A DNA stretch of 64,000 bases from Bordetella genomosp. 12 (lineage in GTDB: Bacteria > Pseudomonadota > Gammaproteobacteria > Burkholderiales > Burkholderiaceae_B), in contig NZ_NEVU01000001.1 of the NCBI RefSeq assembly GCF_002261355.1, forward strand, positions 310,001 through 374,000, given 5' to 3'. Positions within the stretch are counted from its first letter, which is position 1; each line of letters starts with the position of its first letter. Below, piece after piece: positions 1-64,000 of the stretch. The position numbers and the translations under genes were made by a program. The notes below the pieces were generated by a model. That model made no database searches. It was not told the origin of the DNA and worked only from the letters and a program-made list of their open reading frames with translations.

Positions 1-1
1 G

Positions 2-1099
2 CAGCAGCGGGTCGCCGTGCTGGCCCCGCGCATGCCGTTGCCGGCGGCAGAGCCGGACGTCTATCACCCGCGCGTCTATGCGATTTCGCCGGCCAGCCAG
101 CGCTTTCTGGCCGAGCTGGGTATCTGGGATTCCATGCCCGCCTCCCGCCTCACGCCCGTGACGGCCATGGAGATCCACGGCGATGCCGATGGCCGGGTGG
201 AACTCAACGCCTGGCAGGCCGCGCAGAATCAGCTCGCCTGGATCGTCGAGTCCGGCGAAATCGAACGCGTGCTCGTGCAGGCCACGCGCATGTTCGGCAT
301 TCCCTGGATCGAAGAACGCGCGGTGGCCTGGCATGACGGCGAGGTCGAGACCGAAACCGGCCAGCGTCTGAAGGCCGAGCTGTTCGTGGGTGCCGATGGC
401 GCCGCGTCGCCGCTGCGCGCCGCCGCCGGGCTCAAGCATGAGAGCAAATCCTATGGCGACATCGGGTTGGTCATGCACCTGGATGTCGAGCAGCCGCACC
501 TCGGCACCGCCTTCCAGTGGTTCCGTGATGACGGCGTGCTGGCCTTGCTGCCGCTGCCCGACACGCGCGAAGGCGCGCAGGTATCCATGGTGTGGTCCAT
601 GCGCGAGGCGCAGGCCCGGGTGTTGCTGGATATGCCGGCCGCCGAGCAGGCCGCCGAGCTCGAAAAACGCCTGTTCATGGCCAGCGAAGGCCGGCTGGGG
701 CGGTTGCGCGCGCGCAGCCCCTTGCATGGGTTCCCGTTGACCCTGGCGCGATCGCAGATGGTGGCTCCCGGCATCGCGCTGGCGGGCGACGCCGCTCACC
801 GGCTGCACCCCCTGGCGGGCCAGGGCCTGAACTTGGGGCTGGGCGACGTGGAGGCCCTGGCGCGTGTCGTGGCCACGCGCGAGCCTTATCGCGAAGCCGG
901 CGATCTGCGCGTGCTGCGCCGCTATCAGCGCGCCCGCGCCGAGCCGGTGCTGGCCATGCGGCTGGCCACCGACGGGCTGCATCGTCTGTTTGCCGCGCAC
1001 AACGCGCCGGCGGCTTTCGTGCGCAATGCCGGCATGCGGCTGGTCGATGCCCTGCCTTTTCTCAAGCGCCGTCTTATCGAGGACGCCTCGCGCAATTGA
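2..1099 (+). CDS. UbiH/UbiF/VisC-family FAD-dependent aromatic hydroxylase (5' end cut by window)
   Basis: Flavoprotein monooxygenase of the UbiH/COQ6 family, probably hydroxylating the ring of a ubiquinone precursor at the membrane. The frame is open from base 2 and reads QQRVAVLAPR, the end of the N-terminal Rossmann region, so the true start and the first GxGxxG motif lie upstream of the window. Visible family motifs are the DG motif FVGADGAASPLRAAAG (about residue 125 of the visible part) and the FAD-ribityl motif GDAAHRLHPLAGQGLNLGLGD (about residue 255). The family is well supported. Which ring position it hydroxylates cannot be told from sequence alone. A GC-rich 9-bp hairpin (1099-1119) lies directly after the stop, before dsbC. 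Confidence 0.85.
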   Translation, partial: QQRVAVLAPRMPLPAAEPDVYHPRVYAISPASQRFLAELGIWDSMPASRLTPVTAMEIHGDADGRVELNAWQAAQNQLAWIVESGEIERVLVQATRMFGIPWIEERAVAWHDGEVETETGQRLKAELFVGADGAASPLRAAAGLKHESKSYGDIGLVMHLDVEQPHLGTAFQWFRDDGVLALLPLPDTREGAQVSMVWSMREAQARVLLDMPAAEQAAELEKRLFMASEGRLGRLRARSPLHGFPLTLARSQMVAPGIALAGDAAHRLHPLAGQGLNLGLGDVEALARVVATREPYREAGDLRVLRRYQRARAEPVLAMRLATDGLHRLFAAHNAPAAFVRNAGMRLVDALPFLKRRLIEDASRN

Positions 1100-1138
1100 A
1101 TCGCGCCATCGGCGCGGTTCTGGTTTCAGGAGTGGATT

Positions 1139-1918
1139 ATGAAAGCACGCATCGCTTTTCTGCTGGTCGGCCTGTTGTGCGGCTTGGCGCAAGCCCAGGA
1201 TGGCAAATCGGTCTCGACCACGCAGCCCGCGGGCGCCAAGGACAAGGTCTATTCCACGGCGGCCGTGCAGCCGGCCGATCCGGCGGCCGATGCCGTCAAG
1301 AAGCGCTTCCAGGTGCGTTTCAATGAGATGGACATCACGGCCGTGCGGCGCACCCCCTATGGCCTGTTCGAGGTCCAGGTCGGCCCCGACATGATCTACA
1401 CCGACGAAGGGGTGACCTGGGTCATGGAAGGGCCGTTGATCGACGCGGCCACGCGGCGTGATGTCACGCGCGAAAACCAGGAAAAGCTCAGCGCCATCCA
1501 GTTTTCCGATCTGCCGCTCGATCTGGCCATCAAGCAGGTCAAGGGCAAGGGCACGCGCAAGATCGCCATCTTCGAGGATCCGAATTGCGGCTATTGCAAA
1601 CAGCTGCGTCACACCCTCAAGGATGTCGATGATGTGACGATCTACACCTTCCTCTACCCTATTCTTTCGCCCGATTCGACGACCAAGGTGCGCGACGTAT
1701 GGTGCGCCGCCGACAAGGGTAAAGCCTGGGACGACTGGATGATCGATGGCAAGCGGCCTGCCACCGCGCAGTGCGAAGCGCCTGTCGAGGCGATGCTGGC
1801 GCTGGGCCGCAAGCTCATGGTGCGGGGCACACCGACGATATTCTTTGAAAATGGCGCGCGCGCCAGCGGCGCGCTGCCCTTGGCGCAATTGCAGCAAAGG
1901 CTGGCCACGAGCCACTGA
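1139..1918 (+). CDS. dsbC: DsbC-type periplasmic thiol:disulfide isomerase
   Basis: Periplasmic disulfide-bond isomerase that shuffles wrong disulfides in exported proteins. The 259-residue product starts with a classic signal peptide (MKARIAFLLVGLLCGLAQAQ). An N-terminal dimerisation region follows (about 50-110), then a thioredoxin fold with the CGYC active site in FEDPNCGYCKQL, and the cis-Pro loop RGTPTIFF near the C-terminus. The start is supported by CAGGAG about 8 bases upstream. CGYC is the usual DsbC signature; DsbG is the main alternative. Confidence 0.9.
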   Translation: MKARIAFLLVGLLCGLAQAQDGKSVSTTQPAGAKDKVYSTAAVQPADPAADAVKKRFQVRFNEMDITAVRRTPYGLFEVQVGPDMIYTDEGVTWVMEGPLIDAATRRDVTRENQEKLSAIQFSDLPLDLAIKQVKGKGTRKIAIFEDPNCGYCKQLRHTLKDVDDVTIYTFLYPILSPDSTTKVRDVWCAADKGKAWDDWMIDGKRPATAQCEAPVEAMLALGRKLMVRGTPTIFFENGARASGALPLAQLQQRLATSH

Positions 1919-1944
1919 GTCAGACGCGGGAGAGGAGACAGAAC

Positions 1945-2898
1945 ATGAAAATCGCCGTACTGGACGATTACCACGAAGTGGCCTTGAGCTATGCCGACTG
2001 GAACGCGTTGGGCGCCGAGGTCACGGCGTTTCGCGATGCCCTGCCCGAGGGGCCGGCGCGCGCGCAGGTCCTGCAGCCTTTCGATGTCATCGTGGCCATG
2101 CGCGAGCGCACGGCCTTTCCGGCCGAGCTGATCGCCGCGCTGCCGAATCTGCGCTTGCTGGTCACCACGGGCTTGCGCAATAACGCCATCGACATGAAGG
2201 CCTGCTCGGAACGCGGCATTGTGGTGTGCGGGGCGCCAGGCAGTGCCGACGCCAATACCGCCACCGCCGAGCTGGCCTGGGCGCATTTGCTGGCGTTGTT
2301 CAAGCATCTGCCCCAGGAAGACGCCGCCATGCGGCGCGGCATGTGGCAGACGGGCATGCCGCAACCCTTGAGCGGCAAGCGGCTGGGGGTATTGGGTCTG
2401 GGCAAATTGGGCCAGGCCGTGGCCCGCGTGGGGCTTGCCTTCGGTATGGACGTGGTGGCTTGGAGCCCCAATCTGACCGAAGAGCGCGCCGCGCAGGCGG
2501 GCGTGAAGCGGCTGGACAAGAACGAGTTTTTCTCGACCTGCGACGCCATCAGCATCCATCTCATCCTGAGCGAGCGCACGCGCCATGTGGTCGATGATGC
2601 CGCGCTGTCGGCGATGAAGCCGTCGGCCTATCTGGTCAACACGTCGCGGGCCGGTCTGGTCGATCAGCAGGCGCTGTTCGATGCACTGCAGAAGCGCCGT
2701 ATCGGCGGCGCCGGCCTGGATGTCTTCCCGGTCGAACCGCTCTCGCCCACCGATGCGGTGCGCGATCTGGACAATGTGATCCTCACACCGCATCTGGGCT
2801 ATGTCAGCCAGTCCAACTTCGAGGCCTTCTACCGCAATGCCGTCAAGGCAGTGCGGGCCTGGATGGACGGCACCCCCATCCAGGTATTCAACGCTTGA
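1945..2898 (+). CDS. D-2-hydroxyacid dehydrogenase, NAD(P)-binding
   Basis: Cytoplasmic oxidoreductase of the D-isomer 2-hydroxyacid dehydrogenase family, interconverting a 2-oxoacid and a D-2-hydroxyacid. The 317-residue protein has the nucleotide-binding loop GVLGLGKLGQAVARVG (about 149), the catalytic Arg in NTSRAGLVD, the Glu in DVFPVEPL and the His in LTPHLGY, so the Arg-Glu-His set is complete. A GGAGAGGAG ribosome site lies just upstream of the ATG. It follows dsbC by 26 bases on the same strand. The substrate cannot be assigned; serA-like, glyoxylate-reductase-like and phosphite-dehydrogenase-like members share these motifs. Confidence 0.85.
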   Translation: MKIAVLDDYHEVALSYADWNALGAEVTAFRDALPEGPARAQVLQPFDVIVAMRERTAFPAELIAALPNLRLLVTTGLRNNAIDMKACSERGIVVCGAPGSADANTATAELAWAHLLALFKHLPQEDAAMRRGMWQTGMPQPLSGKRLGVLGLGKLGQAVARVGLAFGMDVVAWSPNLTEERAAQAGVKRLDKNEFFSTCDAISIHLILSERTRHVVDDAALSAMKPSAYLVNTSRAGLVDQQALFDALQKRRIGGAGLDVFPVEPLSPTDAVRDLDNVILTPHLGYVSQSNFEAFYRNAVKAVRAWMDGTPIQVFNA

Positions 2899-2914
2899 GG
2901 CGGATCGTCCGGGC

Positions 2915-3865
2915 TCAGGCCTGACGGCTGAAGACGATTTTCTGTTCGGCCAGGCCCGCCGTTTCGTCGGCGGGCGCGCCACAGGCCTGGTCGTCGTCTT
3001 CGTCGGGTTGGTCGAAGGCGATGTCGCCGCCAGCATCCGGCACGCCGGTGGGTTTGAGGCCGGCAAAATCGAACAGATCACGATCCATCAGATGCGACGG
3101 CACCACGCGTGACAGCGCATTGAAGACATTCCAGGAGCGCCCGGGAAACTTCCGGTCCCATTCCTGCACCATGCGCGAGACTTCCTTGCGCTTGAGGTTT
3201 TCCTGCGAGCCGCACAGGTTGCAGGGGATGATGGGGAACTGCTTGAGCTGGGCATAGGCGATGAGGTCGCTTTCCGGGACATAGGCCAGCGGGCGGATGA
3301 CGGTGTGCCGGCCGTCATCGGAAACCAGCTTGGGCGGCATGCCCTTGAGCTTGCCGCCGTAGAACAGATTCAGAAAGAGTGTGCCCAGGATGTCGTCGCG
3401 ATGATGGCCCAGGGCGATCTTGGTCGCGCCCAGCTCGTCGGCCACGCGGTACAGAATGCCGCGGCGCAGGCGCGAACAGAGCGAACACATGGTCTTGCCC
3501 TCGGGCACCACGCGGGTGACGATGGAATACGTGTCCTGGGTCTCGATATGGAACGGCACGCCCAGCGCGGTCAGGTAGTTGGGCAGAATCTCGGGCGGAA
3601 AGCCCGGTTGTTTCTGGTCCAGGTTGACGGCAATCAGTTCGAAGCGGAAGGGCGCGCGCTGTTGCAGCGCCATGAGGATGTCCAGCATGGCATAGGAATC
3701 CTTGCCGCCGGACAGGCAGACCATGACCCGGTCGCCCTCTTCGATCATGTTGTAGTCTGACAGCGCGCGTGTCGTCTCGCGCGCCAGACGCTTGCTCAGC
3801 TTATTGCCTTCATGCCGGGCCTTCTCTTCGGCCGGGCTGCGGAATTCGGTATCGGTGGCGCTCAT
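2915..3865 (-). CDS. ttcA: tRNA 2-thiocytidine(32) synthetase TtcA
   Basis: ATP-dependent enzyme that thiolates cytidine-32 in the anticodon loop of some tRNAs, using an Fe-S cluster. The 316-residue sequence has the PP-loop SGGKDS (about residue 53) and the two CxxC pairs typical of Ttc[11 protein letters not shown] and CNLCGSQ. The C-terminal ~40 residues are acidic and Ala-rich and look family-variable. It is transcribed toward the dehydrogenase gene (convergent) and lies just downstream of folB with 3 bases between them, so the two are probably cotranscribed. Confidence 0.93.
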
Positions 3866-3868
3866 GGT

Positions 3869-4228
3869 TTAACGGCTGATCTGGATTTCCACGCCCACTG
3901 CGTTGCAGTCCGAAAAGGCCATGGGCTTGCTGATGCGCAGGCGCAAGGCCCGGACTTCCGCGAACTCGGCCAGCAGCCGGGCGGCGACCTGTTCGGACAG
4001 CGTTTCGATTAGGTTGACGTGAGCCTGGGTGCATTCCTGCACGATGGCTTCGCGCAGGCTGCGGTAGTCCAGCACGCTCTGGATGTCGTGGTCGTCCACA
4101 TTGCGCGTGATGTCGATATCGAACTCGGCATCGATGTGCAGCGGCTGGGTGGCGCGGCGTTCGTGTTCGAGGATGCCGATGCGGGCGTCCAGGGCGAGGC
4201 CCGAAATGAAAATACGGCGAGTGGGCAT
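3869..4228 (-). CDS. folB: Dihydroneopterin aldolase
   Basis: Folate-pathway enzyme that cleaves 7,8-dihydroneopterin to 6-hydroxymethyl-dihydropterin and glycolaldehyde. It has 119 residues, the normal length for FolB, beginning IFISGLALDARIGILEHERRATQPLHID, with the family core DYRSLREAIVQE and LIETLSEQVAARLL. The C-terminal KPMAFSDCNAVGVEI region is also typical. It sits upstream of ttcA on the same strand and divergent from the flavoprotein gene. Confidence 0.93.
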   Translation of the reverse strand: MPTRRIFISGLALDARIGILEHERRATQPLHIDAEFDIDITRNVDDHDIQSVLDYRSLREAIVQECTQAHVNLIETLSEQVAARLLAEFAEVRALRLRISKPMAFSDCNAVGVEIQISR

Positions 4229-4335
4229 AATGAACTCTAGGCGGGGAGAAGCTGAATTGTAAGTCGGTGAGGCGGTTTGCGCGGTCTGACTACAATTCGG
4301 ACAGCGCGCCCGTGGGCGGCGCGAAAGAGGGATAT

Positions 4336-5223
4336 ATGCAGCAGTTTTACGATGCGGTCATCGTGGGGGCGGGGCCGGCGGGCGCGTCCTGCGCGGTCTG
4401 GCTGGCCCGGCTGGGCCTGTCGCCGGTGCTGGTCGAGGCCGGCCCGCGTGCCGGCGGGCTGACGGCGGACAACCCCTTTGCCGATGACTGGATCGTGGCG
4501 GTAGCCGGGCTGACCGGCCAGCAGATCGCGGGACAGATCGCCGAGAGTCTGGAGCAGGCCGGGGTGCCGCTGCGGCTGGGTGCCGCGGCGCGCTCGGTGC
4601 GGCCCTGCAAAGGAGGCATCGTCTTGAGCCTGGCGGATCCGGCGCAGTCATTGCACGGGCGTTGTCTGGTCATCGCCAGCGGCGTGCGCGCGCGCGGGTT
4701 GCCGGGTCATCCGCCAGGCGTGAGCTGGCCGGGCGTGCTGATCGGCCCGGGCTCGCCCATCGTGGCCCAGGATTACTCGGGCCTGTCGGTCGCCGTGCTG
4801 GGGGGCGGCGATAATGCCTTCGAGAATTTCGTCTATGTACGCAATCGCGGCGCGCGCCAGGTGCATCTGTATGCGCGCAGCGTGCGGGCGCAGCAGCAGT
4901 GGGTGCAGCGCGCCGGCAGCGCGGGCGTGAGCGTGGGCGCCTATGAGGTGGATCCCGCCGCGCGCCGCGTCAACGGGCAGCGCTATGACCTCATCCTGGT
5001 GTTCTATGGCTGGGAGCCGCAGGCCGACTTCGCCGACGGGCTGAATCTGGCCCGCGATGCGCGCGGCTATATCCAGACCGAGACGGCCACCGCGCGCACC
5101 AGCCTGCCGGATGTCTACGCGATTGGCGAGGTCGCCAATCGCGCCCACCCCTGCGTGGTGACCGCCATGGCCGATGGCGTCGTGGCCGCCAAGGACATCC
5201 AGCGGCGCTGGGAGCGCGCTTAA
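4336..5223 (+). CDS. NAD(P)/FAD-dependent oxidoreductase, thioredoxin-reductase fold
   Basis: A 295-residue flavoprotein with two Rossmann nucleotide-binding folds: the FAD motif VIVGAGPAGASCAVWL at the N-terminus and the NAD(P) motif VAVLGGGDNAFENF about residue 155. The C-terminal FAD contact appears in DVYAIGEVANRAHPCVVTAMADG. The fold matches thioredoxin reductase and ferredoxin-NADP reductase type 2, but I see no redox CxxC pair, so it is unlikely to reduce thioredoxin. The ATG at 4336 was preferred over an in-frame upstream start because AAAGAGG lies 5-11 bases before it and the FAD motif follows at once. The electron acceptor is unknown. Confidence 0.8.
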   Translation: MQQFYDAVIVGAGPAGASCAVWLARLGLSPVLVEAGPRAGGLTADNPFADDWIVAVAGLTGQQIAGQIAESLEQAGVPLRLGAAARSVRPCKGGIVLSLADPAQSLHGRCLVIASGVRARGLPGHPPGVSWPGVLIGPGSPIVAQDYSGLSVAVLGGGDNAFENFVYVRNRGARQVHLYARSVRAQQQWVQRAGSAGVSVGAYEVDPAARRVNGQRYDLILVFYGWEPQADFADGLNLARDARGYIQTETATARTSLPDVYAIGEVANRAHPCVVTAMADGVVAAKDIQRRWERA

Positions 5224-5233
5224 GCGAGCGGCG

Positions 5234-6994
5234 TCAGGCCGTGTCGCTTAGCACGCAGTCCAGGGCCTCGGGGGCGGCCAGCCGCAGCCGGTAAGCGCGC
5301 AGTTCGTCGCGCCGGAAAACGTGTACCAGCACGCGGTCGCCCGGGCGGTACTGCGACAGCAGCACATCCAGGCCCGCGGGCGCTTCGACCTTCAGTCCAT
5401 CGATGGCCACCAGCACGTCGCCGGCCGACAGGCCGGCCCGATGCGCCGCACCGCCTTCGAACACCGTGGCCAGCACCAGGCTGTCGGCCTGCTTGCGCGT
5501 GCGCACATCCATGCTGGGAATGGGGCTGGCGGTTTTCCAGCGCACCTCTACGCCGTGCGGCGCCAGCAACTCCGTCAGCGGCACGTCGGCGCGCCCATAG
5601 GCATAGCGCTGAATGAAGCGGCGCGCATCCACACCGGTGGCTTCGCGCACCAGGGCCGGGAATTCCGTTTCGCCCAGGCCTTGCGGCCGGCCTTGGTAGA
5701 AATCGCGGCCATAGCGCTGCCACAGCAGCCGCATGACGTCATCCAGACTGCGCTGGCCCTGACTGTCGCGGCGGATGAGCAGATCCAGACCCAGCGCGAC
5801 CAGCGACCCCTTGGTGTAGTAGCTCACCAGGGCATTGGGCGAGTTCTCGTCCTGCTTGTAGTAGCGCGTCCAGGCGTCGAACGAGCTCTCGGCCACCGAC
5901 TGCTTGTGCCGGCCAGGGCTGCGCATCACGCCGGTGATGGCCTTGCTCAGCAGGCGCAGGTAGTCGGCGCGGCCGATGACTTCGGCGCGCAGCAGCAGCA
6001 GGTCGTCGTAATAAGAGGTGAAGCCTTCGAAGATCCACAGTAGCCGGGTCAGGTCGGGCTGTTGCAGGCCGTAGGGGGCGAAGGCTGCCGGTTTGATACG
6101 TTTGACGTTCCAGGTGTGGAAGTATTCGTGGCTCACCAGCCCCAGAAAACTGCGGTAGCCCTCGCCCTGCCCTTGCTGGCCCAGCACGGGCAGATCCTTG
6201 CGCGCGGTCATGAGCGCGGTGCTGGCGCGGTGCTCCAGGCCACCGTAGCCGTCACCCGTGACCATGGTCATGAAGACATAGCGGTCGGCGCTGTCCAGAA
6301 ACGGCGCGCGCCGGGTGCGCGGCTCGAAGAAGGCGATCTGCGTTTCACAGATTTTTTGCACATCGCGTGCGATGCGCGCCAGGTCCAGGTGCGGCGCCAC
6401 GCCGGTAAACACCAGCTCGTGCTCGGCGCCATGGGCGGTGAAGCGGGCCACTTGCGGCGTGCCCATTTCGACTGGATGGTCGATCAGGGCGTCGTAGTCG
6501 GGGGCCTGATAGCGGCCAAAACCATGGCGGCGCGCGCCGGCTTGCGGCAGGCTCGTGTAGACCTTCCAGCCCTCGATGCCGGGAGGCGGAGCGAGGTCCA
6601 GCTGACAGGGCTGATCATCCTGGCCATGCACGCGCAGAAAGACGCTGGTGCCGTTGAAAAAACCGTGGCTTTCGTCCAGGTGCGCGCCGCGCACGGACAG
6701 GTCCCAGGCGTAAACCGTGTAGTCGATCACTACCGGCCCGGCGCAGGGCGCCAGTTGCCAGGTATGGTTGTCCGTCTTCTCGACCGCCACGGGGCGATTG
6801 CCCGCCCGCGCGGAGAGCGTTTCGATCTGGCGCGAAAAATCGCGGATCAGGTAGCTGCCCGGGATCCAGGCCGGCAGCGACAGCCGCTGGCCCTGGGGGT
6901 CGGGCTGTTGCACCGTTAGGGTTATCCGGTAGCGATGGCCGGCCGGGTCATGGGGCTCAAGGCGGTAAATTACGGGTGCGTCGTTCATCCGCAT
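5234..6994 (-). CDS. M61 (glycyl aminopeptidase) family metallopeptidase with PDZ domain
   Basis: A 586-residue zinc peptidase of family M61. An N-terminal beta-rich domain (about 1-170) is followed by the catalytic domain with the zinc motif [11 protein letters not shown] (about residue 290) and the downstream Glu in [14 protein letters not shown]-terminal PDZ domain (about 490-570) contains [21 protein letters not shown] see no signal peptide. GAGAAG lies upstream of the chosen ATG; a second ATG two codons later is possible. The family is known for cleaving peptides with N-terminal Gly or Ala; the natural substrate here is unknown. It is convergent with the flavoprotein gene. Confidence 0.87.
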
Positions 6995-7029
6995 ATCTTA
7001 CTTCTCATATTCTTCGCAGGAGACATTCC

Positions 7030-7806
7030 ATGAGCGAGTCGTTTGTACTGGTCGAAACCCGTGGCCGAGTGGGTCTGTTGACCTTGAACCGTCCCAAGGC
7101 CCTCAATGCCCTGAACGACCAGCTCATGGATGAGCTCGGCGCGGCCTTGCTGGCGTTCGAGGCCGATGCCGGCATCGGCGCGATTGTGATCACCGGCAGC
7201 GAGAAAGCCTTCGCCGCCGGCGCCGATATCGGCGCCATGAAAGACTGGTCATATATGGATGTCTACGGTAGCGAATACATCACGCGCAACTGGGAGACGC
7301 TCAAGCGCGTGCGCAAGCCCGTGATCGCGGCCGTGGCCGGCTATGCCCTGGGTGGCGGCTGCGAACTGGCCATGATGTGCGACATCGTGATTGCCGCCGA
7401 TACGGCGCGCTTTGGCCAGCCCGAAATCAAATTGGGCGTGATTCCCGGCGCGGGCGGAACGCAACGCCTGACGCGCGCGGTGGGCAAGTCCAAGGCCATG
7501 GATCTGGTGCTCACGGCCCGCATGATGAACGCCGACGAAGCCGAGCGCAGCGGGCTGGTCTCGCGCGTGGTGGCCGCCGACAAACTGCTCGACGAAGCGC
7601 TGGATGCGGCGACCATCATCGCCTCGATGTCCTTGCCTTCGGTCATGATGGCCAAGGAGTGCGTCAATCGCGCCTTCGAGGTCTCGCTCAACGAGGGCCT
7701 GCTGTTCGAGCGCCGCGTATTCCATTCGCTGTTTGCCACCGATGACCAGAAAGAAGGCATGGCTGCCTTTACCGAGAAGCGCAAACCCGACTTCAAGCAC
7801 CGCTGA
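7030..7806 (+). CDS. Enoyl-CoA hydratase (crotonase), both catalytic Glu present
   Basis: Short-chain enoyl-CoA hydratase, adding water across 2-trans-enoyl-CoA in beta-oxidation. The 258-residue sequence has the oxyanion-hole loop AAGADIGAM, the first catalytic Glu in [13 protein letters not shown] (Glu112) and the second in [13 protein letters not shown] (Glu132). Both equivalents of crotonase Glu144/Glu164 are therefore retained. The ATG at 7030 is chosen because AGGAGA lies 8-13 bases upstream; an in-frame ATG at 6976 would add 18 non-homologous residues. It is a single-gene unit, ended by the terminator at 7854-7887. Confidence 0.92.
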
Positions 7807-7853
7807 GCCCCTTGGCCGGTTACTTGTCGTAGTGTCTGGTTGCCAGGCGCCTG

Positions 7854-7887
7854 AACCGCCCGCCCGCATTCGCCGGCGGGCGGTTTG
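7854..7887 (+). terminator. Rho-independent-type terminator after the enoyl-CoA hydratase gene
   Basis: A perfect 11-bp inverted repeat (AACCGCCCGCC with GGCGGGCGGTT) with a 10-base loop, ending in a short T run (TTTG). It lies 47 bases after the stop codon. Confidence 0.7.
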
Positions 7888-8076
7888 TCTATGAAAAAGG
7901 CGTGCGGCCTGGGCCTTGGCAGCCTGCGCGGCGGCGCTGCTCATGTTGCCCGTTGAAACCTTTGCATTGCACTCTGTTGCAGGTCAGAAGCCTATGCTGG
8001 GTGGACTCAGTCGCGCCGGCTGATGCCTGCGGGATGTCGGCGGCGCGTCCGTCCAACGAGAAACAAGGAGCCTCAT

Positions 8077-9570
8077 ATGCAAACACCGGCAAACCGCAAG
8101 TTGCGTTGGCAAGCGGCCTTGGTGGCCAGCGTGCTGGGAGTGGCCGCGCTGGGCAGCGCCCAGGCACAGGACCGCTCGCCGACGCCGACACTGCGTCTGG
8201 TGTCCGAGACGCCTTATCCGGCTTCCTCCAGCGGCGTGCGCCTGGCGCCGCTGTCCGCGCAGGAGCTGCGCGATCTGGCGGTCGACGCCTATGTCTATGC
8301 CTATCCGATGGTGCTGATGGAGGTCACGCGCCGCCAGACCACCAATGTGCAATCGCCGGTGGGCGGGCGCGCGCCCATGAACCAGTTCGGGCACCGGACC
8401 GCCGCGCCCGACGCACGCACGGCCGATATGGCCTGGCCCAGCACCGACACGCTGTATTCCAGCCTTTGGTATGACGTCTCGCGCGAGCCGCTGATCGTGC
8501 AGGTGCCTGATGCCGGCGAGCGCTTCGTGATGCTGAATCTGCTCGACATGTGGACCGACAGCTTCGCCACGCGCGGTACGCGGGCCAATGGCCGCGGACC
8601 CCAGACCTTCGCCATCGTGGGCCCGAGCTGGCAGGGCACGCTGCCGGCCGGCGTGGATCTGGTGCGCAGTCCGACCGCAACGGGCTGGCTGATCGGCCGC
8701 GTGCAGGCGGGCGGCCCGAACGATGCCCAGGCCTTGAGTCAGTTCCAGGCCGGTTTGTCGGCCACCCCCATGAATCAGTACGGCCATGGCTACGGCTTTG
8801 CCGCCAGCGGCCCGGTCAACACGACCTGGAACACCCAGGGCACACCGGCCGAACAGGTGGCCAATATGGATGCCGCCACCTTCTTCACGCTCTTTTCCGA
8901 GCTGGTGCGCAACAACCCGCCGCATGCCAACGATTACCCCATGCTCGACCGCCTGCGCCGCATCGGCATCGGCGACCGCCCGCTGGTCTTTGGCCAACTG
9001 GAGCCGGCGGTGCAGCAGGCGCTGAACGAGGCGCAGCCCCTGGCCGGCCGCCGTATCGCCGACGGCATCTCGCGGCTGAGCACGCCGGCCAACAACTGGA
9101 ACACCGTGCTCTCGGGCATCGGCACCTATGGCACGGACTATCTGCGCCGTGCTTCGGTGGCCTATGCGGGGCTGGGCGCGAGTCCGCCGGAAGAGGTCAT
9201 CTATCCGGTCACCGGCGCGGACAACAAGGGCCGGCCCCTGGAGAGCGGACGCGACTATGTTCTGCACTTCGACAAGGGGCAGTTGCCGCCGGTCGACGGC
9301 TTCTGGTCGATCAACCTCTACGACGCGCACCAGGGTTTTGCCGAGAATGCCGCCAACCGTTACACCCTGCGCAGCTCCGATCCGCTCAAGTACAACAGTG
9401 ACGGGTCGCTGGATATCTACATCCGGCGCGACCATCCGGGTGCGTCGCGCGAAGCCAACTGGCTGCCCGCGCCGCGCGAGGGTAATTTCCTGGTCAATCT
9501 GCGTCTGTATGCGCCGCACAACATCGCGCTGGACGGCCAATGGGCCCCGCCGCCCATCGTCCGCGATTGA
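8077..9570 (+). CDS. Exported DUF1254/DUF1214 domain protein
   Basis: A 497-residue protein with an N-terminal signal peptide (WQAALVASVLGVAALGSAQA, cleavage before QDR) and then a DUF1254 region (about 60-190: YAYPMVLMEVTRRQTTN, MAWPSTDTLYSSLWYDVSREP). A C-terminal DUF1214 region follows (about 370-490: GFWSINLYDAHQGF, SDGSLDIYIRRDHPG). The start at 8077 has an AAGGAG ribosome site; the longer frame from 8023 would put charged residues before the signal. Proteins with this pair of domains are common in proteobacteria and their biochemical role is unknown. It stands alone, with a strong terminator behind it. Confidence 0.82.
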   Translation: MQTPANRKLRWQAALVASVLGVAALGSAQAQDRSPTPTLRLVSETPYPASSSGVRLAPLSAQELRDLAVDAYVYAYPMVLMEVTRRQTTNVQSPVGGRAPMNQFGHRTAAPDARTADMAWPSTDTLYSSLWYDVSREPLIVQVPDAGERFVMLNLLDMWTDSFATRGTRANGRGPQTFAIVGPSWQGTLPAGVDLVRSPTATGWLIGRVQAGGPNDAQALSQFQAGLSATPMNQYGHGYGFAASGPVNTTWNTQGTPAEQVANMDAATFFTLFSELVRNNPPHANDYPMLDRLRRIGIGDRPLVFGQLEPAVQQALNEAQPLAGRRIADGISRLSTPANNWNTVLSGIGTYGTDYLRRASVAYAGLGASPPEEVIYPVTGADNKGRPLESGRDYVLHFDKGQLPPVDGFWSINLYDAHQGFAENAANRYTLRSSDPLKYNSDGSLDIYIRRDHPGASREANWLPAPREGNFLVNLRLYAPHNIALDGQWAPPPIVRD

Positions 9571-9603
9571 AAAACCGGCTTTTCGCACTGATTTCCGTGT
9601 TTT

Positions 9604-9630
9604 TCCCCCCGTTGTCGGGGGGATTTTTTT
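9604..9630 (+). terminator. Rho-independent terminator ahead of the atp operon
   Basis: The stem TCCCCCCG / CGGGGGGA with a TTGT loop is followed by seven T residues. It closes the DUF1254 gene and separates it from the ATP synthase operon. Confidence 0.85.
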
Positions 9631-9682
9631 GCCGGACTTGAAAAGGGACGGGGCACCCCCATCTGGTGGCCCGTTTTCTCAT

Positions 9683-9712
9683 TTGTCTGCCGAATTGCTT
9701 TCAAGCTATACT
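9683..9712 (+). promoter_or_regulatory. Candidate sigma-70 promoter of the atp operon
   Basis: A -35-like TTGTCT (9683-9688) and a -10-like TATACT (9707-9712) are separated by 18 bases. Transcription would start near 9719 and give a leader of about 290 bases before atpI. A weaker alternative is TTGACG (9721-9726) with TAGCTT (9743-9748). Called by eye only. Confidence 0.45.
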
Positions 9713-10005
9713 TTCGCGGTTTGACGCTTGCGGGGTAACACGTAGCTTAAAAGCTGCGCCTGGGCGGCCAATAGCAAATTGGGCGAAAAACGCTAGAGAG
9801 GCCACGTTCGGTGGCTCGATTCCCACCCCATATCCTGGGGGCTTATCTGATGCACTTGCCAGCCATTGCCGACCCTGTCGGCGACGGGGAGCGGGCGGCG
9901 GCGGAAGGCACGGAAATCGGGTTGCAGGGCCACTTTCGAAGCAAGCCTTGAGCCGTGCTGCGATGTCGTGGCGATATCGTGGGCGGTTATGGGCGGGGAA
10001 GCTTA
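9713..10005 (+). other. Long presumed untranslated leader of the atp operon with tandem hairpins
   Basis: About 290 bases without a convincing gene. It contains a short palindrome around TAGCTTAAAAGCT, then two adjacent hairpins near 9800-9842: GCCAC/GTGGC with a GTTCG loop, and CCCCA/TGGGG with a TATCC loop. A frame running through it into atpI has no family resemblance and was not accepted as a gene. It may be a structured leader that affects translation or stability; no known riboswitch class was recognised. Confidence 0.4.
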
Positions 10006-10422
10006 ATGCAGAAGAGTTTGGTTCTTACCGATGCGGATCGCGCGGCCATCAATGCGCGTGCGTGCCGGGAACTCTTTATGGCTGTCTTGGCACAGGGGCT
10101 CATGGGACTCGTGGCGGCAGCAATCGCGGGGGCGGTTGCGGGAACGGCGGCGGCAACGTCGGCGTTATTGGGAGCGGGGGCGTATTTCTTGCCCAATGCA
10201 TTGTTTGCATTGCGCTTACTGATAAACGTCGTCAAGTCGGTACAGCCCAATCCGTTGACCTTTTTCGTGGGCGAGATGTTCAAGCTGTTCATAACGGCGC
10301 TGCTGTTGTGGCTGATATGGCACTACACACAGGCCTGGTTGGTCTGGCCGGCGGTGCTGTTGGGCTTGATATTGACGCTCAAGGGCTATCTCGTGCTGTT
10401 GATGTTCCGCAAGTTGTCATAG
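10006..10422 (+). CDS. atpI: ATP synthase subunit I (AtpI)
   Basis: Small inner-membrane protein at the head of many atp operons, thought to help assemble the c-ring or supply Mg2+. The 138-residue product has about four hydrophobic segments, including LFMAVLAQGLMGLVAAAIAG, LLGAGAYFLPNALFALRLL and LFITALLLWLIWHY. The ATG at 10006 follows GGGGAAG by a few bases; the longer frame starting at 9955 is not supported. The gene is 66 bases upstream of atpB. AtpI is poorly conserved, so the call leans on length, topology and position. Confidence 0.85.
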   Translation: MQKSLVLTDADRAAINARACRELFMAVLAQGLMGLVAAAIAGAVAGTAAATSALLGAGAYFLPNALFALRLLINVVKSVQPNPLTFFVGEMFKLFITALLLWLIWHYTQAWLVWPAVLLGLILTLKGYLVLLMFRKLS

Positions 10423-10488
10423 CGCAATTAACAATCGTGCATGCCGTTTCGCAAGAGGCGGCGCACAGCAAACAGGGTAGGATTTCAC

Positions 10489-11370
10489 ATGGCTGCAGCC
10501 AGTGGCGCGTCGCCTCAGTCCGAGTACATCCAGCATCACTTGGTGCACCTGAACAACCTGGGTGAGAAACAGTCCGTTATCGCCCAGTTCAACGTCATCA
10601 ACTATGACTCGTTGTTCTGGTCCGGCCTCATGGGTCTGGTCGTCGTCTTTTTCCTGTGGCTGGCCGCGCGCCGTGCCACGTCGGGCGTGCCGGGTCGCTT
10701 CCAGGGTTTTGTCGAAATGATCGTCGACATGGTCGACGATCAGGCCAAGGGCATCGTGCACAACGCCCAGAGCCGCCTGTTCGTCGCGCCGCTGGCCCTG
10801 ACCGTCTTCGTCTGGATCATCCTGATGAACGCGCTGGACCTGCTGCCGGTCGATCTGCTGCCGTCCCTGTGGCGCATCACCGGCCTGGGCGCGCATCACG
10901 GCGATCCGCTTTATTACCACCGCATTCTCCCCACTGCCGACCTGAACGTGCCGATGGGCATGTCGCTGGGCGTGCTGCTCCTGATGTTCTATTACGGCAT
11001 CAAGATCAAGCACCCGGCCGGTTTCGTCAAAGAATTGTTCACCGCGCCGTTCCACGCGCATGGCCTGGCGGCCGTCGTGCTGGCGCCCTTCAATCTGTTG
11101 CTCAACCTCATCGAGTACGCCGCCAAGTCGGTTTCGCTCGGCATGCGGTTGTTCGGCAACATGTTTGCCGGTGAGCTGGTCTTTATGCTGATCGCCCTGC
11201 TGGGTGGCGCCTGGACGGGCTTTAACGCCTCCAGCATCGGTTTGGGCATTGGGCATGTGTTGGCCGGTTCGGTGTGGGCAATCTTCCACATCCTGATCGT
11301 GCTGCTGCAGGCATTCATCTTCATGATGCTGACCCTGGTGTACATCGGTCAGGCTCACGAAGGTCATTGA
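10489..11370 (+). CDS. atpB: ATP synthase Fo subunit a
   Basis: Integral membrane subunit a, which forms the proton half-channels against the c-ring. It has 293 residues and 5-6 membrane segments, with the essential Arg helix visible as [24 protein letters not shown]. The helix near the C-terminus ([30 protein letters not shown]) is also typical. The ATG at 10489 was preferred over 10441 because AGGGTAGG lies just upstream and the protein then begins [18 protein letters not shown]. Confidence 0.96.
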
Positions 11371-11458
11371 TCCCAATTTTCGGTGCACGCCATGGTGGCG
11401 GGCACCGATGGCAAGATTTTCTTGCATTCAAGTAGTACCCGTTTTCTAACATTTCTGA

Positions 11459-11728
<270 letters not shown>

Positions 11729-11735
11729 AGGCCAT

Positions 11736-11756
11736 GCCCGCCGGCGCGAGGCGGGC
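11736..11756 (+). other. Intercistronic stem-loop directly after atpE
   Basis: A perfect 7-bp stem, GCCCGCC / GGCGGGC, with a 7-base loop and no T run. A smaller GGGCG/CGCCC hairpin follows in the same gap. It probably stabilises the upstream mRNA rather than ending transcription. Confidence 0.5.
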
Positions 11757-11849
11757 CCGCAGCTGGGCGTGGTACGCCCGGCAAGTATCGAGAGCTCCGT
11801 GCCGCCCCGCGTCGGGTAGCCGGAGCCGCAAGGTGTTAAAGGAACGACC

Positions 11850-12320
11850 GTGAATCTGAACGCGACGATCTTCTTCCAGATGCTCGTGTTCTTCGTTCTG
11901 GGCTGGTTCACGATGAAATTCGTGTGGCCGCCCCTGACGAAGGCGATCGATGAGCGCCGCCAAAAAATCGCCGACGGCCTTGCCGCCGCCGAGAAAGGGA
12001 AAGCCGACCTGGCCCAGGCCCAAGCGCGCGTCAGTCTGATCGAGGCTTCTGCCAAATCTGAAACCCACGCTCGCATCGTCGACGCGGAGAAGCAAGCTGC
12101 CGGCCTGATCGATCAAGCCCGCCGCGAAGCCGAAGCCGAACGTGCGCGCATCGTGGCCCAAGCCGCCCAGGACGCCGCTCAGGAAGTTCAGCGTGCCCGT
12201 GATGCCCTGCGCGACGAAGTCGCTGCGCTGGCCGTCAAGGGTGCCGAACAGATCCTCAAACGCGAGGTGGACGCCCGCGCCCATGCCGAGCTGCTGACCC
12301 AGCTCAAGGCACAGCTTTAA
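11850..12320 (+). CDS. atpF: ATP synthase Fo subunit b
   Basis: The 156-residue peripheral stalk subunit. A single N-terminal membrane helix ([24 protein letters not shown]) is followed by a long charged, Ala-rich helix that dimerises as a right-handed coiled coil and binds delta at its C-terminus. The start is GTG at 11850, with AAAGGA about 6 bases upstream. It is separated from atpH by 12 bases. Confidence 0.95.
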
Positions 12321-12332
12321 TCCGGGAACGTC

Positions 12333-12872
12333 ATGGCTGAACTTTCCACTGTTGCCCGCCCCTACGCCGAAGCTCTGTTCGGCGCTGCGCGCGACGACAA
12401 GGCTGGCCTGGCCGCATGGGCCGAGCTCGTCGGCGAACTGGCCCAGGTTGCCGCCAACCCCGATGTGCGCGAGGCGATGACCGATCCGCGCCTGGACGAC
12501 GCACAGCGTGGCCAGGTGTTCACCAGCCTGGTCAAATCGCCGCTGCCGCAGGCCGCGCGCAATTTCATTGACCTGCTGGTGCAGAACGACCGGCTGTTGC
12601 TGCTGCCCAGCATCGCCACGCAATTTGTCGATCTGAAAAATCGTCACGAGGGCACGGCGCAGGCGGAAATCACCAGCGCGTTCGAAATGAGTGATGCTCA
12701 GGTCAACGAGCTGATCGCCGCGCTCGAAGTCAAATTCGGTCTCAAGCTCAAGCCGCATGTCACGGTCGATCAGTCCCTGATCGGCGGTGTGCGCGTGGCC
12801 GTCGGGGACCAGGTGCTCGATACTTCCGTGAAAGCCCAACTGGCCCGCTTGCGCGATACGCTGGCCGCCTGA
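12333..12872 (+). CDS. atpH: ATP synthase F1 subunit delta
   Basis: The 179-residue subunit that ties the peripheral stalk to the F1 head. The N-terminal helical domain begins [15 protein letters not shown] and the C-terminal region contains [25 protein letters not shown]; both are family signatures. It sits between atpF and atpA in the invariant order of the operon. Confidence 0.95.
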
Positions 12873-12909
12873 CAAGGCACGCGAGACTAACAGGATTCCA
12901 GGAGTCAAT

Positions 12910-14451
<1,542 letters not shown>

Positions 14452-14464
14452 GGCAAGTTCTGGC

Positions 14465-14525
14465 GTAGTGATGGGTTGACGCCCATCCTACGGTAGGGCG
14501 GGCCAGGCCAGAGGCCGAACCCGCC
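14465..14525 (+). repeat. Two-hairpin palindromic element between atpA and atpG
   Basis: The first hairpin is GTAG(T)GATGGG / CCCATCCTAC around TTGACG (14465-14491, one bulged T). The second is GGCGGG / CCCGCC (14497-14525) with an inner GGCC-AGA-GGCC. It resembles dispersed REP-like intergenic palindromes of betaproteobacteria. I saw no second copy inside this window. Confidence 0.5.
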
Positions 14526-14548
14526 AGCCGTCTCAACAGGAAAGCGCA

Positions 14549-16892
<2,344 letters not shown>

Positions 16893-16901
16893 GGATCCAT
16901 T

Positions 16902-17327
16902 ATGGCAACCCTGCATGTTGATGTGGTCAGCGCAGAGGAAGCGATCTTCGCCGGTGAGGCGAAGTTCGTGGTCCTGCCTGGCGAGTCGGGCGAACTGGGC
17001 ATTTTGCCCGGCCACACCCCGCTCATTTCGCGCATCCGCCCCGGGACGGTCAAGATCGTCCGTGCCGACGAAGGCGAGGAAAACATCTTCGTCGCCGGGG
17101 GCATTCTGGAAGTGCAGCCCGGCAGCGTGACCGTGCTGGCCGATACGGCCATCCGTGCCGCTGACCTGGACGAAGCCCGTGCCCTGGCGGCGCGCGAGAA
17201 GGCCGAAGAGGCCTTGCGCAACGCCAAGGACCGCGAGGACATCGCCGTGGTCGAAGCCGAGCTGGCCATGCTGGCAGCACAGGCCGCGGCGGCTCGCCGC
17301 CTGCGCAGCGGCCGCAATTCGCACTAA
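16902..17327 (+). CDS. atpC: ATP synthase F1 subunit epsilon
   Basis: The 141-residue subunit that links gamma to the c-ring and can inhibit ATP hydrolysis. The N-terminal beta-sandwich contains [19 protein letters not shown] and [18 protein letters not shown]. The C-terminal pair of charged helices ([18 protein letters not shown] onward) is present, so the inhibitory helices are complete. It is the last gene of the operon, followed by a very strong terminator. Confidence 0.96.
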
Positions 17328-17343
17328 GCACCACGCGGACGGC

Positions 17344-17380
17344 AAACAGAACAGCGACCTTCGGGTCGCTGTTCTGTTTT
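17344..17380 (+). terminator. Rho-independent terminator of the atp operon
   Basis: A perfect 16-bp stem with a TTCG tetraloop (arms AAACAGAACAGCGACC and its complement), running into TTTT. It begins 16 bases after the atpC stop. Confidence 0.93.
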
Positions 17381-17500
17381 GGGCCCGCCGAGAGTGCTTC
17401 GATCTTGTCTCGCGCAGTTGCCGCAATGCGGCCCCATCGCCTATCGCAGCGCCAGCGAAGTCGCGTAGCCTCTTTCTTCCCGTACGACAGAGGAGTTGCG

Positions 17501-18265
17501 ATGCGTGAAACCTACGATTGCGCCTTGGTATTAGTGCCTGGGCATGGGACCTGGCTGCATGACTGGATGCAAGGCGTGCAGCGGCAAGGCCTGCGCAATG
17601 GCTATCCGCGCCTGTTCCCTCAGGAGCCGGCCGTCTCGCCCGGTGTCTGCGACCCCTCCTGGCTGGCCGCTTCGTCTCTGAGCCTGCGCCGTTTCGATGC
17701 CTGCGTGTTGCCGGTGGAATCGGCCACGTTGTCCTGGGTGCGCACGGCCCTGGCGGCGGCCCGCGAGCAATTGCAAACGCCCGTGCTGGCCTTGGCCAGC
17801 GACGTCGGCAGCGTGGCCCTGCGTGATCTGCTGCCCTTGGGCCTGGATGATTTCCTGCGGCCGGATTCGACCGAAGAACTGCGCCTGCGCATTGCCCTGG
17901 CCAGCCGGCGCCGCGCCCGCGCCGCCGCGCCGGCCCTCGAGCCGGACGAGGCCTGGGTCTATGACGTGCGGCGCGGCCGTTTCGAGGATGCCGCCACGAC
18001 GCTGAGCGAACCTGGCGAGGACGCCGCGGCCGTTGATGCCTCGTTGCTGGACACCCCGTTTGGCGCGGCCAAGGCCCGCGTGGTGGGGCATTTCGAGCGT
18101 ACCTATCTGCACTGCAGCCTGGCGCGCTACGAGGGCAATGTCACGCAGGCCGCGCGCGCCGCAGCCAAGCACCGCCGTGCCTTCTGGGCCTTGATGCGCA
18201 AGCACCGCATCCAGGCCGCCCCGTATCGCGAACAGGCCCGCGAGCAGCGGCCGCGCCCGGGTTAG
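17501..18265 (+). CDS. Fis-type DNA-binding regulator with degenerate receiver-like domain
   Basis: A 254-residue putative transcription regulator. The first ~140 residues have the shape of a response-regulator receiver (VLALASDVGSVALRDLLPLGLDDFLRPDSTEELRLRI resembles its second half), but where the phospho-acceptor Asp should end strand 3 the sequence reads FDACVLPVES, so it is probably not phosphorylated in the usual way. Residues ~195-240 are a Fis/NtrC-like helix-turn-helix (GNVTQAARAAAKHRRAFWALMRKH). There is no AAA+ domain, so it cannot activate sigma-54 by itself. The ATG at 17501 follows GAGGAGTTGCG; an upstream in-frame start is not supported. Its targets are unknown. Confidence 0.65.
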   Translation: MRETYDCALVLVPGHGTWLHDWMQGVQRQGLRNGYPRLFPQEPAVSPGVCDPSWLAASSLSLRRFDACVLPVESATLSWVRTALAAAREQLQTPVLALASDVGSVALRDLLPLGLDDFLRPDSTEELRLRIALASRRRARAAAPALEPDEAWVYDVRRGRFEDAATTLSEPGEDAAAVDASLLDTPFGAAKARVVGHFERTYLHCSLARYEGNVTQAARAAAKHRRAFWALMRKHRIQAAPYREQAREQRPRPG

Positions 18266-18346
18266 GCGCCGCCATCTTGCGGCCGCGCAAGGCCGCGGGG
18301 CCCAGGGGCGGTAAAATCGTGCGCTGCCTATCATCCGAGGAAAGCC

Positions 18347-19420
18347 GTGTCCCTTGCCCTGAAGAACGATGTCTTTCTGCGCGCGCTGCTGCGCGAGCCT
18401 GTGCCTTACACGCCAATCTGGCTGATGCGGCAGGCGGGGCGCTATCTGCCGGAGTACCGGGCCACGCGGGCCAAAGCCGGTTCTTTCATGGGCCTGGCCC
18501 GCAATACGGCCTATGCCACCGAGGTGACGCTGCAGCCCCTGGAGCGCTTTCCGCTGGATGCGGCCATTTTGTTCTCCGATATCCTGACCGTGCCCGATGC
18601 CATGGGCCTGGGCCTGGATTTCGCCATAGGCGAGGGCCCGCGCTTTGCGCATGCCATCCGTGACGAGGCCGATGTCGCGCGTCTGGCCGTACCGGACATG
18701 GACAAGCTGCGCTACGTGTTTGACGCGGTCAGCAGCATACGGCGCGCCCTGGATGGGCGGGTGCCGCTGATCGGCTTTGCCGGCAGCCCCTGGACCATCG
18801 CCTGTTACATGGTCGAGGGCAAGGGAAGCGACGACTACCGGCAGATCAAGACATTGCTGTACTCGCGGCCCGACTTGCTGCACCGCATCCTGGAGATCAA
18901 CGCCGAGGCCACCACGCACTATCTGAACCACCAGATCGAAGCCGGCGCGCAGGCGGTGATGATTTTCGACAGTTGGGGCGGTGTGCTGGCCGATGGCCTG
19001 TATCAGGCGTTCTCGCTGGCGTATACGCGCAAGGTCATCGCCGGCCTGCACCGCGAGCGCGAGGGACGCCGGGTGCCGGTCATCGCCTTCACCAAAGGCG
19101 GCGGCCTGTGGCTGGAGGATATCGCCGCCAGCGGCTGCGACGCCGTGGGCCTGGATTGGACGGTCAACCTGGGGCAGGCCCGGCGCCGGGTGGCCGATCG
19201 GGTGGCTTTGCAAGGCAATCTCGACCCGATGACGCTGTTCGGCTCGGCCGAGGCGATCCGCGCCGAAGCGCGGCGCACGCTTGATGCGTTCGGGCCAGTG
19301 GCCCAGGGTGGGCATGTCTTCAATCTGGGGCACGGGATCTCCCAATTCACCCCGCCCGAGGCGGTCCATGAGCTGGTCGACGAAGTGCATCAATACAGCC
19401 GTGCCTTGCATGCTAAGTGA
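18347..19420 (+). CDS. hemE: Uroporphyrinogen decarboxylase
   Basis: Haem-pathway enzyme that decarboxylates the four acetate side chains of uroporphyrinogen III to give coproporphyrinogen III. The 357-residue sequence has the signature [16 protein letters not shown] at the N-terminus, the catalytic Asp region [15 protein letters not shown] and the second signature [16 protein letters not shown]. The start is GTG at 18347 with GAGGAAAG upstream. It lies 81 bases after the Fis-type regulator gene. Confidence 0.97.
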
Positions 19421-19808
19421 GTGACCGCTTGCGTCACAAACGGCATTCTCGGCCTGCCTTCGGTTTGAGTTGTGCACAGCAATGACAGCGATGGGGAAAA
19501 CCCGAAATTTCTCGTCACGGCAGTGTAAAATTCAGATAAGCCAATGAATTTTAATGATAATTTCATGGTTATTGAATGGCTTGCCAAGCATGCCGAGCCT
19601 GTGGCAGATCGGTCCGATCGAATTGTTTTGTGTTTTTCCCCAAAGTTATCCACAGGCCGGAAAATTTCTCTCCAATCCCCTCGGCACGTGCGGCGCTTAG
19701 CGCCATCTTCCAGAATCCACTTTAAGTTGGAACCTCGTTTGCGCCCGTCTCCGGCCCGGTCTTTCCGTTACGCCGCCCGTCCTCGGACGCGGCCGGCACC
19801 CCTGCGTC
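19421..19808 (+). other. AT-rich gap between hemE and priA with a consensus DnaA box
   Basis: This 388-base gap has no convincing gene. Its middle (about 19500-19680) is clearly more AT-rich than the surroundings. It contains TTATCCACA (19646-19654), an exact DnaA-box consensus, and inverted GGGGAAAA (near 19492) / TTTTCCCC (near 19634) arms. It may hold the priA promoter. It is not large or repeat-rich enough to call an origin. Confidence 0.4.
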
Positions 19809-21872
19809 ATGCTTGAGCCGGTATGGGTTCGCGTCGCGCTGGACGTGCCGCTCTATGGCCCGTTTGATTACCGTCTGCCGGCCGGGCTGGACGCGGCGGC
19901 GGTGCAGCCCGGCAGCCGGGTCATCGTCCCCTTCGGGCGTCGCAAACTGGTGGGCGTCGTGCTGGCCCTGCCCGAGCAGCCGTCCATCGACGTGGCGCAG
20001 GTGCGGGAGATCGAACAGGTGCTCGAGGATCTGCCGCCCTTGCCCGCCGACTGGATGCGGCTGGCCCAGTTTGCCGCCGAGTACTATCAACGCCCGCTGG
20101 GCGAAGTCATGCTGCCGGTGCTGCCGCCGCCGTTACGCAAGCCCACCGCCTATCAGGGCAAGCGCTCCGGCGCCGGGCCGGTGGCGCGCCTGGACGCGCG
20201 CAAGCCGCGGCGCGCCGCCGCCGCGCCTGCTCAGCCCGATACCGCCCCGGCGCTCAACGCGCCGCAGGCCGCGGCGGTGGCGGCCATTGCCGGGATCAGC
20301 GGCTTCAAGACCGTTTTGCTGCATGGGGTGACGGGCAGCGGCAAGACCGAGGTGTACCTGCACGCCGCACAGCGCATCCTGGCCGCCGGGCGGCAGGTGT
20401 TGTTGCTGGTGCCGGAAATCAACCTGACGCCGCAGCTGGAGGCCGCTCTGCGCGCCCGCTTCGAGAGTCTGATCGGGCAGGACGGGCTGGCCGTGCTGCA
20501 CAGCGGGCTGTCCGATGGCGAGCGGCTGCAGGCCTGGGCGCGGGTGCAGCGCGGACAGGCGCGCATGCTGCTGGGGACGCGCATGGCGATTTTCGCGCCC
20601 ATGCCGGATCTGGGGCTCATCGTGGTCGATGAGGAGCATGACGCTTCTTACAAACAGCAGGAAGGCTTGCGCTACTCTGCCCGCGACCTGGCGGTGTGGC
20701 GCGGACACGAACGGCGCATCCCTGTCGTGCTGGGCTCGGCCACGCCCTCGCTGGAGAGTTGGCATCACGCCCAACGCGGCCATTATCAGTTGCTGACGCT
20801 GGCCCATCGCGCGCGTGCCGCGGAGTTGCCCCGCATGCGCCTGGTGGACACGCGCCGGCTGCCAATGAAGCACGGGCTGTCGCCGCAATTGATCGACGGC
20901 ATTACCGAACGCCTGGCGCGGGGCGAACAGTCGCTGGTGTTTCTGAACCGCCGCGGCTATGCGCCGGTGCTGCATTGCGCGTCTTGCGGTTGGGTGACGC
21001 ATTGCCCGCGCTGCTCGGCCTTCACCGTGCTGCACCGCGCCGGCGCCAAGGGTGGCTACCGGCTGCATTGCCACCATTGCGGCTATCAGGGGCAGGTGCC
21101 GCGCGCCTGCCCGGACTGCGGCGATCAGGATCTGCAACCCATGGGCCGCGGCACGCAGCGCATCGAGGAGCATCTGGCCGAGCTTTTCCCCGAGGCGCGC
21201 ATTGCCCGCATCGATGCCGACAGCACGCGGCGCAAGGGCAGCGCCCAGGCGCTGTTCGCCTCGGTGCATGCCGGCGAGGTGGATATTCTGGTGGGCACGC
21301 AGATGGTGGCCAAAGGCCATGACTTTTCGAAGCTGGGCCTGGTCGGCGTGCTGAATGCGGATTCCATGCTGTTTGCCCAGGACTTCCGTGCGCCGGAACG
21401 CTTGTTTGCCCAGCTGATGCAGGTGGCCGGCCGCGCCGGCCGCCATGTCGGCGGCGGCGAGGTGCTCATCCAGACCGGCTATCCCGAACAACCCGTCTAC
21501 CAGGCGCTGATCCGCCATGATTACGCGGGTTTTGCCCGTCATTCGCTCGAGGAGCGCGAGGTCACGGGCTTGCCGCCCTTCGCCTACCAGGCGCTGTTGA
21601 CCTCGGAGGCGCGCGAAGTCGCCCAGGCGCTGGCGTTTCTGCAGGCGGCCAGGCAGGCCGGCGAAAGCCTGAGCGAGGCGATTACACTCTACGATCCCGT
21701 GCCGCTGCGGATTGTGCGCGTGGCCAATGTCGAGCGCGCCCAATTGCTGGTCGAGAGCGCCAGCCGCCCCGCCCTGCAGGCGTTTCTGCCGCATTGGCTC
21801 GACGCCATCGTGCCGCTGGCGGCACAGGCCCGCGCGCGCTGGCAACTGGAGGTCGATCCTCTGGAGATCTGA
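19809..21872 (+). CDS. priA: Primosomal replication-restart helicase PriA
   Basis: A 687-residue superfamily-2 helicase that reloads the replisome at stalled forks. It has the N-terminal DNA-binding domain (VWVRVALDVPLYGPFDYRLP), Walker A GVTGSGKTEVYL (about residue 175) and DEEH box VDEEHDASYKQQ. The zinc-binding Cys cluster CASCGWVTHCPRC / CHHCGYQ / CPDCG follows (about 395-440), then helicase motifs V-VI near VGTQMVAKGHDF and MQVAGRAGR. All expected domains are present at normal length. Confidence 0.97.
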   Translation: MLEPVWVRVALDVPLYGPFDYRLPAGLDAAAVQPGSRVIVPFGRRKLVGVVLALPEQPSIDVAQVREIEQVLEDLPPLPADWMRLAQFAAEYYQRPLGEVMLPVLPPPLRKPTAYQGKRSGAGPVARLDARKPRRAAAAPAQPDTAPALNAPQAAAVAAIAGISGFKTVLLHGVTGSGKTEVYLHAAQRILAAGRQVLLLVPEINLTPQLEAALRARFESLIGQDGLAVLHSGLSDGERLQAWARVQRGQARMLLGTRMAIFAPMPDLGLIVVDEEHDASYKQQEGLRYSARDLAVWRGHERRIPVVLGSATPSLESWHHAQRGHYQLLTLAHRARAAELPRMRLVDTRRLPMKHGLSPQLIDGITERLARGEQSLVFLNRRGYAPVLHCASCGWVTHCPRCSAFTVLHRAGAKGGYRLHCHHCGYQGQVPRACPDCGDQDLQPMGRGTQRIEEHLAELFPEARIARIDADSTRRKGSAQALFASVHAGEVDILVGTQMVAKGHDFSKLGLVGVLNADSMLFAQDFRAPERLFAQLMQVAGRAGRHVGGGEVLIQTGYPEQPVYQALIRHDYAGFARHSLEEREVTGLPPFAYQALLTSEAREVAQALAFLQAARQAGESLSEAITLYDPVPLRIVRVANVERAQLLVESASRPALQAFLPHWLDAIVPLAAQARARWQLEVDPLEI

Positions 21873-21914
21873 CGTCTTCGCGCCCGCGGCTATCCTGACC
21901 CCCACGCTTACACC

Positions 21915-23975
21915 ATGTCCACTGATACCCCGATCGGCCACGGCCTGAATCCCGCCCAGAAAGAGGCGGTGCTTTATCTGGACGGCCCCTGCCTGGTCCT
22001 GGCCGGCGCCGGCAGCGGCAAGACGCGCGTCATCACGCAGAAGATTGCCTATCTGCTGCGGGAGTGCGGCTACATGGGACGCAACATCGTGGCGCTGACC
22101 TTCACCAACAAGGCCGCGCGCGAGATGGCCGAGCGGGTCAAGACCCTGGTGGATCGCCAGTTGGCCAAAGGGCTGACGATCAGCACCTTCCACGCCCTGG
22201 GTGTGCGCCTGTTGCGCGAAGAGGCCGCGCACGCCGGGCTCAAGCCGCAATTCTCGATCCTGGATGCCGATGACGCGATGGCCATTATCCAGGATCTGCT
22301 GGCCACGACCGATCGCGGCCGCCTGCGCGAGGTGCAGTCGATTATTTCGCTCTGGAAAAACGGCTTGCTCGAACCGGACGACGCGGCCAAGGTGGCTGTC
22401 ACGCCCGGCGAAGTGGAAGCCGTGGCCGTCTACCGCAGCTATGCCGCGACGCTGGCCGCTTATCAGGCGGTGGATTTCGATGACCTCATCCGCATCCCGG
22501 CCATGCTGCTGGAGCACAACGAAGAGGTCCGCACGCGCTGGCAGAATCGCGTGCGCTATCTGCTGGTCGATGAGTATCAGGACACCAATGTCTGCCAGTA
22601 TCGCCTGGTGCAATTGCTCACGGGCATGCGTTCGCTGTTTACCGCCGTGGGCGACGATGACCAGGCCATTTACGCCTGGCGCGGCGCGACCATCGAAAAC
22701 CTGGCCAAGCTCACGACCGATTATCCCAACCTCAAGCTCATCAAGCTGGAGCAGAACTACCGCTCCGTGCAGCGCATCCTGGCGGCCGCCAACAATGTGA
22801 TCGAGCGCAATCCCAAGCTGTTCGAAAAGAAGCTGTGGTCGGATTTGGGCGCCGGCGAGCCCATCACCGTCAGCCCCATGGATGGCGATGAGCACGAGGC
22901 CGAATCGGTGGCAATGAAAGTGTCGGCGTCGCGCTTTGAGCGCCAGGCGCAGTGGAAGGATTTCGCCATCCTGTACCGCGGCAACCATCAGTCGCGCATT
23001 CTGGAGCAGGCGCTGCGGAATCTGAAGATCCCGTACACCATCTCGGGCGGCCAGAGCTTTTTCGACAAGGCCGAGGTGCGCGACATTCTGGCCTATCTGC
23101 GTCTGGTGGCCAATGACGAGGACGATCCGGCGTTTATCCGTGCCGCCACCACGCCCAAGCGCGGTATCGGCCAGGCCACGCTGCAGACGCTCGGGCAGTA
23201 TGCGGCGCAGCGGGCGATTTCGCTGTTGCAGGCCGCATCCGAAGAGGGGCTGGAGGCGCTGCTGCAACCACGGCAACTCGAGCCGCTGCGCACCTTCGGC
23301 GAGTTCATCCGCCGCATTCAGTGGCGTGCCGGGCGCGGCGCCGACGGCGCCACCACACGCGCGGCCGAGCCGGCCGGGCCGTTGCTGGACGACCTGCTTG
23401 CGGCCATTCAGTACGAGCGTTATCTCTTTGACACGCTGGAAGAGCGTCCGGCCCAGACGCGATGGCAGAACGTGATGGAATTGGTGTCCTGGCTCAAGCG
23501 CAAAGCCGAAGAAGATGGCATGACGCTATTCGAACTGGTGCAGCACGTGGCGCTGGTCACCATGCTGGAGCGCGGCGAAGACGAGGAGCCCGATGCGGTC
23601 AAGCTGTCCACGCTGCATGCGTCCAAGGGGCTGGAGTATCCGCACGTGTATCTGGTCGGCGTGGAGGAAGGCTTGCTGCCCCATGTGGGCCGCGACGAAG
23701 AAGACACTGATCCGGAGAATGCCGCCAACAATCTGGCCACGCGCATTCAGGAAGAGCGCCGTCTCATGTATGTGGGGATCACGCGCGCGCAGCGCAGCCT
23801 GCATCTGAGTTGGTGCCGCAAGCGGCGGCGCGCCCGGGAAGACCGGGTGTGTGAACCCTCGCGCTTTATCGAGGAGATGGGCCTGTCTCAGCCCGGCATC
23901 AAGGAAGACGCGGCCACCGCGGCCTTGAGCCCCAAGGAACGCCTGGGCATGCTCAAGGCCTTGCTGCAGAAATAA
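21915..23975 (+). CDS. rep: ATP-dependent DNA helicase Rep (UvrD family)
   Basis: A 686-residue superfamily-1A 3'-5' helicase that helps replication forks past bound proteins. It has the Q motif LNPAQKEAV, Walker A AGAGSGKTRVI, Walker B VDEYQDTN, motif III GDDDQAIYAWRGA, motif IV LEQNYRS and motif V LSTLHASKGLEYPHVYLVGVEEG. The length and the runs SRILEQALRNLKIPYTISGG and PCLVLAGAGSGKTRVITQKIAYL match E. coli Rep better than UvrD. It lies 42 bases after priA, pairing two fork-rescue enzymes. Confidence 0.92.
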   Translation: MSTDTPIGHGLNPAQKEAVLYLDGPCLVLAGAGSGKTRVITQKIAYLLRECGYMGRNIVALTFTNKAAREMAERVKTLVDRQLAKGLTISTFHALGVRLLREEAAHAGLKPQFSILDADDAMAIIQDLLATTDRGRLREVQSIISLWKNGLLEPDDAAKVAVTPGEVEAVAVYRSYAATLAAYQAVDFDDLIRIPAMLLEHNEEVRTRWQNRVRYLLVDEYQDTNVCQYRLVQLLTGMRSLFTAVGDDDQAIYAWRGATIENLAKLTTDYPNLKLIKLEQNYRSVQRILAAANNVIERNPKLFEKKLWSDLGAGEPITVSPMDGDEHEAESVAMKVSASRFERQAQWKDFAILYRGNHQSRILEQALRNLKIPYTISGGQSFFDKAEVRDILAYLRLVANDEDDPAFIRAATTPKRGIGQATLQTLGQYAAQRAISLLQAASEEGLEALLQPRQLEPLRTFGEFIRRIQWRAGRGADGATTRAAEPAGPLLDDLLAAIQYERYLFDTLEERPAQTRWQNVMELVSWLKRKAEEDGMTLFELVQHVALVTMLERGEDEEPDAVKLSTLHASKGLEYPHVYLVGVEEGLLPHVGRDEEDTDPENAANNLATRIQEERRLMYVGITRAQRSLHLSWCRKRRRAREDRVCEPSRFIEEMGLSQPGIKEDAATAALSPKERLGMLKALLQK

Positions 23976-23996
23976 GCCTGCGGCGGCCGGCGGCGT

Positions 23997-25127
23997 TCAG
24001 GCCAGGTCGCGCAGCAACAAGTGCCAGAACTTCGCGCGCATATCCAGGGTGGAGATCTGGATGTACTCGTGCAGCGTGTGCGCGCCGTCGCCATCGGCGC
24101 CCAGGCCGTCGAGCGTGGGCACGCCCAGCGCGGAGGTGAAGTTGGCATCGCTGCCGCCGCCGGTCATGGGCGCGTCTTCGAGCGGGAAGCCGGCTTCGCT
24201 GGCATAGCCTTGGGCCAGCGCCAGCAGCGCGGCCGATTCGGGCGTCTTGACCATGGGCGGACGGTTCAGCTCGACATCGATATCCAGTTCGACATCGGGG
24301 CCCACGGCGCACAGTTGGCGCATGCGGGCGAGCACGTCCTTGGCCGCGCCCATGTCGGGCACGCGGAAGTCCACCACGCAGCGGCAGTGCGCCGGCACGG
24401 TGTTGGTCACCGTGCCGCCGGCGATGGTGCCGACGCTGACGGTCACGCCGCGCGCGTAGTCGGTCATGTTCTCCAGGGCCAGGATCTGGTGCGCCATTTC
24501 GCGGATGGCGCTGCGGCCTTTCTCGTGCGACATGCCGGCATGGGCCGGCCGGCCCTTGACGCCCAGGCGCAGCATGCCCGTGCCCTTGCGCGCGGTCACG
24601 CATTTGCCGCCGTTGGGGCGTGCCGGTTCGCACACCAGGCCGTACTTGGCCTGCTTGGCCAGACGTTCGATGTGTTCCCGCGAGGCGTGGCTGCCGGTTT
24701 CTTCGTCGGGCACCATCAGAAAGTCTATCGGCAGGCGTGCCGCGCCGGGCTGGGTCAGCCCGCGCAGGCCGGCCAGCGCCAGCACGATGCCGGCTTTCAT
24801 GTCGTAGCTGCCCGGGCCGTAGAGGCGGTCATCCTCGATGCGGCAGGGATTGTCGGCCAGCGTCCCCACAGGGTGGACGGTGTCGATATGGCCGATGATC
24901 AGAATGCCGGGCCGTGTGTCGCCGGGCGCGCGCGTGGTGGCCAGCACCATGGGGCCGACCTCGGCGCCCAGCGAGGTGACTTCCACCTGCATGCCGATGG
25001 CGCGGGCCCGCTCGGCGGCCAGATGCGCCATGGCGGTGATGCCTTCGACGTAATGGGAAGGCGATTCGCACTGCACCCAGGTCTGGATTTCGGCGACGAG
25101 TTCTTGCGTATTCGGAAGCGTGGTCAT
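23997..25127 (-). CDS. M20-family zinc carboxypeptidase (CPG2-like)
   Basis: A 376-residue M20 peptidase, closest in motif pattern to glutamate carboxypeptidase G2. The zinc ligands are visible as GHIDTVHP, the bridging Asp in GSYDMKAGI, the catalytic Glu pair in VPDEETGSHAS and the late His in GDGAHTLHEYIQ. A dimerisation insert (about 175-285) separates the two halves of the catalytic domain. There is no signal peptide, so it acts in the cytoplasm. It is the last gene of the dpp operon, so it plausibly trims imported peptides or N-acyl amino acids. Confidence 0.85.
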   Translation of the reverse strand: MTTLPNTQELVAEIQTWVQCESPSHYVEGITAMAHLAAERARAIGMQVEVTSLGAEVGPMVLATTRAPGDTRPGILIIGHIDTVHPVGTLADNPCRIEDDRLYGPGSYDMKAGIVLALAGLRGLTQPGAARLPIDFLMVPDEETGSHASREHIERLAKQAKYGLVCEPARPNGGKCVTARKGTGMLRLGVKGRPAHAGMSHEKGRSAIREMAHQILALENMTDYARGVTVSVGTIAGGTVTNTVPAHCRCVVDFRVPDMGAAKDVLARMRQLCAVGPDVELDIDVELNRPPMVKTPESAALLALAQGYASEAGFPLEDAPMTGGGSDANFTSALGVPTLDGLGADGDGAHTLHEYIQISTLDMRAKFWHLLLRDLA

Positions 25128-25142
25128 GGCTTGGGAAGGAGC

Positions 25143-26048
25143 TCAGGCGGTGTGATTGCCGGCCAGGGCGGCCAGCGTGGCGGCGTCGGGCATGCTGCCG
25201 TCGAACCAGAGGTTGGCGGCAACGGCGGACATGGCGCGTCCATCATGGCCGATTCCGGGCACCGTCTGCAAGTGCCAGGCAAAAGGCAGGCCGCGGCGTT
25301 CGGCTTCCTGGCGGCCCGCTTCGTAGTAGTGGTGGGCGCGCGCATAGCGATGCGGCCCTTGGCGCAGCGCCTCGGGCTGGCTGGGCAGATTGGGGTCATC
25401 GGTGGCGATGTCCTGATCGCCGGCCAGGATGATCATGGGATAGGCGAGCAGCCGGGCCAGATGCTGTTCGGTCAGGCCCACGCCGCCCATGCCTTCGGGG
25501 TAAGGCAGATCCAGGGTGGGCAGGGTGTACCAGCCCGGGTTGCCCGCGATCACGCCCGCAAACGCCTCGGAAGGCTGGCTGCTCATGAGACGGTGCACGA
25601 ACTGCCCGCCGGCCGAATGGCCGAAGAGGTAGACGGGCTTGCACACCGATATCTCGGAGGCCGCCAGATCCTTGAGCACGCGCCCGACCAGGGCGTAGGT
25701 CCAACCGTCGACGTGGCGCGGGTTGCCCGAAGGCGTGAACACGCGGCCGTTGTTGTAGCTGTCCACGCCGGGCCAGATCTCGTTGGAGAACGTCGGCGCG
25801 ATGATGAGCAGGCGGTGTTTGTCGGCCGCCGGGATCCAGAAGTCGCGGTAGTCGTCACCGTTGCGCAGCACGCCGTGCTGGACGATGACCACCGGGTCTT
25901 CCGGCGTATAGCCGTAGGGGCGGTAGGTGTTGAGCGTAAAGGGACGATCGGCGTTGCGGTCGTCATCCACATAGATGAAGCTGTTGCGGCCCGCATGGCC
26001 CAGTTCGATGGCCATGCGGTCGGCGTTGCTCAGTTCGGCGGGTTTCAT
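25143..26048 (-). CDS. Alpha/beta-hydrolase fold esterase/peptidase-like protein
   Basis: A 301-residue alpha/beta hydrolase with the nucleophile elbow GHSAGG (about residue 160) and an oxyanion-side VVIVQHGVLRNGDDYRDFW near residue 60. A candidate acid in GDQDIATDD and a candidate His in VPGIGHDGRAM complete a possible Ser-Asp-His triad. No signal peptide is seen. It lies between dppF (2 bases downstream of it in transcription order) and the M20 peptidase, so it probably processes the imported substrate. The specific substrate is unknown. Confidence 0.75.
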   Translation of the reverse strand: MKPAELSNADRMAIELGHAGRNSFIYVDDDRNADRPFTLNTYRPYGYTPEDPVVIVQHGVLRNGDDYRDFWIPAADKHRLLIIAPTFSNEIWPGVDSYNNGRVFTPSGNPRHVDGWTYALVGRVLKDLAASEISVCKPVYLFGHSAGGQFVHRLMSSQPSEAFAGVIAGNPGWYTLPTLDLPYPEGMGGVGLTEQHLARLLAYPMIILAGDQDIATDDPNLPSQPEALRQGPHRYARAHHYYEAGRQEAERRGLPFAWHLQTVPGIGHDGRAMSAVAANLWFDGSMPDAATLAALAGNHTA

Positions 26049-26050
26049 GA

Positions 26051-27061
26051 TCAGGCGGCGTTGTCGTTGAGATGGCAGGCCGAGATATGGCCTGCGGCGA
26101 TGGTCTTGAGCTCGGGGGCTTCTTCTTTGCAGCGCGGCATGGCCTGCGGGCAGCGCGGATGAAAGGTACAGCCCGAGGGCGGATTCAGCGGTGACGGGAT
26201 CTCGCCGCGAATGGGCGTGAACTTGCGCCCACGCCGTTCGACATCCGGCACTTCGGCCATCAGGGCCTGGGTGTAGGGATGGTTGGGGTGCGCGAAGATC
26301 TCCGAAGCCTTGGCCTGTTCGACGATCTTGCCCAGATACATGATGGCGACCCGGTCGGAGATGTGGCGCACCACGCCCAGGTCATGGCTGATGAACAGAT
26401 AGGTAAAACCGTGCTGCTCGCGCAAGTCCATGAACAGGTTGATGACCTGAGCCTGGATGGACACATCCAGCGCGGCCACCGGCTCGTCGCACACCAGAAA
26501 TTTCGGCGCGACCAGCAACGCGCGCGCGATGCCGATGCGCTGGCGCTGTCCGCCCGATATCTGATGCGGAAAGCGATCGCGGTACTCGCGGTCCAGGCCG
26601 ACTTCGGCCAGCGCGCGATCCACGCGCTGCGGGATGTCGGCCGCCGGCGCCAGCTTGTGCACCTTGAGCGCTTCGCCCAGGATCTGGCGCAGGCGCTGGC
26701 GCGGATTGAGCGAGGCCTGCGGGTCCTGGAAGATCATCTGCACGCCCAGCGTGTAGGCCAGCTTGTCGGCGTTCTGCAGGCTGCTCACCTCGCGGCCCTG
26801 GTAATACAGCTCGCCGGAGCTCTGGTGATGCAGCCCGGCCACCACGCGGCCGAGCGTCGATTTGCCGCAGCCGGACTCGCCCACCAGGCCCACGACTTCG
26901 CCGCGCGCCACCGATAGCGACACGCCGTTGACGGCATGCACCGTGCGGCGGTCGATGGGTTTGCCGGCCAGCGCAAGCAGGCGTTGCGCGATGTCCGGGC
27001 GGTTCTCAAAGCGCTTGTGGACGTCGCGCAGTTCGATAACAGGGGTGTCGGTCTGGGTCAT
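26051..27061 (-). CDS. dppF: Oligopeptide/dipeptide ABC transporter ATPase (DppF type)
   Basis: A 336-residue ATPase subunit of a peptide ABC importer. Walker A is GESGCGKST, the signature is ISGGQRQRIGIARAL and Walker B is FLVCDEPVAALDVS. The C-terminal oligopeptide-type extension has CTFHPRCPQAMPRCKEEAPEL, with the Cys spacing that can bind an Fe-S cluster. It overlaps dppD by 4 bases (26 kb operon). Confidence 0.93.
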   Translation of the reverse strand: MTQTDTPVIELRDVHKRFENRPDIAQRLLALAGKPIDRRTVHAVNGVSLSVARGEVVGLVGESGCGKSTLGRVVAGLHHQSSGELYYQGREVSSLQNADKLAYTLGVQMIFQDPQASLNPRQRLRQILGEALKVHKLAPAADIPQRVDRALAEVGLDREYRDRFPHQISGGQRQRIGIARALLVAPKFLVCDEPVAALDVSIQAQVINLFMDLREQHGFTYLFISHDLGVVRHISDRVAIMYLGKIVEQAKASEIFAHPNHPYTQALMAEVPDVERRGRKFTPIRGEIPSPLNPPSGCTFHPRCPQAMPRCKEEAPELKTIAAGHISACHLNDNAA

Positions 27062-28035
27062 GCGGCCTCGCGGGCAATCGGTACATAGCAGCGGTAGCTG
27101 CGCGGCCCTTCCTGGGTGGCGGCGGGCGGCTGCTCGGTGCAGCGGGGAATCACGTTCGGACAGCGGGGTCGGAAAGCACAGCCCGAGGGCCGCGCCGACA
27201 GGCTGGGCGCCATGCCGTTGATCTGGTGCAGGCGGCTGCCCGGCATGGATTGGGCCGGCATCGAGTCCAGCAGCCCGCGCGTGTAGGGATGGCGCGGCGC
27301 ATCCAGGATGTCGTTGACCGGGCCGGCCTCGACGATGCGCCCCGCATACATGACGGCCACTTTGTCCGCCAACTCGGCCACCACGCCCAGATCGTGGGTG
27401 ATCCAGATGAGGGCCGTCTTGTGCTCGCGGCAGATTTCCTGCATGCGATAGAGGATCTGGCCCTGGATGGTGACATCCAGCGCCGTGGTGGGTTCGTCAC
27501 AGATGATGAGGTCCGGACGATTGAGCATGGCGATGGCGATGGCCACGCGCTGGCGCATGCCGCCGGAGAATTCGTGCGGATAGGCGTTGAGGCGCTTTTC
27601 GGGCGCGGGGATGCCCACCATGGCCAGCGCCTCGCGGCACCGCTCCAGCGCCTGTTGCCGCGAGACGTTCTCGTGCGTGAGGATGGCTTCCATCATCTGT
27701 TCGCCGACCTTGAGCACCGGGTTGAGCGTCATGAGCGGATCCTGGAAGATCATGGCGATGCGGTTGCCGCGCAACTGGCGCATCTGTTCTTCGCTCAGTT
27801 TGCGCAGATCCTTGCCCTTGAAGCGGATCTCGCCGGCCACGACTTCCCCGGGCGGGTCGATCAGCCCCAGCAAAGAGAAGCCGGTGACGGATTTGCCGGA
27901 GCCGGATTCGCCCACCAGCCCCACGATCTCGCCGCGCTTGACGGTGAGGTCCACGCCGTCGACGGCCGGCCAGGCGCCGGCTTCGGTGTGAAATGCGGTG
28001 CGCAGACCGCGCACCTCGAGAATAGTGTCGCTCAT
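27058..28035 (-). CDS. dppD: Oligopeptide/dipeptide ABC transporter ATPase (DppD type)
   Basis: A 325-residue partner ATPase of the peptide importer. Walker A is [10 protein letters not shown], the signature [15 protein letters not shown] and Walker [14 protein letters not shown]. The C-terminal [19 protein letters not shown] extension is typical of Dpp/Opp ATPases. It overlaps both dppC (28032-28035) and dppF (27058-27061) by 4 bases, indicating translational coupling. Confidence 0.93.
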
Positions 28036-28952
28036 GCTCGTCGCGGGTCCAGGCTTTCACGCAGGCGGTCGCCCACGATGTTGATGGTCAGGATGAGGAT
28101 CAGCAGGGCCAGGCCCGGAAAGAGGCTGATCCAGTAGTCGCCGGACAGCAGGTACTGAAAGCCGTTGGCGATGAGCAGACCCAGCGACGGCTCGGTCACC
28201 GGCACGCCCACGCCCAGGAAGGACAGCGTGGCCTCCAGCACGATGGCGTTGGCGATCTGGATGGTGGCGAACACCATCACCGGCCCCATGCAGTTGGGCA
28301 GCAGGTGAAACAGCATGATGCGCCAGGCCGGGAAACCCAGGTTGGCGGCCGCTTCCACGTACTCTTTGCGCCGCTCTTGCAGGGCGCGGCCGCGCATGAT
28401 GCGGGCGTAGTGGGCCCATTGCACGATCACCAGCGCCAGGATCACCTTGTCCACGCCGCGGCCCATCATGGCCAGCAGCACCAGGGCCACCAGAATGGTC
28501 GGAAAGCCCAGGATGAAATCGACCAGCCGCATCAGCACGGCGTCGATGATGCCGCCGGTGTAGGCCGCCACCAGGCCCACCAGACTGCCGATGGCCGTGG
28601 CCAGCGCCACGGCGCTCAGGCCCACGAAGAGGCTGATGCGCAGGCCGTAGAGAATGGCGCTGAGCATGTCACGGCCCTGGTCATCGGTGCCCAGCCAGTA
28701 AATGCCGCCATCCATCATGGGCGAGCGTGGCGGCAGGCGTCCGTCGAGCAGGTTGAGGTTGGCCAGATCGTAGGGGTTCTGCGGCGCGAAGAACGGCGCA
28801 ATCAGCACGATGGCGATGAGGATGAACAGCGCAAACGCCGAGCCGCGCAGCGTCGGGCGGCTGCGCAGCTTCTTCAGGATCTGGGCGCGGCGCGGGGTTT
28901 CGGCCAGGGGCGGAACCGTGCGCGTGCGGCCATTGCTGGAAGGGGTTGCCAT
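28032..28952 (-). CDS. dppC: Peptide ABC transporter permease (DppC type)
   Basis: A 306-residue permease with about six membrane segments (first is SAFALFILIAIVLIAPFFAP) and the EAA-like loop EAAANLGFPAWRIMLFHLLPN. The frame stays open far upstream to 29471, but that part only shadows dppB; the start at 28952 (MATPSSNG) places this gene 8 bases after the dppB stop and gives the normal family length. Confidence 0.92.
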   Translation of the reverse strand: MATPSSNGRTRTVPPLAETPRRAQILKKLRSRPTLRGSAFALFILIAIVLIAPFFAPQNPYDLANLNLLDGRLPPRSPMMDGGIYWLGTDDQGRDMLSAILYGLRISLFVGLSAVALATAIGSLVGLVAAYTGGIIDAVLMRLVDFILGFPTILVALVLLAMMGRGVDKVILALVIVQWAHYARIMRGRALQERRKEYVEAAANLGFPAWRIMLFHLLPNCMGPVMVFATIQIANAIVLEATLSFLGVGVPVTEPSLGLLIANGFQYLLSGDYWISLFPGLALLILILTINIVGDRLRESLDPRRA

Positions 28953-28960
28953 GGCGGACC

Positions 28961-29938
28961 TTATTGGGCGGGGGCGACCAGCTGCACGCGCGGATCGAGC
29001 GCGGCGTACATGATGTCGACGATGAGATTGATGATGACGAAGATCAGCGTGACCAGCATCACGTAGGCGACCACCACGGGGCGGTCGAGCTGGTAGACGC
29101 TGTCGATCAGCAGCTTGCCCATGCCCGGCCAGGCGAACACGGTTTCGGTGATGGTCGAGTAGGCGATCAGTTGGCCGAACTCCATGCCGATCACGGTTAC
29201 CACCGGGATGAGGATGTTGCGCAGGATATGGCGGCGCACGATGCGTCCGGGCTTGATGCCCTTGGCGCGCGCGAATTTGACGTACTCCTGCGACTGGGCC
29301 TCGGCCACGCCGCTGGCCGTCATGCGCAGCACCAGGGCGATATTGGCCAGGCCCAGGTTGATGGCGGGCATGATCACGTGCGCCCAGCCGTTGGCCGTGA
29401 GCAAGGAGAACGGGATGCCCAGCACGGTGACCGTGGCGCCGCGTCCGGAGGCCGGCAGCCAGCCCAGCCACACGGAAAACAGCAGGATGAGCATCATGCC
29501 CTGCCAGAAGTTCGGCAGCGAAAAGCCCAGCACCGAGGTGGCCATGATGCCGCGACCCAGCGGCTCATCGCGATACAGGCCGGCGACCAGCCCCATCGGA
29601 ATGCCGACAATACAGGTCAGGGTGATGGCCACCAGCACCAGTTCGAAGGTGGCCGGCATGCGCTGGACGATGAGTTCGATGGCGGGGATGCCGTGCACGA
29701 AGGACGTGCCCAGATCGCCATGCAGGGCGCGCCACAGGAAGTTGAGGTACTGCTGCCACACCGGCAGGTCCAGCCCCAGGCGCGTGATCATCGCCTGGCG
29801 CGCTTCCATGCTGGCTTCGGGGCTGACCAGCAGTTCGATCGGGTCGCCCACGGCGTAGACCGCCAGGAAGACGACGAGCGATACCGCCAGCAGAACAAAC
29901 AGGCTCTGTATCAGCCTGCGCAGGATAAACAAGGCCAC
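28961..29938 (-). CDS. dppB: Peptide ABC transporter permease (DppB type)
   Basis: A 325-residue permease with the N-terminal membrane helix FILRRLIQSLFVLLAVSLVVFL and about six further hydrophobic segments. The ATPase-contact loop reads KFARAKGIKPGRIVRRHILRN. Order and spacing with dppC, dppD and dppF are those of a Dpp/Opp importer. Confidence 0.93.
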   Translation of the reverse strand: MALFILRRLIQSLFVLLAVSLVVFLAVYAVGDPIELLVSPEASMEARQAMITRLGLDLPVWQQYLNFLWRALHGDLGTSFVHGIPAIELIVQRMPATFELVLVAITLTCIVGIPMGLVAGLYRDEPLGRGIMATSVLGFSLPNFWQGMMLILLFSVWLGWLPASGRGATVTVLGIPFSLLTANGWAHVIMPAINLGLANIALVLRMTASGVAEAQSQEYVKFARAKGIKPGRIVRRHILRNILIPVVTVIGMEFGQLIAYSTITETVFAWPGMGKLLIDSVYQLDRPVVVAYVMLVTLIFVIINLIVDIMYAALDPRVQLVAPAQ

Positions 29939-30007
29939 GTTTCGATTTCCTTGGTGGTCTCAGTGAAAGATACGCTCTGAGGAGCGATCACAGAATAAAG
30001 CCTGGCC

Positions 30008-30964
30008 TCAGGCCAGCGGCCGGGCCAGCCGCAAGACCGTCACGCCGGGGCGCAGATTGGCCAGCGACGGCATGATGAGCACGCAGTTGTCATAGGGGGT
30101 GGTCACGGCTTGGCCATCGGACCAGCCGATCACGGTGCCGGCCTGCGGCAGTTTCTCCATCCCTTTCCAGGGGTGGGCGAAACGAAAGTCTGTGCTGCGC
30201 GCCGCCACGGCGTCGGTGACGCGCAAGGCCTGCGGGGCGCTGGCGGCAGGCCGCAGCCACTTGGCCGGGACATCGGCCGCGCCGACGATTTCCGAAGCCA
30301 GCAGAAAGCGCGCCATGATATCCAGGGCGACCGCCGCGCTGGCCGTGGCGCCGTGAAAGCCGCATTCGATGAGCAGCGAGCGGCTCTGCGGGTCGCCGTC
30401 GGGGGCGAAGCGGCCATAGTCGCGCAGGCGCACGCCGGCGGCATGGCCGGCATCCGAGACGATGTAGGCCGGATTGCCGAGCGCGCGCGCCAGGGCGACA
30501 TTGCGCGGGGCCAGGCCGCTGAGTTGCAGCGGCTCGTTGGCGTTGCTCATGGAGTGGAAGTCAAGCAGCCAGTCGGCCCGCTCCACCCAGGGCAGCAGCT
30601 CACGCGCGCGCTGGCGCTCCAGACTGTCGCCGGCGGCCAGTTTGTCGGCGCTCCAGACCCGGTTCATGTCTTCGTCGACAAAACGCGAGCGGGCATAGTC
30701 CGCCGGATCGAAGCGATCGAAGGCCGCCAGATTACAGAAGGCCAGCGTGAGGCTGCCGCGCCGCGGCGCCAGCCCGCTGGCCAGCAGCATTTTCAGGGCC
30801 CAGGCGCCGCACAGCTCATTGCCGTGGATCAGCGCGGTCAGCAGAACCTGTCTGCCGGGCCGTCCGGAATCGAAGTGCCAGACACCTGGTGTGCCGGTAT
30901 TGCCGGCACGTTCGTCGTCCAGGTTTGGACGCGCTAATTCAAAGGGTCTAGTGGGAAGGGACAT
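30008..30964 (-). CDS. Succinylglutamate desuccinylase/aspartoacylase-family zinc hydrolase
   Basis: A 318-residue M14-like zinc enzyme that removes an acyl group from an N-acyl amino acid. The zinc-binding HxxE motif is in LIHGNELCGAWAL (about residue 50), the second zinc His in LLDFHSMSN (about 160), and the catalytic Glu in LLIECGFHG. It sits between dppA and dppB inside the peptide-import operon, so an N-acyl amino acid or peptide may be the cargo. The exact substrate is not determined. Confidence 0.82.
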   Translation of the reverse strand: MSLPTRPFELARPNLDDERAGNTGTPGVWHFDSGRPGRQVLLTALIHGNELCGAWALKMLLASGLAPRRGSLTLAFCNLAAFDRFDPADYARSRFVDEDMNRVWSADKLAAGDSLERQRARELLPWVERADWLLDFHSMSNANEPLQLSGLAPRNVALARALGNPAYIVSDAGHAAGVRLRDYGRFAPDGDPQSRSLLIECGFHGATASAAVALDIMARFLLASEIVGAADVPAKWLRPAASAPQALRVTDAVAARSTDFRFAHPWKGMEKLPQAGTVIGWSDGQAVTTPYDNCVLIMPSLANLRPGVTVLRLARPLA

Positions 30965-31029
30965 GGCAACTCCGGAACGCGGGGCAGATTGTATAGGGGT
31001 TACAAATCTGTCCGTCCAGAAAGGAACAA

Positions 31030-31052
31030 GGGCGCCGCCTATGGCGACGCCC
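31030..31052 (-). terminator. Hairpin after dppA, probable partial terminator
   Basis: A 10-bp stem with one mismatch (GGGCGTCGCC / GGCGGCGCCC) and a 3-base loop. On the minus strand it is followed by a T-rich stretch (TTGTTCCTTTCT). Its position between dppA and the rest of the operon fits the usual excess of binding protein over membrane subunits. Confidence 0.5.
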
Positions 31053-31103
31053 TCGGGCGGGTCAGTGTCCCTTGTGAGGAAACCGCACCCGGATCATGAC
31101 AGT

Positions 31104-32729
31104 TTACTTCTTGTCAGCCGGCTTGACCGACATGGCCAGGGTGTACTGGTCGCGGCGGCCTTCGTAGGTCAGGCCCTTGCGGAAGGCCCAGATGCTGCTT
31201 TCGAAGTGCAGCGGAATGAGCGGCACGTTGTCCAGCGCGATCTGCGTGGCCTGCTGCAGCAGTTTCTGGCGCTGAGCCGGATCGACCGTCACGATGGCCT
31301 GCTGATAGACCTTGTCGAACTCGGGGTTGGAGAAGCCGCCGTAATTGCTGGTGCCCAGGCTCTTGGGCGAATCCAGCGACGCGACCCACAGCTGGAACAG
31401 GCCCGAGGCCTCGCCCACTTCGGAAGGCCAGCCGCCGATCGGGAAGCTGAACTCGCGCTTGGCGCGCTTGGGGAAGTAGATCGAGGCCGTCATGGCGTCG
31501 ACATTGGCCTTGATGCCGATGCGCGACAGATACTGGGCCACGGCCTGTGCGATCTGGCCGTCGTTGACGTAGCGGTCGTTGGTGGTCGAGATGGTCATCT
31601 CGAAACCATTGGGATAGCCCGCCTCGGCCAGCAGCTTCTTGGCGCCTTCGGGGTCGTACTTGATCTCCGGCGCATTGGCCAGGCCGCCGAACATGCCGTC
31701 AGGCATGTACTGGTAAGCCGGGGTGGCCAGGCCGTCCATCAGGCGCGCGACGATGGTCTTGCGGTCGATGGCCATGGAGATGGCGCGGCGCACGCGCAGA
31801 TCCTGCAGCGGGTTCTTGCCATCGGCGGCCTTGACGAAGGGGCTTTCCTTGCGGCCGACGTCCGGTTGGAAGAAGATCAGGCGGGTCGAGGGGGTGGCGA
31901 CGTAACCGTATTGCGGATTGCTCTTGATGCGTTGCAGATCGCGTGCGGCGGGGTTCTCGATGACGTCGAAGTCACCCGAGAGCAGGCCGGTCAGGCGCGG
32001 GCCGGCATTGGGAACCGGCACGAACTTCACGTCCTTCCAGGCCGGTTTCTCGCCCCAGTAGTTGTCATTGCGGGTCAGCTCGATGCCGGTGCCCTTGACG
32101 TAGGACTTCAACATATAGGGGCCGGTGCCGATGGCGTCCTTGCCGTTGTTGAAATCGACCACGGTGGGCCACTTGCCGGTCACGCCGCAGCCGGCCTTGG
32201 GATCGAAGCTGAGCTTGCCGTGTTCGACGATGCCGTTCCAGATGATCGGCAGGCCGCGCGCCAGTTCGGCCGGCAGCAGCGGCAGCGGTTCGGCCGTCTT
32301 GATGATGACGGTATGCGCATCCGGCGTCTGCACGTCGGTGATGCGCTTAGTCATGTCCATGTACGACTGCGAGATATTGGTCTCGTTGTTCAGCGTACGG
32401 CAGATCGTGAACAGCACGTCGTCGGCCGTGAAGGGCTTGCCGTTGGAGAACTTGACGTCGTCACGCAGCTTGAATTCCCAGGTTAGGTCGTCGAGGTTTT
32501 TCCAGGACTTGGCCAGCGCCGGCTTGAGCTGCATGTTCGCATCGCGGCCCACCAGCGAGTCATAGACATGCGCCGAGAAGGCGTCATTCTGGGTCTGCTT
32601 GTGATAGTGGGGGTCGGCCGAAGTCGGTTCGGAAGACAGGGCGATTTTCAGCGTCTGGGCCAGTGCGGCGCCGCCAGGGGCGGCCAGCAGGCCCGCCGCC
32701 ATAACGGCCACGAGGATGCGAGACTTCAT
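31104..32729 (-). CDS. dppA: Periplasmic peptide-binding protein (DppA/OppA, SBP family 5)
   Basis: A 541-residue extracytoplasmic binding protein that delivers peptides to the DppBCDF importer. Signal peptide MKSRILVAVMAAGLLAAPGGAALA, then the family-5 pattern LKIALSSEPTSADPHYHKQTQNDA at the mature N-terminus and VRRAISMAIDRKTIVARLM about residue 320. The start at 32729 has CCGGAG upstream; a longer in-frame start at 32789 would fall on the promoter -35 element. Ligand range cannot be read from the sequence. Confidence 0.93.
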   Translation of the reverse strand: MKSRILVAVMAAGLLAAPGGAALAQTLKIALSSEPTSADPHYHKQTQNDAFSAHVYDSLVGRDANMQLKPALAKSWKNLDDLTWEFKLRDDVKFSNGKPFTADDVLFTICRTLNNETNISQSYMDMTKRITDVQTPDAHTVIIKTAEPLPLLPAELARGLPIIWNGIVEHGKLSFDPKAGCGVTGKWPTVVDFNNGKDAIGTGPYMLKSYVKGTGIELTRNDNYWGEKPAWKDVKFVPVPNAGPRLTGLLSGDFDVIENPAARDLQRIKSNPQYGYVATPSTRLIFFQPDVGRKESPFVKAADGKNPLQDLRVRRAISMAIDRKTIVARLMDGLATPAYQYMPDGMFGGLANAPEIKYDPEGAKKLLAEAGYPNGFEMTISTTNDRYVNDGQIAQAVAQYLSRIGIKANVDAMTASIYFPKRAKREFSFPIGGWPSEVGEASGLFQLWVASLDSPKSLGTSNYGGFSNPEFDKVYQQAIVTVDPAQRQKLLQQATQIALDNVPLIPLHFESSIWAFRKGLTYEGRRDQYTLAMSVKPADKK

Positions 32730-32759
32730 GTTGGACAACTCCGGGTAGACAAGGGCGCG

Positions 32760-32789
32760 ATTATTGATAGCCGCTACCCGCATTGTCAA
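32760..32789 (-). promoter_or_regulatory. Near-consensus sigma-70 promoter of the dpp operon
   Basis: On the minus strand TTGACA (32789-32784) and AATAAT (32765-32760) are separated by 18 bases, ending about 30 bases before the dppA ATG. The -35 is a perfect match and the -10 matches 5 of 6. Confidence 0.7.
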
Positions 32790-33059
32790 CGTTTGGTCCG
32801 ACAGCCGCCAGACCCCTGCGACGCGATTTGTCAGTCGCGTCAGAGGGGGAGCGCTTGGGATGCATACCCGGGAAATCCCTGATCAGGGATGTCCTGAAAG
32901 AAGCGCCGCGCCCGCCTAGCAGGCCGGGTACGGCGCGGACGGTACCGGAGGGAGGGAGGGGGGAGGTCCGGCGCCGTCAGAGAGGGGCACGGCCCGTTCG
33001 GGCGCCGTGCCGGCGGCACACGCTGGAGATCCGCAACGTGCGCGTGCCGCGTTAAGGCT
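32790..33059. other. Gap between dppA promoter and the small gene; no gene seen
   Basis: About 270 GC-rich bases with a purine-rich run near 32947-32967 and an 8-bp hairpin GGCACGGC / GCCGTGCC (32986-33011) downstream of the small gene. A 90-codon frame on the plus strand has no family features and is not called. Confidence 0.4.
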
Positions 33060-33293
33060 TTACCACTGCGAACCGGTGTAGTTGGCGCTTTGGGCGCGGG
33101 CACGGTTCATGGATTCGTTGACTTCATCGACGAAGGCGAAGAAGCCGGAGACGCCGCGGCCGATGCAGGCGGCCACGCGCTTGAGGGCAGCCACGGGGTG
33201 CGGGGCAGCTTGGTTTTCCATCGCGCCGCGCAGCAGATCACGCTCCAGCGAATCGGTCATGCGGGCGTTTTGATTCAGGGTCAGGTCGCTCAT
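33060..33293 (-). CDS. Small conserved-looking protein of unknown function
   Basis: A 77-residue protein starting MSDLTLNQNARMTDSLERDL. No family recognised with certainty. It has a hydrophobic stretch in the middle (VAACIGRGVSGFFAFVDEV, about 44-62) with Arg/Lys before it, and no signal peptide. It may be amphipathic or membrane-associated. The ATG at 33293 is chosen because GTGGAG lies 7 bases upstream. The evidence that it is real is the promoter and double operator upstream (33332-33386) placed at the right distance. Confidence 0.65.
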   Translation of the reverse strand: MSDLTLNQNARMTDSLERDLLRGAMENQAAPHPVAALKRVAACIGRGVSGFFAFVDEVNESMNRARAQSANYTGSQW

Positions 33294-33331
33294 GGTTTGC
33301 TCCACTCATCATTTCTCGACTAGGTGAAACC

Positions 33332-33361
33332 ATTATAGGGATAACCCTAGGTGTGGAGCAA
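33332..33361 (-). promoter_or_regulatory. Promoter of the small gene (perfect TATAAT)
   Basis: On the minus strand TATAAT (33337-33332) with a weak -35 TTGCTC (33361-33356) at 18-base spacing. The leader to the ATG at 33293 would be about 32 bases. It is overlapped by the proximal operator half of the TAGGG repeat pair. Confidence 0.6.
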
Positions 33362-33386
33362 CAAAAACCTAGGGCAAACCCTAGGT
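33336..33386. promoter_or_regulatory. Pair of TAGGG-N4-CCCTA palindromic operators
   Basis: Site 1, TAGGGATAACCCTA (33336-33349), overlaps the -10 element. Site 2, TAGGGCAAACCCTA (33370-33383), lies just upstream of the -35 and extends to 8-bp arms, ACCTAGGG and CCCTAGGT (33367-33386). Both have the same 4-base spacer; their centres are 34 bp apart, about three helical turns. The layout suggests cooperative repression by a dimeric regulator I cannot identify. Confidence 0.65.
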
Positions 33387-33428
33387 ATGTTGTAAATAAA
33401 CCTGACGTGGTCTGAAAGGCGTGTGCAA

Positions 33429-34292
33429 TCAAGGGCTTGGCGGCCGCCCGTTACGGATCGCCCGGGCCGCATCGGCCAATTCGCCCGCTGTCAGCCCGAT
33501 CGGCCCGATGCCCTGAGCCACGAGGGCGTCGGCGGCGGCGCCGTGCAGCCAGACGGCGGCGGCGACGGCTTGTTCGGGCGGCAGCGCCTGGGCCAGCAGC
33601 GCGCCCAGCATCCCCGCCAGCACGTCGCCAGTGCCGGCGCTGGCCAGGCCAGGATTGCCCGTGGAGTTACGCAGGCAGACGCCGTCCGGGGCGCAGACCA
33701 GGCTGCCGGCGCCTTTGAGCACGACCCAGGCGCCGTAGCGTTGCGCCAGTTCCCGGGCCGCTGCGGGCCGGGCGGCCTGCACCTGGTGGGTAGAGCGGTT
33801 TAGCAGCCGGGCCGCTTCGGCCGGGTGCGGCGTGAGCACCACGGTGCCCTGCCCCCAGGCCGGGCGCAAACGGCCCGCGGCCAGCAGGTTCAAGCCATCG
33901 GCATCGAGCACCATGGGCGCGTTGCGCCGGCGTTGAAACAGTTCCGCCAGGAGTTGGGCCGCCAGGGGCGAGGTGCCGATACCGCAGCCAGCCGTCCAGG
34001 CCGTCAGATTCAGCTCGCCGGCCAGCAGTGCGTCGGCCGGCCGGATCATGAGTTCCGGCTGCAAGGGGTCGCAGGCCAACGGGCAGGGTTGCTGGGCCAG
34101 GCCCACCAGGACTTTACCGGTCCCCAGTTTGAGCGCGGCGCGCGCGGCCAGCAGGGCCGCGCCGGTCATGCCCGGCCCGCCGCCCAGCACGGCCAAACTG
34201 CCGAAACTCCCTTTATGACTGTCCGCCGCGCGGGGAGCGAACAGGGCGGGAAACTGGCTGGGGTCGATAAGCGCGGGGGCGGAGGCGGACAT
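33429..34292 (-). CDS. nnrD: ADP-dependent NAD(P)H-hydrate dehydratase
   Basis: Metabolite-repair enzyme of the ribokinase-like family that dehydrates damaged (hydrated) NADH/NADPH. The 287-residue product has [29 protein letters not shown] at the N-terminus, [13 protein letters not shown] about residue 150 and the catalytic Asp motif [19 protein letters not shown]. The companion epimerase domain (NnrE) is absent from this protein, so it is the stand-alone form. The start MSASAPAL at 34292 is preferred over the longer frame at 34331. Confidence 0.88.
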
Positions 34293-34369
34293 GGGGATTC
34301 CAGGGGGACGGCTTTCCACTATAGTGCCCAAAAACCGCGCGCCTGGGCGCGCTCTCTGGAGACTGACGA

Positions 34370-35203
34370 ATGAGCACCGATGCCACCCTGGCGCACTACG
34401 CCCGCTACGAAGCCCTGAAGCTGCGCCGCCATCCCGAAGGCGTGCTGGAGCTGATCATGGGCGCCAAGGATGCCAGCGGCAAGCTCTCGACCGCCGATCA
34501 CCGCCTGCACCGCGAGCTGGCCGATATCTGGCGCGATATCGATACGGATCCGCTGACCCGGGTCGTGGTCATCCGCGGCGAAGGCAAAGGGTTTTCGGGC
34601 GGGGGCGACCTGGATCTGGTGCAGCAGATGGCCGATGACTTCGAGGTGCGCGCGCGCGTCTGGCGCGAGGCGCGCGATCTGGTCTACAACATCATCAACT
34701 GCAACAAGCCCGTGGTCTCGGCCATGCATGGCGCGGCGGTCGGCGCCGGCCTGGTGGCCGGCCTGCTGGCCGATGTCTCGATCGCCGCGCGCGACGCCCG
34801 CATCATCGATGGCCACACGCGGCTGGGCGTGGCCGCGGGCGACCATGCCGCCATCGTCTGGCCGCTGTTGTGCGGCATGGCCAAGGCCAAGTACTACCTG
34901 CTGCTGTGCGAAACCGTCAGTGGCGAGGAGGCCGAGCGCATCGGCCTGGTATCGCTATGCGTGGACGAACCGCAGTTGATCGAGCGCGCCTTCGAGGTGG
35001 CTTATCGCCTGGCGCGCGGCTCGCAGACGGCCATACGCTGGACCAAATATGCCTTGAATAACTGGCTGCGCCAGGCCGGCCCGAGTTTCGACACCTCGCT
35101 GGCGCTCGAATTCATGGGCTTTGCCGGGCCGGACGTGCGCGAAGGCATCCAGTCCTTGCGCGAGCGCCGCGCGCCCGACTTCAAGCCGGACGCGCCTTTC
35201 TGA
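34370..35203 (+). CDS. Enoyl-CoA hydratase/isomerase-family protein with atypical active site
   Basis: A 277-residue crotonase-fold protein. The oxyanion loops are recognisable ([11 protein letters not shown] and [10 protein letters not shown]). However, the positions of the two crotonase glutamates read Val ([13 protein letters not shown]) and His ([15 protein letters not shown]), so it is unlikely to be a standard hydratase. An Asp in the GDHA loop is a possible catalytic residue. The start has GGAG about 14 bases upstream and a clear [17 protein letters not shown]-terminus. It borders the acyl-CoA cluster and is convergent with the isomerase-like gene. Substrate unknown. Confidence 0.8.
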
Positions 35204-35204
35204 G

Positions 35205-35954
35205 TCAGGGCTGCCGGGGAGCGAAGAAACGCGCGAAGGCGGCCTGGGCTGGCGCGCTGGCCAGGCACTGACGGAATTGTTCGGCTTCGCGATCCAGGGT
35301 GGCGTGCAAGGCCGGGCGTTGCGGCCCGCGCATGAGCGCCTTGGAGACGCGCAGCGCCTGGCGCGGCTGGGCCGCCAGCCGCGCGGCGGTAGCCTGGGCC
35401 AGGGGCAAGGCCTGCCCCGGTTCGGTGACCGCGCTGGCCAGGCCGGCGTCGTGCGCCGCGCTGGCGTCGAAACCCTCGCCCAACAACAGCCATTGCGCCG
35501 CGCGCCGTGCGCCGGCGATCTGCGCGAGCCATTGGCTGGAACCGCCCTCCGGGCATAGCCCCAGCGCCAGAAACGGCAGCTTGAATTGGGCGTCGCGTCC
35601 GGCATAGACAAAATCGCAGTGCTGCAGCAGCGTGACCCCCACCCCCACGGCATGGCCTTCGACGGCGGCGATCACTGGCGCATCGCAATCCACCAGCGCC
35701 CGCAGAAAATGCAGTCCGGGGCTGTCGCCGGCGGGCCGCTCGGCCTGGAAATCGCGCAGATCATTGCCGGCCGTGAAGTGCGCGCCGGCGCCGGTCAGCA
35801 CCACGGCGCCCACCTCGGCGTCCTGATGCGCGGCACGCAACTGCTCGGCCAGGGCGTGATACGTGGCCGTATCCAGCGCGTTGCGCCGTTCGGGGCGGTT
35901 CAGCGTGAGGGTGAGCACCCCGTCTTGCCGTTCGCTCAACAAGGTCTCGCTCAT
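35205..35954 (-). CDS. Enoyl-CoA isomerase-like crotonase
   Basis: A 249-residue crotonase-fold protein. The usual hydratase glutamates are replaced ([22 protein letters not shown]), but the loop [10 protein letters not shown] carries a Glu at the position used by delta3,delta2-enoyl-CoA isomerases. I therefore read it as a double-bond isomerase that feeds unsaturated acyl-CoA into beta-oxidation. It overlaps the nitronate monooxygenase stop by 4 bases (35951-35954), showing a two-gene unit. Confidence 0.75.
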
Positions 35955-36943
35955 ACGAAGGCCTTGGCAGCCAGCGCGGCGCGCGCCGCGTCATACTCGG
36001 TGCGCAATTGCGCCACGATCGCGGCGGCGGGCTGCACGGCGTCGATGCTGCCTACCCCTTGGCCGGCGCCCCAGATGTCTTTCCAGGGCTTGGCGCGCGA
36101 GGTGCCGAAGTTGGAGGCCCCGCTGTCTGGCGCGGGAAGGTTGGCCGGATCCAGCCCCGCGTTGACGATGCTGGACTTCAGGTAGTTGCCGGGGATGCCG
36201 GTGAAAAAAGGCGTGTAGAGAATATCGCCGGCCTGCGCCTGCACCAGCGCGGCTTTGTAGGCCTGGCTGGCGTTGGCCTCCTCGCTGGCGATGAAACGGG
36301 TGCCCATGTAGGCGAAGTCCGCGCCCATGGCCTGCGCGGCGAGGATGCCCGCGCCGTGGCCAATGGCGCCCGAGAGCACGATGGGGCCGTCGTAGAAGCG
36401 CCGGACTTCGGTCAACAGCGCGAAGGGGCTGAGCGTGCCGGCATGGCCGCCCGCGCCGGCGGCCACCAGAATGAGGCCGTCCACGCCTGCCTCCAGCGCT
36501 TTTTCGGCATGGCGGATCGTGGTGACGTCGTGGAAGACTTTGCCGCCCCAGGCATGGATGCCCGCGACCAGGTCGCCGGGGGCGCGCAGGCTGGTGATGA
36601 TGTAGGGCACGCGGTGGCGGGCGCATTCGGCCAGATCGTGCTCCAGGCGGTCGTTGGACTGATGGATGATCTGGTTCACCGCAAAGGGCGCGACCCGGGC
36701 TTGCGGATGCGCCTGGCGGTAATCGGCCAGGCCGGTCTGGATCTCAGCCAGCCAGTCCGCCAGCAGGCTTTGCGGACGCGCGTTGAGCGCCGGAAAGGCG
36801 CCCATCACGCCGCTGGTGCATTGCGCCAGCACCAGGGCCGGGTTGGAGACGATGAACATGGGCGAGCAGATGACGGGCAATTGCATCTGGCCATACAGGT
36901 CTGCGACCACGGGATGGGGCGCGGCGGTGTCTCGGGCGGTCAT
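35951..36943 (-). CDS. Nitronate monooxygenase-family FMN enzyme
   Basis: A 330-residue TIM-barrel flavoprotein of the nitronate monooxygenase (2-nitropropane dioxygenase) family. Family features are PVICSPMFIVSNPALV near the N-terminus, the FMN-phosphate loop GAGGHAGTLSPFALLTEV (about residue 180) and GADFAYMGTRFIASEEA (about 225). Members oxidise alkyl nitronates or act as enoyl reductase-like enzymes. Its coupling to an isomerase-like crotonase favours a role in acyl-CoA metabolism here, but that is inference. Confidence 0.8.
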   Translation of the reverse strand: MTARDTAAPHPVVADLYGQMQLPVICSPMFIVSNPALVLAQCTSGVMGAFPALNARPQSLLADWLAEIQTGLADYRQAHPQARVAPFAVNQIIHQSNDRLEHDLAECARHRVPYIITSLRAPGDLVAGIHAWGGKVFHDVTTIRHAEKALEAGVDGLILVAAGAGGHAGTLSPFALLTEVRRFYDGPIVLSGAIGHGAGILAAQAMGADFAYMGTRFIASEEANASQAYKAALVQAQAGDILYTPFFTGIPGNYLKSSIVNAGLDPANLPAPDSGASNFGTSRAKPWKDIWGAGQGVGSIDAVQPAAAIVAQLRTEYDAARAALAAKAFV

Positions 36944-36960
36944 GAGGGTTTCCGATGGTA

Positions 36961-36989
36961 TTGAGCGTGGCGTGTGCCGGGTCTATAAT
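36961..36989 (+). promoter_or_regulatory. Promoter of the TetR/acyl-CoA operon
   Basis: TTGAGC (36961-36966) and a perfect TATAAT (36984-36989) with 17-base spacing. Transcription would begin inside the palindrome at 36987-37012. Confidence 0.65.
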
Positions 36990-37012
36990 TACCTACCGGT
37001 CGTCCGGTAATT
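36987..37012. promoter_or_regulatory. Palindromic TetR-type operator
   Basis: Arms AATTACC (36987-36993) and GGTAATT (37006-37012) with a 12-base centre rich in CCGG. It covers the end of the -10 and the predicted start point of the plus-strand promoter, and lies 44 bases from the divergent nitronate monooxygenase start. Autorepression by the adjacent TetR protein is the simplest reading. Confidence 0.6.
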
Positions 37013-37095
37013 AATTAAATTCATTTAACGGCATGCGGTAAATCGCTGTCAATGCAGATTCTCCAGTAAACCCGCGCCCGCCCGCCTTTTTATTT

Positions 37096-37728
37096 ATGCC
37101 TGTTTCTCCTTCGCCGGGCCGCCGCGCCGGCCGCCCGCCCACACTGACTGCCGCGCGCGAACGCATTCTCGAGGCGGCCGCGGCCCTGTTTGCCCAAAGC
37201 GGCTATGAGGGCAGTTCGATCGCCGACCTGGCCACGGCCATCGGCGTGTCCAAAGCGGCCATCTATCACTATTACCCCACCAAGCAGGATATCTACGACG
37301 CCATCATCGTGGAGGTGCTCGGAGGGTTGCTGGCGGCCGTCACGCAGGCCTGCGCCGCGCAGCAAGCCGCCGACGCCCGTCTGCGCGCCTTCATGCTGGC
37401 GCATGCGGATTACTTCGAGGCGCATCACGACCAGTTCGTCACCATGCTGATCGGCTACTCCGGCATGGCCCTGCCCGAGCAGGCCGACGCGGCACGCCTG
37501 CGCGACAGCTACGAGGCGCTGCTGCGCGAGATCCTTGCGCAGGGTACGGAGCAAGGCGTGTTCCGGCGGCGCGAGGTCGCCGCCACGGGGCGCGCCGTGC
37601 TGTCGCTGCTGAATTGGATGGTGCGTTGGTACAAGCCCGGCCAGGGGCAGACCGCCCGCGCCATTGCGCAAGATTATTTTGACCTGATCACCGGCGGCTT
37701 GTGCCGCCCCGAGACCGAACCGAGGTAA
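37096..37728 (+). CDS. TetR-family transcriptional repressor
   Basis: A 210-residue regulator. The N-terminal helix-turn-helix domain reads ARERILEAAAALFAQSGYEGSSIADLATAIGVSKAAIYHYYPTKQDIYDAI, a textbook TetR_N domain. The C-terminal ligand domain is all-helical. It is 5 bases upstream of the acyl-CoA dehydrogenase gene and probably binds the palindrome at 36987-37012, releasing it in response to an acyl-CoA or related ligand. Confidence 0.9.
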   Translation: MPVSPSPGRRAGRPPTLTAARERILEAAAALFAQSGYEGSSIADLATAIGVSKAAIYHYYPTKQDIYDAIIVEVLGGLLAAVTQACAAQQAADARLRAFMLAHADYFEAHHDQFVTMLIGYSGMALPEQADAARLRDSYEALLREILAQGTEQGVFRRREVAATGRAVLSLLNWMVRWYKPGQGQTARAIAQDYFDLITGGLCRPETEPR

Positions 37729-37733
37729 AAATC

Positions 37734-38882
37734 ATGGCCCTGGACCAAGAAACCCTGACCCTGTTGCTGGACGCTGTGCGCCGCTTCGTGACCGAGCGCC
37801 TGGTGCCGGCCGAAGACGAGCTCGCGCACACCGGGACGATTCCCGAAGACATCGTGCGCGAGATGCGTGAACTGGGCCTGTTCGGCCTGTCCATCGCGCC
37901 CGAATACGGCGGCCTGGGCCTGACCATGGAGGAAGAGGTGCGGGTGGTGTTCGAGCTGGGCCAGACCTCGCCGGCTTTCCGGTCGCTGGCCGGCACCAAC
38001 ATCGGCATCGGCTCGCAGTCCATCGTGCTGGCCGGCTCCGAGGCGCAGCGCAATCATTACCTGCCGCGCCTGGCCAGCGGCGAGCTGGTCGGTTCGTTTG
38101 CGCTGACCGAGCCGGACGCCGGCTCGGATGCCATGGCGCTGCGCACCACGGCCACCCGCGATGGCGACCACTACATCATCAATGGCACCAAGCGCTACAT
38201 CACCAACGCCCCGATTGCCGGCCTGTTTTCCGTCATGGCGCGCACCGCGGCCGAGCGCCGCGCCGATTCCATCTCTTGCTTTCTGGTCGAGGCCGGCACG
38301 CCTGGCCTGACGCTGGGCAAGCCGGACAAGAAAATGGGTCAGGCTGGCGCGTTGACCTGCGACGTGGTGTTCGACAACTGCCGCGTGCCGGCCAGCGCGC
38401 TTCTGGGCGAGCAGGAAGGCACGGGTTTTCGCACCGCGATGCGGGTGCTGGACAAAGGCAGGCTGCATATCGCCGCCTTGTGCGTGGGCATCGCCGAGCG
38501 CCTGGTGCGTGACGCCGCCCGCTATGCGCTGGAGCGCCAGCAGTTTGGCAAACCCATCGCCGAGTTTCAGTTGGTGCAGGCCATGCTGGCCGACAGCCAG
38601 GCCGAGTTGTACGCCGCCCGCTGCATGGTGCTGGACGCGGCCGCCAAGCGCGACCGCGGCGAGAACACCACCATGGAGGCCGCCTGCGCCAAGATGTTCT
38701 CCACCGAGATGGTCGGCCGCGTGGCCGACCGTGCGGTGCAGATCCATGGCGGCGCCGGTTATATGTCGGAGTACGCGGTCGAGCGCTTCTACCGCGACGT
38801 GCGGCTGTTTCGCATCTTTGAAGGCACGACGCAGATCCAGCAACTGGTCATCGCGCGCGAAGCCCTCAAGGCCTACGCCTGA
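37734..38882 (+). CDS. Acyl-CoA dehydrogenase
   Basis: A 382-residue FAD enzyme that introduces the 2,3 double bond into an acyl-CoA. Signature 1 is FALTEPDAGSDAMAL (about residue 122), and the catalytic Glu sits in RIFEGTTQIQQLVIAR near the C-terminus. FAD/substrate regions YALERQQFGKPI and QIHGGAGYMSEY are present. The ATG at 37734 follows GAGGTAAAA; the longer frame is not needed. Chain-length preference cannot be read. Confidence 0.92.
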   Translation: MALDQETLTLLLDAVRRFVTERLVPAEDELAHTGTIPEDIVREMRELGLFGLSIAPEYGGLGLTMEEEVRVVFELGQTSPAFRSLAGTNIGIGSQSIVLAGSEAQRNHYLPRLASGELVGSFALTEPDAGSDAMALRTTATRDGDHYIINGTKRYITNAPIAGLFSVMARTAAERRADSISCFLVEAGTPGLTLGKPDKKMGQAGALTCDVVFDNCRVPASALLGEQEGTGFRTAMRVLDKGRLHIAALCVGIAERLVRDAARYALERQQFGKPIAEFQLVQAMLADSQAELYAARCMVLDAAAKRDRGENTTMEAACAKMFSTEMVGRVADRAVQIHGGAGYMSEYAVERFYRDVRLFRIFEGTTQIQQLVIAREALKAYA

Positions 38883-38993
38883 GCGGGCCTGCCTTGTGCG
38901 CTGGCCGCACAAGGTCGTGCGCAAAACGGAAAACAATCCCGGGCGGCTGGGGCTAATATGCCAGCTTCCCCCAAGTCTGACTCATGTAAAACC

Positions 38994-40226
38994 ATGTCGC
39001 AACGTACCGCTCCCCTGACCGGCATTCGCGTGCTGGATCTCACCCGAGTGCTTGCCGGTCCCTGGTGCACGCAGAATCTGGCCGATCTCGGCGCCGAAGT
39101 GATCAAGATCGAGCGTCCCGGCGCGGGCGACGATACGCGCGCGTGGGGCCCGCCCTATCTGAAGGACGCCTCCGGCCAGAACACCAGCGAAGCCGCGTAT
39201 TACCTGTCGGCCAATCGCAATAAGTTTTCGGTCGCGCTGGATATCGCCAGCCCGCGCGGCGCCGAACTGGTGCGCGAGCTGGCCAAGCAGTGCGACATCG
39301 TGGTGGAGAACTTCAAGGTCGGAGGCCTGCGCAAGTATGGCCTGGACTACGACAGCCTGAAGGCGATCAACCCGCGCATCATCTATTGCTCCATCACCGG
39401 CTTTGGCCAGACCGGCCCCTACGCCAGCCGTCCCGGATATGACTTCATGATCCAGGGCATGGGCGGTTTGATGAGCATCACCGGTGAACGCGACGACCTG
39501 CCGGGCGGCGGGCCGCAGAAGGCGGGCGTGGCCGTGGCCGACCTGATGACGGGCATGTATTCGACGGTCGGCATTCTGGCGGCCATCATCGAACGCGAGC
39601 GCAGCGGCCTGGGCCAGCATATCGACATGGCGCTGCTGGATTGCCAGGTGGCCATGCTGGCCAACCAGAATCTGAATTTCATGACCTCCGGGCAGGCGCC
39701 GCAGCGCGCCGGCAACGCGCACCAGAACCTGGTGCCCTATCAGGTCTTCGCCGCGGCCGATGGCCATCTCATCGTGGCCGTGGGCAACGATGGGCAGTTC
39801 CGCAATTACTGCCGGGTGCTGGGCTTGCCGGAGCTGGCCGATGATCCGCGCTTTGCCACCAATCCGCAGCGGGTGCGCAATCGCGAGACGCTGGTGCCCT
39901 TGCTGGTCGAGCGCATGGCCACGGGCGCGCGCGATACCTGGCTGGCCGAACTCGAGGCCGCCGGCGTGCCGGCCGGCCCCATCAATACGCTGGATCAGGT
40001 CTACGAAGATCCGCAAGTGCAGGCGCGCGGCATGAAGCGCGAGCTGCCGCACGCGCTGGCTGGCACCGCACCGATCGCCGCCAGCCCGCTCAAGCTCTCC
40101 GAAACACCGATCGAGTACCGCCGCCCTGCTCCCATGCTGGGTGAGCACACGCGGCAGATCCTGAGCGAACGCCTGGGCCTGTCCGATGAGGAAATCCAGG
40201 CGCTGGCCCAGGGTCCGGCGGCCTGA
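38994..40226 (+). CDS. CaiB/BaiF (family III) CoA-transferase
   Basis: A 410-residue CoA-transferase that moves CoA between carboxylic acids. The N-terminal LTGIRVLDLTRVLAGPWCTQNLADLGAEVIKIE is diagnostic, and the catalytic Asp is in GQHIDMALLDCQVAMLANQ. It lies between an acyl-CoA dehydrogenase and a hydroxyacyl-CoA dehydrogenase, so it probably activates the acid that this cluster degrades. The start is uncertain: 38994 (MSQRTAP) has no strong ribosome site, and 38958 is in frame. Confidence 0.88.
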   Translation: MSQRTAPLTGIRVLDLTRVLAGPWCTQNLADLGAEVIKIERPGAGDDTRAWGPPYLKDASGQNTSEAAYYLSANRNKFSVALDIASPRGAELVRELAKQCDIVVENFKVGGLRKYGLDYDSLKAINPRIIYCSITGFGQTGPYASRPGYDFMIQGMGGLMSITGERDDLPGGGPQKAGVAVADLMTGMYSTVGILAAIIERERSGLGQHIDMALLDCQVAMLANQNLNFMTSGQAPQRAGNAHQNLVPYQVFAAADGHLIVAVGNDGQFRNYCRVLGLPELADDPRFATNPQRVRNRETLVPLLVERMATGARDTWLAELEAAGVPAGPINTLDQVYEDPQVQARGMKRELPHALAGTAPIAASPLKLSETPIEYRRPAPMLGEHTRQILSERLGLSDEEIQALAQGPAA

Positions 40227-40255
40227 CAACGAGATACAAAATAAAGGAGAGTGAG

Positions 40256-41770
40256 ATGGCAGATATTCAGACCCTGGGTGTGGTCGGTGCCGGGGCCATG
40301 GGCCGGGGCATCGCGCAGATCGCCGCTCAGGCAGGCATCAAGGTCCGCCTGTACGACAACAACGCCGAAGCGGTGGCCGCCGCGCGCGATGCGCTGACGC
40401 AAACCTGGGACAAGCTGGTCCAGAAGGGCAAGCTCAGCGCCGAGGCCGCCAAGACGGCCCTGGAGCACGTGCTGCCGGCCCAGGCCTTGACCGATCTGGC
40501 CGATTGCCAATTGGTGGTCGAGGCCATTGTCGAGCGTCTGGACGTCAAGCGCGATCTGTTTGCCCAGCTCGAAGGCATTGTCGGCGCGGATTGCATCCTG
40601 GCTTCCAATACCTCGTCGCTGTCCATCACGGCGATCGCCGCGTCCTGCCAGCATCCGCAGCGCGTGGCCGGTTTCCACTTCTTCAATCCCGTGCCGCTGA
40701 TGAAGGTGGTCGAGGTGATCGACGGCCTGCGCAGCGCACCCGCCGTGGGAGATGCGCTGGCCGCGCTGGCGCGCCGCATGGGTCACACGCCCGTGCGCGC
40801 CAAGGATATGCCGGGCTTTATCGTCAACCACGCCGGCCGGGGCATGAACACCGAAGGCTTGCGTGCCGCGCAGGAGGCGGTGGCGCCTTTCGATCAGATC
40901 GACGCCATCATGCGTGAGCAAGCGGGCTTTCGCATGGGCCCGTTCGAGCTGCTGGATCTGACCGCACTGGACGTCTCGCATCCGGTGATGGAGTCCATCT
41001 ATCGCCAGTTCTTCGACGAAGCGCGTTTCCGTCCCTCGCCCATCACCACGGTGCGTCTGGCCGGGGGGCTGCTGGGCCGCAAGGTCGGCGAAGGCTTCTA
41101 TGTTTACAAGGATGGCCAGAAGCAGGTGGCGCCCGAAGCGCCCGTGCCGGCCTTGCCCGCGTCGCTGCGCGTCTGGGTCAGCCCCGCGCATGCCGATGGG
41201 CAGGCGCGCGCGCAGGCCTTGTTGCGTCAGTTGGGTGCCGAGGTGGTGCAGGACGCCGCCGCGCCGGAAGATGCGCTGTTGGTGGTGACGCCCTTGGGCG
41301 AGGATGTATCCACCTGCGTGGCCGGCCAGCAGCTCGACGGAACGCGCGTGGTGGGTCTGGATGTCCTCAATGACTTCAGTAGCAGCCGTCGCCGCACGGT
41401 CATGACCTCGCCGGCCACGCAGGCGCGCTGGCGCGACGCCGCCCACGCGCTCTTTGCCAAGGACGGCGTGGCCGTCAGTGTCATCGAAGACTCGCCCGGC
41501 TTCATCGCACAACGTATCGTCGCGACCATCGTCAATATCGCTTGCGACATCGCGCAGCAGCGTATCGCCACGCCCGAGGACATCGATCAGGCCGTGCATC
41601 TGGGCCTGGGATACCCCCAAGGACCGCTGGCCCTCGGCGACCGTCTCGGTGCGGCGCGCGTGCTGGAAATTCTGCGCAATATGGCGCGTGTAACGGGAGA
41701 TCCGCGATATCGCCCCAGCCTGTGGCTGCAGCGCCGTGTGCAACTGGGCCTGCCCTTGACGCAGGCCTGA
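40256..41770 (+). CDS. 3-hydroxyacyl-CoA dehydrogenase, two-domain PaaH-like
   Basis: A 504-residue NAD-dependent enzyme that oxidises 3-hydroxyacyl-CoA. The Rossmann motif is GVVGAGAMGRGIAQIAAQAG and the catalytic His lies in VAGFHFFNPVPLMKVVEVI. A first C-terminal domain (about 185-280) is followed by a second copy (about 395-500: EDSPGFIAQRIVATIVNIAC, GYPQGPLALGDRLGA), the arrangement of PaaH-type dehydrogenases. AAAGGAG precedes the start. It completes the dehydrogenation and hydroxy-oxidation steps of the cluster. Confidence 0.92.
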   Translation: MADIQTLGVVGAGAMGRGIAQIAAQAGIKVRLYDNNAEAVAAARDALTQTWDKLVQKGKLSAEAAKTALEHVLPAQALTDLADCQLVVEAIVERLDVKRDLFAQLEGIVGADCILASNTSSLSITAIAASCQHPQRVAGFHFFNPVPLMKVVEVIDGLRSAPAVGDALAALARRMGHTPVRAKDMPGFIVNHAGRGMNTEGLRAAQEAVAPFDQIDAIMREQAGFRMGPFELLDLTALDVSHPVMESIYRQFFDEARFRPSPITTVRLAGGLLGRKVGEGFYVYKDGQKQVAPEAPVPALPASLRVWVSPAHADGQARAQALLRQLGAEVVQDAAAPEDALLVVTPLGEDVSTCVAGQQLDGTRVVGLDVLNDFSSSRRRTVMTSPATQARWRDAAHALFAKDGVAVSVIEDSPGFIAQRIVATIVNIACDIAQQRIATPEDIDQAVHLGLGYPQGPLALGDRLGAARVLEILRNMARVTGDPRYRPSLWLQRRVQLGLPLTQA

Positions 41771-41794
41771 TCCAGCGGCACGCCGGGTCAAGCT

Positions 41795-41821
41795 GCGCCC
41801 CGTTTTACGGGGCGCTTTTTA
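41795..41821 (+). terminator. Rho-independent terminator of the acyl-CoA operon
   Basis: Perfect 8-bp stem GCGCCCCG / CGGGGCGC with a TTTTA loop, followed by TTTTTA. It lies 25 bases after the dehydrogenase stop. Confidence 0.9.
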
Positions 41822-41847
41822 TTGCGGGCGCCACCGGCCCGCGCGGC

Positions 41848-42750
41848 TTACTTCGCCGCGTTGACCATGTATTCGACGGCGGCGCGAATGTCGTCTTCGG
41901 AGGCCGTGGTCGCGCCGCCCTTGGGCGGCATCACGCCCTTGCCGCTGAGCGCGACCTTGACCATGGCATCCATGCCCGTGGCGATGTAAGGCGCCCAGGC
42001 GGCCTTGTCGCCGAACTTGGGCGCGTTGGCCACGCCCGTTCCATGACAGGCGAAACAGGTGCTTTTGTAGAGTTTCTCGCCCGCGGGGTTGGTGGCCGCG
42101 GCCTGAGGCGCGGGCGCCGTGGGCGGCGCGGCGGCAGCCGGGGCTGCTGGTGCTGCTGGGGCTGCTGGCGTGGCCGCAGCTGCCGGCGCTGCCGCAGCGG
42201 GCGGGGCGGGCGCCTCGGCGTCCGGCTTGGCGGGCGGCGCGGGTTCGGCGGGTTCGGGCAGATCGCCGCCCGATTGATTGGCCATATAGACCACTGCTCG
42301 CGCGACTTCGAAATCGCTCAACGCCGGGTTGCCGCCCTTGGCCGGCATTGCGCCCTTGCCGTGCAGCGCCACATTGAGCATGGCGTCGAAGCCGCTCTGC
42401 AGGAAAGGCCCCCACGCCGCCTTATCGCCCACCTTGGGCGCGCCGGCGACGCCGGCGGTATGACAGGCCGTACAGACGGCGGCAAACACTTGCTCGCCGG
42501 TCTTGTAGACGCGCGGCGCATTGGCGTCGACCAGTTCAAAACCGGCGACCGGAGCAATGCGCTTGTTGGTGGCGTCTTCGGAGAGCGTGTCCGATCCTGC
42601 GCCGACCTTGGCACCCGAGACGACCAGGTTGACCAGCAGGATGATGACGAGGATGGGGACAATGAACGACAGGACGATCGTGAAGATCAGCTGCCGCGGC
42701 GTCTTGATGGGGGAGGAATGTTCTTCGACGTGATCCTGCTCGTTGCTCAT
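41848..42750 (-). CDS. Membrane-anchored di-haem cytochrome c (c5-type domains)
   Basis: A 300-residue protein with one N-terminal membrane helix (LIFTIVLSFIVPILVIILLVNLVV) and two cytochrome c domains. The haem motifs are CTACH (about residue 95) and CFACH (about 238); both are followed by nearly identical stretches (PKVGDKAAW, PKFGDKAAW) and end GKGAMPAKGG / GKGVMPPKGG, so the domains arose by duplication. An Ala/Pro-rich linker of ~55 residues joins them. It probably shuttles electrons in the periplasm to a terminal oxidase. Confidence 0.9.
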   Translation of the reverse strand: MSNEQDHVEEHSSPIKTPRQLIFTIVLSFIVPILVIILLVNLVVSGAKVGAGSDTLSEDATNKRIAPVAGFELVDANAPRVYKTGEQVFAAVCTACHTAGVAGAPKVGDKAAWGPFLQSGFDAMLNVALHGKGAMPAKGGNPALSDFEVARAVVYMANQSGGDLPEPAEPAPPAKPDAEAPAPPAAAAPAAAATPAAPAAPAAPAAAAPPTAPAPQAAATNPAGEKLYKSTCFACHGTGVANAPKFGDKAAWAPYIATGMDAMVKVALSGKGVMPPKGGATTASEDDIRAAVEYMVNAAK

Positions 42751-42952
42751 ATCCTAATCCTGCTAATCGGAACGCCGGGTGGCGGAATCAGACTGACACG
42801 ACAACTCAACGCAACTACGAGGTGGGACGGAGCAAGAACGAACCTCCGGCCTGCAGTGAACGATCGATTATATAACGCCAAGCGGCGGTGAAATCCGAAT
42901 TGGGGTAAGTCCCCAACGGAGGACGGAAAAATGGGTACAATAGCGCCGCGCT

Positions 42953-43027
42953 GTGCCCGTAGTTCAATGGATAGAATGAGAGTTTCCGAAGCTCTTGATA
43001 CAGGTTCGATTCCTGTCGGGCGCGCCA
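42953..43027 (+). tRNA. tRNA-Arg (anticodon CCG)
   Basis: 75 bases including an encoded CCA. The acceptor stem GTGCCCG pairs with CGGGCGC (one G-T wobble). The D stem is GTTC/GAAT, the anticodon stem AGAGT/GCTCT with loop TTCCGAA giving CCG, and the T arm ACAGG-TTCGATT-CCTGT. The discriminator base is G. It reads CGG codons. Confidence 0.95.
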
Positions 43028-43452
43028 TCCGATCACAGCTTTACGCTTTCAGGTCCATCGCTGGCCCAGGCCATGCCAAGCGGCTCTTGCGCGGTCTCTG
43101 TCAGGGCTCGGGTCGACGTCAATATGCCGCATGCCGCCCAGCCAGGTTTGCCGGTCTTCCGTTGCCCGGACGGGCCCCGATCTCCATAACATCGCCCCGG
43201 TAGCCCCGCTGCAACGCGGTCCTTGCCGCTTTTTCTCCCGCCCCTTAGTCCTTGCGCCCTGCCCGCGCGCGCGGCTTTGACGCTGCCGTTGAAGATCAAG
43301 GTCTTCCTTGCGAGCGGCCTGGCCGCGGGCCCTGCCGTTTTCCCGCATTTTGCAAGGCGCGGCGCCTGCGCTACGATCACGAGTAATTCTCATTCCCGTT
43401 GTTGAACTCTTTTGATCTGCGCGCCGGGCCCTGCACGAGCCGCCTATCCTCC
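43028..43452. other. Gap between tRNA-Arg and the iron-sigma gene; no gene seen
   Basis: 425 bases. Long open frames on the minus strand here are Arg/Pro-rich high-GC shadows with no family features. Only the promoter and Fur-box-like site near 43350-43397 are supported. Confidence 0.45.
43350..43397 (+). promoter_or_regulatory. Promoter and Fur-box-like site upstream of fecI
   Basis: TTGCAA (43350-43355) and TACGAT (43372-43377) are 16 bases apart. The next 19 bases (43379-43397, containing GAGTAATTCTCATT) match the 19-base Fur consensus at about 10 positions. Iron-dependent repression is expected for this gene type. Confidence 0.45.
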
Positions 43453-43980
43453 GTGAGCGCCTCCTCTCCTCCCGTCTCTTCCTGCGCGCAGTCCCTCTAT
43501 TGCGATCACCACCATTGGCTGTACACCTGGCTGCAGCGCCGGTTGGGCAATGCCGCCGATGCGGCGGATCTGGCGCATGACACCTTTCTGCGGTTGTTGA
43601 GCAAGGCGGAGGCACCGCGCTTCGCCAGCGCAGCGCAGGCGCGCGCCTATCTGCGCCAGGTCGGCAGTGCCTTGTGCGTGGATCTCTGGCGCCACCGCGA
43701 GGTGGAGCGGGCCTGGCTCGAGTCCCTGGCCGCGCAACCGCAGGCCGTGGTGCCCTCGGCGGAGCATCAGGCCATCGTCGTCGAAACCTTGCTCGAGATC
43801 GGCCGTATGCTGGGCCGCCTGCCGCAGAAGGCCGCCGCCGCTTTCATCATGGCGCAAGTCGAAGACAAGCCCTATCGCGAGATCGCGCTGGCGCTGGGCG
43901 TGTCGGAGCGCATGGTCAAAAAATACATGGCGCAGGCCATGTTCGAGTGCACCTTGATCGAAGCTGGCCTGAGCGCCTGA
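43453..43980 (+). CDS. FecI-like extracytoplasmic-function sigma factor
   Basis: A 175-residue iron-type ECF sigma factor. Region 2 (WLYTWLQRRLGNAADAADLAHDTFLRLLS) and region 4 (LGRLPQKAAAAFIMAQVEDKPYREIALALGVSERMVKKYMAQAM) are both clear. The start is uncertain: GTG at 43453 (VSASSPP) gives the usual length, while a TTG at 43399 is in frame; neither has a good ribosome site. It is followed 2 bases later by fecR, and with the receptor forms a three-part surface-signalling system. Confidence 0.87.
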   Translation: MSASSPPVSSCAQSLYCDHHHWLYTWLQRRLGNAADAADLAHDTFLRLLSKAEAPRFASAAQARAYLRQVGSALCVDLWRHREVERAWLESLAAQPQAVVPSAEHQAIVVETLLEIGRMLGRLPQKAAAAFIMAQVEDKPYREIALALGVSERMVKKYMAQAMFECTLIEAGLSA

Positions 43981-43982
43981 CC

Positions 43983-44990
43983 ATGCCCGACGCCCTTCCT
44001 ATTGCGCCGTCGCGCACGCCGGCGCCCGAGGTGACTGCCGAGAACCTCAGGCAGGCCGCAGAATGGTATGCCACGCTGGGCGGCAGCACGGTGTCCGAAC
44101 CCGAGCGCTCGGCCTGGCGGGCCTGGCTGGATCAATCGCCCGCGCATGCGCGGGCGTGGCAGTTCGTCGAGTCGGTCAGCCGCAAGTTCGGGCCGTTGCG
44201 CGACGGGGGCGCGGCCAGCACGCTGGCCGGAGTGCAGGCCGCGCGCCGCACGCTCGCCACGCGCCGCCGCGTCGTCAGCAGTCTGGCCGCCGTGCTGGGC
44301 TTGGGGTCGGCCGCCTGGCTGGCGTGGCGCCTGACCCCGCTGCCGACCCGTCTGGCCGCGTGGCGCGCCGACTATGCCACGCATACGGGTGAGCGGCGCG
44401 AAATCGTGCTGCCCGATGGCACCCGGCTCTGGCTCAATACGGATACCGCGGTGCAGGTCGACGAGCAGCCGACCCTGCGGCGCCTCGTGCTGCTGGCCGG
44501 AGAAATCCTCGTCGAGACCGCCGCGGATCCCGCGCACCGGCCTTTTTACGTCGATACGCGCTCGGCCCGTTTGCAGGCCCTGGGTACGCGGTTCAGCGTC
44601 CGGCTCACGGAAACGCAGGATCGCCTGGATGTGTTCGACGGCGCGGTCGAAGTCGTGACCCGCTCCGGCGAGCGCCGCCGCATCGATACCGGCCAGGCGG
44701 CCTGGTTCGATGCCGCCAGCCTGAGGCCGATCGCGCACGCCGATCCGGTGCGCGCGGCCTGGAGCAAGGGCATCGTGCCGGCCGACGATATGTCCTTGGG
44801 GGCGCTGCTGGCCGAGCTCGGGCGCTACCGGCATGGCTATATCAGCGTGGCGCCCGAGGTGGCCGACCTCAAGGTCATGGGCGTTTTTCCCACCGACGAC
44901 ACGGATCGGGCGCTGGCGATGTTGGCCGCGACGCTGCCCATTCGAGTGCATCGGCCGCTGCCCTGGTGGGTCACGGTGCAGGGGCGCTGA
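43983..44990 (+). CDS. FecR-like anti-sigma/sigma regulator
   Basis: A 335-residue inner-membrane regulator. A cytoplasmic DUF4880-like N-terminal domain (AAEWYATLGGSTVSEPERSAWRAWLDQSPAHARAWQFVE) is followed by a membrane helix (VVSSLAAVLGLGSAAWLAWRL, about 100-120) and the periplasmic FecR domain (GERREIVLPDGTRLWLNTDTAVQVDEQPTLRRLVLLAGEIL). A C-terminal STN-like region (DMSLGALLAELGRYRHGYISVAPEVADLKVMGVF) touches the receptor. It is an ATG with 2 bases between it and the sigma gene stop. Eight T residues follow the stop (44991-44998). Confidence 0.9.
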   Translation: MPDALPIAPSRTPAPEVTAENLRQAAEWYATLGGSTVSEPERSAWRAWLDQSPAHARAWQFVESVSRKFGPLRDGGAASTLAGVQAARRTLATRRRVVSSLAAVLGLGSAAWLAWRLTPLPTRLAAWRADYATHTGERREIVLPDGTRLWLNTDTAVQVDEQPTLRRLVLLAGEILVETAADPAHRPFYVDTRSARLQALGTRFSVRLTETQDRLDVFDGAVEVVTRSGERRRIDTGQAAWFDAASLRPIAHADPVRAAWSKGIVPADDMSLGALLAELGRYRHGYISVAPEVADLKVMGVFPTDDTDRALAMLAATLPIRVHRPLPWWVTVQGR

Positions 44991-45127
44991 TTTTTTTTCG
45001 CGGCGGAGTTCCCTTTTCGAGGATCTCGGACGGTTAAGGAGATGAGACCGCCAGAGACGGCGCGCTACCCCGGTCGGGATGCGCCCCTGGCCGGGTCATC
45101 GCCATCAACCCCTGAGGATCAGCATCC

Positions 45128-47596
45128 ATGCTCCGCCGCCGTTTCTTGCGCCATCCCTTTGTCCGTACGCCACGCACTGCCGTGCGCCCGCTCGCGCTCG
45201 CGCTGCACCTGTCGCTGACGGCCGGTGTGCTGGCCGCGTCGGCCGTGCCGCTGGCCGCGCAGGCCGCCGACCGTGCGCCGATCCGCCGCTATGACATTCC
45301 AGCCGGGTCGCTCAATACGGTGCTGAACCGCTTTGCCGAAGAGGCTGGCGTGCTGCTGTCGGCGCCCGGGAGCCTGACCGCGGGCAAGACGAGCGCGGGC
45401 TTGCAGGGCGACTATGGGGTCGAAGCAGGCCTGACCGCGCTGTTGTCGGGGCACGGCCTGCAAGCGCTGCGCCAACCCGATGGCGTGTACTTCCTGCGCG
45501 AAGCGCCGATCGCCGCGGGGGCTACCGTGCTGTCCGCCGTGGCCGTGACGGCCAACGGTGGCGCTCACACGCCGCCCGAGGCCTATGCGGGCGGCCAGGT
45601 GGCGCGCGGCAGCCGGATGGGGGTGTTGGGCAATACGGATGTGATGGATACCCCTTTCAACACCACCAGCTACACCGCTGAACTGATGGAGAACCAGCAG
45701 GCGCTCACGGTGGCCGACGTGCTGGCCAACGACCCCTCCGTGAGGACGGTGTCTTATGGGTTGACCAACTCGGCCGCCGGCGGCGAGGTCTTCATGATCC
45801 GGGGGTTGTCGGTGCAGGACTCCATCCTGCTCGATGGGGTGCCGGGCATCATCTCCAGCCGGGCGGGCGCCGTGGAGCTGGCCGAGCGCGTCGAACTGCT
45901 CAAAGGCCCCAGTGCGCTGCTCAACGGCATGGCGCTGGGCGCGGGCGGCGCCGTGGGCGGGGCGATCAATATGGTGACCAAGCATGCGCCGGACCAACCC
46001 CTGACCCGCCTGACGACCACCTATCTCTCCGATGGCAATCTGGGCGCTCATGTGGATGTCGGCCGCCGCTTCGGCGAGGACGACGCCTGGGGTATCCGTG
46101 TCAACGCGCTCTACCGCGATGGCGACACGGCCACGGCGGGCCAGTCGGTGGAACTGGGGGCGGCCGCGATCGGCCTGGATTACCGCAGCGCCACGCTGCG
46201 CGCTTCGCTGGACGTCGGGCACCAGACCATGAACAACAAAGCGCCGCAAGGCGCAGCGGGCTTCGGCATCGACGATGGCCTGCCCATTCCCACGCCGCCC
46301 AAGGCGACGCAGCGGCTCGCGCAGGACTGGGAATATGCCAAGTCCCGCAGCAACTACGTGCTGGCCCAGGCCGAGTACGACCTCAACGCCAACTGGTCCG
46401 TCTTTGGCGCGGCCGGCGCGAGCAAGACGCGATCCAGCTATCTGTCCAGCGATATCTATGTGACCGACAGCGCCGGCAATGCGCAGGCCAGTGTGTACTA
46501 CTGGCCGAACTGGATCGAGAACCGCGTGGTGCAGGCAGGGCTGCGCGGCAGTTTCGCCACCGGCGCGACGCAACACCGGGTCAGTCTCAGCGGCACCTAT
46601 CTGACCAGCGATACCGGCTATACCAATGCGTACTACGGGTTCAGCAGCTTTGCGACCAACATCTATGACCCGGCCAGCGTCAGCCGCCCCTCGACCGCCG
46701 GCTTTGATTCCGATCCGCCGCGCACCAACCGCGTGCAGCTGCCGTCGCTGGCCGCCACCGATACGCTGTCGTGGCTGGACGATCGCATTTCGCTCACTGT
46801 GGGCGCACGCTATCAGCGCGTGAAGAACACCGTCAGGGACACCGGCATCGGCGTGGCCGCCGCGACCTACGATCGCCATGCGCTCACACCCGTGCTCGCG
46901 GCCGTGGTCAAACCCCTGCCGGACCTGTCGATCTACGGCAATTACATCGAAGGTCTGATCCAGGGCGACACGGCACCCATGGGCACCACCAACGCCGGGC
47001 AGATGTTTGCCCCCGTGAAGGTCAAGCAGCGCGAGATCGGCGTGAAATATGATTTTGGCAGTGTCAGCAGCACGCTCAGCCTGTTCCAGATCGAAAAGCC
47101 CAGCGGCCTGGCGATGGATAACGGCGACGGCACCTCCACCTACCGGGTCGGCATGGAGCAGCGCAACCGTGGCGTGGAGCTGAACCTCTTTGGCGAGCTG
47201 GCCCGGGGCGTGCGTCTGCTCGGCGGCGTGGCCTACATTCAACCCAAGATCACCAAGAATGCGTACAGCGGCAACACCGCGCCCAATGTGTCGCGTTGGC
47301 AGCTCAATCTGGGCGGCGAGTACGATCTGCCCGCCATTCCGGGTTTGACCCTGAGCGCACGCATGATCAGCACCAGCCCGCAGTATCTGGACGAGGCCAA
47401 TGCGCGCAGCATTCCGGGCTGGACGCGCTGGGACTTCGGCGCGCGCTACACCACCCGCGCCTGGGAGCATCCTCTGGTATTGCGCGCGGGGATCAACAAC
47501 GCTTTCGGCCGCAACTACTGGTCGGGCAGTTCGGGCAACTGGCTCTATCTGGGGCAGCCGCGCACCTTCACGCTGTCGGCCACGATGGACTTCTGA
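45128..47596 (+). CDS. TonB-dependent siderophore receptor with signalling (STN) domain
   Basis: An 822-residue outer-membrane receptor. Signal sequence (about 1-50), then an STN domain (PAGSLNTVLNRFAEEAGVLLSAPGSLTAGKTSAGLQG, about 60-120), a plug (VADVLANDPSVRTVSYG, IRGLSVQDSILLDGVPGI, VELLKGPSALLNGM) and a 22-strand barrel ending in aromatic YLGQPRTFTLSATMDF. The STN domain and upstream fecI-fecR mean that ligand binding outside the cell turns on its own transcription. The repertoire looks like a FhuE/FpvA-type hydroxamate or mixed siderophore receptor, but the ligand is unknown. Confidence 0.93.
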   Translation: MLRRRFLRHPFVRTPRTAVRPLALALHLSLTAGVLAASAVPLAAQAADRAPIRRYDIPAGSLNTVLNRFAEEAGVLLSAPGSLTAGKTSAGLQGDYGVEAGLTALLSGHGLQALRQPDGVYFLREAPIAAGATVLSAVAVTANGGAHTPPEAYAGGQVARGSRMGVLGNTDVMDTPFNTTSYTAELMENQQALTVADVLANDPSVRTVSYGLTNSAAGGEVFMIRGLSVQDSILLDGVPGIISSRAGAVELAERVELLKGPSALLNGMALGAGGAVGGAINMVTKHAPDQPLTRLTTTYLSDGNLGAHVDVGRRFGEDDAWGIRVNALYRDGDTATAGQSVELGAAAIGLDYRSATLRASLDVGHQTMNNKAPQGAAGFGIDDGLPIPTPPKATQRLAQDWEYAKSRSNYVLAQAEYDLNANWSVFGAAGASKTRSSYLSSDIYVTDSAGNAQASVYYWPNWIENRVVQAGLRGSFATGATQHRVSLSGTYLTSDTGYTNAYYGFSSFATNIYDPASVSRPSTAGFDSDPPRTNRVQLPSLAATDTLSWLDDRISLTVGARYQRVKNTVRDTGIGVAAATYDRHALTPVLAAVVKPLPDLSIYGNYIEGLIQGDTAPMGTTNAGQMFAPVKVKQREIGVKYDFGSVSSTLSLFQIEKPSGLAMDNGDGTSTYRVGMEQRNRGVELNLFGELARGVRLLGGVAYIQPKITKNAYSGNTAPNVSRWQLNLGGEYDLPAIPGLTLSARMISTSPQYLDEANARSIPGWTRWDFGARYTTRAWEHPLVLRAGINNAFGRNYWSGSSGNWLYLGQPRTFTLSATMDF

Positions 47597-47605
47597 CGTG
47601 GCGGC

Positions 47606-47642
47606 CCGCTCGTTCCGCGCCGGCGCGGCCCGGAACGAGCGG
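47606..47642. terminator. Bidirectional hairpin between convergent genes
   Basis: A perfect 12-bp inverted repeat, CCGCTCGTTCCG / CGGAACGAGCGG, with a 13-base GC-rich loop. No T run on either side, so termination is only suggested by its position between convergent genes. Confidence 0.45.
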
Positions 47643-47694
47643 TTGGCCGCGCGGCGGGCCGATCTGCCTGAGCGGCAGCCCGGCCCGAGCGGGC

Positions 47695-48672
47695 TCAATC
47701 GCCGCGAAAGCCGGAGGCTTCGATCACGGGCTTCCAGCGGGCCTGGTCTTCGCGCACTTGCGCGGCGAACTCCGGGGCTTTCAGGCCGGTGGGCTCCATG
47801 CCCGCCTGCATGAGTTTCTGCTTGACGTCGGGCTGTTGCACGGCGCTGGCCAGCGCCTCGCTGACCTGCTGCACTACCGCCGGCGGCGTGTTGGCCTGCA
47901 TGAAGGCGCCGAACCAGGCTTCGCCCTCGACGCCGGGATAGCCCTGTTCTTTGAAGGTGGGCACGTCCGGGATCAGCGGCGAACGGGTCGCGCCTGACGA
48001 GGCCAGCAGGCGGATCTTGCCGTTGCGGTACAGCTCCAGCGGGAACTGGTCGATCGCGGCCGGGATATGGCCGCCCATGAGATCGGTGACCAGCGGCGCG
48101 CCGCCCTGATAGGCCACATGCGTCAGATCGACCTTCGCCGCCTGGCTCAGCATGAGGCCGAGGAAGTGCAGCTGGCTGCCCGTGGCCGAGGTGCCGAATG
48201 AGGTTTGCGAGGGATTGGCCTTGTACCAGGCGATCAGCTCGGGCAACGTGCTGTAGGGGCTGTTGGCGCCGGTGGCGATGGTCAAGGGGAACTTCACCAG
48301 TCCGGCCACCGGCACGAAATCCTTGTCCGGGTTGTAGTGGAGTTTGTTGAACGTCAGCGGCGCGATCACCATGGGCGCCAGGGGCGTGATGAGTATCGTG
48401 CGGCCATCGTTGGGCGCGTTCTTCAGGACTTCGGCCGCGATGCGGCCGCCGGCGCCGGGCTTGTTCTCGACGATCACCGTCGCCCCGAGGCTGCTGGTCA
48501 GTTTCTCGGCGATCAGCCGGGCGATGGTGTCGCCCGCGCCGCCGGCCGGGAAGCCGACGAGCAACTTGATCGGGCCGCCGAACCGGTCCTTGGTCTCGGC
48601 ATGCGCGGTGCTCATGACGGCCAGCGACATGCACGCACCGATGAATAGCTTCTTTACGAGTTTGAGAGTCAT
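47695..48672 (-). CDS. Bug-family (TctC) periplasmic solute-binding receptor
   Basis: A 325-residue binding protein of the Bug family, greatly expanded in Bordetella. Signal peptide MTLKLVKKLFIGACMSLAVMSTAHA, then IKLLVGFPAGGAGDTIARLIAEKL and VIVENKPGAGGRIAAEVLKNAPNDG, which are the family hallmarks. An in-frame extension to 48813 is rejected because the signal peptide starts at 48672. No tctAB membrane genes are next to it, which is common for orphan Bug receptors. It is the last gene of the kynureninase operon, so it may bind the operon's aromatic substrate. Confidence 0.9.
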   Translation of the reverse strand: MTLKLVKKLFIGACMSLAVMSTAHAETKDRFGGPIKLLVGFPAGGAGDTIARLIAEKLTSSLGATVIVENKPGAGGRIAAEVLKNAPNDGRTILITPLAPMVIAPLTFNKLHYNPDKDFVPVAGLVKFPLTIATGANSPYSTLPELIAWYKANPSQTSFGTSATGSQLHFLGLMLSQAAKVDLTHVAYQGGAPLVTDLMGGHIPAAIDQFPLELYRNGKIRLLASSGATRSPLIPDVPTFKEQGYPGVEGEAWFGAFMQANTPPAVVQQVSEALASAVQQPDVKQKLMQAGMEPTGLKAPEFAAQVREDQARWKPVIEASGFRGD

Positions 48673-48725
48673 GGCTGTGTAAGGGTAGAGATTCAACTGC
48701 TGTGCATGACGCTGGGGCCGGGGCC

Positions 48726-49973
48726 TCAGGTCACGGCCTTGCGCTGGCGGAACTCGGCGGCCATCCAGGCCTTGGAGGCCATGATGTCCTTCAACTCCGC
48801 GACGGCATCCCACACGTCGACGAAACGCAGATACAGCACCGCGAAACCGAAACGCAGGATATCGGGGGCCCGGAAGTCGCCGATCACGCCGCGCGCGATC
48901 AGGGCCTGCATGATCGCGTACCCTTCGGCATGGGTCAGCGACACCTGGCTGCCGCGGCTGGCCGCGTCCAGCGGTGTGGCCAGGCCGAAGCCGAAGTCGG
49001 GCAGCTCTTGCTGGACCAGGCGGATGAACAGTTCGGTCATGGCCACGCTCTTATGGCGCAGGGCCTGCATGTCCACGCCGCTGAAGGCTTGCAGGGCGGC
49101 TTCCAACGAGATCAGCCCCAGTTGCGAGGCCGTGCCGACCAGCATGCGGTCGATGCCGGGCGCGGGCTCGTACTCGTGGATGAACTCGAACGGCCGCCCA
49201 TGGCCGTGCCAACCGGTCAGCGGCTGGCGAACCGCGTCCTGATGGCGTCGGGCGACGAAGACGAAAGCGGGCGCGCCCGGTCCGCCATTGAGGTATTTGT
49301 AGCCGCAGCCCACGGCGAAATCGGCCTCGCAACCATTCAGGTCGCACGGCATGGCGCCGGCGGTGTGGCACAGATCCCAGACCACCAGCGCACCGACCTC
49401 ATGAGCGCGCTGCGTGATGCGGGCCATGTCATACACGCGACCGCTCTTGTAGTTGACGTGGGTCAGCGAAACGATGGCGGTCTGCTCGTCGATGGCGTCG
49501 TAGACCTGATCGGGCTCCAGCGCCACGAACTCGGCCTGCATGAGTTCGGCCACGCCGCTGGCCACGTAGCCGTCGGTGGGGAAGTTGCCACGCTCGCCCA
49601 GGATGCGGCGCCGCCCCGGACGCAGCCGCAAGGCCGCGACCAGCACTTTGAACAGATTGACCGAGGTGGAGTCGGCCATGATGACTTCGCCCGGTGCCGC
49701 GCCGATCAAGGTCGCGATGCGGTCGCCGACGCGCTGCGGTGCGGGATACCAGTTCGCGTCGTTCCAGGAGCGAATGAGCCCGACGCCCCACTCCTGTCGG
49801 ATGGCCTGTTCCATGCGCGGCGGAACCGAGCGGGGCAAGGCGCCGAGCGAATTGCCATCGAGATAGATGACGTTGTCCGGAATCAGGAATCGGTCTTTGC
49901 AGTGCGCCAGCGTGTCGCCGGCATCCAGCTTGTCGACGTCCGCGCGGGTGATGCGAGGCAGGGAAATACTCAA
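48726..49973 (-). CDS. kynU: Kynureninase
   Basis: A 415-residue PLP enzyme that cleaves kynurenine or 3-hydroxykynurenine to (3-hydroxy)anthranilate and alanine. Typical stretches are NVIYLDGNSLGALPRSVPPRM, DSTSVNLFKVLVAALRL and VVWDLCHTAGAMPCDLNG, and the PLP Lys is in GCGYKYLNGGPGAPAF. Length is normal. No kynA (tryptophan dioxygenase) or kynB (formamidase) lies in the operon, so its substrate is likely supplied preformed. It is 39 bases downstream of the sulfatase gene. Confidence 0.94.
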   Translation of the reverse strand: MSISLPRITRADVDKLDAGDTLAHCKDRFLIPDNVIYLDGNSLGALPRSVPPRMEQAIRQEWGVGLIRSWNDANWYPAPQRVGDRIATLIGAAPGEVIMADSTSVNLFKVLVAALRLRPGRRRILGERGNFPTDGYVASGVAELMQAEFVALEPDQVYDAIDEQTAIVSLTHVNYKSGRVYDMARITQRAHEVGALVVWDLCHTAGAMPCDLNGCEADFAVGCGYKYLNGGPGAPAFVFVARRHQDAVRQPLTGWHGHGRPFEFIHEYEPAPGIDRMLVGTASQLGLISLEAALQAFSGVDMQALRHKSVAMTELFIRLVQQELPDFGFGLATPLDAASRGSQVSLTHAEGYAIMQALIARGVIGDFRAPDILRFGFAVLYLRFVDVWDAVAELKDIMASKAWMAAEFRQRKAVT

Positions 49974-50012
49974 GATGGTCTCCGCTTGAGGGCTATTCGG
50001 TCATGGTTGAAA

Positions 50013-51925
<1,913 letters not shown>

Positions 51926-52834
51926 TCAGAGCACAATGGCCGCGCGCCGGTTCAGCACCGCGCGCAGGATGCTGTAGGCGGTGATCATCGAGGTGCGCGG
52001 ATTGTCGGCTTCGGGGTGATTTTCCAGTTGCACGCGCAGGCGTCCAGCGCGGCCCGTGGCTTCGACTTCGTGGAGGTTCTCGGTCAGGGTCGGGTCGGCC
52101 CAGAGTTGGACGCGCGTCTGGCTCATGCCCAGGGTGGCCAGGGCCACGGTGGCCGCCACGTTCGCATTGCGCGGGTAGTCGCGCGCGGCCTGGGCCGCGT
52201 CGCCTTCGAAGAACAGGGTGGGTTCGGTCAGGCCATCCAGATCCAGGGCGTGCTCGGCTGCGCTGCCTTTCCATGCGCCGGGCGGCTTGCGCCCGCGATA
52301 GATGACCTGGTGCAAGCCCGCTTCGCGCGCGGCGGCCAGCCAGTCGATGCCGCCGATCGCACCGGCGACCAGCAGGATCTGCCGGCCATGCCGGCTCGCG
52401 GCCTCCTGCAGGGCGTGGCGGCGCCGCTCATCGGCCAGCGCGCCGATGGAGACCACCATCAGGTCGCAACCGGCCTGCAGGACGACGGCGGCGTGGGCGT
52501 CGACGGCCGCGTGCCCGGCGCACTCGATCACGAGGTCCGGGCGCTGCGCCAGCATCTCGGCGCGGTCGCTCATCAGCCGCGCAGCCACCGCGGCCAACTC
52601 CCCGGTGCAGGCGGCCTTACCCTGCTCGAGGCTTTGCGTGAGCACGCCCGTCAACTGCACCTGCCCGGGATGCGCGAGCAGGCTGCGGGCCAGACTTTGC
52701 CCGATCGCGCCGTAGCCTATCATCCCCACCCGCAGCGGCGCCGGCGGCGTGGAACGCGCGCCGTGCATATCGCAGCCGGGCAGCGTTCGGCTGTCTGGCA
52801 AGGCAGCGGCCGAGGCCTTCAGATGCGCTGTCAT
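51926..52834 (-). CDS. L-aspartate dehydrogenase-family protein
   Basis: A 302-residue NAD(P)-dependent dehydrogenase resembling aspartate dehydrogenase (NadX). The Rossmann motif is VGMIGYGAIGQSLARSLL and the family stretch is IYRGRKPPGAWKGS, followed by PRNANVAATVALATLGMSQTRVQLWADP. The first ~35 residues before the motif are poorly conserved, so the start may be later. The enzyme family makes iminoaspartate or oxaloacetate plus ammonia. Beside HAO and KynU it could supply NAD synthesis or use the amino acid released; which one is not known. Confidence 0.8.
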   Translation of the reverse strand: MTAHLKASAAALPDSRTLPGCDMHGARSTPPAPLRVGMIGYGAIGQSLARSLLAHPGQVQLTGVLTQSLEQGKAACTGELAAVAARLMSDRAEMLAQRPDLVIECAGHAAVDAHAAVVLQAGCDLMVVSIGALADERRRHALQEAASRHGRQILLVAGAIGGIDWLAAAREAGLHQVIYRGRKPPGAWKGSAAEHALDLDGLTEPTLFFEGDAAQAARDYPRNANVAATVALATLGMSQTRVQLWADPTLTENLHEVEATGRAGRLRVQLENHPEADNPRTSMITAYSILRAVLNRRAAIVL

Positions 52835-52843
52835 GGCTGCGCC

Positions 52844-53806
52844 TCAGGCCAGCTTCAGGCCGCTGTGCGCGAACGCCTCGCGGGCCTTGGCTTTGTCAGC
52901 GTCGCTGAGATTGAGCAGCGGACGGCGCACCGGCCCGCCCACCTGGCCCAGCATCTCGAGCCAGTACTTGGTGACGGCTTGGGGGGTGCCGTCGGGGCGG
53001 GCGGCCCGGAAGGCCTGCCGCGCGGGCTCCAGGCTGTTGCGTACCCTGCGCGCTTCGTCGTGTTGGCCGGCGAATGCCAGGCGCGTGTAGTCATTGATGC
53101 GGCGGTCGGCGGCCGTCTGCAGCAGAAACGGCGGGGTCGAGCACAAGTAGAGTTGCCAGCCCAGTTCGATGATGTTGTCCAGCCATTCCTCTTCGGAGGC
53201 GGTACTGACCAGGATCTTGTCGCCCGCCAGTTCGGTCAGCCTTTTGTACAACGGCCGGTCGACGCTGTACTTGATGGCGACGATGTTGGGCAACTCCGCG
53301 ATCCGGGCGCACAGTTCCGGGCTCATGATGTAGCCGCAGTCAGGATGGTTCCACAGCGCAATACCGATATCCAGTTGTTCGCTGAGGTAGCGGTAGTACT
53401 CGTATACCGTCTCTTCGGGATTGCGGTGAAAGTGCAGGACGGGGCTGTGCACCACGATGTAGGGCGCGCCGATGTTCTGCGAATGGCGCGCCAGCTCCAG
53501 CACCACATCCAGGTTGGTATCGGAGCACGAGGTCACCACGCCGCAGCGCGCGCCGGCTTCTTCGACGGCCAGTTCGAAGGTGCGTTTGCGTTCGGCCACT
53601 GACATGGAGAAGAACTCGCCCTGTTTGCCCGAGACAAACAGCCCGCCCAGTTCCAGGTCGTCGATCCAGTGGCGCAGATTGCGGCGCAAGCCTTCCTCGT
53701 TGAGCGACAGATCTTCCTTGAAGGGGGTGGCCGTGGCGGCCCAGACGCCGCGGAAGTTTTCGCGGGCGTAGGCTTTGGCGTCCTGCTTGCGGTAGGGGAT
53801 GGTCAT
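52844..53806 (-). CDS. Dihydrodipicolinate synthase (DapA)-family lyase/aldolase
   Basis: A 320-residue TIM-barrel Schiff-base enzyme. The Schiff-base Lys is in NIVAIKYSVDRP and the active-site loop reads FVSGKQGEFF, where DapA has GTTGE. The Tyr that DapA uses (YNxP) is Trp here (WNHPDCGY), so this is not a true lysine-pathway DapA. Its frame stays open upstream to 54943, but that part shadows the dehydrogenase gene. The start at 53806 overlaps the aldehyde dehydrogenase stop by 4 bases. Likely acts on a catabolic oxo-acid; substrate unknown. Confidence 0.82.
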   Translation of the reverse strand: MTIPYRKQDAKAYARENFRGVWAATATPFKEDLSLNEEGLRRNLRHWIDDLELGGLFVSGKQGEFFSMSVAERKRTFELAVEEAGARCGVVTSCSDTNLDVVLELARHSQNIGAPYIVVHSPVLHFHRNPEETVYEYYRYLSEQLDIGIALWNHPDCGYIMSPELCARIAELPNIVAIKYSVDRPLYKRLTELAGDKILVSTASEEEWLDNIIELGWQLYLCSTPPFLLQTAADRRINDYTRLAFAGQHDEARRVRNSLEPARQAFRAARPDGTPQAVTKYWLEMLGQVGGPVRRPLLNLSDADKAKAREAFAHSGLKLA

Positions 53807-55275
53807 GCGGATTCCTTGATGTCCAGTTTGCGGGCGCCCAGATCGAGCTGCATGAAATGCGAGAGGTTCTTGACCGTCATGTAGTGATGCAGTCCTTCCG
53901 AGCCGCCCTCGCGGCCATAGCCGCTGGACTTGACGCCGCCAAACGGCGTCTCGGGCAGCGAAGCCTCGAGCGTGTTGATGGAGAGATTGCCGCACTCCAC
54001 ACCGTCGAGCATGCGATCGACGTTGGCCGCATTGTGCGTAAAGCCATAGGCCGCCAGGCCATACGGAACGGAGTTTGCCTTGTCGATGGCCTCGTCGAGC
54101 GAACGCACGGGATTGATCACGGCCAGCGGACCGAAGGGCTCTTCGCCCATGACCCGCGCCTGGTCGGGCACATTGGCCAGCACCGTGGGCTGGAAGAAGT
54201 AGCCGCGGCTGCCGAGCCGGTCGCCGCCGGCCACCAGGTCCGCGCCCGCGGCCGTGGCGTCCTGCACCAGTCCTGTCAGCGCCTCGATGCGGCGGCCATT
54301 GGCGAGCGGACCCATTTCGGTGCCGGCGGCCATGCCGTCGCCCACGCGGATGGCGCGCGCGCGCTCGGCGAACCTGGCGGTGAATTCGTCGAAGATGCGT
54401 TCGTGCACGAAAAAGCGGGTGGGAGACGTGCAGACCTGGCCCGCATTGCGCATCTTGCGATTGGCCGACATCACCGCAGCCTCGGCCACGTCCACGTCGT
54501 CGCACACGATCACCGGAGCATGCCCACCCAGCTCCATCAAGACCGGCGTCATGTGCTGCGCAGCCAGTGTCGTCAAATGGCGGCCTACCGCTGTCGAGCC
54601 CGTGAAGGCAACCAGTCGCACCGCATCCTGCGGGATCAGGTAGCCCGAGATCTCGGCCGGATGGCCGAACACGAGATTGAGCACGCCTGCGGGCAGGCCG
54701 GCGTCGTGGAAGGCGCGCGCGATGTGCAGGGCGCCGGCCGGCGTTTCCTCGGCCGCCTTCAGGATGATGGCGCAGCCCGAGGCGATGGCGCCGCCGATCT
54801 TGCGCGCGGGCTGGCTCATCGGGAAATTCCACGGCGAGAAGGCCGCCACCGTACCGATGGGTTGGTGATGCACCATGTAGCGGGTGCCGCTCGCGCTGGG
54901 GATGATCCGCCCGTAGGTGCGCACCGCTTCGCCGGCATCCCACTCCAGGAACTCGCAGCCGCGGATGACCTCCAGGCGCGCCTGGGCCAGCGGCTTGCCA
55001 TGCTCGAGGGTGATGGAATGGGCGATGTCTTCGATGCGCTCGCGCATCAGGCGGGCCGCGGCGAGCATGACGTCGGCGCGCTTGCGCGGCGAGGTGCGGC
55101 TCCAGATGCGGAAGCCCGCCTCGGCTGCCGTGAGGGCATCGTCCAGGTCGGCCTGGCGGGCGCAGGGCAGGCGGCCGATCTGCTGTTCGGTGGCCGGGTT
55201 CACCACCGGCAACTCGTCGGCCGTCTTGCGCCAGGCGCCATCGATGTAGAGGTGAAGATCGGGATAGTCGCTCAT
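53803..55275 (-). CDS. NAD(P)-dependent aldehyde dehydrogenase (succinate-semialdehyde type)
   Basis: A 490-residue aldehyde dehydrogenase, first gene of the operon. The catalytic Cys is in NAGQVCTSPTRFFVHE and the general-base Glu in LMELGGHAPVIVCDD. The nucleotide loop FTGSTAVGRHLTTLAA is present. The overall pattern fits succinate-semialdehyde or related dehydrogenases. In this operon it could oxidise the ring-opened semialdehyde or a later aldehyde; which one is inference. It is divergent from the LysR gene. Confidence 0.87.
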   Translation of the reverse strand: MSDYPDLHLYIDGAWRKTADELPVVNPATEQQIGRLPCARQADLDDALTAAEAGFRIWSRTSPRKRADVMLAAARLMRERIEDIAHSITLEHGKPLAQARLEVIRGCEFLEWDAGEAVRTYGRIIPSASGTRYMVHHQPIGTVAAFSPWNFPMSQPARKIGGAIASGCAIILKAAEETPAGALHIARAFHDAGLPAGVLNLVFGHPAEISGYLIPQDAVRLVAFTGSTAVGRHLTTLAAQHMTPVLMELGGHAPVIVCDDVDVAEAAVMSANRKMRNAGQVCTSPTRFFVHERIFDEFTARFAERARAIRVGDGMAAGTEMGPLANGRRIEALTGLVQDATAAGADLVAGGDRLGSRGYFFQPTVLANVPDQARVMGEEPFGPLAVINPVRSLDEAIDKANSVPYGLAAYGFTHNAANVDRMLDGVECGNLSINTLEASLPETPFGGVKSSGYGREGGSEGLHHYMTVKNLSHFMQLDLGARKLDIKESA

Positions 55276-55447
55276 CTGGAATACCTTCCGTTGTTCTGTG
55301 CAGCGCGGTGGCTGCTGCCGTCCTGTTGGCAGATGCGTGAAGCAGCGTGGGACGGATTATTTCAACGGCCAGATGTTCGAGGAAGTGAATTACACTGCCG
55401 CTGAATTAACCAAAATGAATACCCAGGGAAAACCCGATCCGTCAGCC
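55276..55447. promoter_or_regulatory. Divergent control region, LysR gene and kynureninase operon
   Basis: 172 bases. TGAATTA occurs twice in direct orientation, 15 bases apart (near 55386 and 55401), in an AT-rich patch. This could be part of a LysR binding region, but no firm promoter pair was identified. Confidence 0.3.
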
Positions 55448-56353
55448 ATGAGCAATCTGGAGCATCGCATTTCCCTGCGTCACTTACGGCTCATCGACGT
55501 GATCGAGCGCGAGGGGAGTCTGGTTCGTGCGGCCGAACGGCTGAACATGACCCAATCCGCCGTCACCAAGGCGCTGCAGGAAGTCGAGGCCCTGATCGGC
55601 GTGGCCTTGTTTCGGCGCACCAGCCGCGGCGCCGTCGCCACGGCCTGCGGCCAGATGCTGGTGGGGCATGCGCGCGGCATTCTCACCCAATTGCGGCGCG
55701 TCAGCCGTGACCTGGATGAATGGCGCGAGGGCCATGGCAGCGTCGCCATCGGAACCCTGCCTTCGGCGGCCGGCGGGCTGTTGCCTCAGGCGGTCGCGCG
55801 TGTCATCGGCGCCAATCCTGCCCTGCGTGTATCCATCTCCGAAGGGCAGCACGAATGGCTGACCACCTTGCTGCGCAGAGGCGAGCTGGACCTGGTGGTC
55901 GGCCGTCTTCCGCCGGGCGGCGTGCCGGTGGACATCGAGCAGAAAGTGTTGGGTCCGGACCGCGCCCAGCTGGTCGTGCGCGCCTCGCATCCGCTGTTGC
56001 AGATGGCTTCGCCGTCACTGGCCGATATGAAACGCTGGCCGTGGATTCTGCCGCCGGTCAATGCCAGCCTGCGGCGCCAGATCGACTCAGCCTTCGAAGC
56101 CGCCGAGCTTGAGCCGCCCGTGCCCCATGTGGAATCGATGTCTTTTCTGAGCAACCGCACCCTGCTGCTGGCGGCGGACTTCATCACGATCTGGCCACAT
56201 CATCTCGCCGACGTCGAGGCCGGCAGCGGACTCGTCGTGGCGCTGCCGATCGAACTGCCTGACACCGAACGCCCCATCGGCGTGTGGTGGCGCGCCGAGT
56301 CCGGCTTGTCTCCGTCGGCCGGGCTGATCGTGCAGGCGCTCGCGGCCTGTTGA
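55448..56353 (+). CDS. LysR-family transcriptional regulator of the adjacent operon
   Basis: A 301-residue LysR regulator. The N-terminal winged helix-turn-helix reads ISLRHLRLIDVIEREGSLVRAAERLNMTQSAVTKALQEVEALIGVALFRRTSRG, followed by the periplasmic-binding-protein-like effector domain (VAIGTLPSAAGGLLPQAV). The start at 55448 (MSNLEHRI) gives the normal length; an in-frame ATG at 55415 is possible. Divergent placement opposite the aldehyde dehydrogenase gene, with a 172-base shared gap, suggests it activates the kynurenine-type operon. Confidence 0.9.
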   Translation: MSNLEHRISLRHLRLIDVIEREGSLVRAAERLNMTQSAVTKALQEVEALIGVALFRRTSRGAVATACGQMLVGHARGILTQLRRVSRDLDEWREGHGSVAIGTLPSAAGGLLPQAVARVIGANPALRVSISEGQHEWLTTLLRRGELDLVVGRLPPGGVPVDIEQKVLGPDRAQLVVRASHPLLQMASPSLADMKRWPWILPPVNASLRRQIDSAFEAAELEPPVPHVESMSFLSNRTLLLAADFITIWPHHLADVEAGSGLVVALPIELPDTERPIGVWWRAESGLSPSAGLIVQALAAC

Positions 56354-56462
56354 AGCGGGCAAACATTGCCGTCCAATGCGATATGTTGCCGAGCGCCGCG
56401 TCGGGGAAATGCTGCGGCGGGCCCTGCGGGCCGATCGCAGTCTGCATGGTGCGACTGTCGGC

Positions 56463-57686
56463 TCAGCCGGACGATGCGCCCCGAAACGCCAACACCGCAT
56501 TGTTTCCGCCCATGCCGAAAGAGTTGGAGAGGGCGGTGCGCAACGTGGGAATCGAACGAGATCCCTCCGGGATGTAGTCCAGATCACAGTGCTCGTCACC
56601 TGCTTCCCAGTACAGCGTAGGGGGCACGTGGCGCGCCTGAACGGCCAAGGCCGTGATTGCCGCTTCCACCGCGCCGGCCGCACCGATCAAGTGGCCGAGC
56701 GCCCCTTTGGTGCTGCTGATCGGAAGATCGCTGGCGTGAGCGCCGAAGACCTGCTTGATGGCCTCGGTTTCGATGCGGTCGCCCAGCAGGGTGCCGGTCG
56801 CATGGGCGTTCAAATAGCCGACTTCCTCTGGTGCGATGCCGGCGTCCGCCAGGCAGCGCGACATGGCCAGAGACTGGCCGCGCGAGTCGGGACGCAGGGG
56901 ATGGGTGCCATCATTGCTTGTTCCGTATCCGCAGATCTCCGCGATGATGGTCGCGCCGCGTGCGGTGGCGTGCGCCTCGGACTCAAGCATCATCAAACCG
57001 GCGCCTTCGGACAAGGCAAAGCCGGATCGCTTGAGACTGAAGGGGCGGCAGCCGCCCACCTTGCCCGCCTCGGGTGCGCCGCACAGGACATGCAATTGCT
57101 GCCAGCCCGATATGACGGGCGCGACCATCATGGACTCGACGCCGCCCGCCAGGGCCAGATCGAGGTAGCCGTCGCGGATTCTGCGAAAGGCCTCGCCGAT
57201 CGCCACGGCGCCCGCGGAGCACGCCGTCGCATAGGTCTGCGCTTCGGCCATGGACTTCATGCTCTGTGCGAGATGCGCCGCGGGCGCATTGGCCATGACG
57301 GCCGGGATCACCAGGATCGCGCGTTTGGGCGTGACATGGTGGAAAATCTCCACCGCTTCGCTCAGCGTGCTCACGCCACCCACGCCCGTGCCGATGAACA
57401 CGCCACATTGGCTCATCTGATCTTCATCGAGGCGGGCCGCCTGCAGCGTCTCACGAGCCGCGGAATCGGCCAGCAGGGTCACCCGATCCATGTTGCGGGC
57501 CTGAGAGGCTGCGACGAAATCGGTGACCGGTGCGGTAACGATACCCACCTGGCGATCGGTGCGGCCGGACGGATCGGCAATGAGCCCGCAGCGGCCTGCC
57601 AGGGCCGCGGCGAAGGTTTCCTGAGCGGTCGCGCCGAGCGGAGTGACCATGCCCATGGCGGTGATAACGACACGGCGTTTGGTCAT
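56463..57686 (-). CDS. Beta-ketoacyl-ACP synthase (FabF-like), last gene of the pilus locus
   Basis: A 407-residue condensing enzyme with the intact Cys-His-His triad: Cys156 in ATACSAG, His295 in NAHATGT and His332 in GALGHLIGAAG, plus Lys327. It therefore should join acyl units, unlike Cys-lacking chain-length factors. The sequence starts RRVVITAMGMVTPLGAT and ends NSFGMGGNNAVLAF as in FabF. Its ATG overlaps the stop of the ACP-like gene (57683-57686), so the two are coupled in translation. No other fatty-acid gene lies nearby, which suggests a dedicated role. Confidence 0.9.
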   Translation of the reverse strand: MTKRRVVITAMGMVTPLGATAQETFAAALAGRCGLIADPSGRTDRQVGIVTAPVTDFVAASQARNMDRVTLLADSAARETLQAARLDEDQMSQCGVFIGTGVGGVSTLSEAVEIFHHVTPKRAILVIPAVMANAPAAHLAQSMKSMAEAQTYATACSAGAVAIGEAFRRIRDGYLDLALAGGVESMMVAPVISGWQQLHVLCGAPEAGKVGGCRPFSLKRSGFALSEGAGLMMLESEAHATARGATIIAEICGYGTSNDGTHPLRPDSRGQSLAMSRCLADAGIAPEEVGYLNAHATGTLLGDRIETEAIKQVFGAHASDLPISSTKGALGHLIGAAGAVEAAITALAVQARHVPPTLYWEAGDEHCDLDYIPEGSRSIPTLRTALSNSFGMGGNNAVLAFRGASSG

Positions 57687-58186
57687 GGTTGATGGGGCGG
57701 GCGCTGACCGCTATCCGGGGTGTCCGGCGCCTGGCGGCCGCGCGTCTCGATCGGCGCGTGTCCATCGTCGCTCGGTGGTGTGCCGGCCTTGCGTTGCGCC
57801 TGGCGTATGCGCGCCTGCATGGCGGCCTGGCGCGCCGGGCGCTGAGCGATGACATCATGCATGTAGTCGATGAGCGCGCTCAGGTTGGCGGGGAAAATAC
57901 TGGTCATTTCCTGCGCGCCTGCCTCCTCATCGACGGGGAGCATTTCGTCGGTATCGATGCCGTAGGTCTTTTCTATTTCGAGCAATATCTCGAGCACCGC
58001 GAGCGAGTCGAACTGTTCGACGGCGCTGGAGAATGGTTGGTCGTCAAGCAATGGCTGCGGATCGCAATTACAGACGCGGGCGACGATCTCGGCCAGTTTT
58101 TGGCGCAACTCGTCAGTCGCGGGCAAAGCGATTTCTTCAAGTTGCGTCGGCATCGCGGACTCAGAAGGGAGAAAGACCGGCCTCAT
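57683..58186 (-). CDS. Acyl carrier protein-like protein with C-terminal extension
   Basis: A 167-residue protein. The ACP core (about 20-115) has the phosphopantetheine attachment motif DSL in EQFDSLAVLEILLEIEKTYGID, Ser61. The last ~50 residues are a Pro/Arg/Gln-rich tail (from about AQRPARQAAMQ), absent from housekeeping ACPs of ~80 residues. The ATG at 58186 has AGGAT directly upstream; starts at 58228 and 58153 are also in frame. It lies about 80 bases after the tip-protein gene with no terminator seen, so probably belongs to the pilus transcript. Confidence 0.8.
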   Translation of the reverse strand: MRPVFLPSESAMPTQLEEIALPATDELRQKLAEIVARVCNCDPQPLLDDQPFSSAVEQFDSLAVLEILLEIEKTYGIDTDEMLPVDEEAGAQEMTSIFPANLSALIDYMHDVIAQRPARQAAMQARIRQAQRKAGTPPSDDGHAPIETRGRQAPDTPDSGQRPPHQP

Positions 58187-58267
58187 ATCCTGCCGGCCGA
58201 TGGCGCGAACTACTTGGTACGCCTGCATCTTACCTCAGGGCAGCAGCGGCACGGGCCTTGCGCCGCC

Positions 58268-59407
58268 TCAGTTATAGGTAAAGGTAAGGGTGGCCGTCGA
58301 CGTCACCGGTCCGGCCCTTACCGTGTTGTTGGCCCCGATCTGCTTCAGATTGGCCGCGATGCGGAAGCTCCACAAGGACGTGGGCGAGGCGCCATCGGCG
58401 GAGACGCCATAGTCGGGATGGGCCAATCCGAATGTGGGCGCCGTATAGCCGCCGCCAGGCGTAGGCGATCCGAGCCATACATCGATGCCGACGCCTTCGG
58501 CTTTGTTGGCGGCCGACGACATATTCGCCAGGGTGTTCTGCGTCCCGGCGACGAGATGCGAGGAGGCGATCGTGATCGAAGGCGAAATCGTACTGGGGAC
58601 ATTGCATGCGACCGAGAAAGTCAGGTCGGTCTTCGGTCCTTCCCCGTCGCGCAGCAGCGTCGTGGTCGACACATCGGGCAAGGTCAGGGTCAGGGCGGCG
58701 CTCGTCGTGTCGCAGGTCGGATTCGCGACGGTGATGCTGCTGGCCAGGTAGACCTTGTAGAGCTGTGTCGCAGGCGCCCCTGCTACGGTCGATTGGCCGT
58801 ATACCTGCGAGGCGGAAATGGTTCCCAGGCCCACCGGTCCGCCGGTGGCCACCAGTTCTATCATCGTCTCCAGGCTCGGCCCCGCCTCTCCTCCGCCAAA
58901 CGGGTAGTACAGCACGCCGTTGGCGTAAGGGTTGGCATAGGACTGCGGGGCGAAAACAGCGCTGTTCGGATCGCCGCTTTGCATGTAGTAAGCGACGCGG
59001 TAGCCGATGCCCTGCAAACCCGTGCTGTAGACGTCGCTGAAGCCGGCGACCAGCGCGCCGGCACCCGCGAAGTTCTCGACGGTTCCCTGTGTGCAACCGT
59101 AGTAGGCGGTGCCCCGCCCCTGCTGCCCGCCCGAGTAAGTGGGCAAGGGCTTGGTCATGCGCATCAGGATCTGACCCGGCGTCGGATTGCTGGGCGCGGC
59201 GATGATCGTCTGCGGCGGCGATAAGGGGTAGCGCGCCGAGTTCGGGTCATAGCGTTCGTAGGTGGTGCCGGTGGCCGGACCCGTGCCACCGGGATTGACG
59301 GCGCACGCCGCGCGCGCATCATGCATCGACACCAGACTGGCTGCCGCGGCCAGCAGGGTCAGTACGACGGGCCGCGCGCCGGCTCGCAATGGCTTTAGTG
59401 CTGGCAT
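58268..59407 (-). CDS. Pilus tip/adhesin-type subunit
   Basis: A 379-residue exported protein. Signal peptide PVVLTLLAAAASLVSMHDARA, then an N-terminal domain unlike pilins (about 35-220, a candidate receptor-binding domain). A C-terminal pilin-like domain (about 225-379) begins near NPTCDTTSAALTLTLPDV and ends with a beta-strand motif (TATLTFTYN) suited to donor-strand exchange. Its ATG overlaps the usher stop by 13 bases. Length and two-domain shape match chaperone-usher tip adhesins. The receptor is unknown. Confidence 0.8.
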   Translation of the reverse strand: MPALKPLRAGARPVVLTLLAAAASLVSMHDARAACAVNPGGTGPATGTTYERYDPNSARYPLSPPQTIIAAPSNPTPGQILMRMTKPLPTYSGGQQGRGTAYYGCTQGTVENFAGAGALVAGFSDVYSTGLQGIGYRVAYYMQSGDPNSAVFAPQSYANPYANGVLYYPFGGGEAGPSLETMIELVATGGPVGLGTISASQVYGQSTVAGAPATQLYKVYLASSITVANPTCDTTSAALTLTLPDVSTTTLLRDGEGPKTDLTFSVACNVPSTISPSITIASSHLVAGTQNTLANMSSAANKAEGVGIDVWLGSPTPGGGYTAPTFGLAHPDYGVSADGASPTSLWSFRIAANLKQIGANNTVRAGPVTSTATLTFTYN

Positions 59408-61926
59408 ACCAACTCCCTGGGCGCGGCATCAGCCTTGTCTTGCACGACGGCGTCGTCGACCACGACGGTGCAACGATGCTGCTGCCGCTCTCCCCATTTC
59501 ACGACCAGATGGACGTCGGTCCGCAGGCCGGTCAGCCATACGCGGCCCACGGGCCCGACGATGCCGCGTTGCTCGCCGTCGGTGTCGTAGACACTGGCGC
59601 CGAACGGCAGGATATCGCCCTGCGGGTCGCGCAGGCTGATCAGGCGCGCGCGTCCCACGTCGGTGTCGAACTTTGCGACGACGATGGCCCCTCGGGTAGG
59701 CACGACAGATTTAATGTTGTCTTTCAGCGTAGCCTCCATATCCTCTTCGGCGGCGGTCAGAAGCATGCGATTCTCGCGGTAGGGCGTGGCGTACGGAACC
59801 AGGGCGCGCCCCTGGGCGTTGGTGCGTACACCGGGATAGTTGTTGACTTCCACGCCGCCGGCGCCCGGGGCATCGATGATGACTGCGGTCTCGCCGATGT
59901 CCTGGCCGAACAGCGGCCCGCGCGCGTCGATCACCATGGCGCCGCTGACATCCAGCGTCGTGCTGCGGTTGCTTTGATCGTAAGCATGGCTGAGGTTGAC
60001 TGTGCCTACGGGCGACTGATATCCCAGGGAGCCATAACCATGATTGCCGTTGTTGTCGCCGCTGCCGCTGGTGACGCCCGTCTGGACGGCATAGGTCAAT
60101 GAATAGTCGTCGTTGAGCGGCCCGCTTAGGGCGACGTCGTTACTGGTGCCATTGTGGTTGCTATGGTTGAGCGTGTAGCTGGCCGTCTGGCGCGCGCCCA
60201 AGGGAATGCTGAAGGTGACCATCAGCATGCGGTCGGTGGCGCCCCATGGCCCCTTGCTCAGGCTGTAGTTCACCGAGTAGCCGATAAAACCGGCCGAACT
60301 GTTGAAGCCGAGCTGCATATAGGCGGAGTTTCGCGGCGCGTTGCGGTAGGTAACCCCGAAGTAATTGAGAGAAATCGAAGAGACGGTGCCGACCCGCTGA
60401 GCAAGGGAGAGTTGGTATTCGTGTTGCCGGTTGTAGGCGTATTGCGTTTGCGAGAGGGAGGCGCGTTCGCGCACCACGTCGTCGAGGCTGCGAAATCCTG
60501 AGGAGCTGTAGCGATAGCCCGCAAGGGTGAAGTCCGTACCTGAGCCGGCAAACGACTTTGCGTACTGCAGATGCGCGGCATGGCCCGAATCTCGTTTGCC
60601 CTTGTCGCTCTCCGAGCGCGAGCCGATGACGTCGAGCGACAGGGCGCCGAGATACTCCAGATTCCATCCGGCGCCAAGCGCCAGGGATTGAAACTTGTGT
60701 TGCGCAACCATCGCACCACCGTAGGCGGTCAACCCATAAGGCAGGCCGTAGGCTGCCGTGGCCTGCCCGAGCCAGGGCTTGGAGGATCCGTAGTTGTGGC
60801 GATACTCGCCCAAGGCGGCGTTGTATTTCCATATGCCTTCGCGCATGAGCATGGGCAGGGCGGCAAACGGCTGCATAAAGCGTGTCGTCTTGCCGCCAAT
60901 CTCCTGGACTTCGACCTCCAGGTCGCCAGCCCCCGGCGTGGAATAAAGATCGTTGATGACGAAGGGGCCGGCGGGCACGAAGGTGGAGTAGATGACGTTG
61001 CCGCGTTGGCGCACGGTCACCTTGGCGTAGCCCGATGCAATGCCGCGAATGACGGGCGCATAACCGCGTTGGCTGTCGGGCAGCATGCCTTCATCGGAGC
61101 GTAGCTGCAGGCCGCGTAACCGCAGGCCGGTGAAGATGTCTCCGGACGTATAAGCGTCGCCCATGCGAAGCACCCCCCGCCATGGGTTGATCGAGCGCTC
61201 CAGGTATCGGTCTCCCCAGTCCCATTCGGCGCGGCCGCCGGAGTCGTAATAGTTTCCATTGACCCGGACCCGCCAGGCGCCCACATTCAGGCCGCTGCGC
61301 AAGCTGGCAAAGCGCGTGTCGCTGCTTTGCTTTTGGTCGCCGAATGAGTAATGCGTGCGGTTCATCGAGAGCCGGTAGGCGGACCAGAAAGCGGTCGCAC
61401 CGTCGTCCCACATGTCCGGCGGGATATAGCCGCGCGCCTTGTTATCCAGGGCGGCTTGAGGGATGGACACATTGAGGATGTTCTTGCTGTGATCGTAACG
61501 AGTGAAGGCATTGGGTAAGGCGTTCAGCCCGCTCAGGCAGTCCTGAGGATCGATATTCCGAAAGGCAGGGAAGGCTTCGGTTTTCACACCGAGCTCGTGC
61601 AAGAACGCAGGCGTCATGCAGGGCTGGGCGTCGAACTTTCCTGCCGCTTTGACGAAATCAAGTTCCCGGATACCCAAGGGCTGTTCGTTGAGCCGAACGA
61701 AAACCGAGTGCATGCCGGGAAGCACGCGGTTGGACTGCGAGAACACCGAGAGGTCGGCCTTGGGTTGGCCATCGATGTGATGCAGAAAATTACTGTCGAA
61801 CTGCATCCCCGACGCGGCAGTCTCCGGATCGGGATCCGGGGATTGGGCCTGAGCCACGCTGACCAGGAGCATAAGCAGCGTCGTGCCCAGGGACGCAGAG
61901 GGTCGTGGCGGCAAGCGCGTTGTCAT
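59395..61926 (-). CDS. Outer-membrane pilus usher (FimD/PapC family)
   Basis: An 843-residue usher that threads pilus subunits through the outer membrane. Signal peptide (TTLLMLLVSVAQAQ), N-terminal chaperone-binding domain (GMQFDSNFLHH, SQSNRVLPGMHSVFVRLN), and a long barrel with internal plug (APVIRGIASGYAKVTVRQRGNVIYSTFVPAGPFVINDLYSTPGAGDLEVEVQE). C-terminal domains contain AVIIDAPGAGGVEVNNYPGVRTNAQGRALVPYATPYREN. The start codon shares one base with the chaperone stop. The open frame extends upstream, but that part shadows the chaperone gene. Confidence 0.95.
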   Translation of the reverse strand: MTTRLPPRPSASLGTTLLMLLVSVAQAQSPDPDPETAASGMQFDSNFLHHIDGQPKADLSVFSQSNRVLPGMHSVFVRLNEQPLGIRELDFVKAAGKFDAQPCMTPAFLHELGVKTEAFPAFRNIDPQDCLSGLNALPNAFTRYDHSKNILNVSIPQAALDNKARGYIPPDMWDDGATAFWSAYRLSMNRTHYSFGDQKQSSDTRFASLRSGLNVGAWRVRVNGNYYDSGGRAEWDWGDRYLERSINPWRGVLRMGDAYTSGDIFTGLRLRGLQLRSDEGMLPDSQRGYAPVIRGIASGYAKVTVRQRGNVIYSTFVPAGPFVINDLYSTPGAGDLEVEVQEIGGKTTRFMQPFAALPMLMREGIWKYNAALGEYRHNYGSSKPWLGQATAAYGLPYGLTAYGGAMVAQHKFQSLALGAGWNLEYLGALSLDVIGSRSESDKGKRDSGHAAHLQYAKSFAGSGTDFTLAGYRYSSSGFRSLDDVVRERASLSQTQYAYNRQHEYQLSLAQRVGTVSSISLNYFGVTYRNAPRNSAYMQLGFNSSAGFIGYSVNYSLSKGPWGATDRMLMVTFSIPLGARQTASYTLNHSNHNGTSNDVALSGPLNDDYSLTYAVQTGVTSGSGDNNGNHGYGSLGYQSPVGTVNLSHAYDQSNRSTTLDVSGAMVIDARGPLFGQDIGETAVIIDAPGAGGVEVNNYPGVRTNAQGRALVPYATPYRENRMLLTAAEEDMEATLKDNIKSVVPTRGAIVVAKFDTDVGRARLISLRDPQGDILPFGASVYDTDGEQRGIVGPVGRVWLTGLRTDVHLVVKWGERQQHRCTVVVDDAVVQDKADAAPRELVCQH

Positions 61927-62654
61927 TACCTCGGCCTGGCCGCAGTGCCTCCTGACTGCGGCGTGACGGCCGGCCATGCTTCGAAAGCGCCGTAGTCGTT
62001 GACGACATGCGGCGTGATGGTGGAACCGGGCGGGGGGCACGAGGCGAGTTCGACGGTAGTGGTCGTCAGCGGCAAGGCCACTACGCCTCTTCCCACCTCC
62101 TGGTTGAGCCCGGAAACGACGAGCTTGGAGAAATTGACATTGAAGGCGGAGGCGTTGGCGATGCTGAGCTGGCATTTCGCTGCACCGCGCTGTACGGTCC
62201 AGCCAAGCTGCTCCGGTCCCCGGGGCAGGCCGCGGATCGCGGCGGGTCGATAGAACAGCTTGATCCGGGTGCGGGTGGCGAAGGCAAGCGTGTTGGTGGT
62301 GGATTGCGCTTTCTGGGGGATCTCCAGAACGTTGATCCAGTAATAGCTTTCCCGGTCTTGGGGCACGTTGTCGCCGACCCGTGTGACGGTCAGGCTGCGT
62401 TCGGTGTCGCCATCGAAGCGGCTCAACGGCGGTGTGATGAAGAACGGCGTTTCCATCTTCTCGCCGACGCCTTCGATCCAGGCTTGGACGACGACGGGCT
62501 CGCCAAGATTCTTGGCGTAGACGGCAGCACTGCGTTTGCCTTCCTCGAAGATCAGCCTCGTACTGGATAACTGAACCGCCGCATCGGCTTGGGGAACAGC
62601 CATGGGCCAGAGGAAGGCGCCCAGGTAAAGACAAATGGCCGGTCTGAGTTTCAT
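61926..62654 (-). CDS. Periplasmic pilus chaperone (PapD family)
   Basis: A 242-residue chaperone that caps pilus subunits by donor-strand complementation. Signal peptide ends near PQADAA. The first Ig-like domain has STRLIFEEGKRSAAVYAKNLGEPVVVQAWIEG, and the interactive G1 strand reads NVLEIPQKAQ. The second domain has TRIKLFYRPAAIRG. The ATG at 62654 is preferred over a GTG at 62663 because AGGTG lies 8 bases before it. Confidence 0.93.
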   Translation of the reverse strand: MKLRPAICLYLGAFLWPMAVPQADAAVQLSSTRLIFEEGKRSAAVYAKNLGEPVVVQAWIEGVGEKMETPFFITPPLSRFDGDTERSLTVTRVGDNVPQDRESYYWINVLEIPQKAQSTTNTLAFATRTRIKLFYRPAAIRGLPRGPEQLGWTVQRGAAKCQLSIANASAFNVNFSKLVVSGLNQEVGRGVVALPLTTTTVELASCPPPGSTITPHVVNDYGAFEAWPAVTPQSGGTAARPR

Positions 62655-62719
62655 CAAGTACACCTATTGTTGCAGCAGCGCAAAGGGCGAGACGGAGACG
62701 GGGTCGGGCCGCCGGGGAT

Positions 62720-63274
62720 TCAGCTATAGGAGATGGTGACGAGGACCGAACTGGACGCGGGCCCGGGCACGACGGTCGCGCCTGGGATGCGTGCGTACGC
62801 GGCGCGCAGTTCGAAGGTGGTCTTCCCGCTGGCGACATCGAGCGGGTAGCTGACGAGACCGTTGAAGCTGATGTTCTGACCCAGCGTTCCATGAATGGGG
62901 TCGTTGTTCTTCAGCGTGATGGCGATGCCTTGGGCCACTCCGCTCACGGGTGTCAATGCCAGGCCGGTGGCATCTGGAAGCTGGCTGACCACCGTCCCGG
63001 TGAAGGTCAGACTCGCCGAGCGCAGTGTGGTCAATTCGCAATCTCCGATAGTGAGGGAGAAATCCTTGGTGTAGTTAGCGCCCATCGCGCCGTTGGGGCC
63101 GAATTCGATGATGGGAACCCGCCCCAGAACGACGGTAGGTGAAGACAGCGTGCAGGGCGTCGTCGTCAGGTTTGCGTTGATGGTCAATACGGTGGATGCA
63201 TGGGCGTAGCCCGCACTCAGCGCCAGCGTCAGCGCCGTGGGCCATCCGAAAACTGCCATTGTGAGAGCGCGCAT
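62720..63274 (-). CDS. Minor fimbrial subunit (FimA/pilin-fold)
   Basis: A 184-residue exported pilin-fold protein. Signal peptide LTLALSAGYAHA, paired Cys in TTPCTLSSPTVVLG and IGDCELTT, and a C-terminal beta-strand ending VLVTISYS as expected for donor-strand exchange. It lies between the major subunit and chaperone genes. It could be a linker, an adaptor or a second shaft subunit. Confidence 0.85.
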   Translation of the reverse strand: MRALTMAVFGWPTALTLALSAGYAHASTVLTINANLTTTPCTLSSPTVVLGRVPIIEFGPNGAMGANYTKDFSLTIGDCELTTLRSASLTFTGTVVSQLPDATGLALTPVSGVAQGIAITLKNNDPIHGTLGQNISFNGLVSYPLDVASGKTTFELRAAYARIPGATVVPGPASSSVLVTISYS

Positions 63275-63311
63275 CGTGCATCCCGTGCGGAGTCCGGCAG
63301 ACGCAGGCCCA

Positions 63312-63340
63312 CTCTGGCGCGCGGTTCGAGCGCGCCAGAG
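63312..63340 (-). other. Strong hairpin after the major pilin gene
   Basis: A perfect 11-bp inverted repeat, CTCTGGCGCGC / GCGCGCCAGAG, with a 7-base loop and no T run, between the major and minor pilin genes. It may protect the major-pilin message or reduce read-through. Confidence 0.5.
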
Positions 63341-63409
63341 GGTCGGTACCTGGCTGGGTTCGGGGCTGAACCGGATCTCAGATCCGGCTCAGGTCTTCGT
63401 GGGCGTCTG

Positions 63410-63940
63410 TCAGACGTAGGTCAGCGTGAAGATAGCCTTCCCGTTTGCGGAACCCGCGACGACGGTAGCGCTCGTGGATTCGTAGAAGGCTTTGAAATTC
63501 AGGTTGTTGTTTCCATCGGAGAGCCCGTAGCGCGTGGCCGGGCCGCCGATCACGACGTTGGCGCCGTCTTGATCCTGAATGCCGATGGCTACGCCTTGGG
63601 CGCCGCCATTGTTCTCCAGCCCAAGCAGGCGGCTGTTCACCACTGCCCCCGCACCCGGCGCGAAAGCGACATCCACGTTCTGAGCCACGGACGTGTCGCA
63701 GCCGACCAGGGCGATGGTGAAGTCCACCATGGGGCTGCGGTCTCCTGCAGCGGCAAAACGGTTCGTCGAGATCAATCCCAGCTGGATGGTCATATTGGTG
63801 CCAAGCTGGCCGCCGCCGAGGGAGCACGCCGAATTGGTGATCTCGCCTTCGAAATTGATGGTGCCGGTGTCCGCTGCAAAGCTGTTGCCCATGAGCGCCA
63901 TGGAAGCCGCGATGGCGGTTGCGATAAGTACTTTTTTCAT
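63410..63940 (-). CDS. Major fimbrial subunit (pilin)
   Basis: A 176-residue major pilin. Signal peptide MKKVLIATAIAASMALMGNSFA, then a classical type-1-fimbria fold with paired Cys in ITNSACSLGG and ALVGCDTS, donor strand TGTINFEGEITNSAC at the mature N-terminus and a closing strand KAIFTLTYV. GAAGGATC precedes the start. It is the first gene of the operon; its promoter lies in the last 60 bases of the window or beyond. Confidence 0.93.
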   Translation of the reverse strand: MKKVLIATAIAASMALMGNSFAADTGTINFEGEITNSACSLGGGQLGTNMTIQLGLISTNRFAAAGDRSPMVDFTIALVGCDTSVAQNVDVAFAPGAGAVVNSRLLGLENNGGAQGVAIGIQDQDGANVVIGGPATRYGLSDGNNNLNFKAFYESTSATVVAGSANGKAIFTLTYV

Positions 63941-64000
63941 GATGGAAGATCCTTCAAAAAAGTAAAGAGAACCGACTTACAGAAAAGGCACCGGCTCGAG

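Follow-up and report, generated by a model that had tools for sequence, protein, structure and literature searches.

A chaperone-usher pilus operon with a dedicated acyl carrier protein and beta-ketoacyl synthase in Bordetella genomosp. 12

Organization of the operon

Few bacterial organelles have been studied as thoroughly as chaperone-usher pili, whose textbook assembly pathway involves no acyl chemistry. Why, then, should an operon for such a pilus end in the genes of an acyl carrier protein (ACP) and a FabF-like synthase? This arrangement is found on the minus strand of the window (the whole 64,000-nucleotide stretch of DNA analysed here), in an operon that runs from position 63940 to 56463. 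We know of no chaperone-usher system with an ACP, a synthase and the small gene c7 described below, and a literature search gave no description of such an operon among the matches listed.

The genes are summarized in Table 1. All seven genes of the minus-strand set given in a preliminary description of the locus are present, with Pfam domains that agree with their assignments, and the overlaps between usher and tip genes (13 bases) and between ACP and synthase genes (4 bases) are as described. A simple scan of the minus strand in the gap between the tip and ACP genes likewise gave no terminator-like site, in line with the earlier statement. The start of the operon had to be moved, since the conserved set begins one gene earlier, at c7. 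For the usher, a start at 61929 is likelier (the N-terminus resembles a signal peptide by eye) and gives a 4-base overlap with the chaperone gene; 61992 is possible. The carrier serine of the DSL motif was previously numbered Ser61, which holds for an ACP start at 58186; it is Ser50 for a start at 58153, the position equivalent to which begins the ACP open frame in the nearest relative (locus L008).

Table 1. Features of the pilus operon, in window coordinates.
Feature	Position	Strand	Evidence
c7 (3' end in the window)	63977..64000	-	Further conserved gene, no known family
Major pilin	63410..63940	-	Pfam Fimbrial PF00419, 2.9e-21; alignment over 17 loci
Minor pilin	62720..63274	-	Pfam Fimbrial, 8e-11; similar gene in some loci only
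PapD-type chaperone	61926..62663	-	Pfam PapD_N, 1e-32; PapD_C, 6e-5
Outer membrane usher	59395..61929	-	Pfam PapC_N; Usher, 2e-162; PapC_C
Two-domain tip adhesin	58268..59407	-	Pfam Fimbrial at residues 226-379; Foldseek matches
Dedicated acyl carrier protein, DSL Ser50	57683..58153	-	Pfam PP-binding, 2.3e-7; conserved family
FabF/NodE-like beta-ketoacyl-ACP synthase, Cys156-His295-Lys327-His332	56463..57686	-	Pfam ketoacyl-synt, N and C

The pilus proteins

Judged from its genes alone, the operon encodes a classical chaperone-usher pilus: Pfam finds the three usher domains and both domains of a PapD-type periplasmic chaperone, and Pfam and Foldseek together identify pilin-domain subunits and a two-domain tip adhesin. 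The best NCBIfam match of the usher is LpfC, with a score below the LpfC cut-off, and its relatives on plasmids reach an identity of at most 38.2% among the best 25 of 1,582 records. The tip protein looks like an ordinary two-domain adhesin. Its best Foldseek matches are LpfD (E 4e-8), FocH/FimH and CupB6, with whole-length TM-scores of only 0.28–0.47, and one part of it resembles the receptor domains in Abp1D, Abp2D and MrkD, with TM-scores of 0.65–0.67 by target length. The locus thus shares with classical Fim/Lpf-type pili the pilins, the PapD-type chaperone, the three-domain usher, the two-domain tip adhesin and the usual gene order, but differs from them by the addition of the ACP, the synthase and c7.

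Distribution and co-inheritance

The preliminary description had proposed a survey of genomes for this neighbourhood, and the linkage of usher, ACP and synthase proved to be conserved. Among 200 genomes of the family, the pilus-type usher, ACP and synthase mark the identical 15 genomes, which belong to 6 genera; in one of these (G154) they are split over two contigs. Eighteen distinct loci were compared, of which 16 have the whole gene order, one is a short contig with the end of the set and one is rearranged. An ACP-synthase pair beside unrelated loci, with a pilus operon that lacks it, was looked for in the 200 family genomes and not found. Chance adjacency of the pair and the pilus genes is therefore rejected, because the co-occurrence holds in 15 of 15 genomes and in 18 loci. 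The recurrence of the gene set in related bacteria of several genera makes it look like a dedicated system, and the assignment of the ACP-synthase module to the pilus operon is well supported.

The usher and synthase trees, built for 14 of the 18 loci, largely agree: 7 of 11 splits are common to both (shuffled mean 0.24, maximum 5 in 5000), 4 differ, and the mirror-tree correlation is 0.89. At 11 of the 18 loci the ACP frame runs into the synthase frame by 4 or 11 bases, and in 7 of the 16 loci with a measurable gap the tip gene either overlaps the ACP gene or is at most 18 bases away from it.

Run against genomes of the order (399) and of the phylum (398), the ACP profile gave strong matches in the family alone. 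Weak matches outside it (E 1e-5 to 1e-3) came from four genomes (G468, G498, G680 and G908); near those of G498 and G680 there was no synthase-like called gene. The ACP had no match at E 0.01 in 72,556 plasmid records.

The ACP and the synthase

The Cys-His-Lys-His set of condensing beta-ketoacyl synthases is present in the pilus synthase. The previously noted Cys156-His295-His332 is complete and, together with Lys327, invariant in all 18 rows of an alignment of 13 pilus synthases and 5 outgroups. The ACP serine is invariant in all 16 aligned rows. A non-catalytic role of the synthase or the ACP, for instance in sensing or regulating the production of pili, has no direct result in its favour and is extremely unlikely in view of these invariant residues, in 13 of 13 pilus synthases and 16 of 16 ACPs. 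The synthase scores 361 bits against the housekeeping FabF equivalog TIGR03150, under the cut-off of 493.75, and another FabF-type synthase (L002), 36.5% identical to it, is encoded in the genome.

The dN/dS values were 0.10–0.15 for the synthase (3 pairs) and 0.14–0.26 for the ACP (2 pairs); by this sequence measure, purifying selection acts on the synthase. Two of the 18 loci, L027 and L078, have an interrupted synthase frame. All other operon genes tested in L027 are open, so this pilus could be maintained with no synthase. The pilin region of L078 is inverted, with no long inverted repeat found at the ends of the inversion, and the whole operon may thus be decaying. The interruptions, above all the one in L027, would fit a pair that is a mere passenger, co-inherited with the pilus and of no use to it. 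We consider this quite improbable, given that the pair is kept in 6 genera with strict co-occurrence, that the catalytic residues are invariant, and that the dN/dS of the synthase is low.

Relatives of the ACP-synthase pair

Of the non-pilus ACP-synthase pairs found, the nearest belongs to a bacteriocin-like cluster (locus L074) in a different genome from the same genus (G163). Its synthase is 42% identical to that of the pilus operon and its ACP is homologous (hhalign probability 97), but a leader peptide, a C39 ABC exporter and HlyD stand in place of the pilus, and the genome has no c7 match. The L074 synthase is placed as sister of the pilus synthases with support of 99/96, in a tree of 20 rows whose long branches were flagged by the program as possibly false joins. 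The pair adjoins a double-glycine-like leader peptide, C39 ABC and HlyD exporters and a weakly acyltransferase-like protein (E 0.12, with no PDB sequence support).

The next relative of the pilus synthase is rhizobial NodE. NodF and NodE resemble the pilus pair in that the ACP gene precedes the synthase gene and the two frames abut or overlap; NodE is 39–40% identical to the pilus synthase and has the identical catalytic set, and both have Met in the GFGG stretch at the position where FabF has a Phe with a gating role. They differ in that three NodE proteins form their own clade (100/100), apart from that of the pilus synthases (100/99), and NodF barely aligns with the pilus ACP (hhalign 44). 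NodF and NodE are found among Nod-factor genes, whereas the pair described here is located in a pilus operon. Among the proteins of this operon, Pfam finds no NodA acyltransferase and no product of chitin-oligomer genes.

Our preferred reading, to which we give a probability of about 0.4, is that a module resembling NodFE supplies a special acyl chain, which is moved to a protein of the same operon. A single operon of c7, pilin 1, often a second pilin, chaperone, usher, tip adhesin, ACP and synthase would yield a classical chaperone-usher pilus plus a dedicated acyl-chain module. From the protein families, the synthase would condense malonyl units on the operon's ACP and so extend acyl chains on this dedicated carrier, with housekeeping FabG, FabZ and FabI performing the remaining steps, as with NodE and NodF in rhizobia. 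The special acyl group would then be transferred to c7 or a pilus subunit, giving a lipidated product. This reading builds on the conserved gene set, its co-inheritance, the intact catalytic residues and the purifying selection. Several results count against it: no operon gene is recognizable as an acyltransferase, c7 does not resemble HlyC, two loci have a broken synthase frame, the major pilin offers no universal acceptor residue, the usher and synthase trees disagree in part, and both the sister placement and the acyltransferase match of the sister cluster are weak. Of the earlier proposal that the pair modifies the pilus, its tip or nearby surface material, the tie between module and pilus is supported by the genomic comparisons; as to the acceptor, an exported operon protein would be expected if the sister bacteriocin-like cluster is a guide.

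Two other destinations of the chain have to be weighed. An envelope lipid (lipid A or phospholipid), rather than a protein, could be altered when the pilus is made, with housekeeping envelope acyltransferases using the special acyl-ACP. In favour of this, Pfam recognizes no acyltransferase among the operon proteins, which would leave transfer of the chain to a housekeeping enzyme. We nevertheless find it somewhat unlikely: the sister pair adjoins peptide-export genes and not lipid genes, and the sequence gives no hint of a lipid acceptor. Small-molecule pathways commonly use ACP-synthase pairs, and the product could also be a small diffusible or free acyl compound, a signal or surface-active lipid co-expressed with the pilus. 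We regard this as highly doubtful. Beyond the conserved set just two neighbour families, taken as similarity clusters and named after one member each, recur in many loci: an amino-acid permease in 8 of the 18 and a LuxR-type response regulator in 5. This argues weakly against such a product.

The co-inheritance of ACP, synthase and c7 in one class of pili suggests that a custom-made fatty acid is required by some pili. The shared parts connect three kinds of export, namely pili, bacteriocin-like peptides and leader-fused c7 proteins.

Candidate acceptors and c7

Among the pilus subunits, an alignment of the major pilin over 17 loci gave no residue standing out as a universal new acylation site. 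The lysine of the FKA motif was rejected as a conserved acceptor, being present in 15 of 17 rows and absent from the Alcaligenes and Paenalcaligenes rows. Inspection of the tip-protein alignment by eye showed no lipobox.

The c7 gene runs off the window and is unannotated. It lies upstream of pilin 1 and as a whole covers 63977–64408 in window numbering (L073:8978-9409, equal to G000:C3:373977-374408). It was found in this place in 17 of the 18 loci, with a product of 143 residues here and about 130–151 in relatives. Searches of Pfam, NCBIfam and PHROG gave no credible family match. The predicted structure of the relative from L030 has five helices and no strands (pLDDT 83), and its six matches in the PDB all have E above 6. 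We also considered c7 as a HlyC-type toxin-activating acyltransferase and rejected it: six c7 proteins remained without a Pfam match even at a limit of E 10, NCBIfam gave just two matches at chance level (E 0.066 and 0.21), neither of them such an acyltransferase, and the all-helical model does not agree with the mixed alpha/beta fold of the HlyC type.

Relatives of c7 occur as leader-fused proteins on Rhizobium and Vibrio plasmids and as a domain in a phage virion region, and share with it a domain of about 100 residues with an invariant Cys and the motif GY..WA.P. In these relatives the domain is joined with either a double-glycine-like leader or a virion-region protein, whereas c7 of the pilus operon stands alone; the leader-like N-termini come with a C39 ABC and HlyD type exporter nearby. 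A bolder reading, in which an exported protein, either a pilus subunit or c7, is acylated by the operon's own chain, is in our judgement unlikely. With c7 as the lipidated protein, the acceptor would be its conserved cysteine, which is common to the leader-fused and phage relatives. If true, this would be a route of protein lipidation unrelated to that of lipoproteins and to HlyC.

Sampling of the phylum for c7 gave, besides the window's own genome, one match in 238 genomes and one in 159, from the same genome (G688) both times. A remnant of c7 is carried by locus L100 (G169).

Organization of the operon

We regard the operon as a variant of the chaperone-usher pilus with an uncharacterised acyl module. 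Among the literature matches listed, from a search lying mostly outside subscription journals, none described it. The seven genes of the preliminary description, all on one strand and each confirmed by Pfam, are transcribed in the order major pilin, minor pilin, chaperone, usher, tip, ACP and synthase. That description was right about the usher-tip overlap of 13 bases and the ACP-synthase overlap of 4 bases, and a simple scan of the minus strand agreed with it in finding no terminator-like site in the 114 bases that separate tip and ACP. It began the run at the major pilin and missed a further upstream gene, c7, which runs off the edge of the window. The synthase is the final gene of the run, since a LysR-type regulator lies beyond it on the other strand. 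Upstream of the operon and divergent from it, a gene for a sigma-70-family protein is followed by frames of 333 and 834 residues, perhaps a system of the FecI/FecR/TonB-receptor type.

Positions of operon genes and related features (window numbering unless a locus, L, or genome, G, is named)
Feature	Position	Strand	Remarks
c7	63977-64408	minus	36 bases upstream of major pilin
Major pilin	63940-63410	minus	Pfam
Minor pilin	63274-62720	minus	Pfam
Chaperone	62663-61926	minus	Pfam
Usher	61929-59395	minus	Pfam
Tip	59407-58268	minus	Pfam
ACP	58153-57683	minus	Pfam
Synthase	57686-56463	minus	Pfam
LysR-type regulator	55298-56353	opposite to synthase	past synthase end
Sigma-70-family gene and two frames	L073:9457-13888	plus	window genome, with flanking DNA
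Interrupted synthase	L027: about 10372-11589		in-frame stop
Inverted pilin 1	L078:3975-4499	minus	genome G036
Cluster related to the ACP-synthase pair	L074:1958-10165 (G163:C11:385000-404000)	minus	bacteriocin-like
70-codon leader-peptide gene	L074:10165-9953		
Leader-like proteins with C-terminal c7-like domain	L094:582-1157; L095:8761-9336; L096:7731-8366; L097:7731-8366		annotated hypothetical
Phage HMO-2011 protein with c7-like domain	L101:4066-6354		762 residues
Two pieces of a c7-like gene	G169:C45:260-623		

Distribution of the pilus set

ACP, usher and synthase were searched separately in 200 genomes of the family, with cut-offs (E < 1e-20, < 1e-200 and < 1e-100, respectively) chosen after the lists were seen. 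Each cut-off singled out one identical set of 15 genomes, that of the window (4.5 Mb) among them, from six genera; one genome holds two copies, and extra copies may have been overlooked because only the best candidates per genome were scored. The E-value step below the cut-off was steep for ACP (4e-22 to 1e-4) and smaller for usher (3e-203 to 9e-170); for synthase it ran from 1e-120, a partial match to the interrupted gene of G036, to 1e-89. The next-best matches were different things, namely an ACP-synthase pair in genome G163 (29% and 42%) and an usher in G181 (39%). Two further loci from a named collection, one in Achromobacter kerstersii and one in a metagenome bin of Achromobacter, brought the total to 18 distinct loci, the named hosts being Bordetella, Achromobacter, Alcaligenes, Paenalcaligenes and one unplaced Alcaligenaceae bacterium. 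Among genomes taken from the order (399) and from the phylum (398), an ACP profile matched strongly in the family alone; the family, order and phylum sets are all samples.

Conservation of the operon as one unit

The order pilin-chaperone-usher-tip-ACP-synthase was found on a single strand in 16 of the 18 loci. Only tip, ACP and synthase are visible in L034, a 4 kb contig beginning at the tip gene and the one locus in which c7 was not found (17/18). In L078, the segment holding pilin 1 is inverted and the break splits the second pilin; no inverted repeat of at least 12 bases occurs at the break points. Some loci lack the second pilin gene. The tips of L033, L034 and L035 were too diverged to be matched by the window tip protein at the first threshold; a Fimbrial-domain gene occupies their place in L033 and L035, and L034 has a piece belonging to the same similarity cluster. 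With gene starts picked by script, 11/18 loci show an overlap of 4 or 11 bases between the frames of ACP and synthase, and six a gap of 13–38 bases; these counts leave aside L078, with its interrupted synthase. The tip-ACP spacing was −4 to 18 bases in seven of 16 measurable loci and 55–218 in the rest.

Usher and synthase trees were compared for 14 of the 18 loci (leaving out L027 and L078, with interrupted synthases, L034, without usher, and L032). Of 11 splits they shared 7, where 5000 label shuffles gave 0.24 on average and never more than 5; the usher-synthase distance correlation was 0.89; the four differing splits leave some exchange or noise. The flanking genes mostly vary by locus. 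The recurring families, defined as similarity clusters with one named member each, were an amino-acid permease (8/18) and a LuxR-type response regulator (5/18). The response-regulator-like genes, of one cluster and one of them Pfam-confirmed, lie near the copies L024, L032, L036, L078 and L081, and may control the operon.

Signs of function in ACP and synthase

Cys156, His295 and His332 of the synthase, earlier described as complete, are indeed intact and, like Lys327, invariant in 13 pilus synthases and five outgroups; the ACP serine is invariant in 16/16 ACPs. The dN/dS values (NG86), rough because several dS values are about 1, were 0.10–0.15 for synthase (three pairs), 0.14–0.26 for ACP (two pairs), 0.185–0.198 for usher (three pairs) and 0.11–0.19 for c7 (two pairs). 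Counting against function, the synthase frame is broken in 2/18 loci: in L027 an in-frame stop falls roughly 270 codons into the gene, in an operon whose other tested genes are open, and in L078 the synthase is split into two frames in the copy with the inverted pilin.

Pilus subunits and c7

In other respects the pilus is ordinary. The tip model (pLDDT 85) had LpfD, FocH/FimH and CupB6 as top Foldseek matches (E 4e-8 to 1e-7); the whole-length TM-scores were low (0.28–0.47 by query length), as expected if its two domains sit at other angles. Part of the tip matched the receptor domains of Abp1D, Abp2D and MrkD (TM 0.65–0.67 by target length). The major pilin carries the usual cysteine pair; across 17 sequences, no new candidate acceptor residue is universal.

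No Pfam or credible NCBIfam match was obtained for six c7 proteins, no PHROG match for two, and no PDB match for a c7 profile. An AlphaFold2 model of the c7 relative from L030 (12 input sequences) showed five helices (mean pLDDT 83), and Foldseek against the PDB returned six matches only, every E > 6. Relatives with 29–32% identity on Vibrio and Rhizobium plasmids form the C-terminal part of proteins with leader-like, glycine-rich N-termini; in Vibrio their genes directly precede those for HlyD and C39 ABC, and in Rhizobium two small genes stand between. In phage HMO-2011, the c7-like domain ends a protein coded between the portal and coat genes, and as a query it matched 61 viral loci (L105–L165), HMO-2011 included. 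Judged from these relatives, c7 belongs to a domain whose other occurrences are in proteins carrying an export leader or among virion genes. Genome G169, in which no usher, ACP or synthase of the pilus set was matched, has two c7-like pieces that look like a remnant.

Relatives of the ACP-synthase module and a proposed role

In a thinly sampled tree of 20 synthases, for which the program warned of long branches meeting, the pilus synthases formed one clade (100/99) with the G163 synthase as sister (99/96), followed by three NodE (100/99); the window genome's own FabF-type synthase fell outside these groups. Kinship with the pilus ACPs is clear for the G163 ACP (hhalign 97) but not for NodF (hhalign 44). 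In the NodF-NodE system, a dedicated ACP and synthase suffice for a special chain, with housekeeping enzymes assisting. By analogy, we infer that the pilus pair would make a special acyl chain with similar help.

The bacteriocin-like G163 cluster runs leader-peptide gene, ACP, synthase, P0002, C39-peptidase ABC exporter, HlyD protein and MacB-like protein; by reading of the sequence, the leader-peptide gene encodes a double-glycine-like leader behind a plausible ribosome-binding site. In gene content the cluster resembles those that make and export a modified peptide. By its example, the pilus acyl chain would go to an exported protein encoded in its own operon, with c7 and the pilus subunits as candidates. 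The main rival has a lipid as acceptor, and the weakest point of the protein-acceptor reading is that no recognisable transferase was found. P0002 of the G163 cluster shows a weak similarity to lipid A acyltransferases (E 0.12), a likeness for which the PDB gave no support. The G163 cluster may be a lipidated-peptide system. Published Serratia microcin loci include a gene resembling that for a toxin-activating lysine acyltransferase (PMC13101503).
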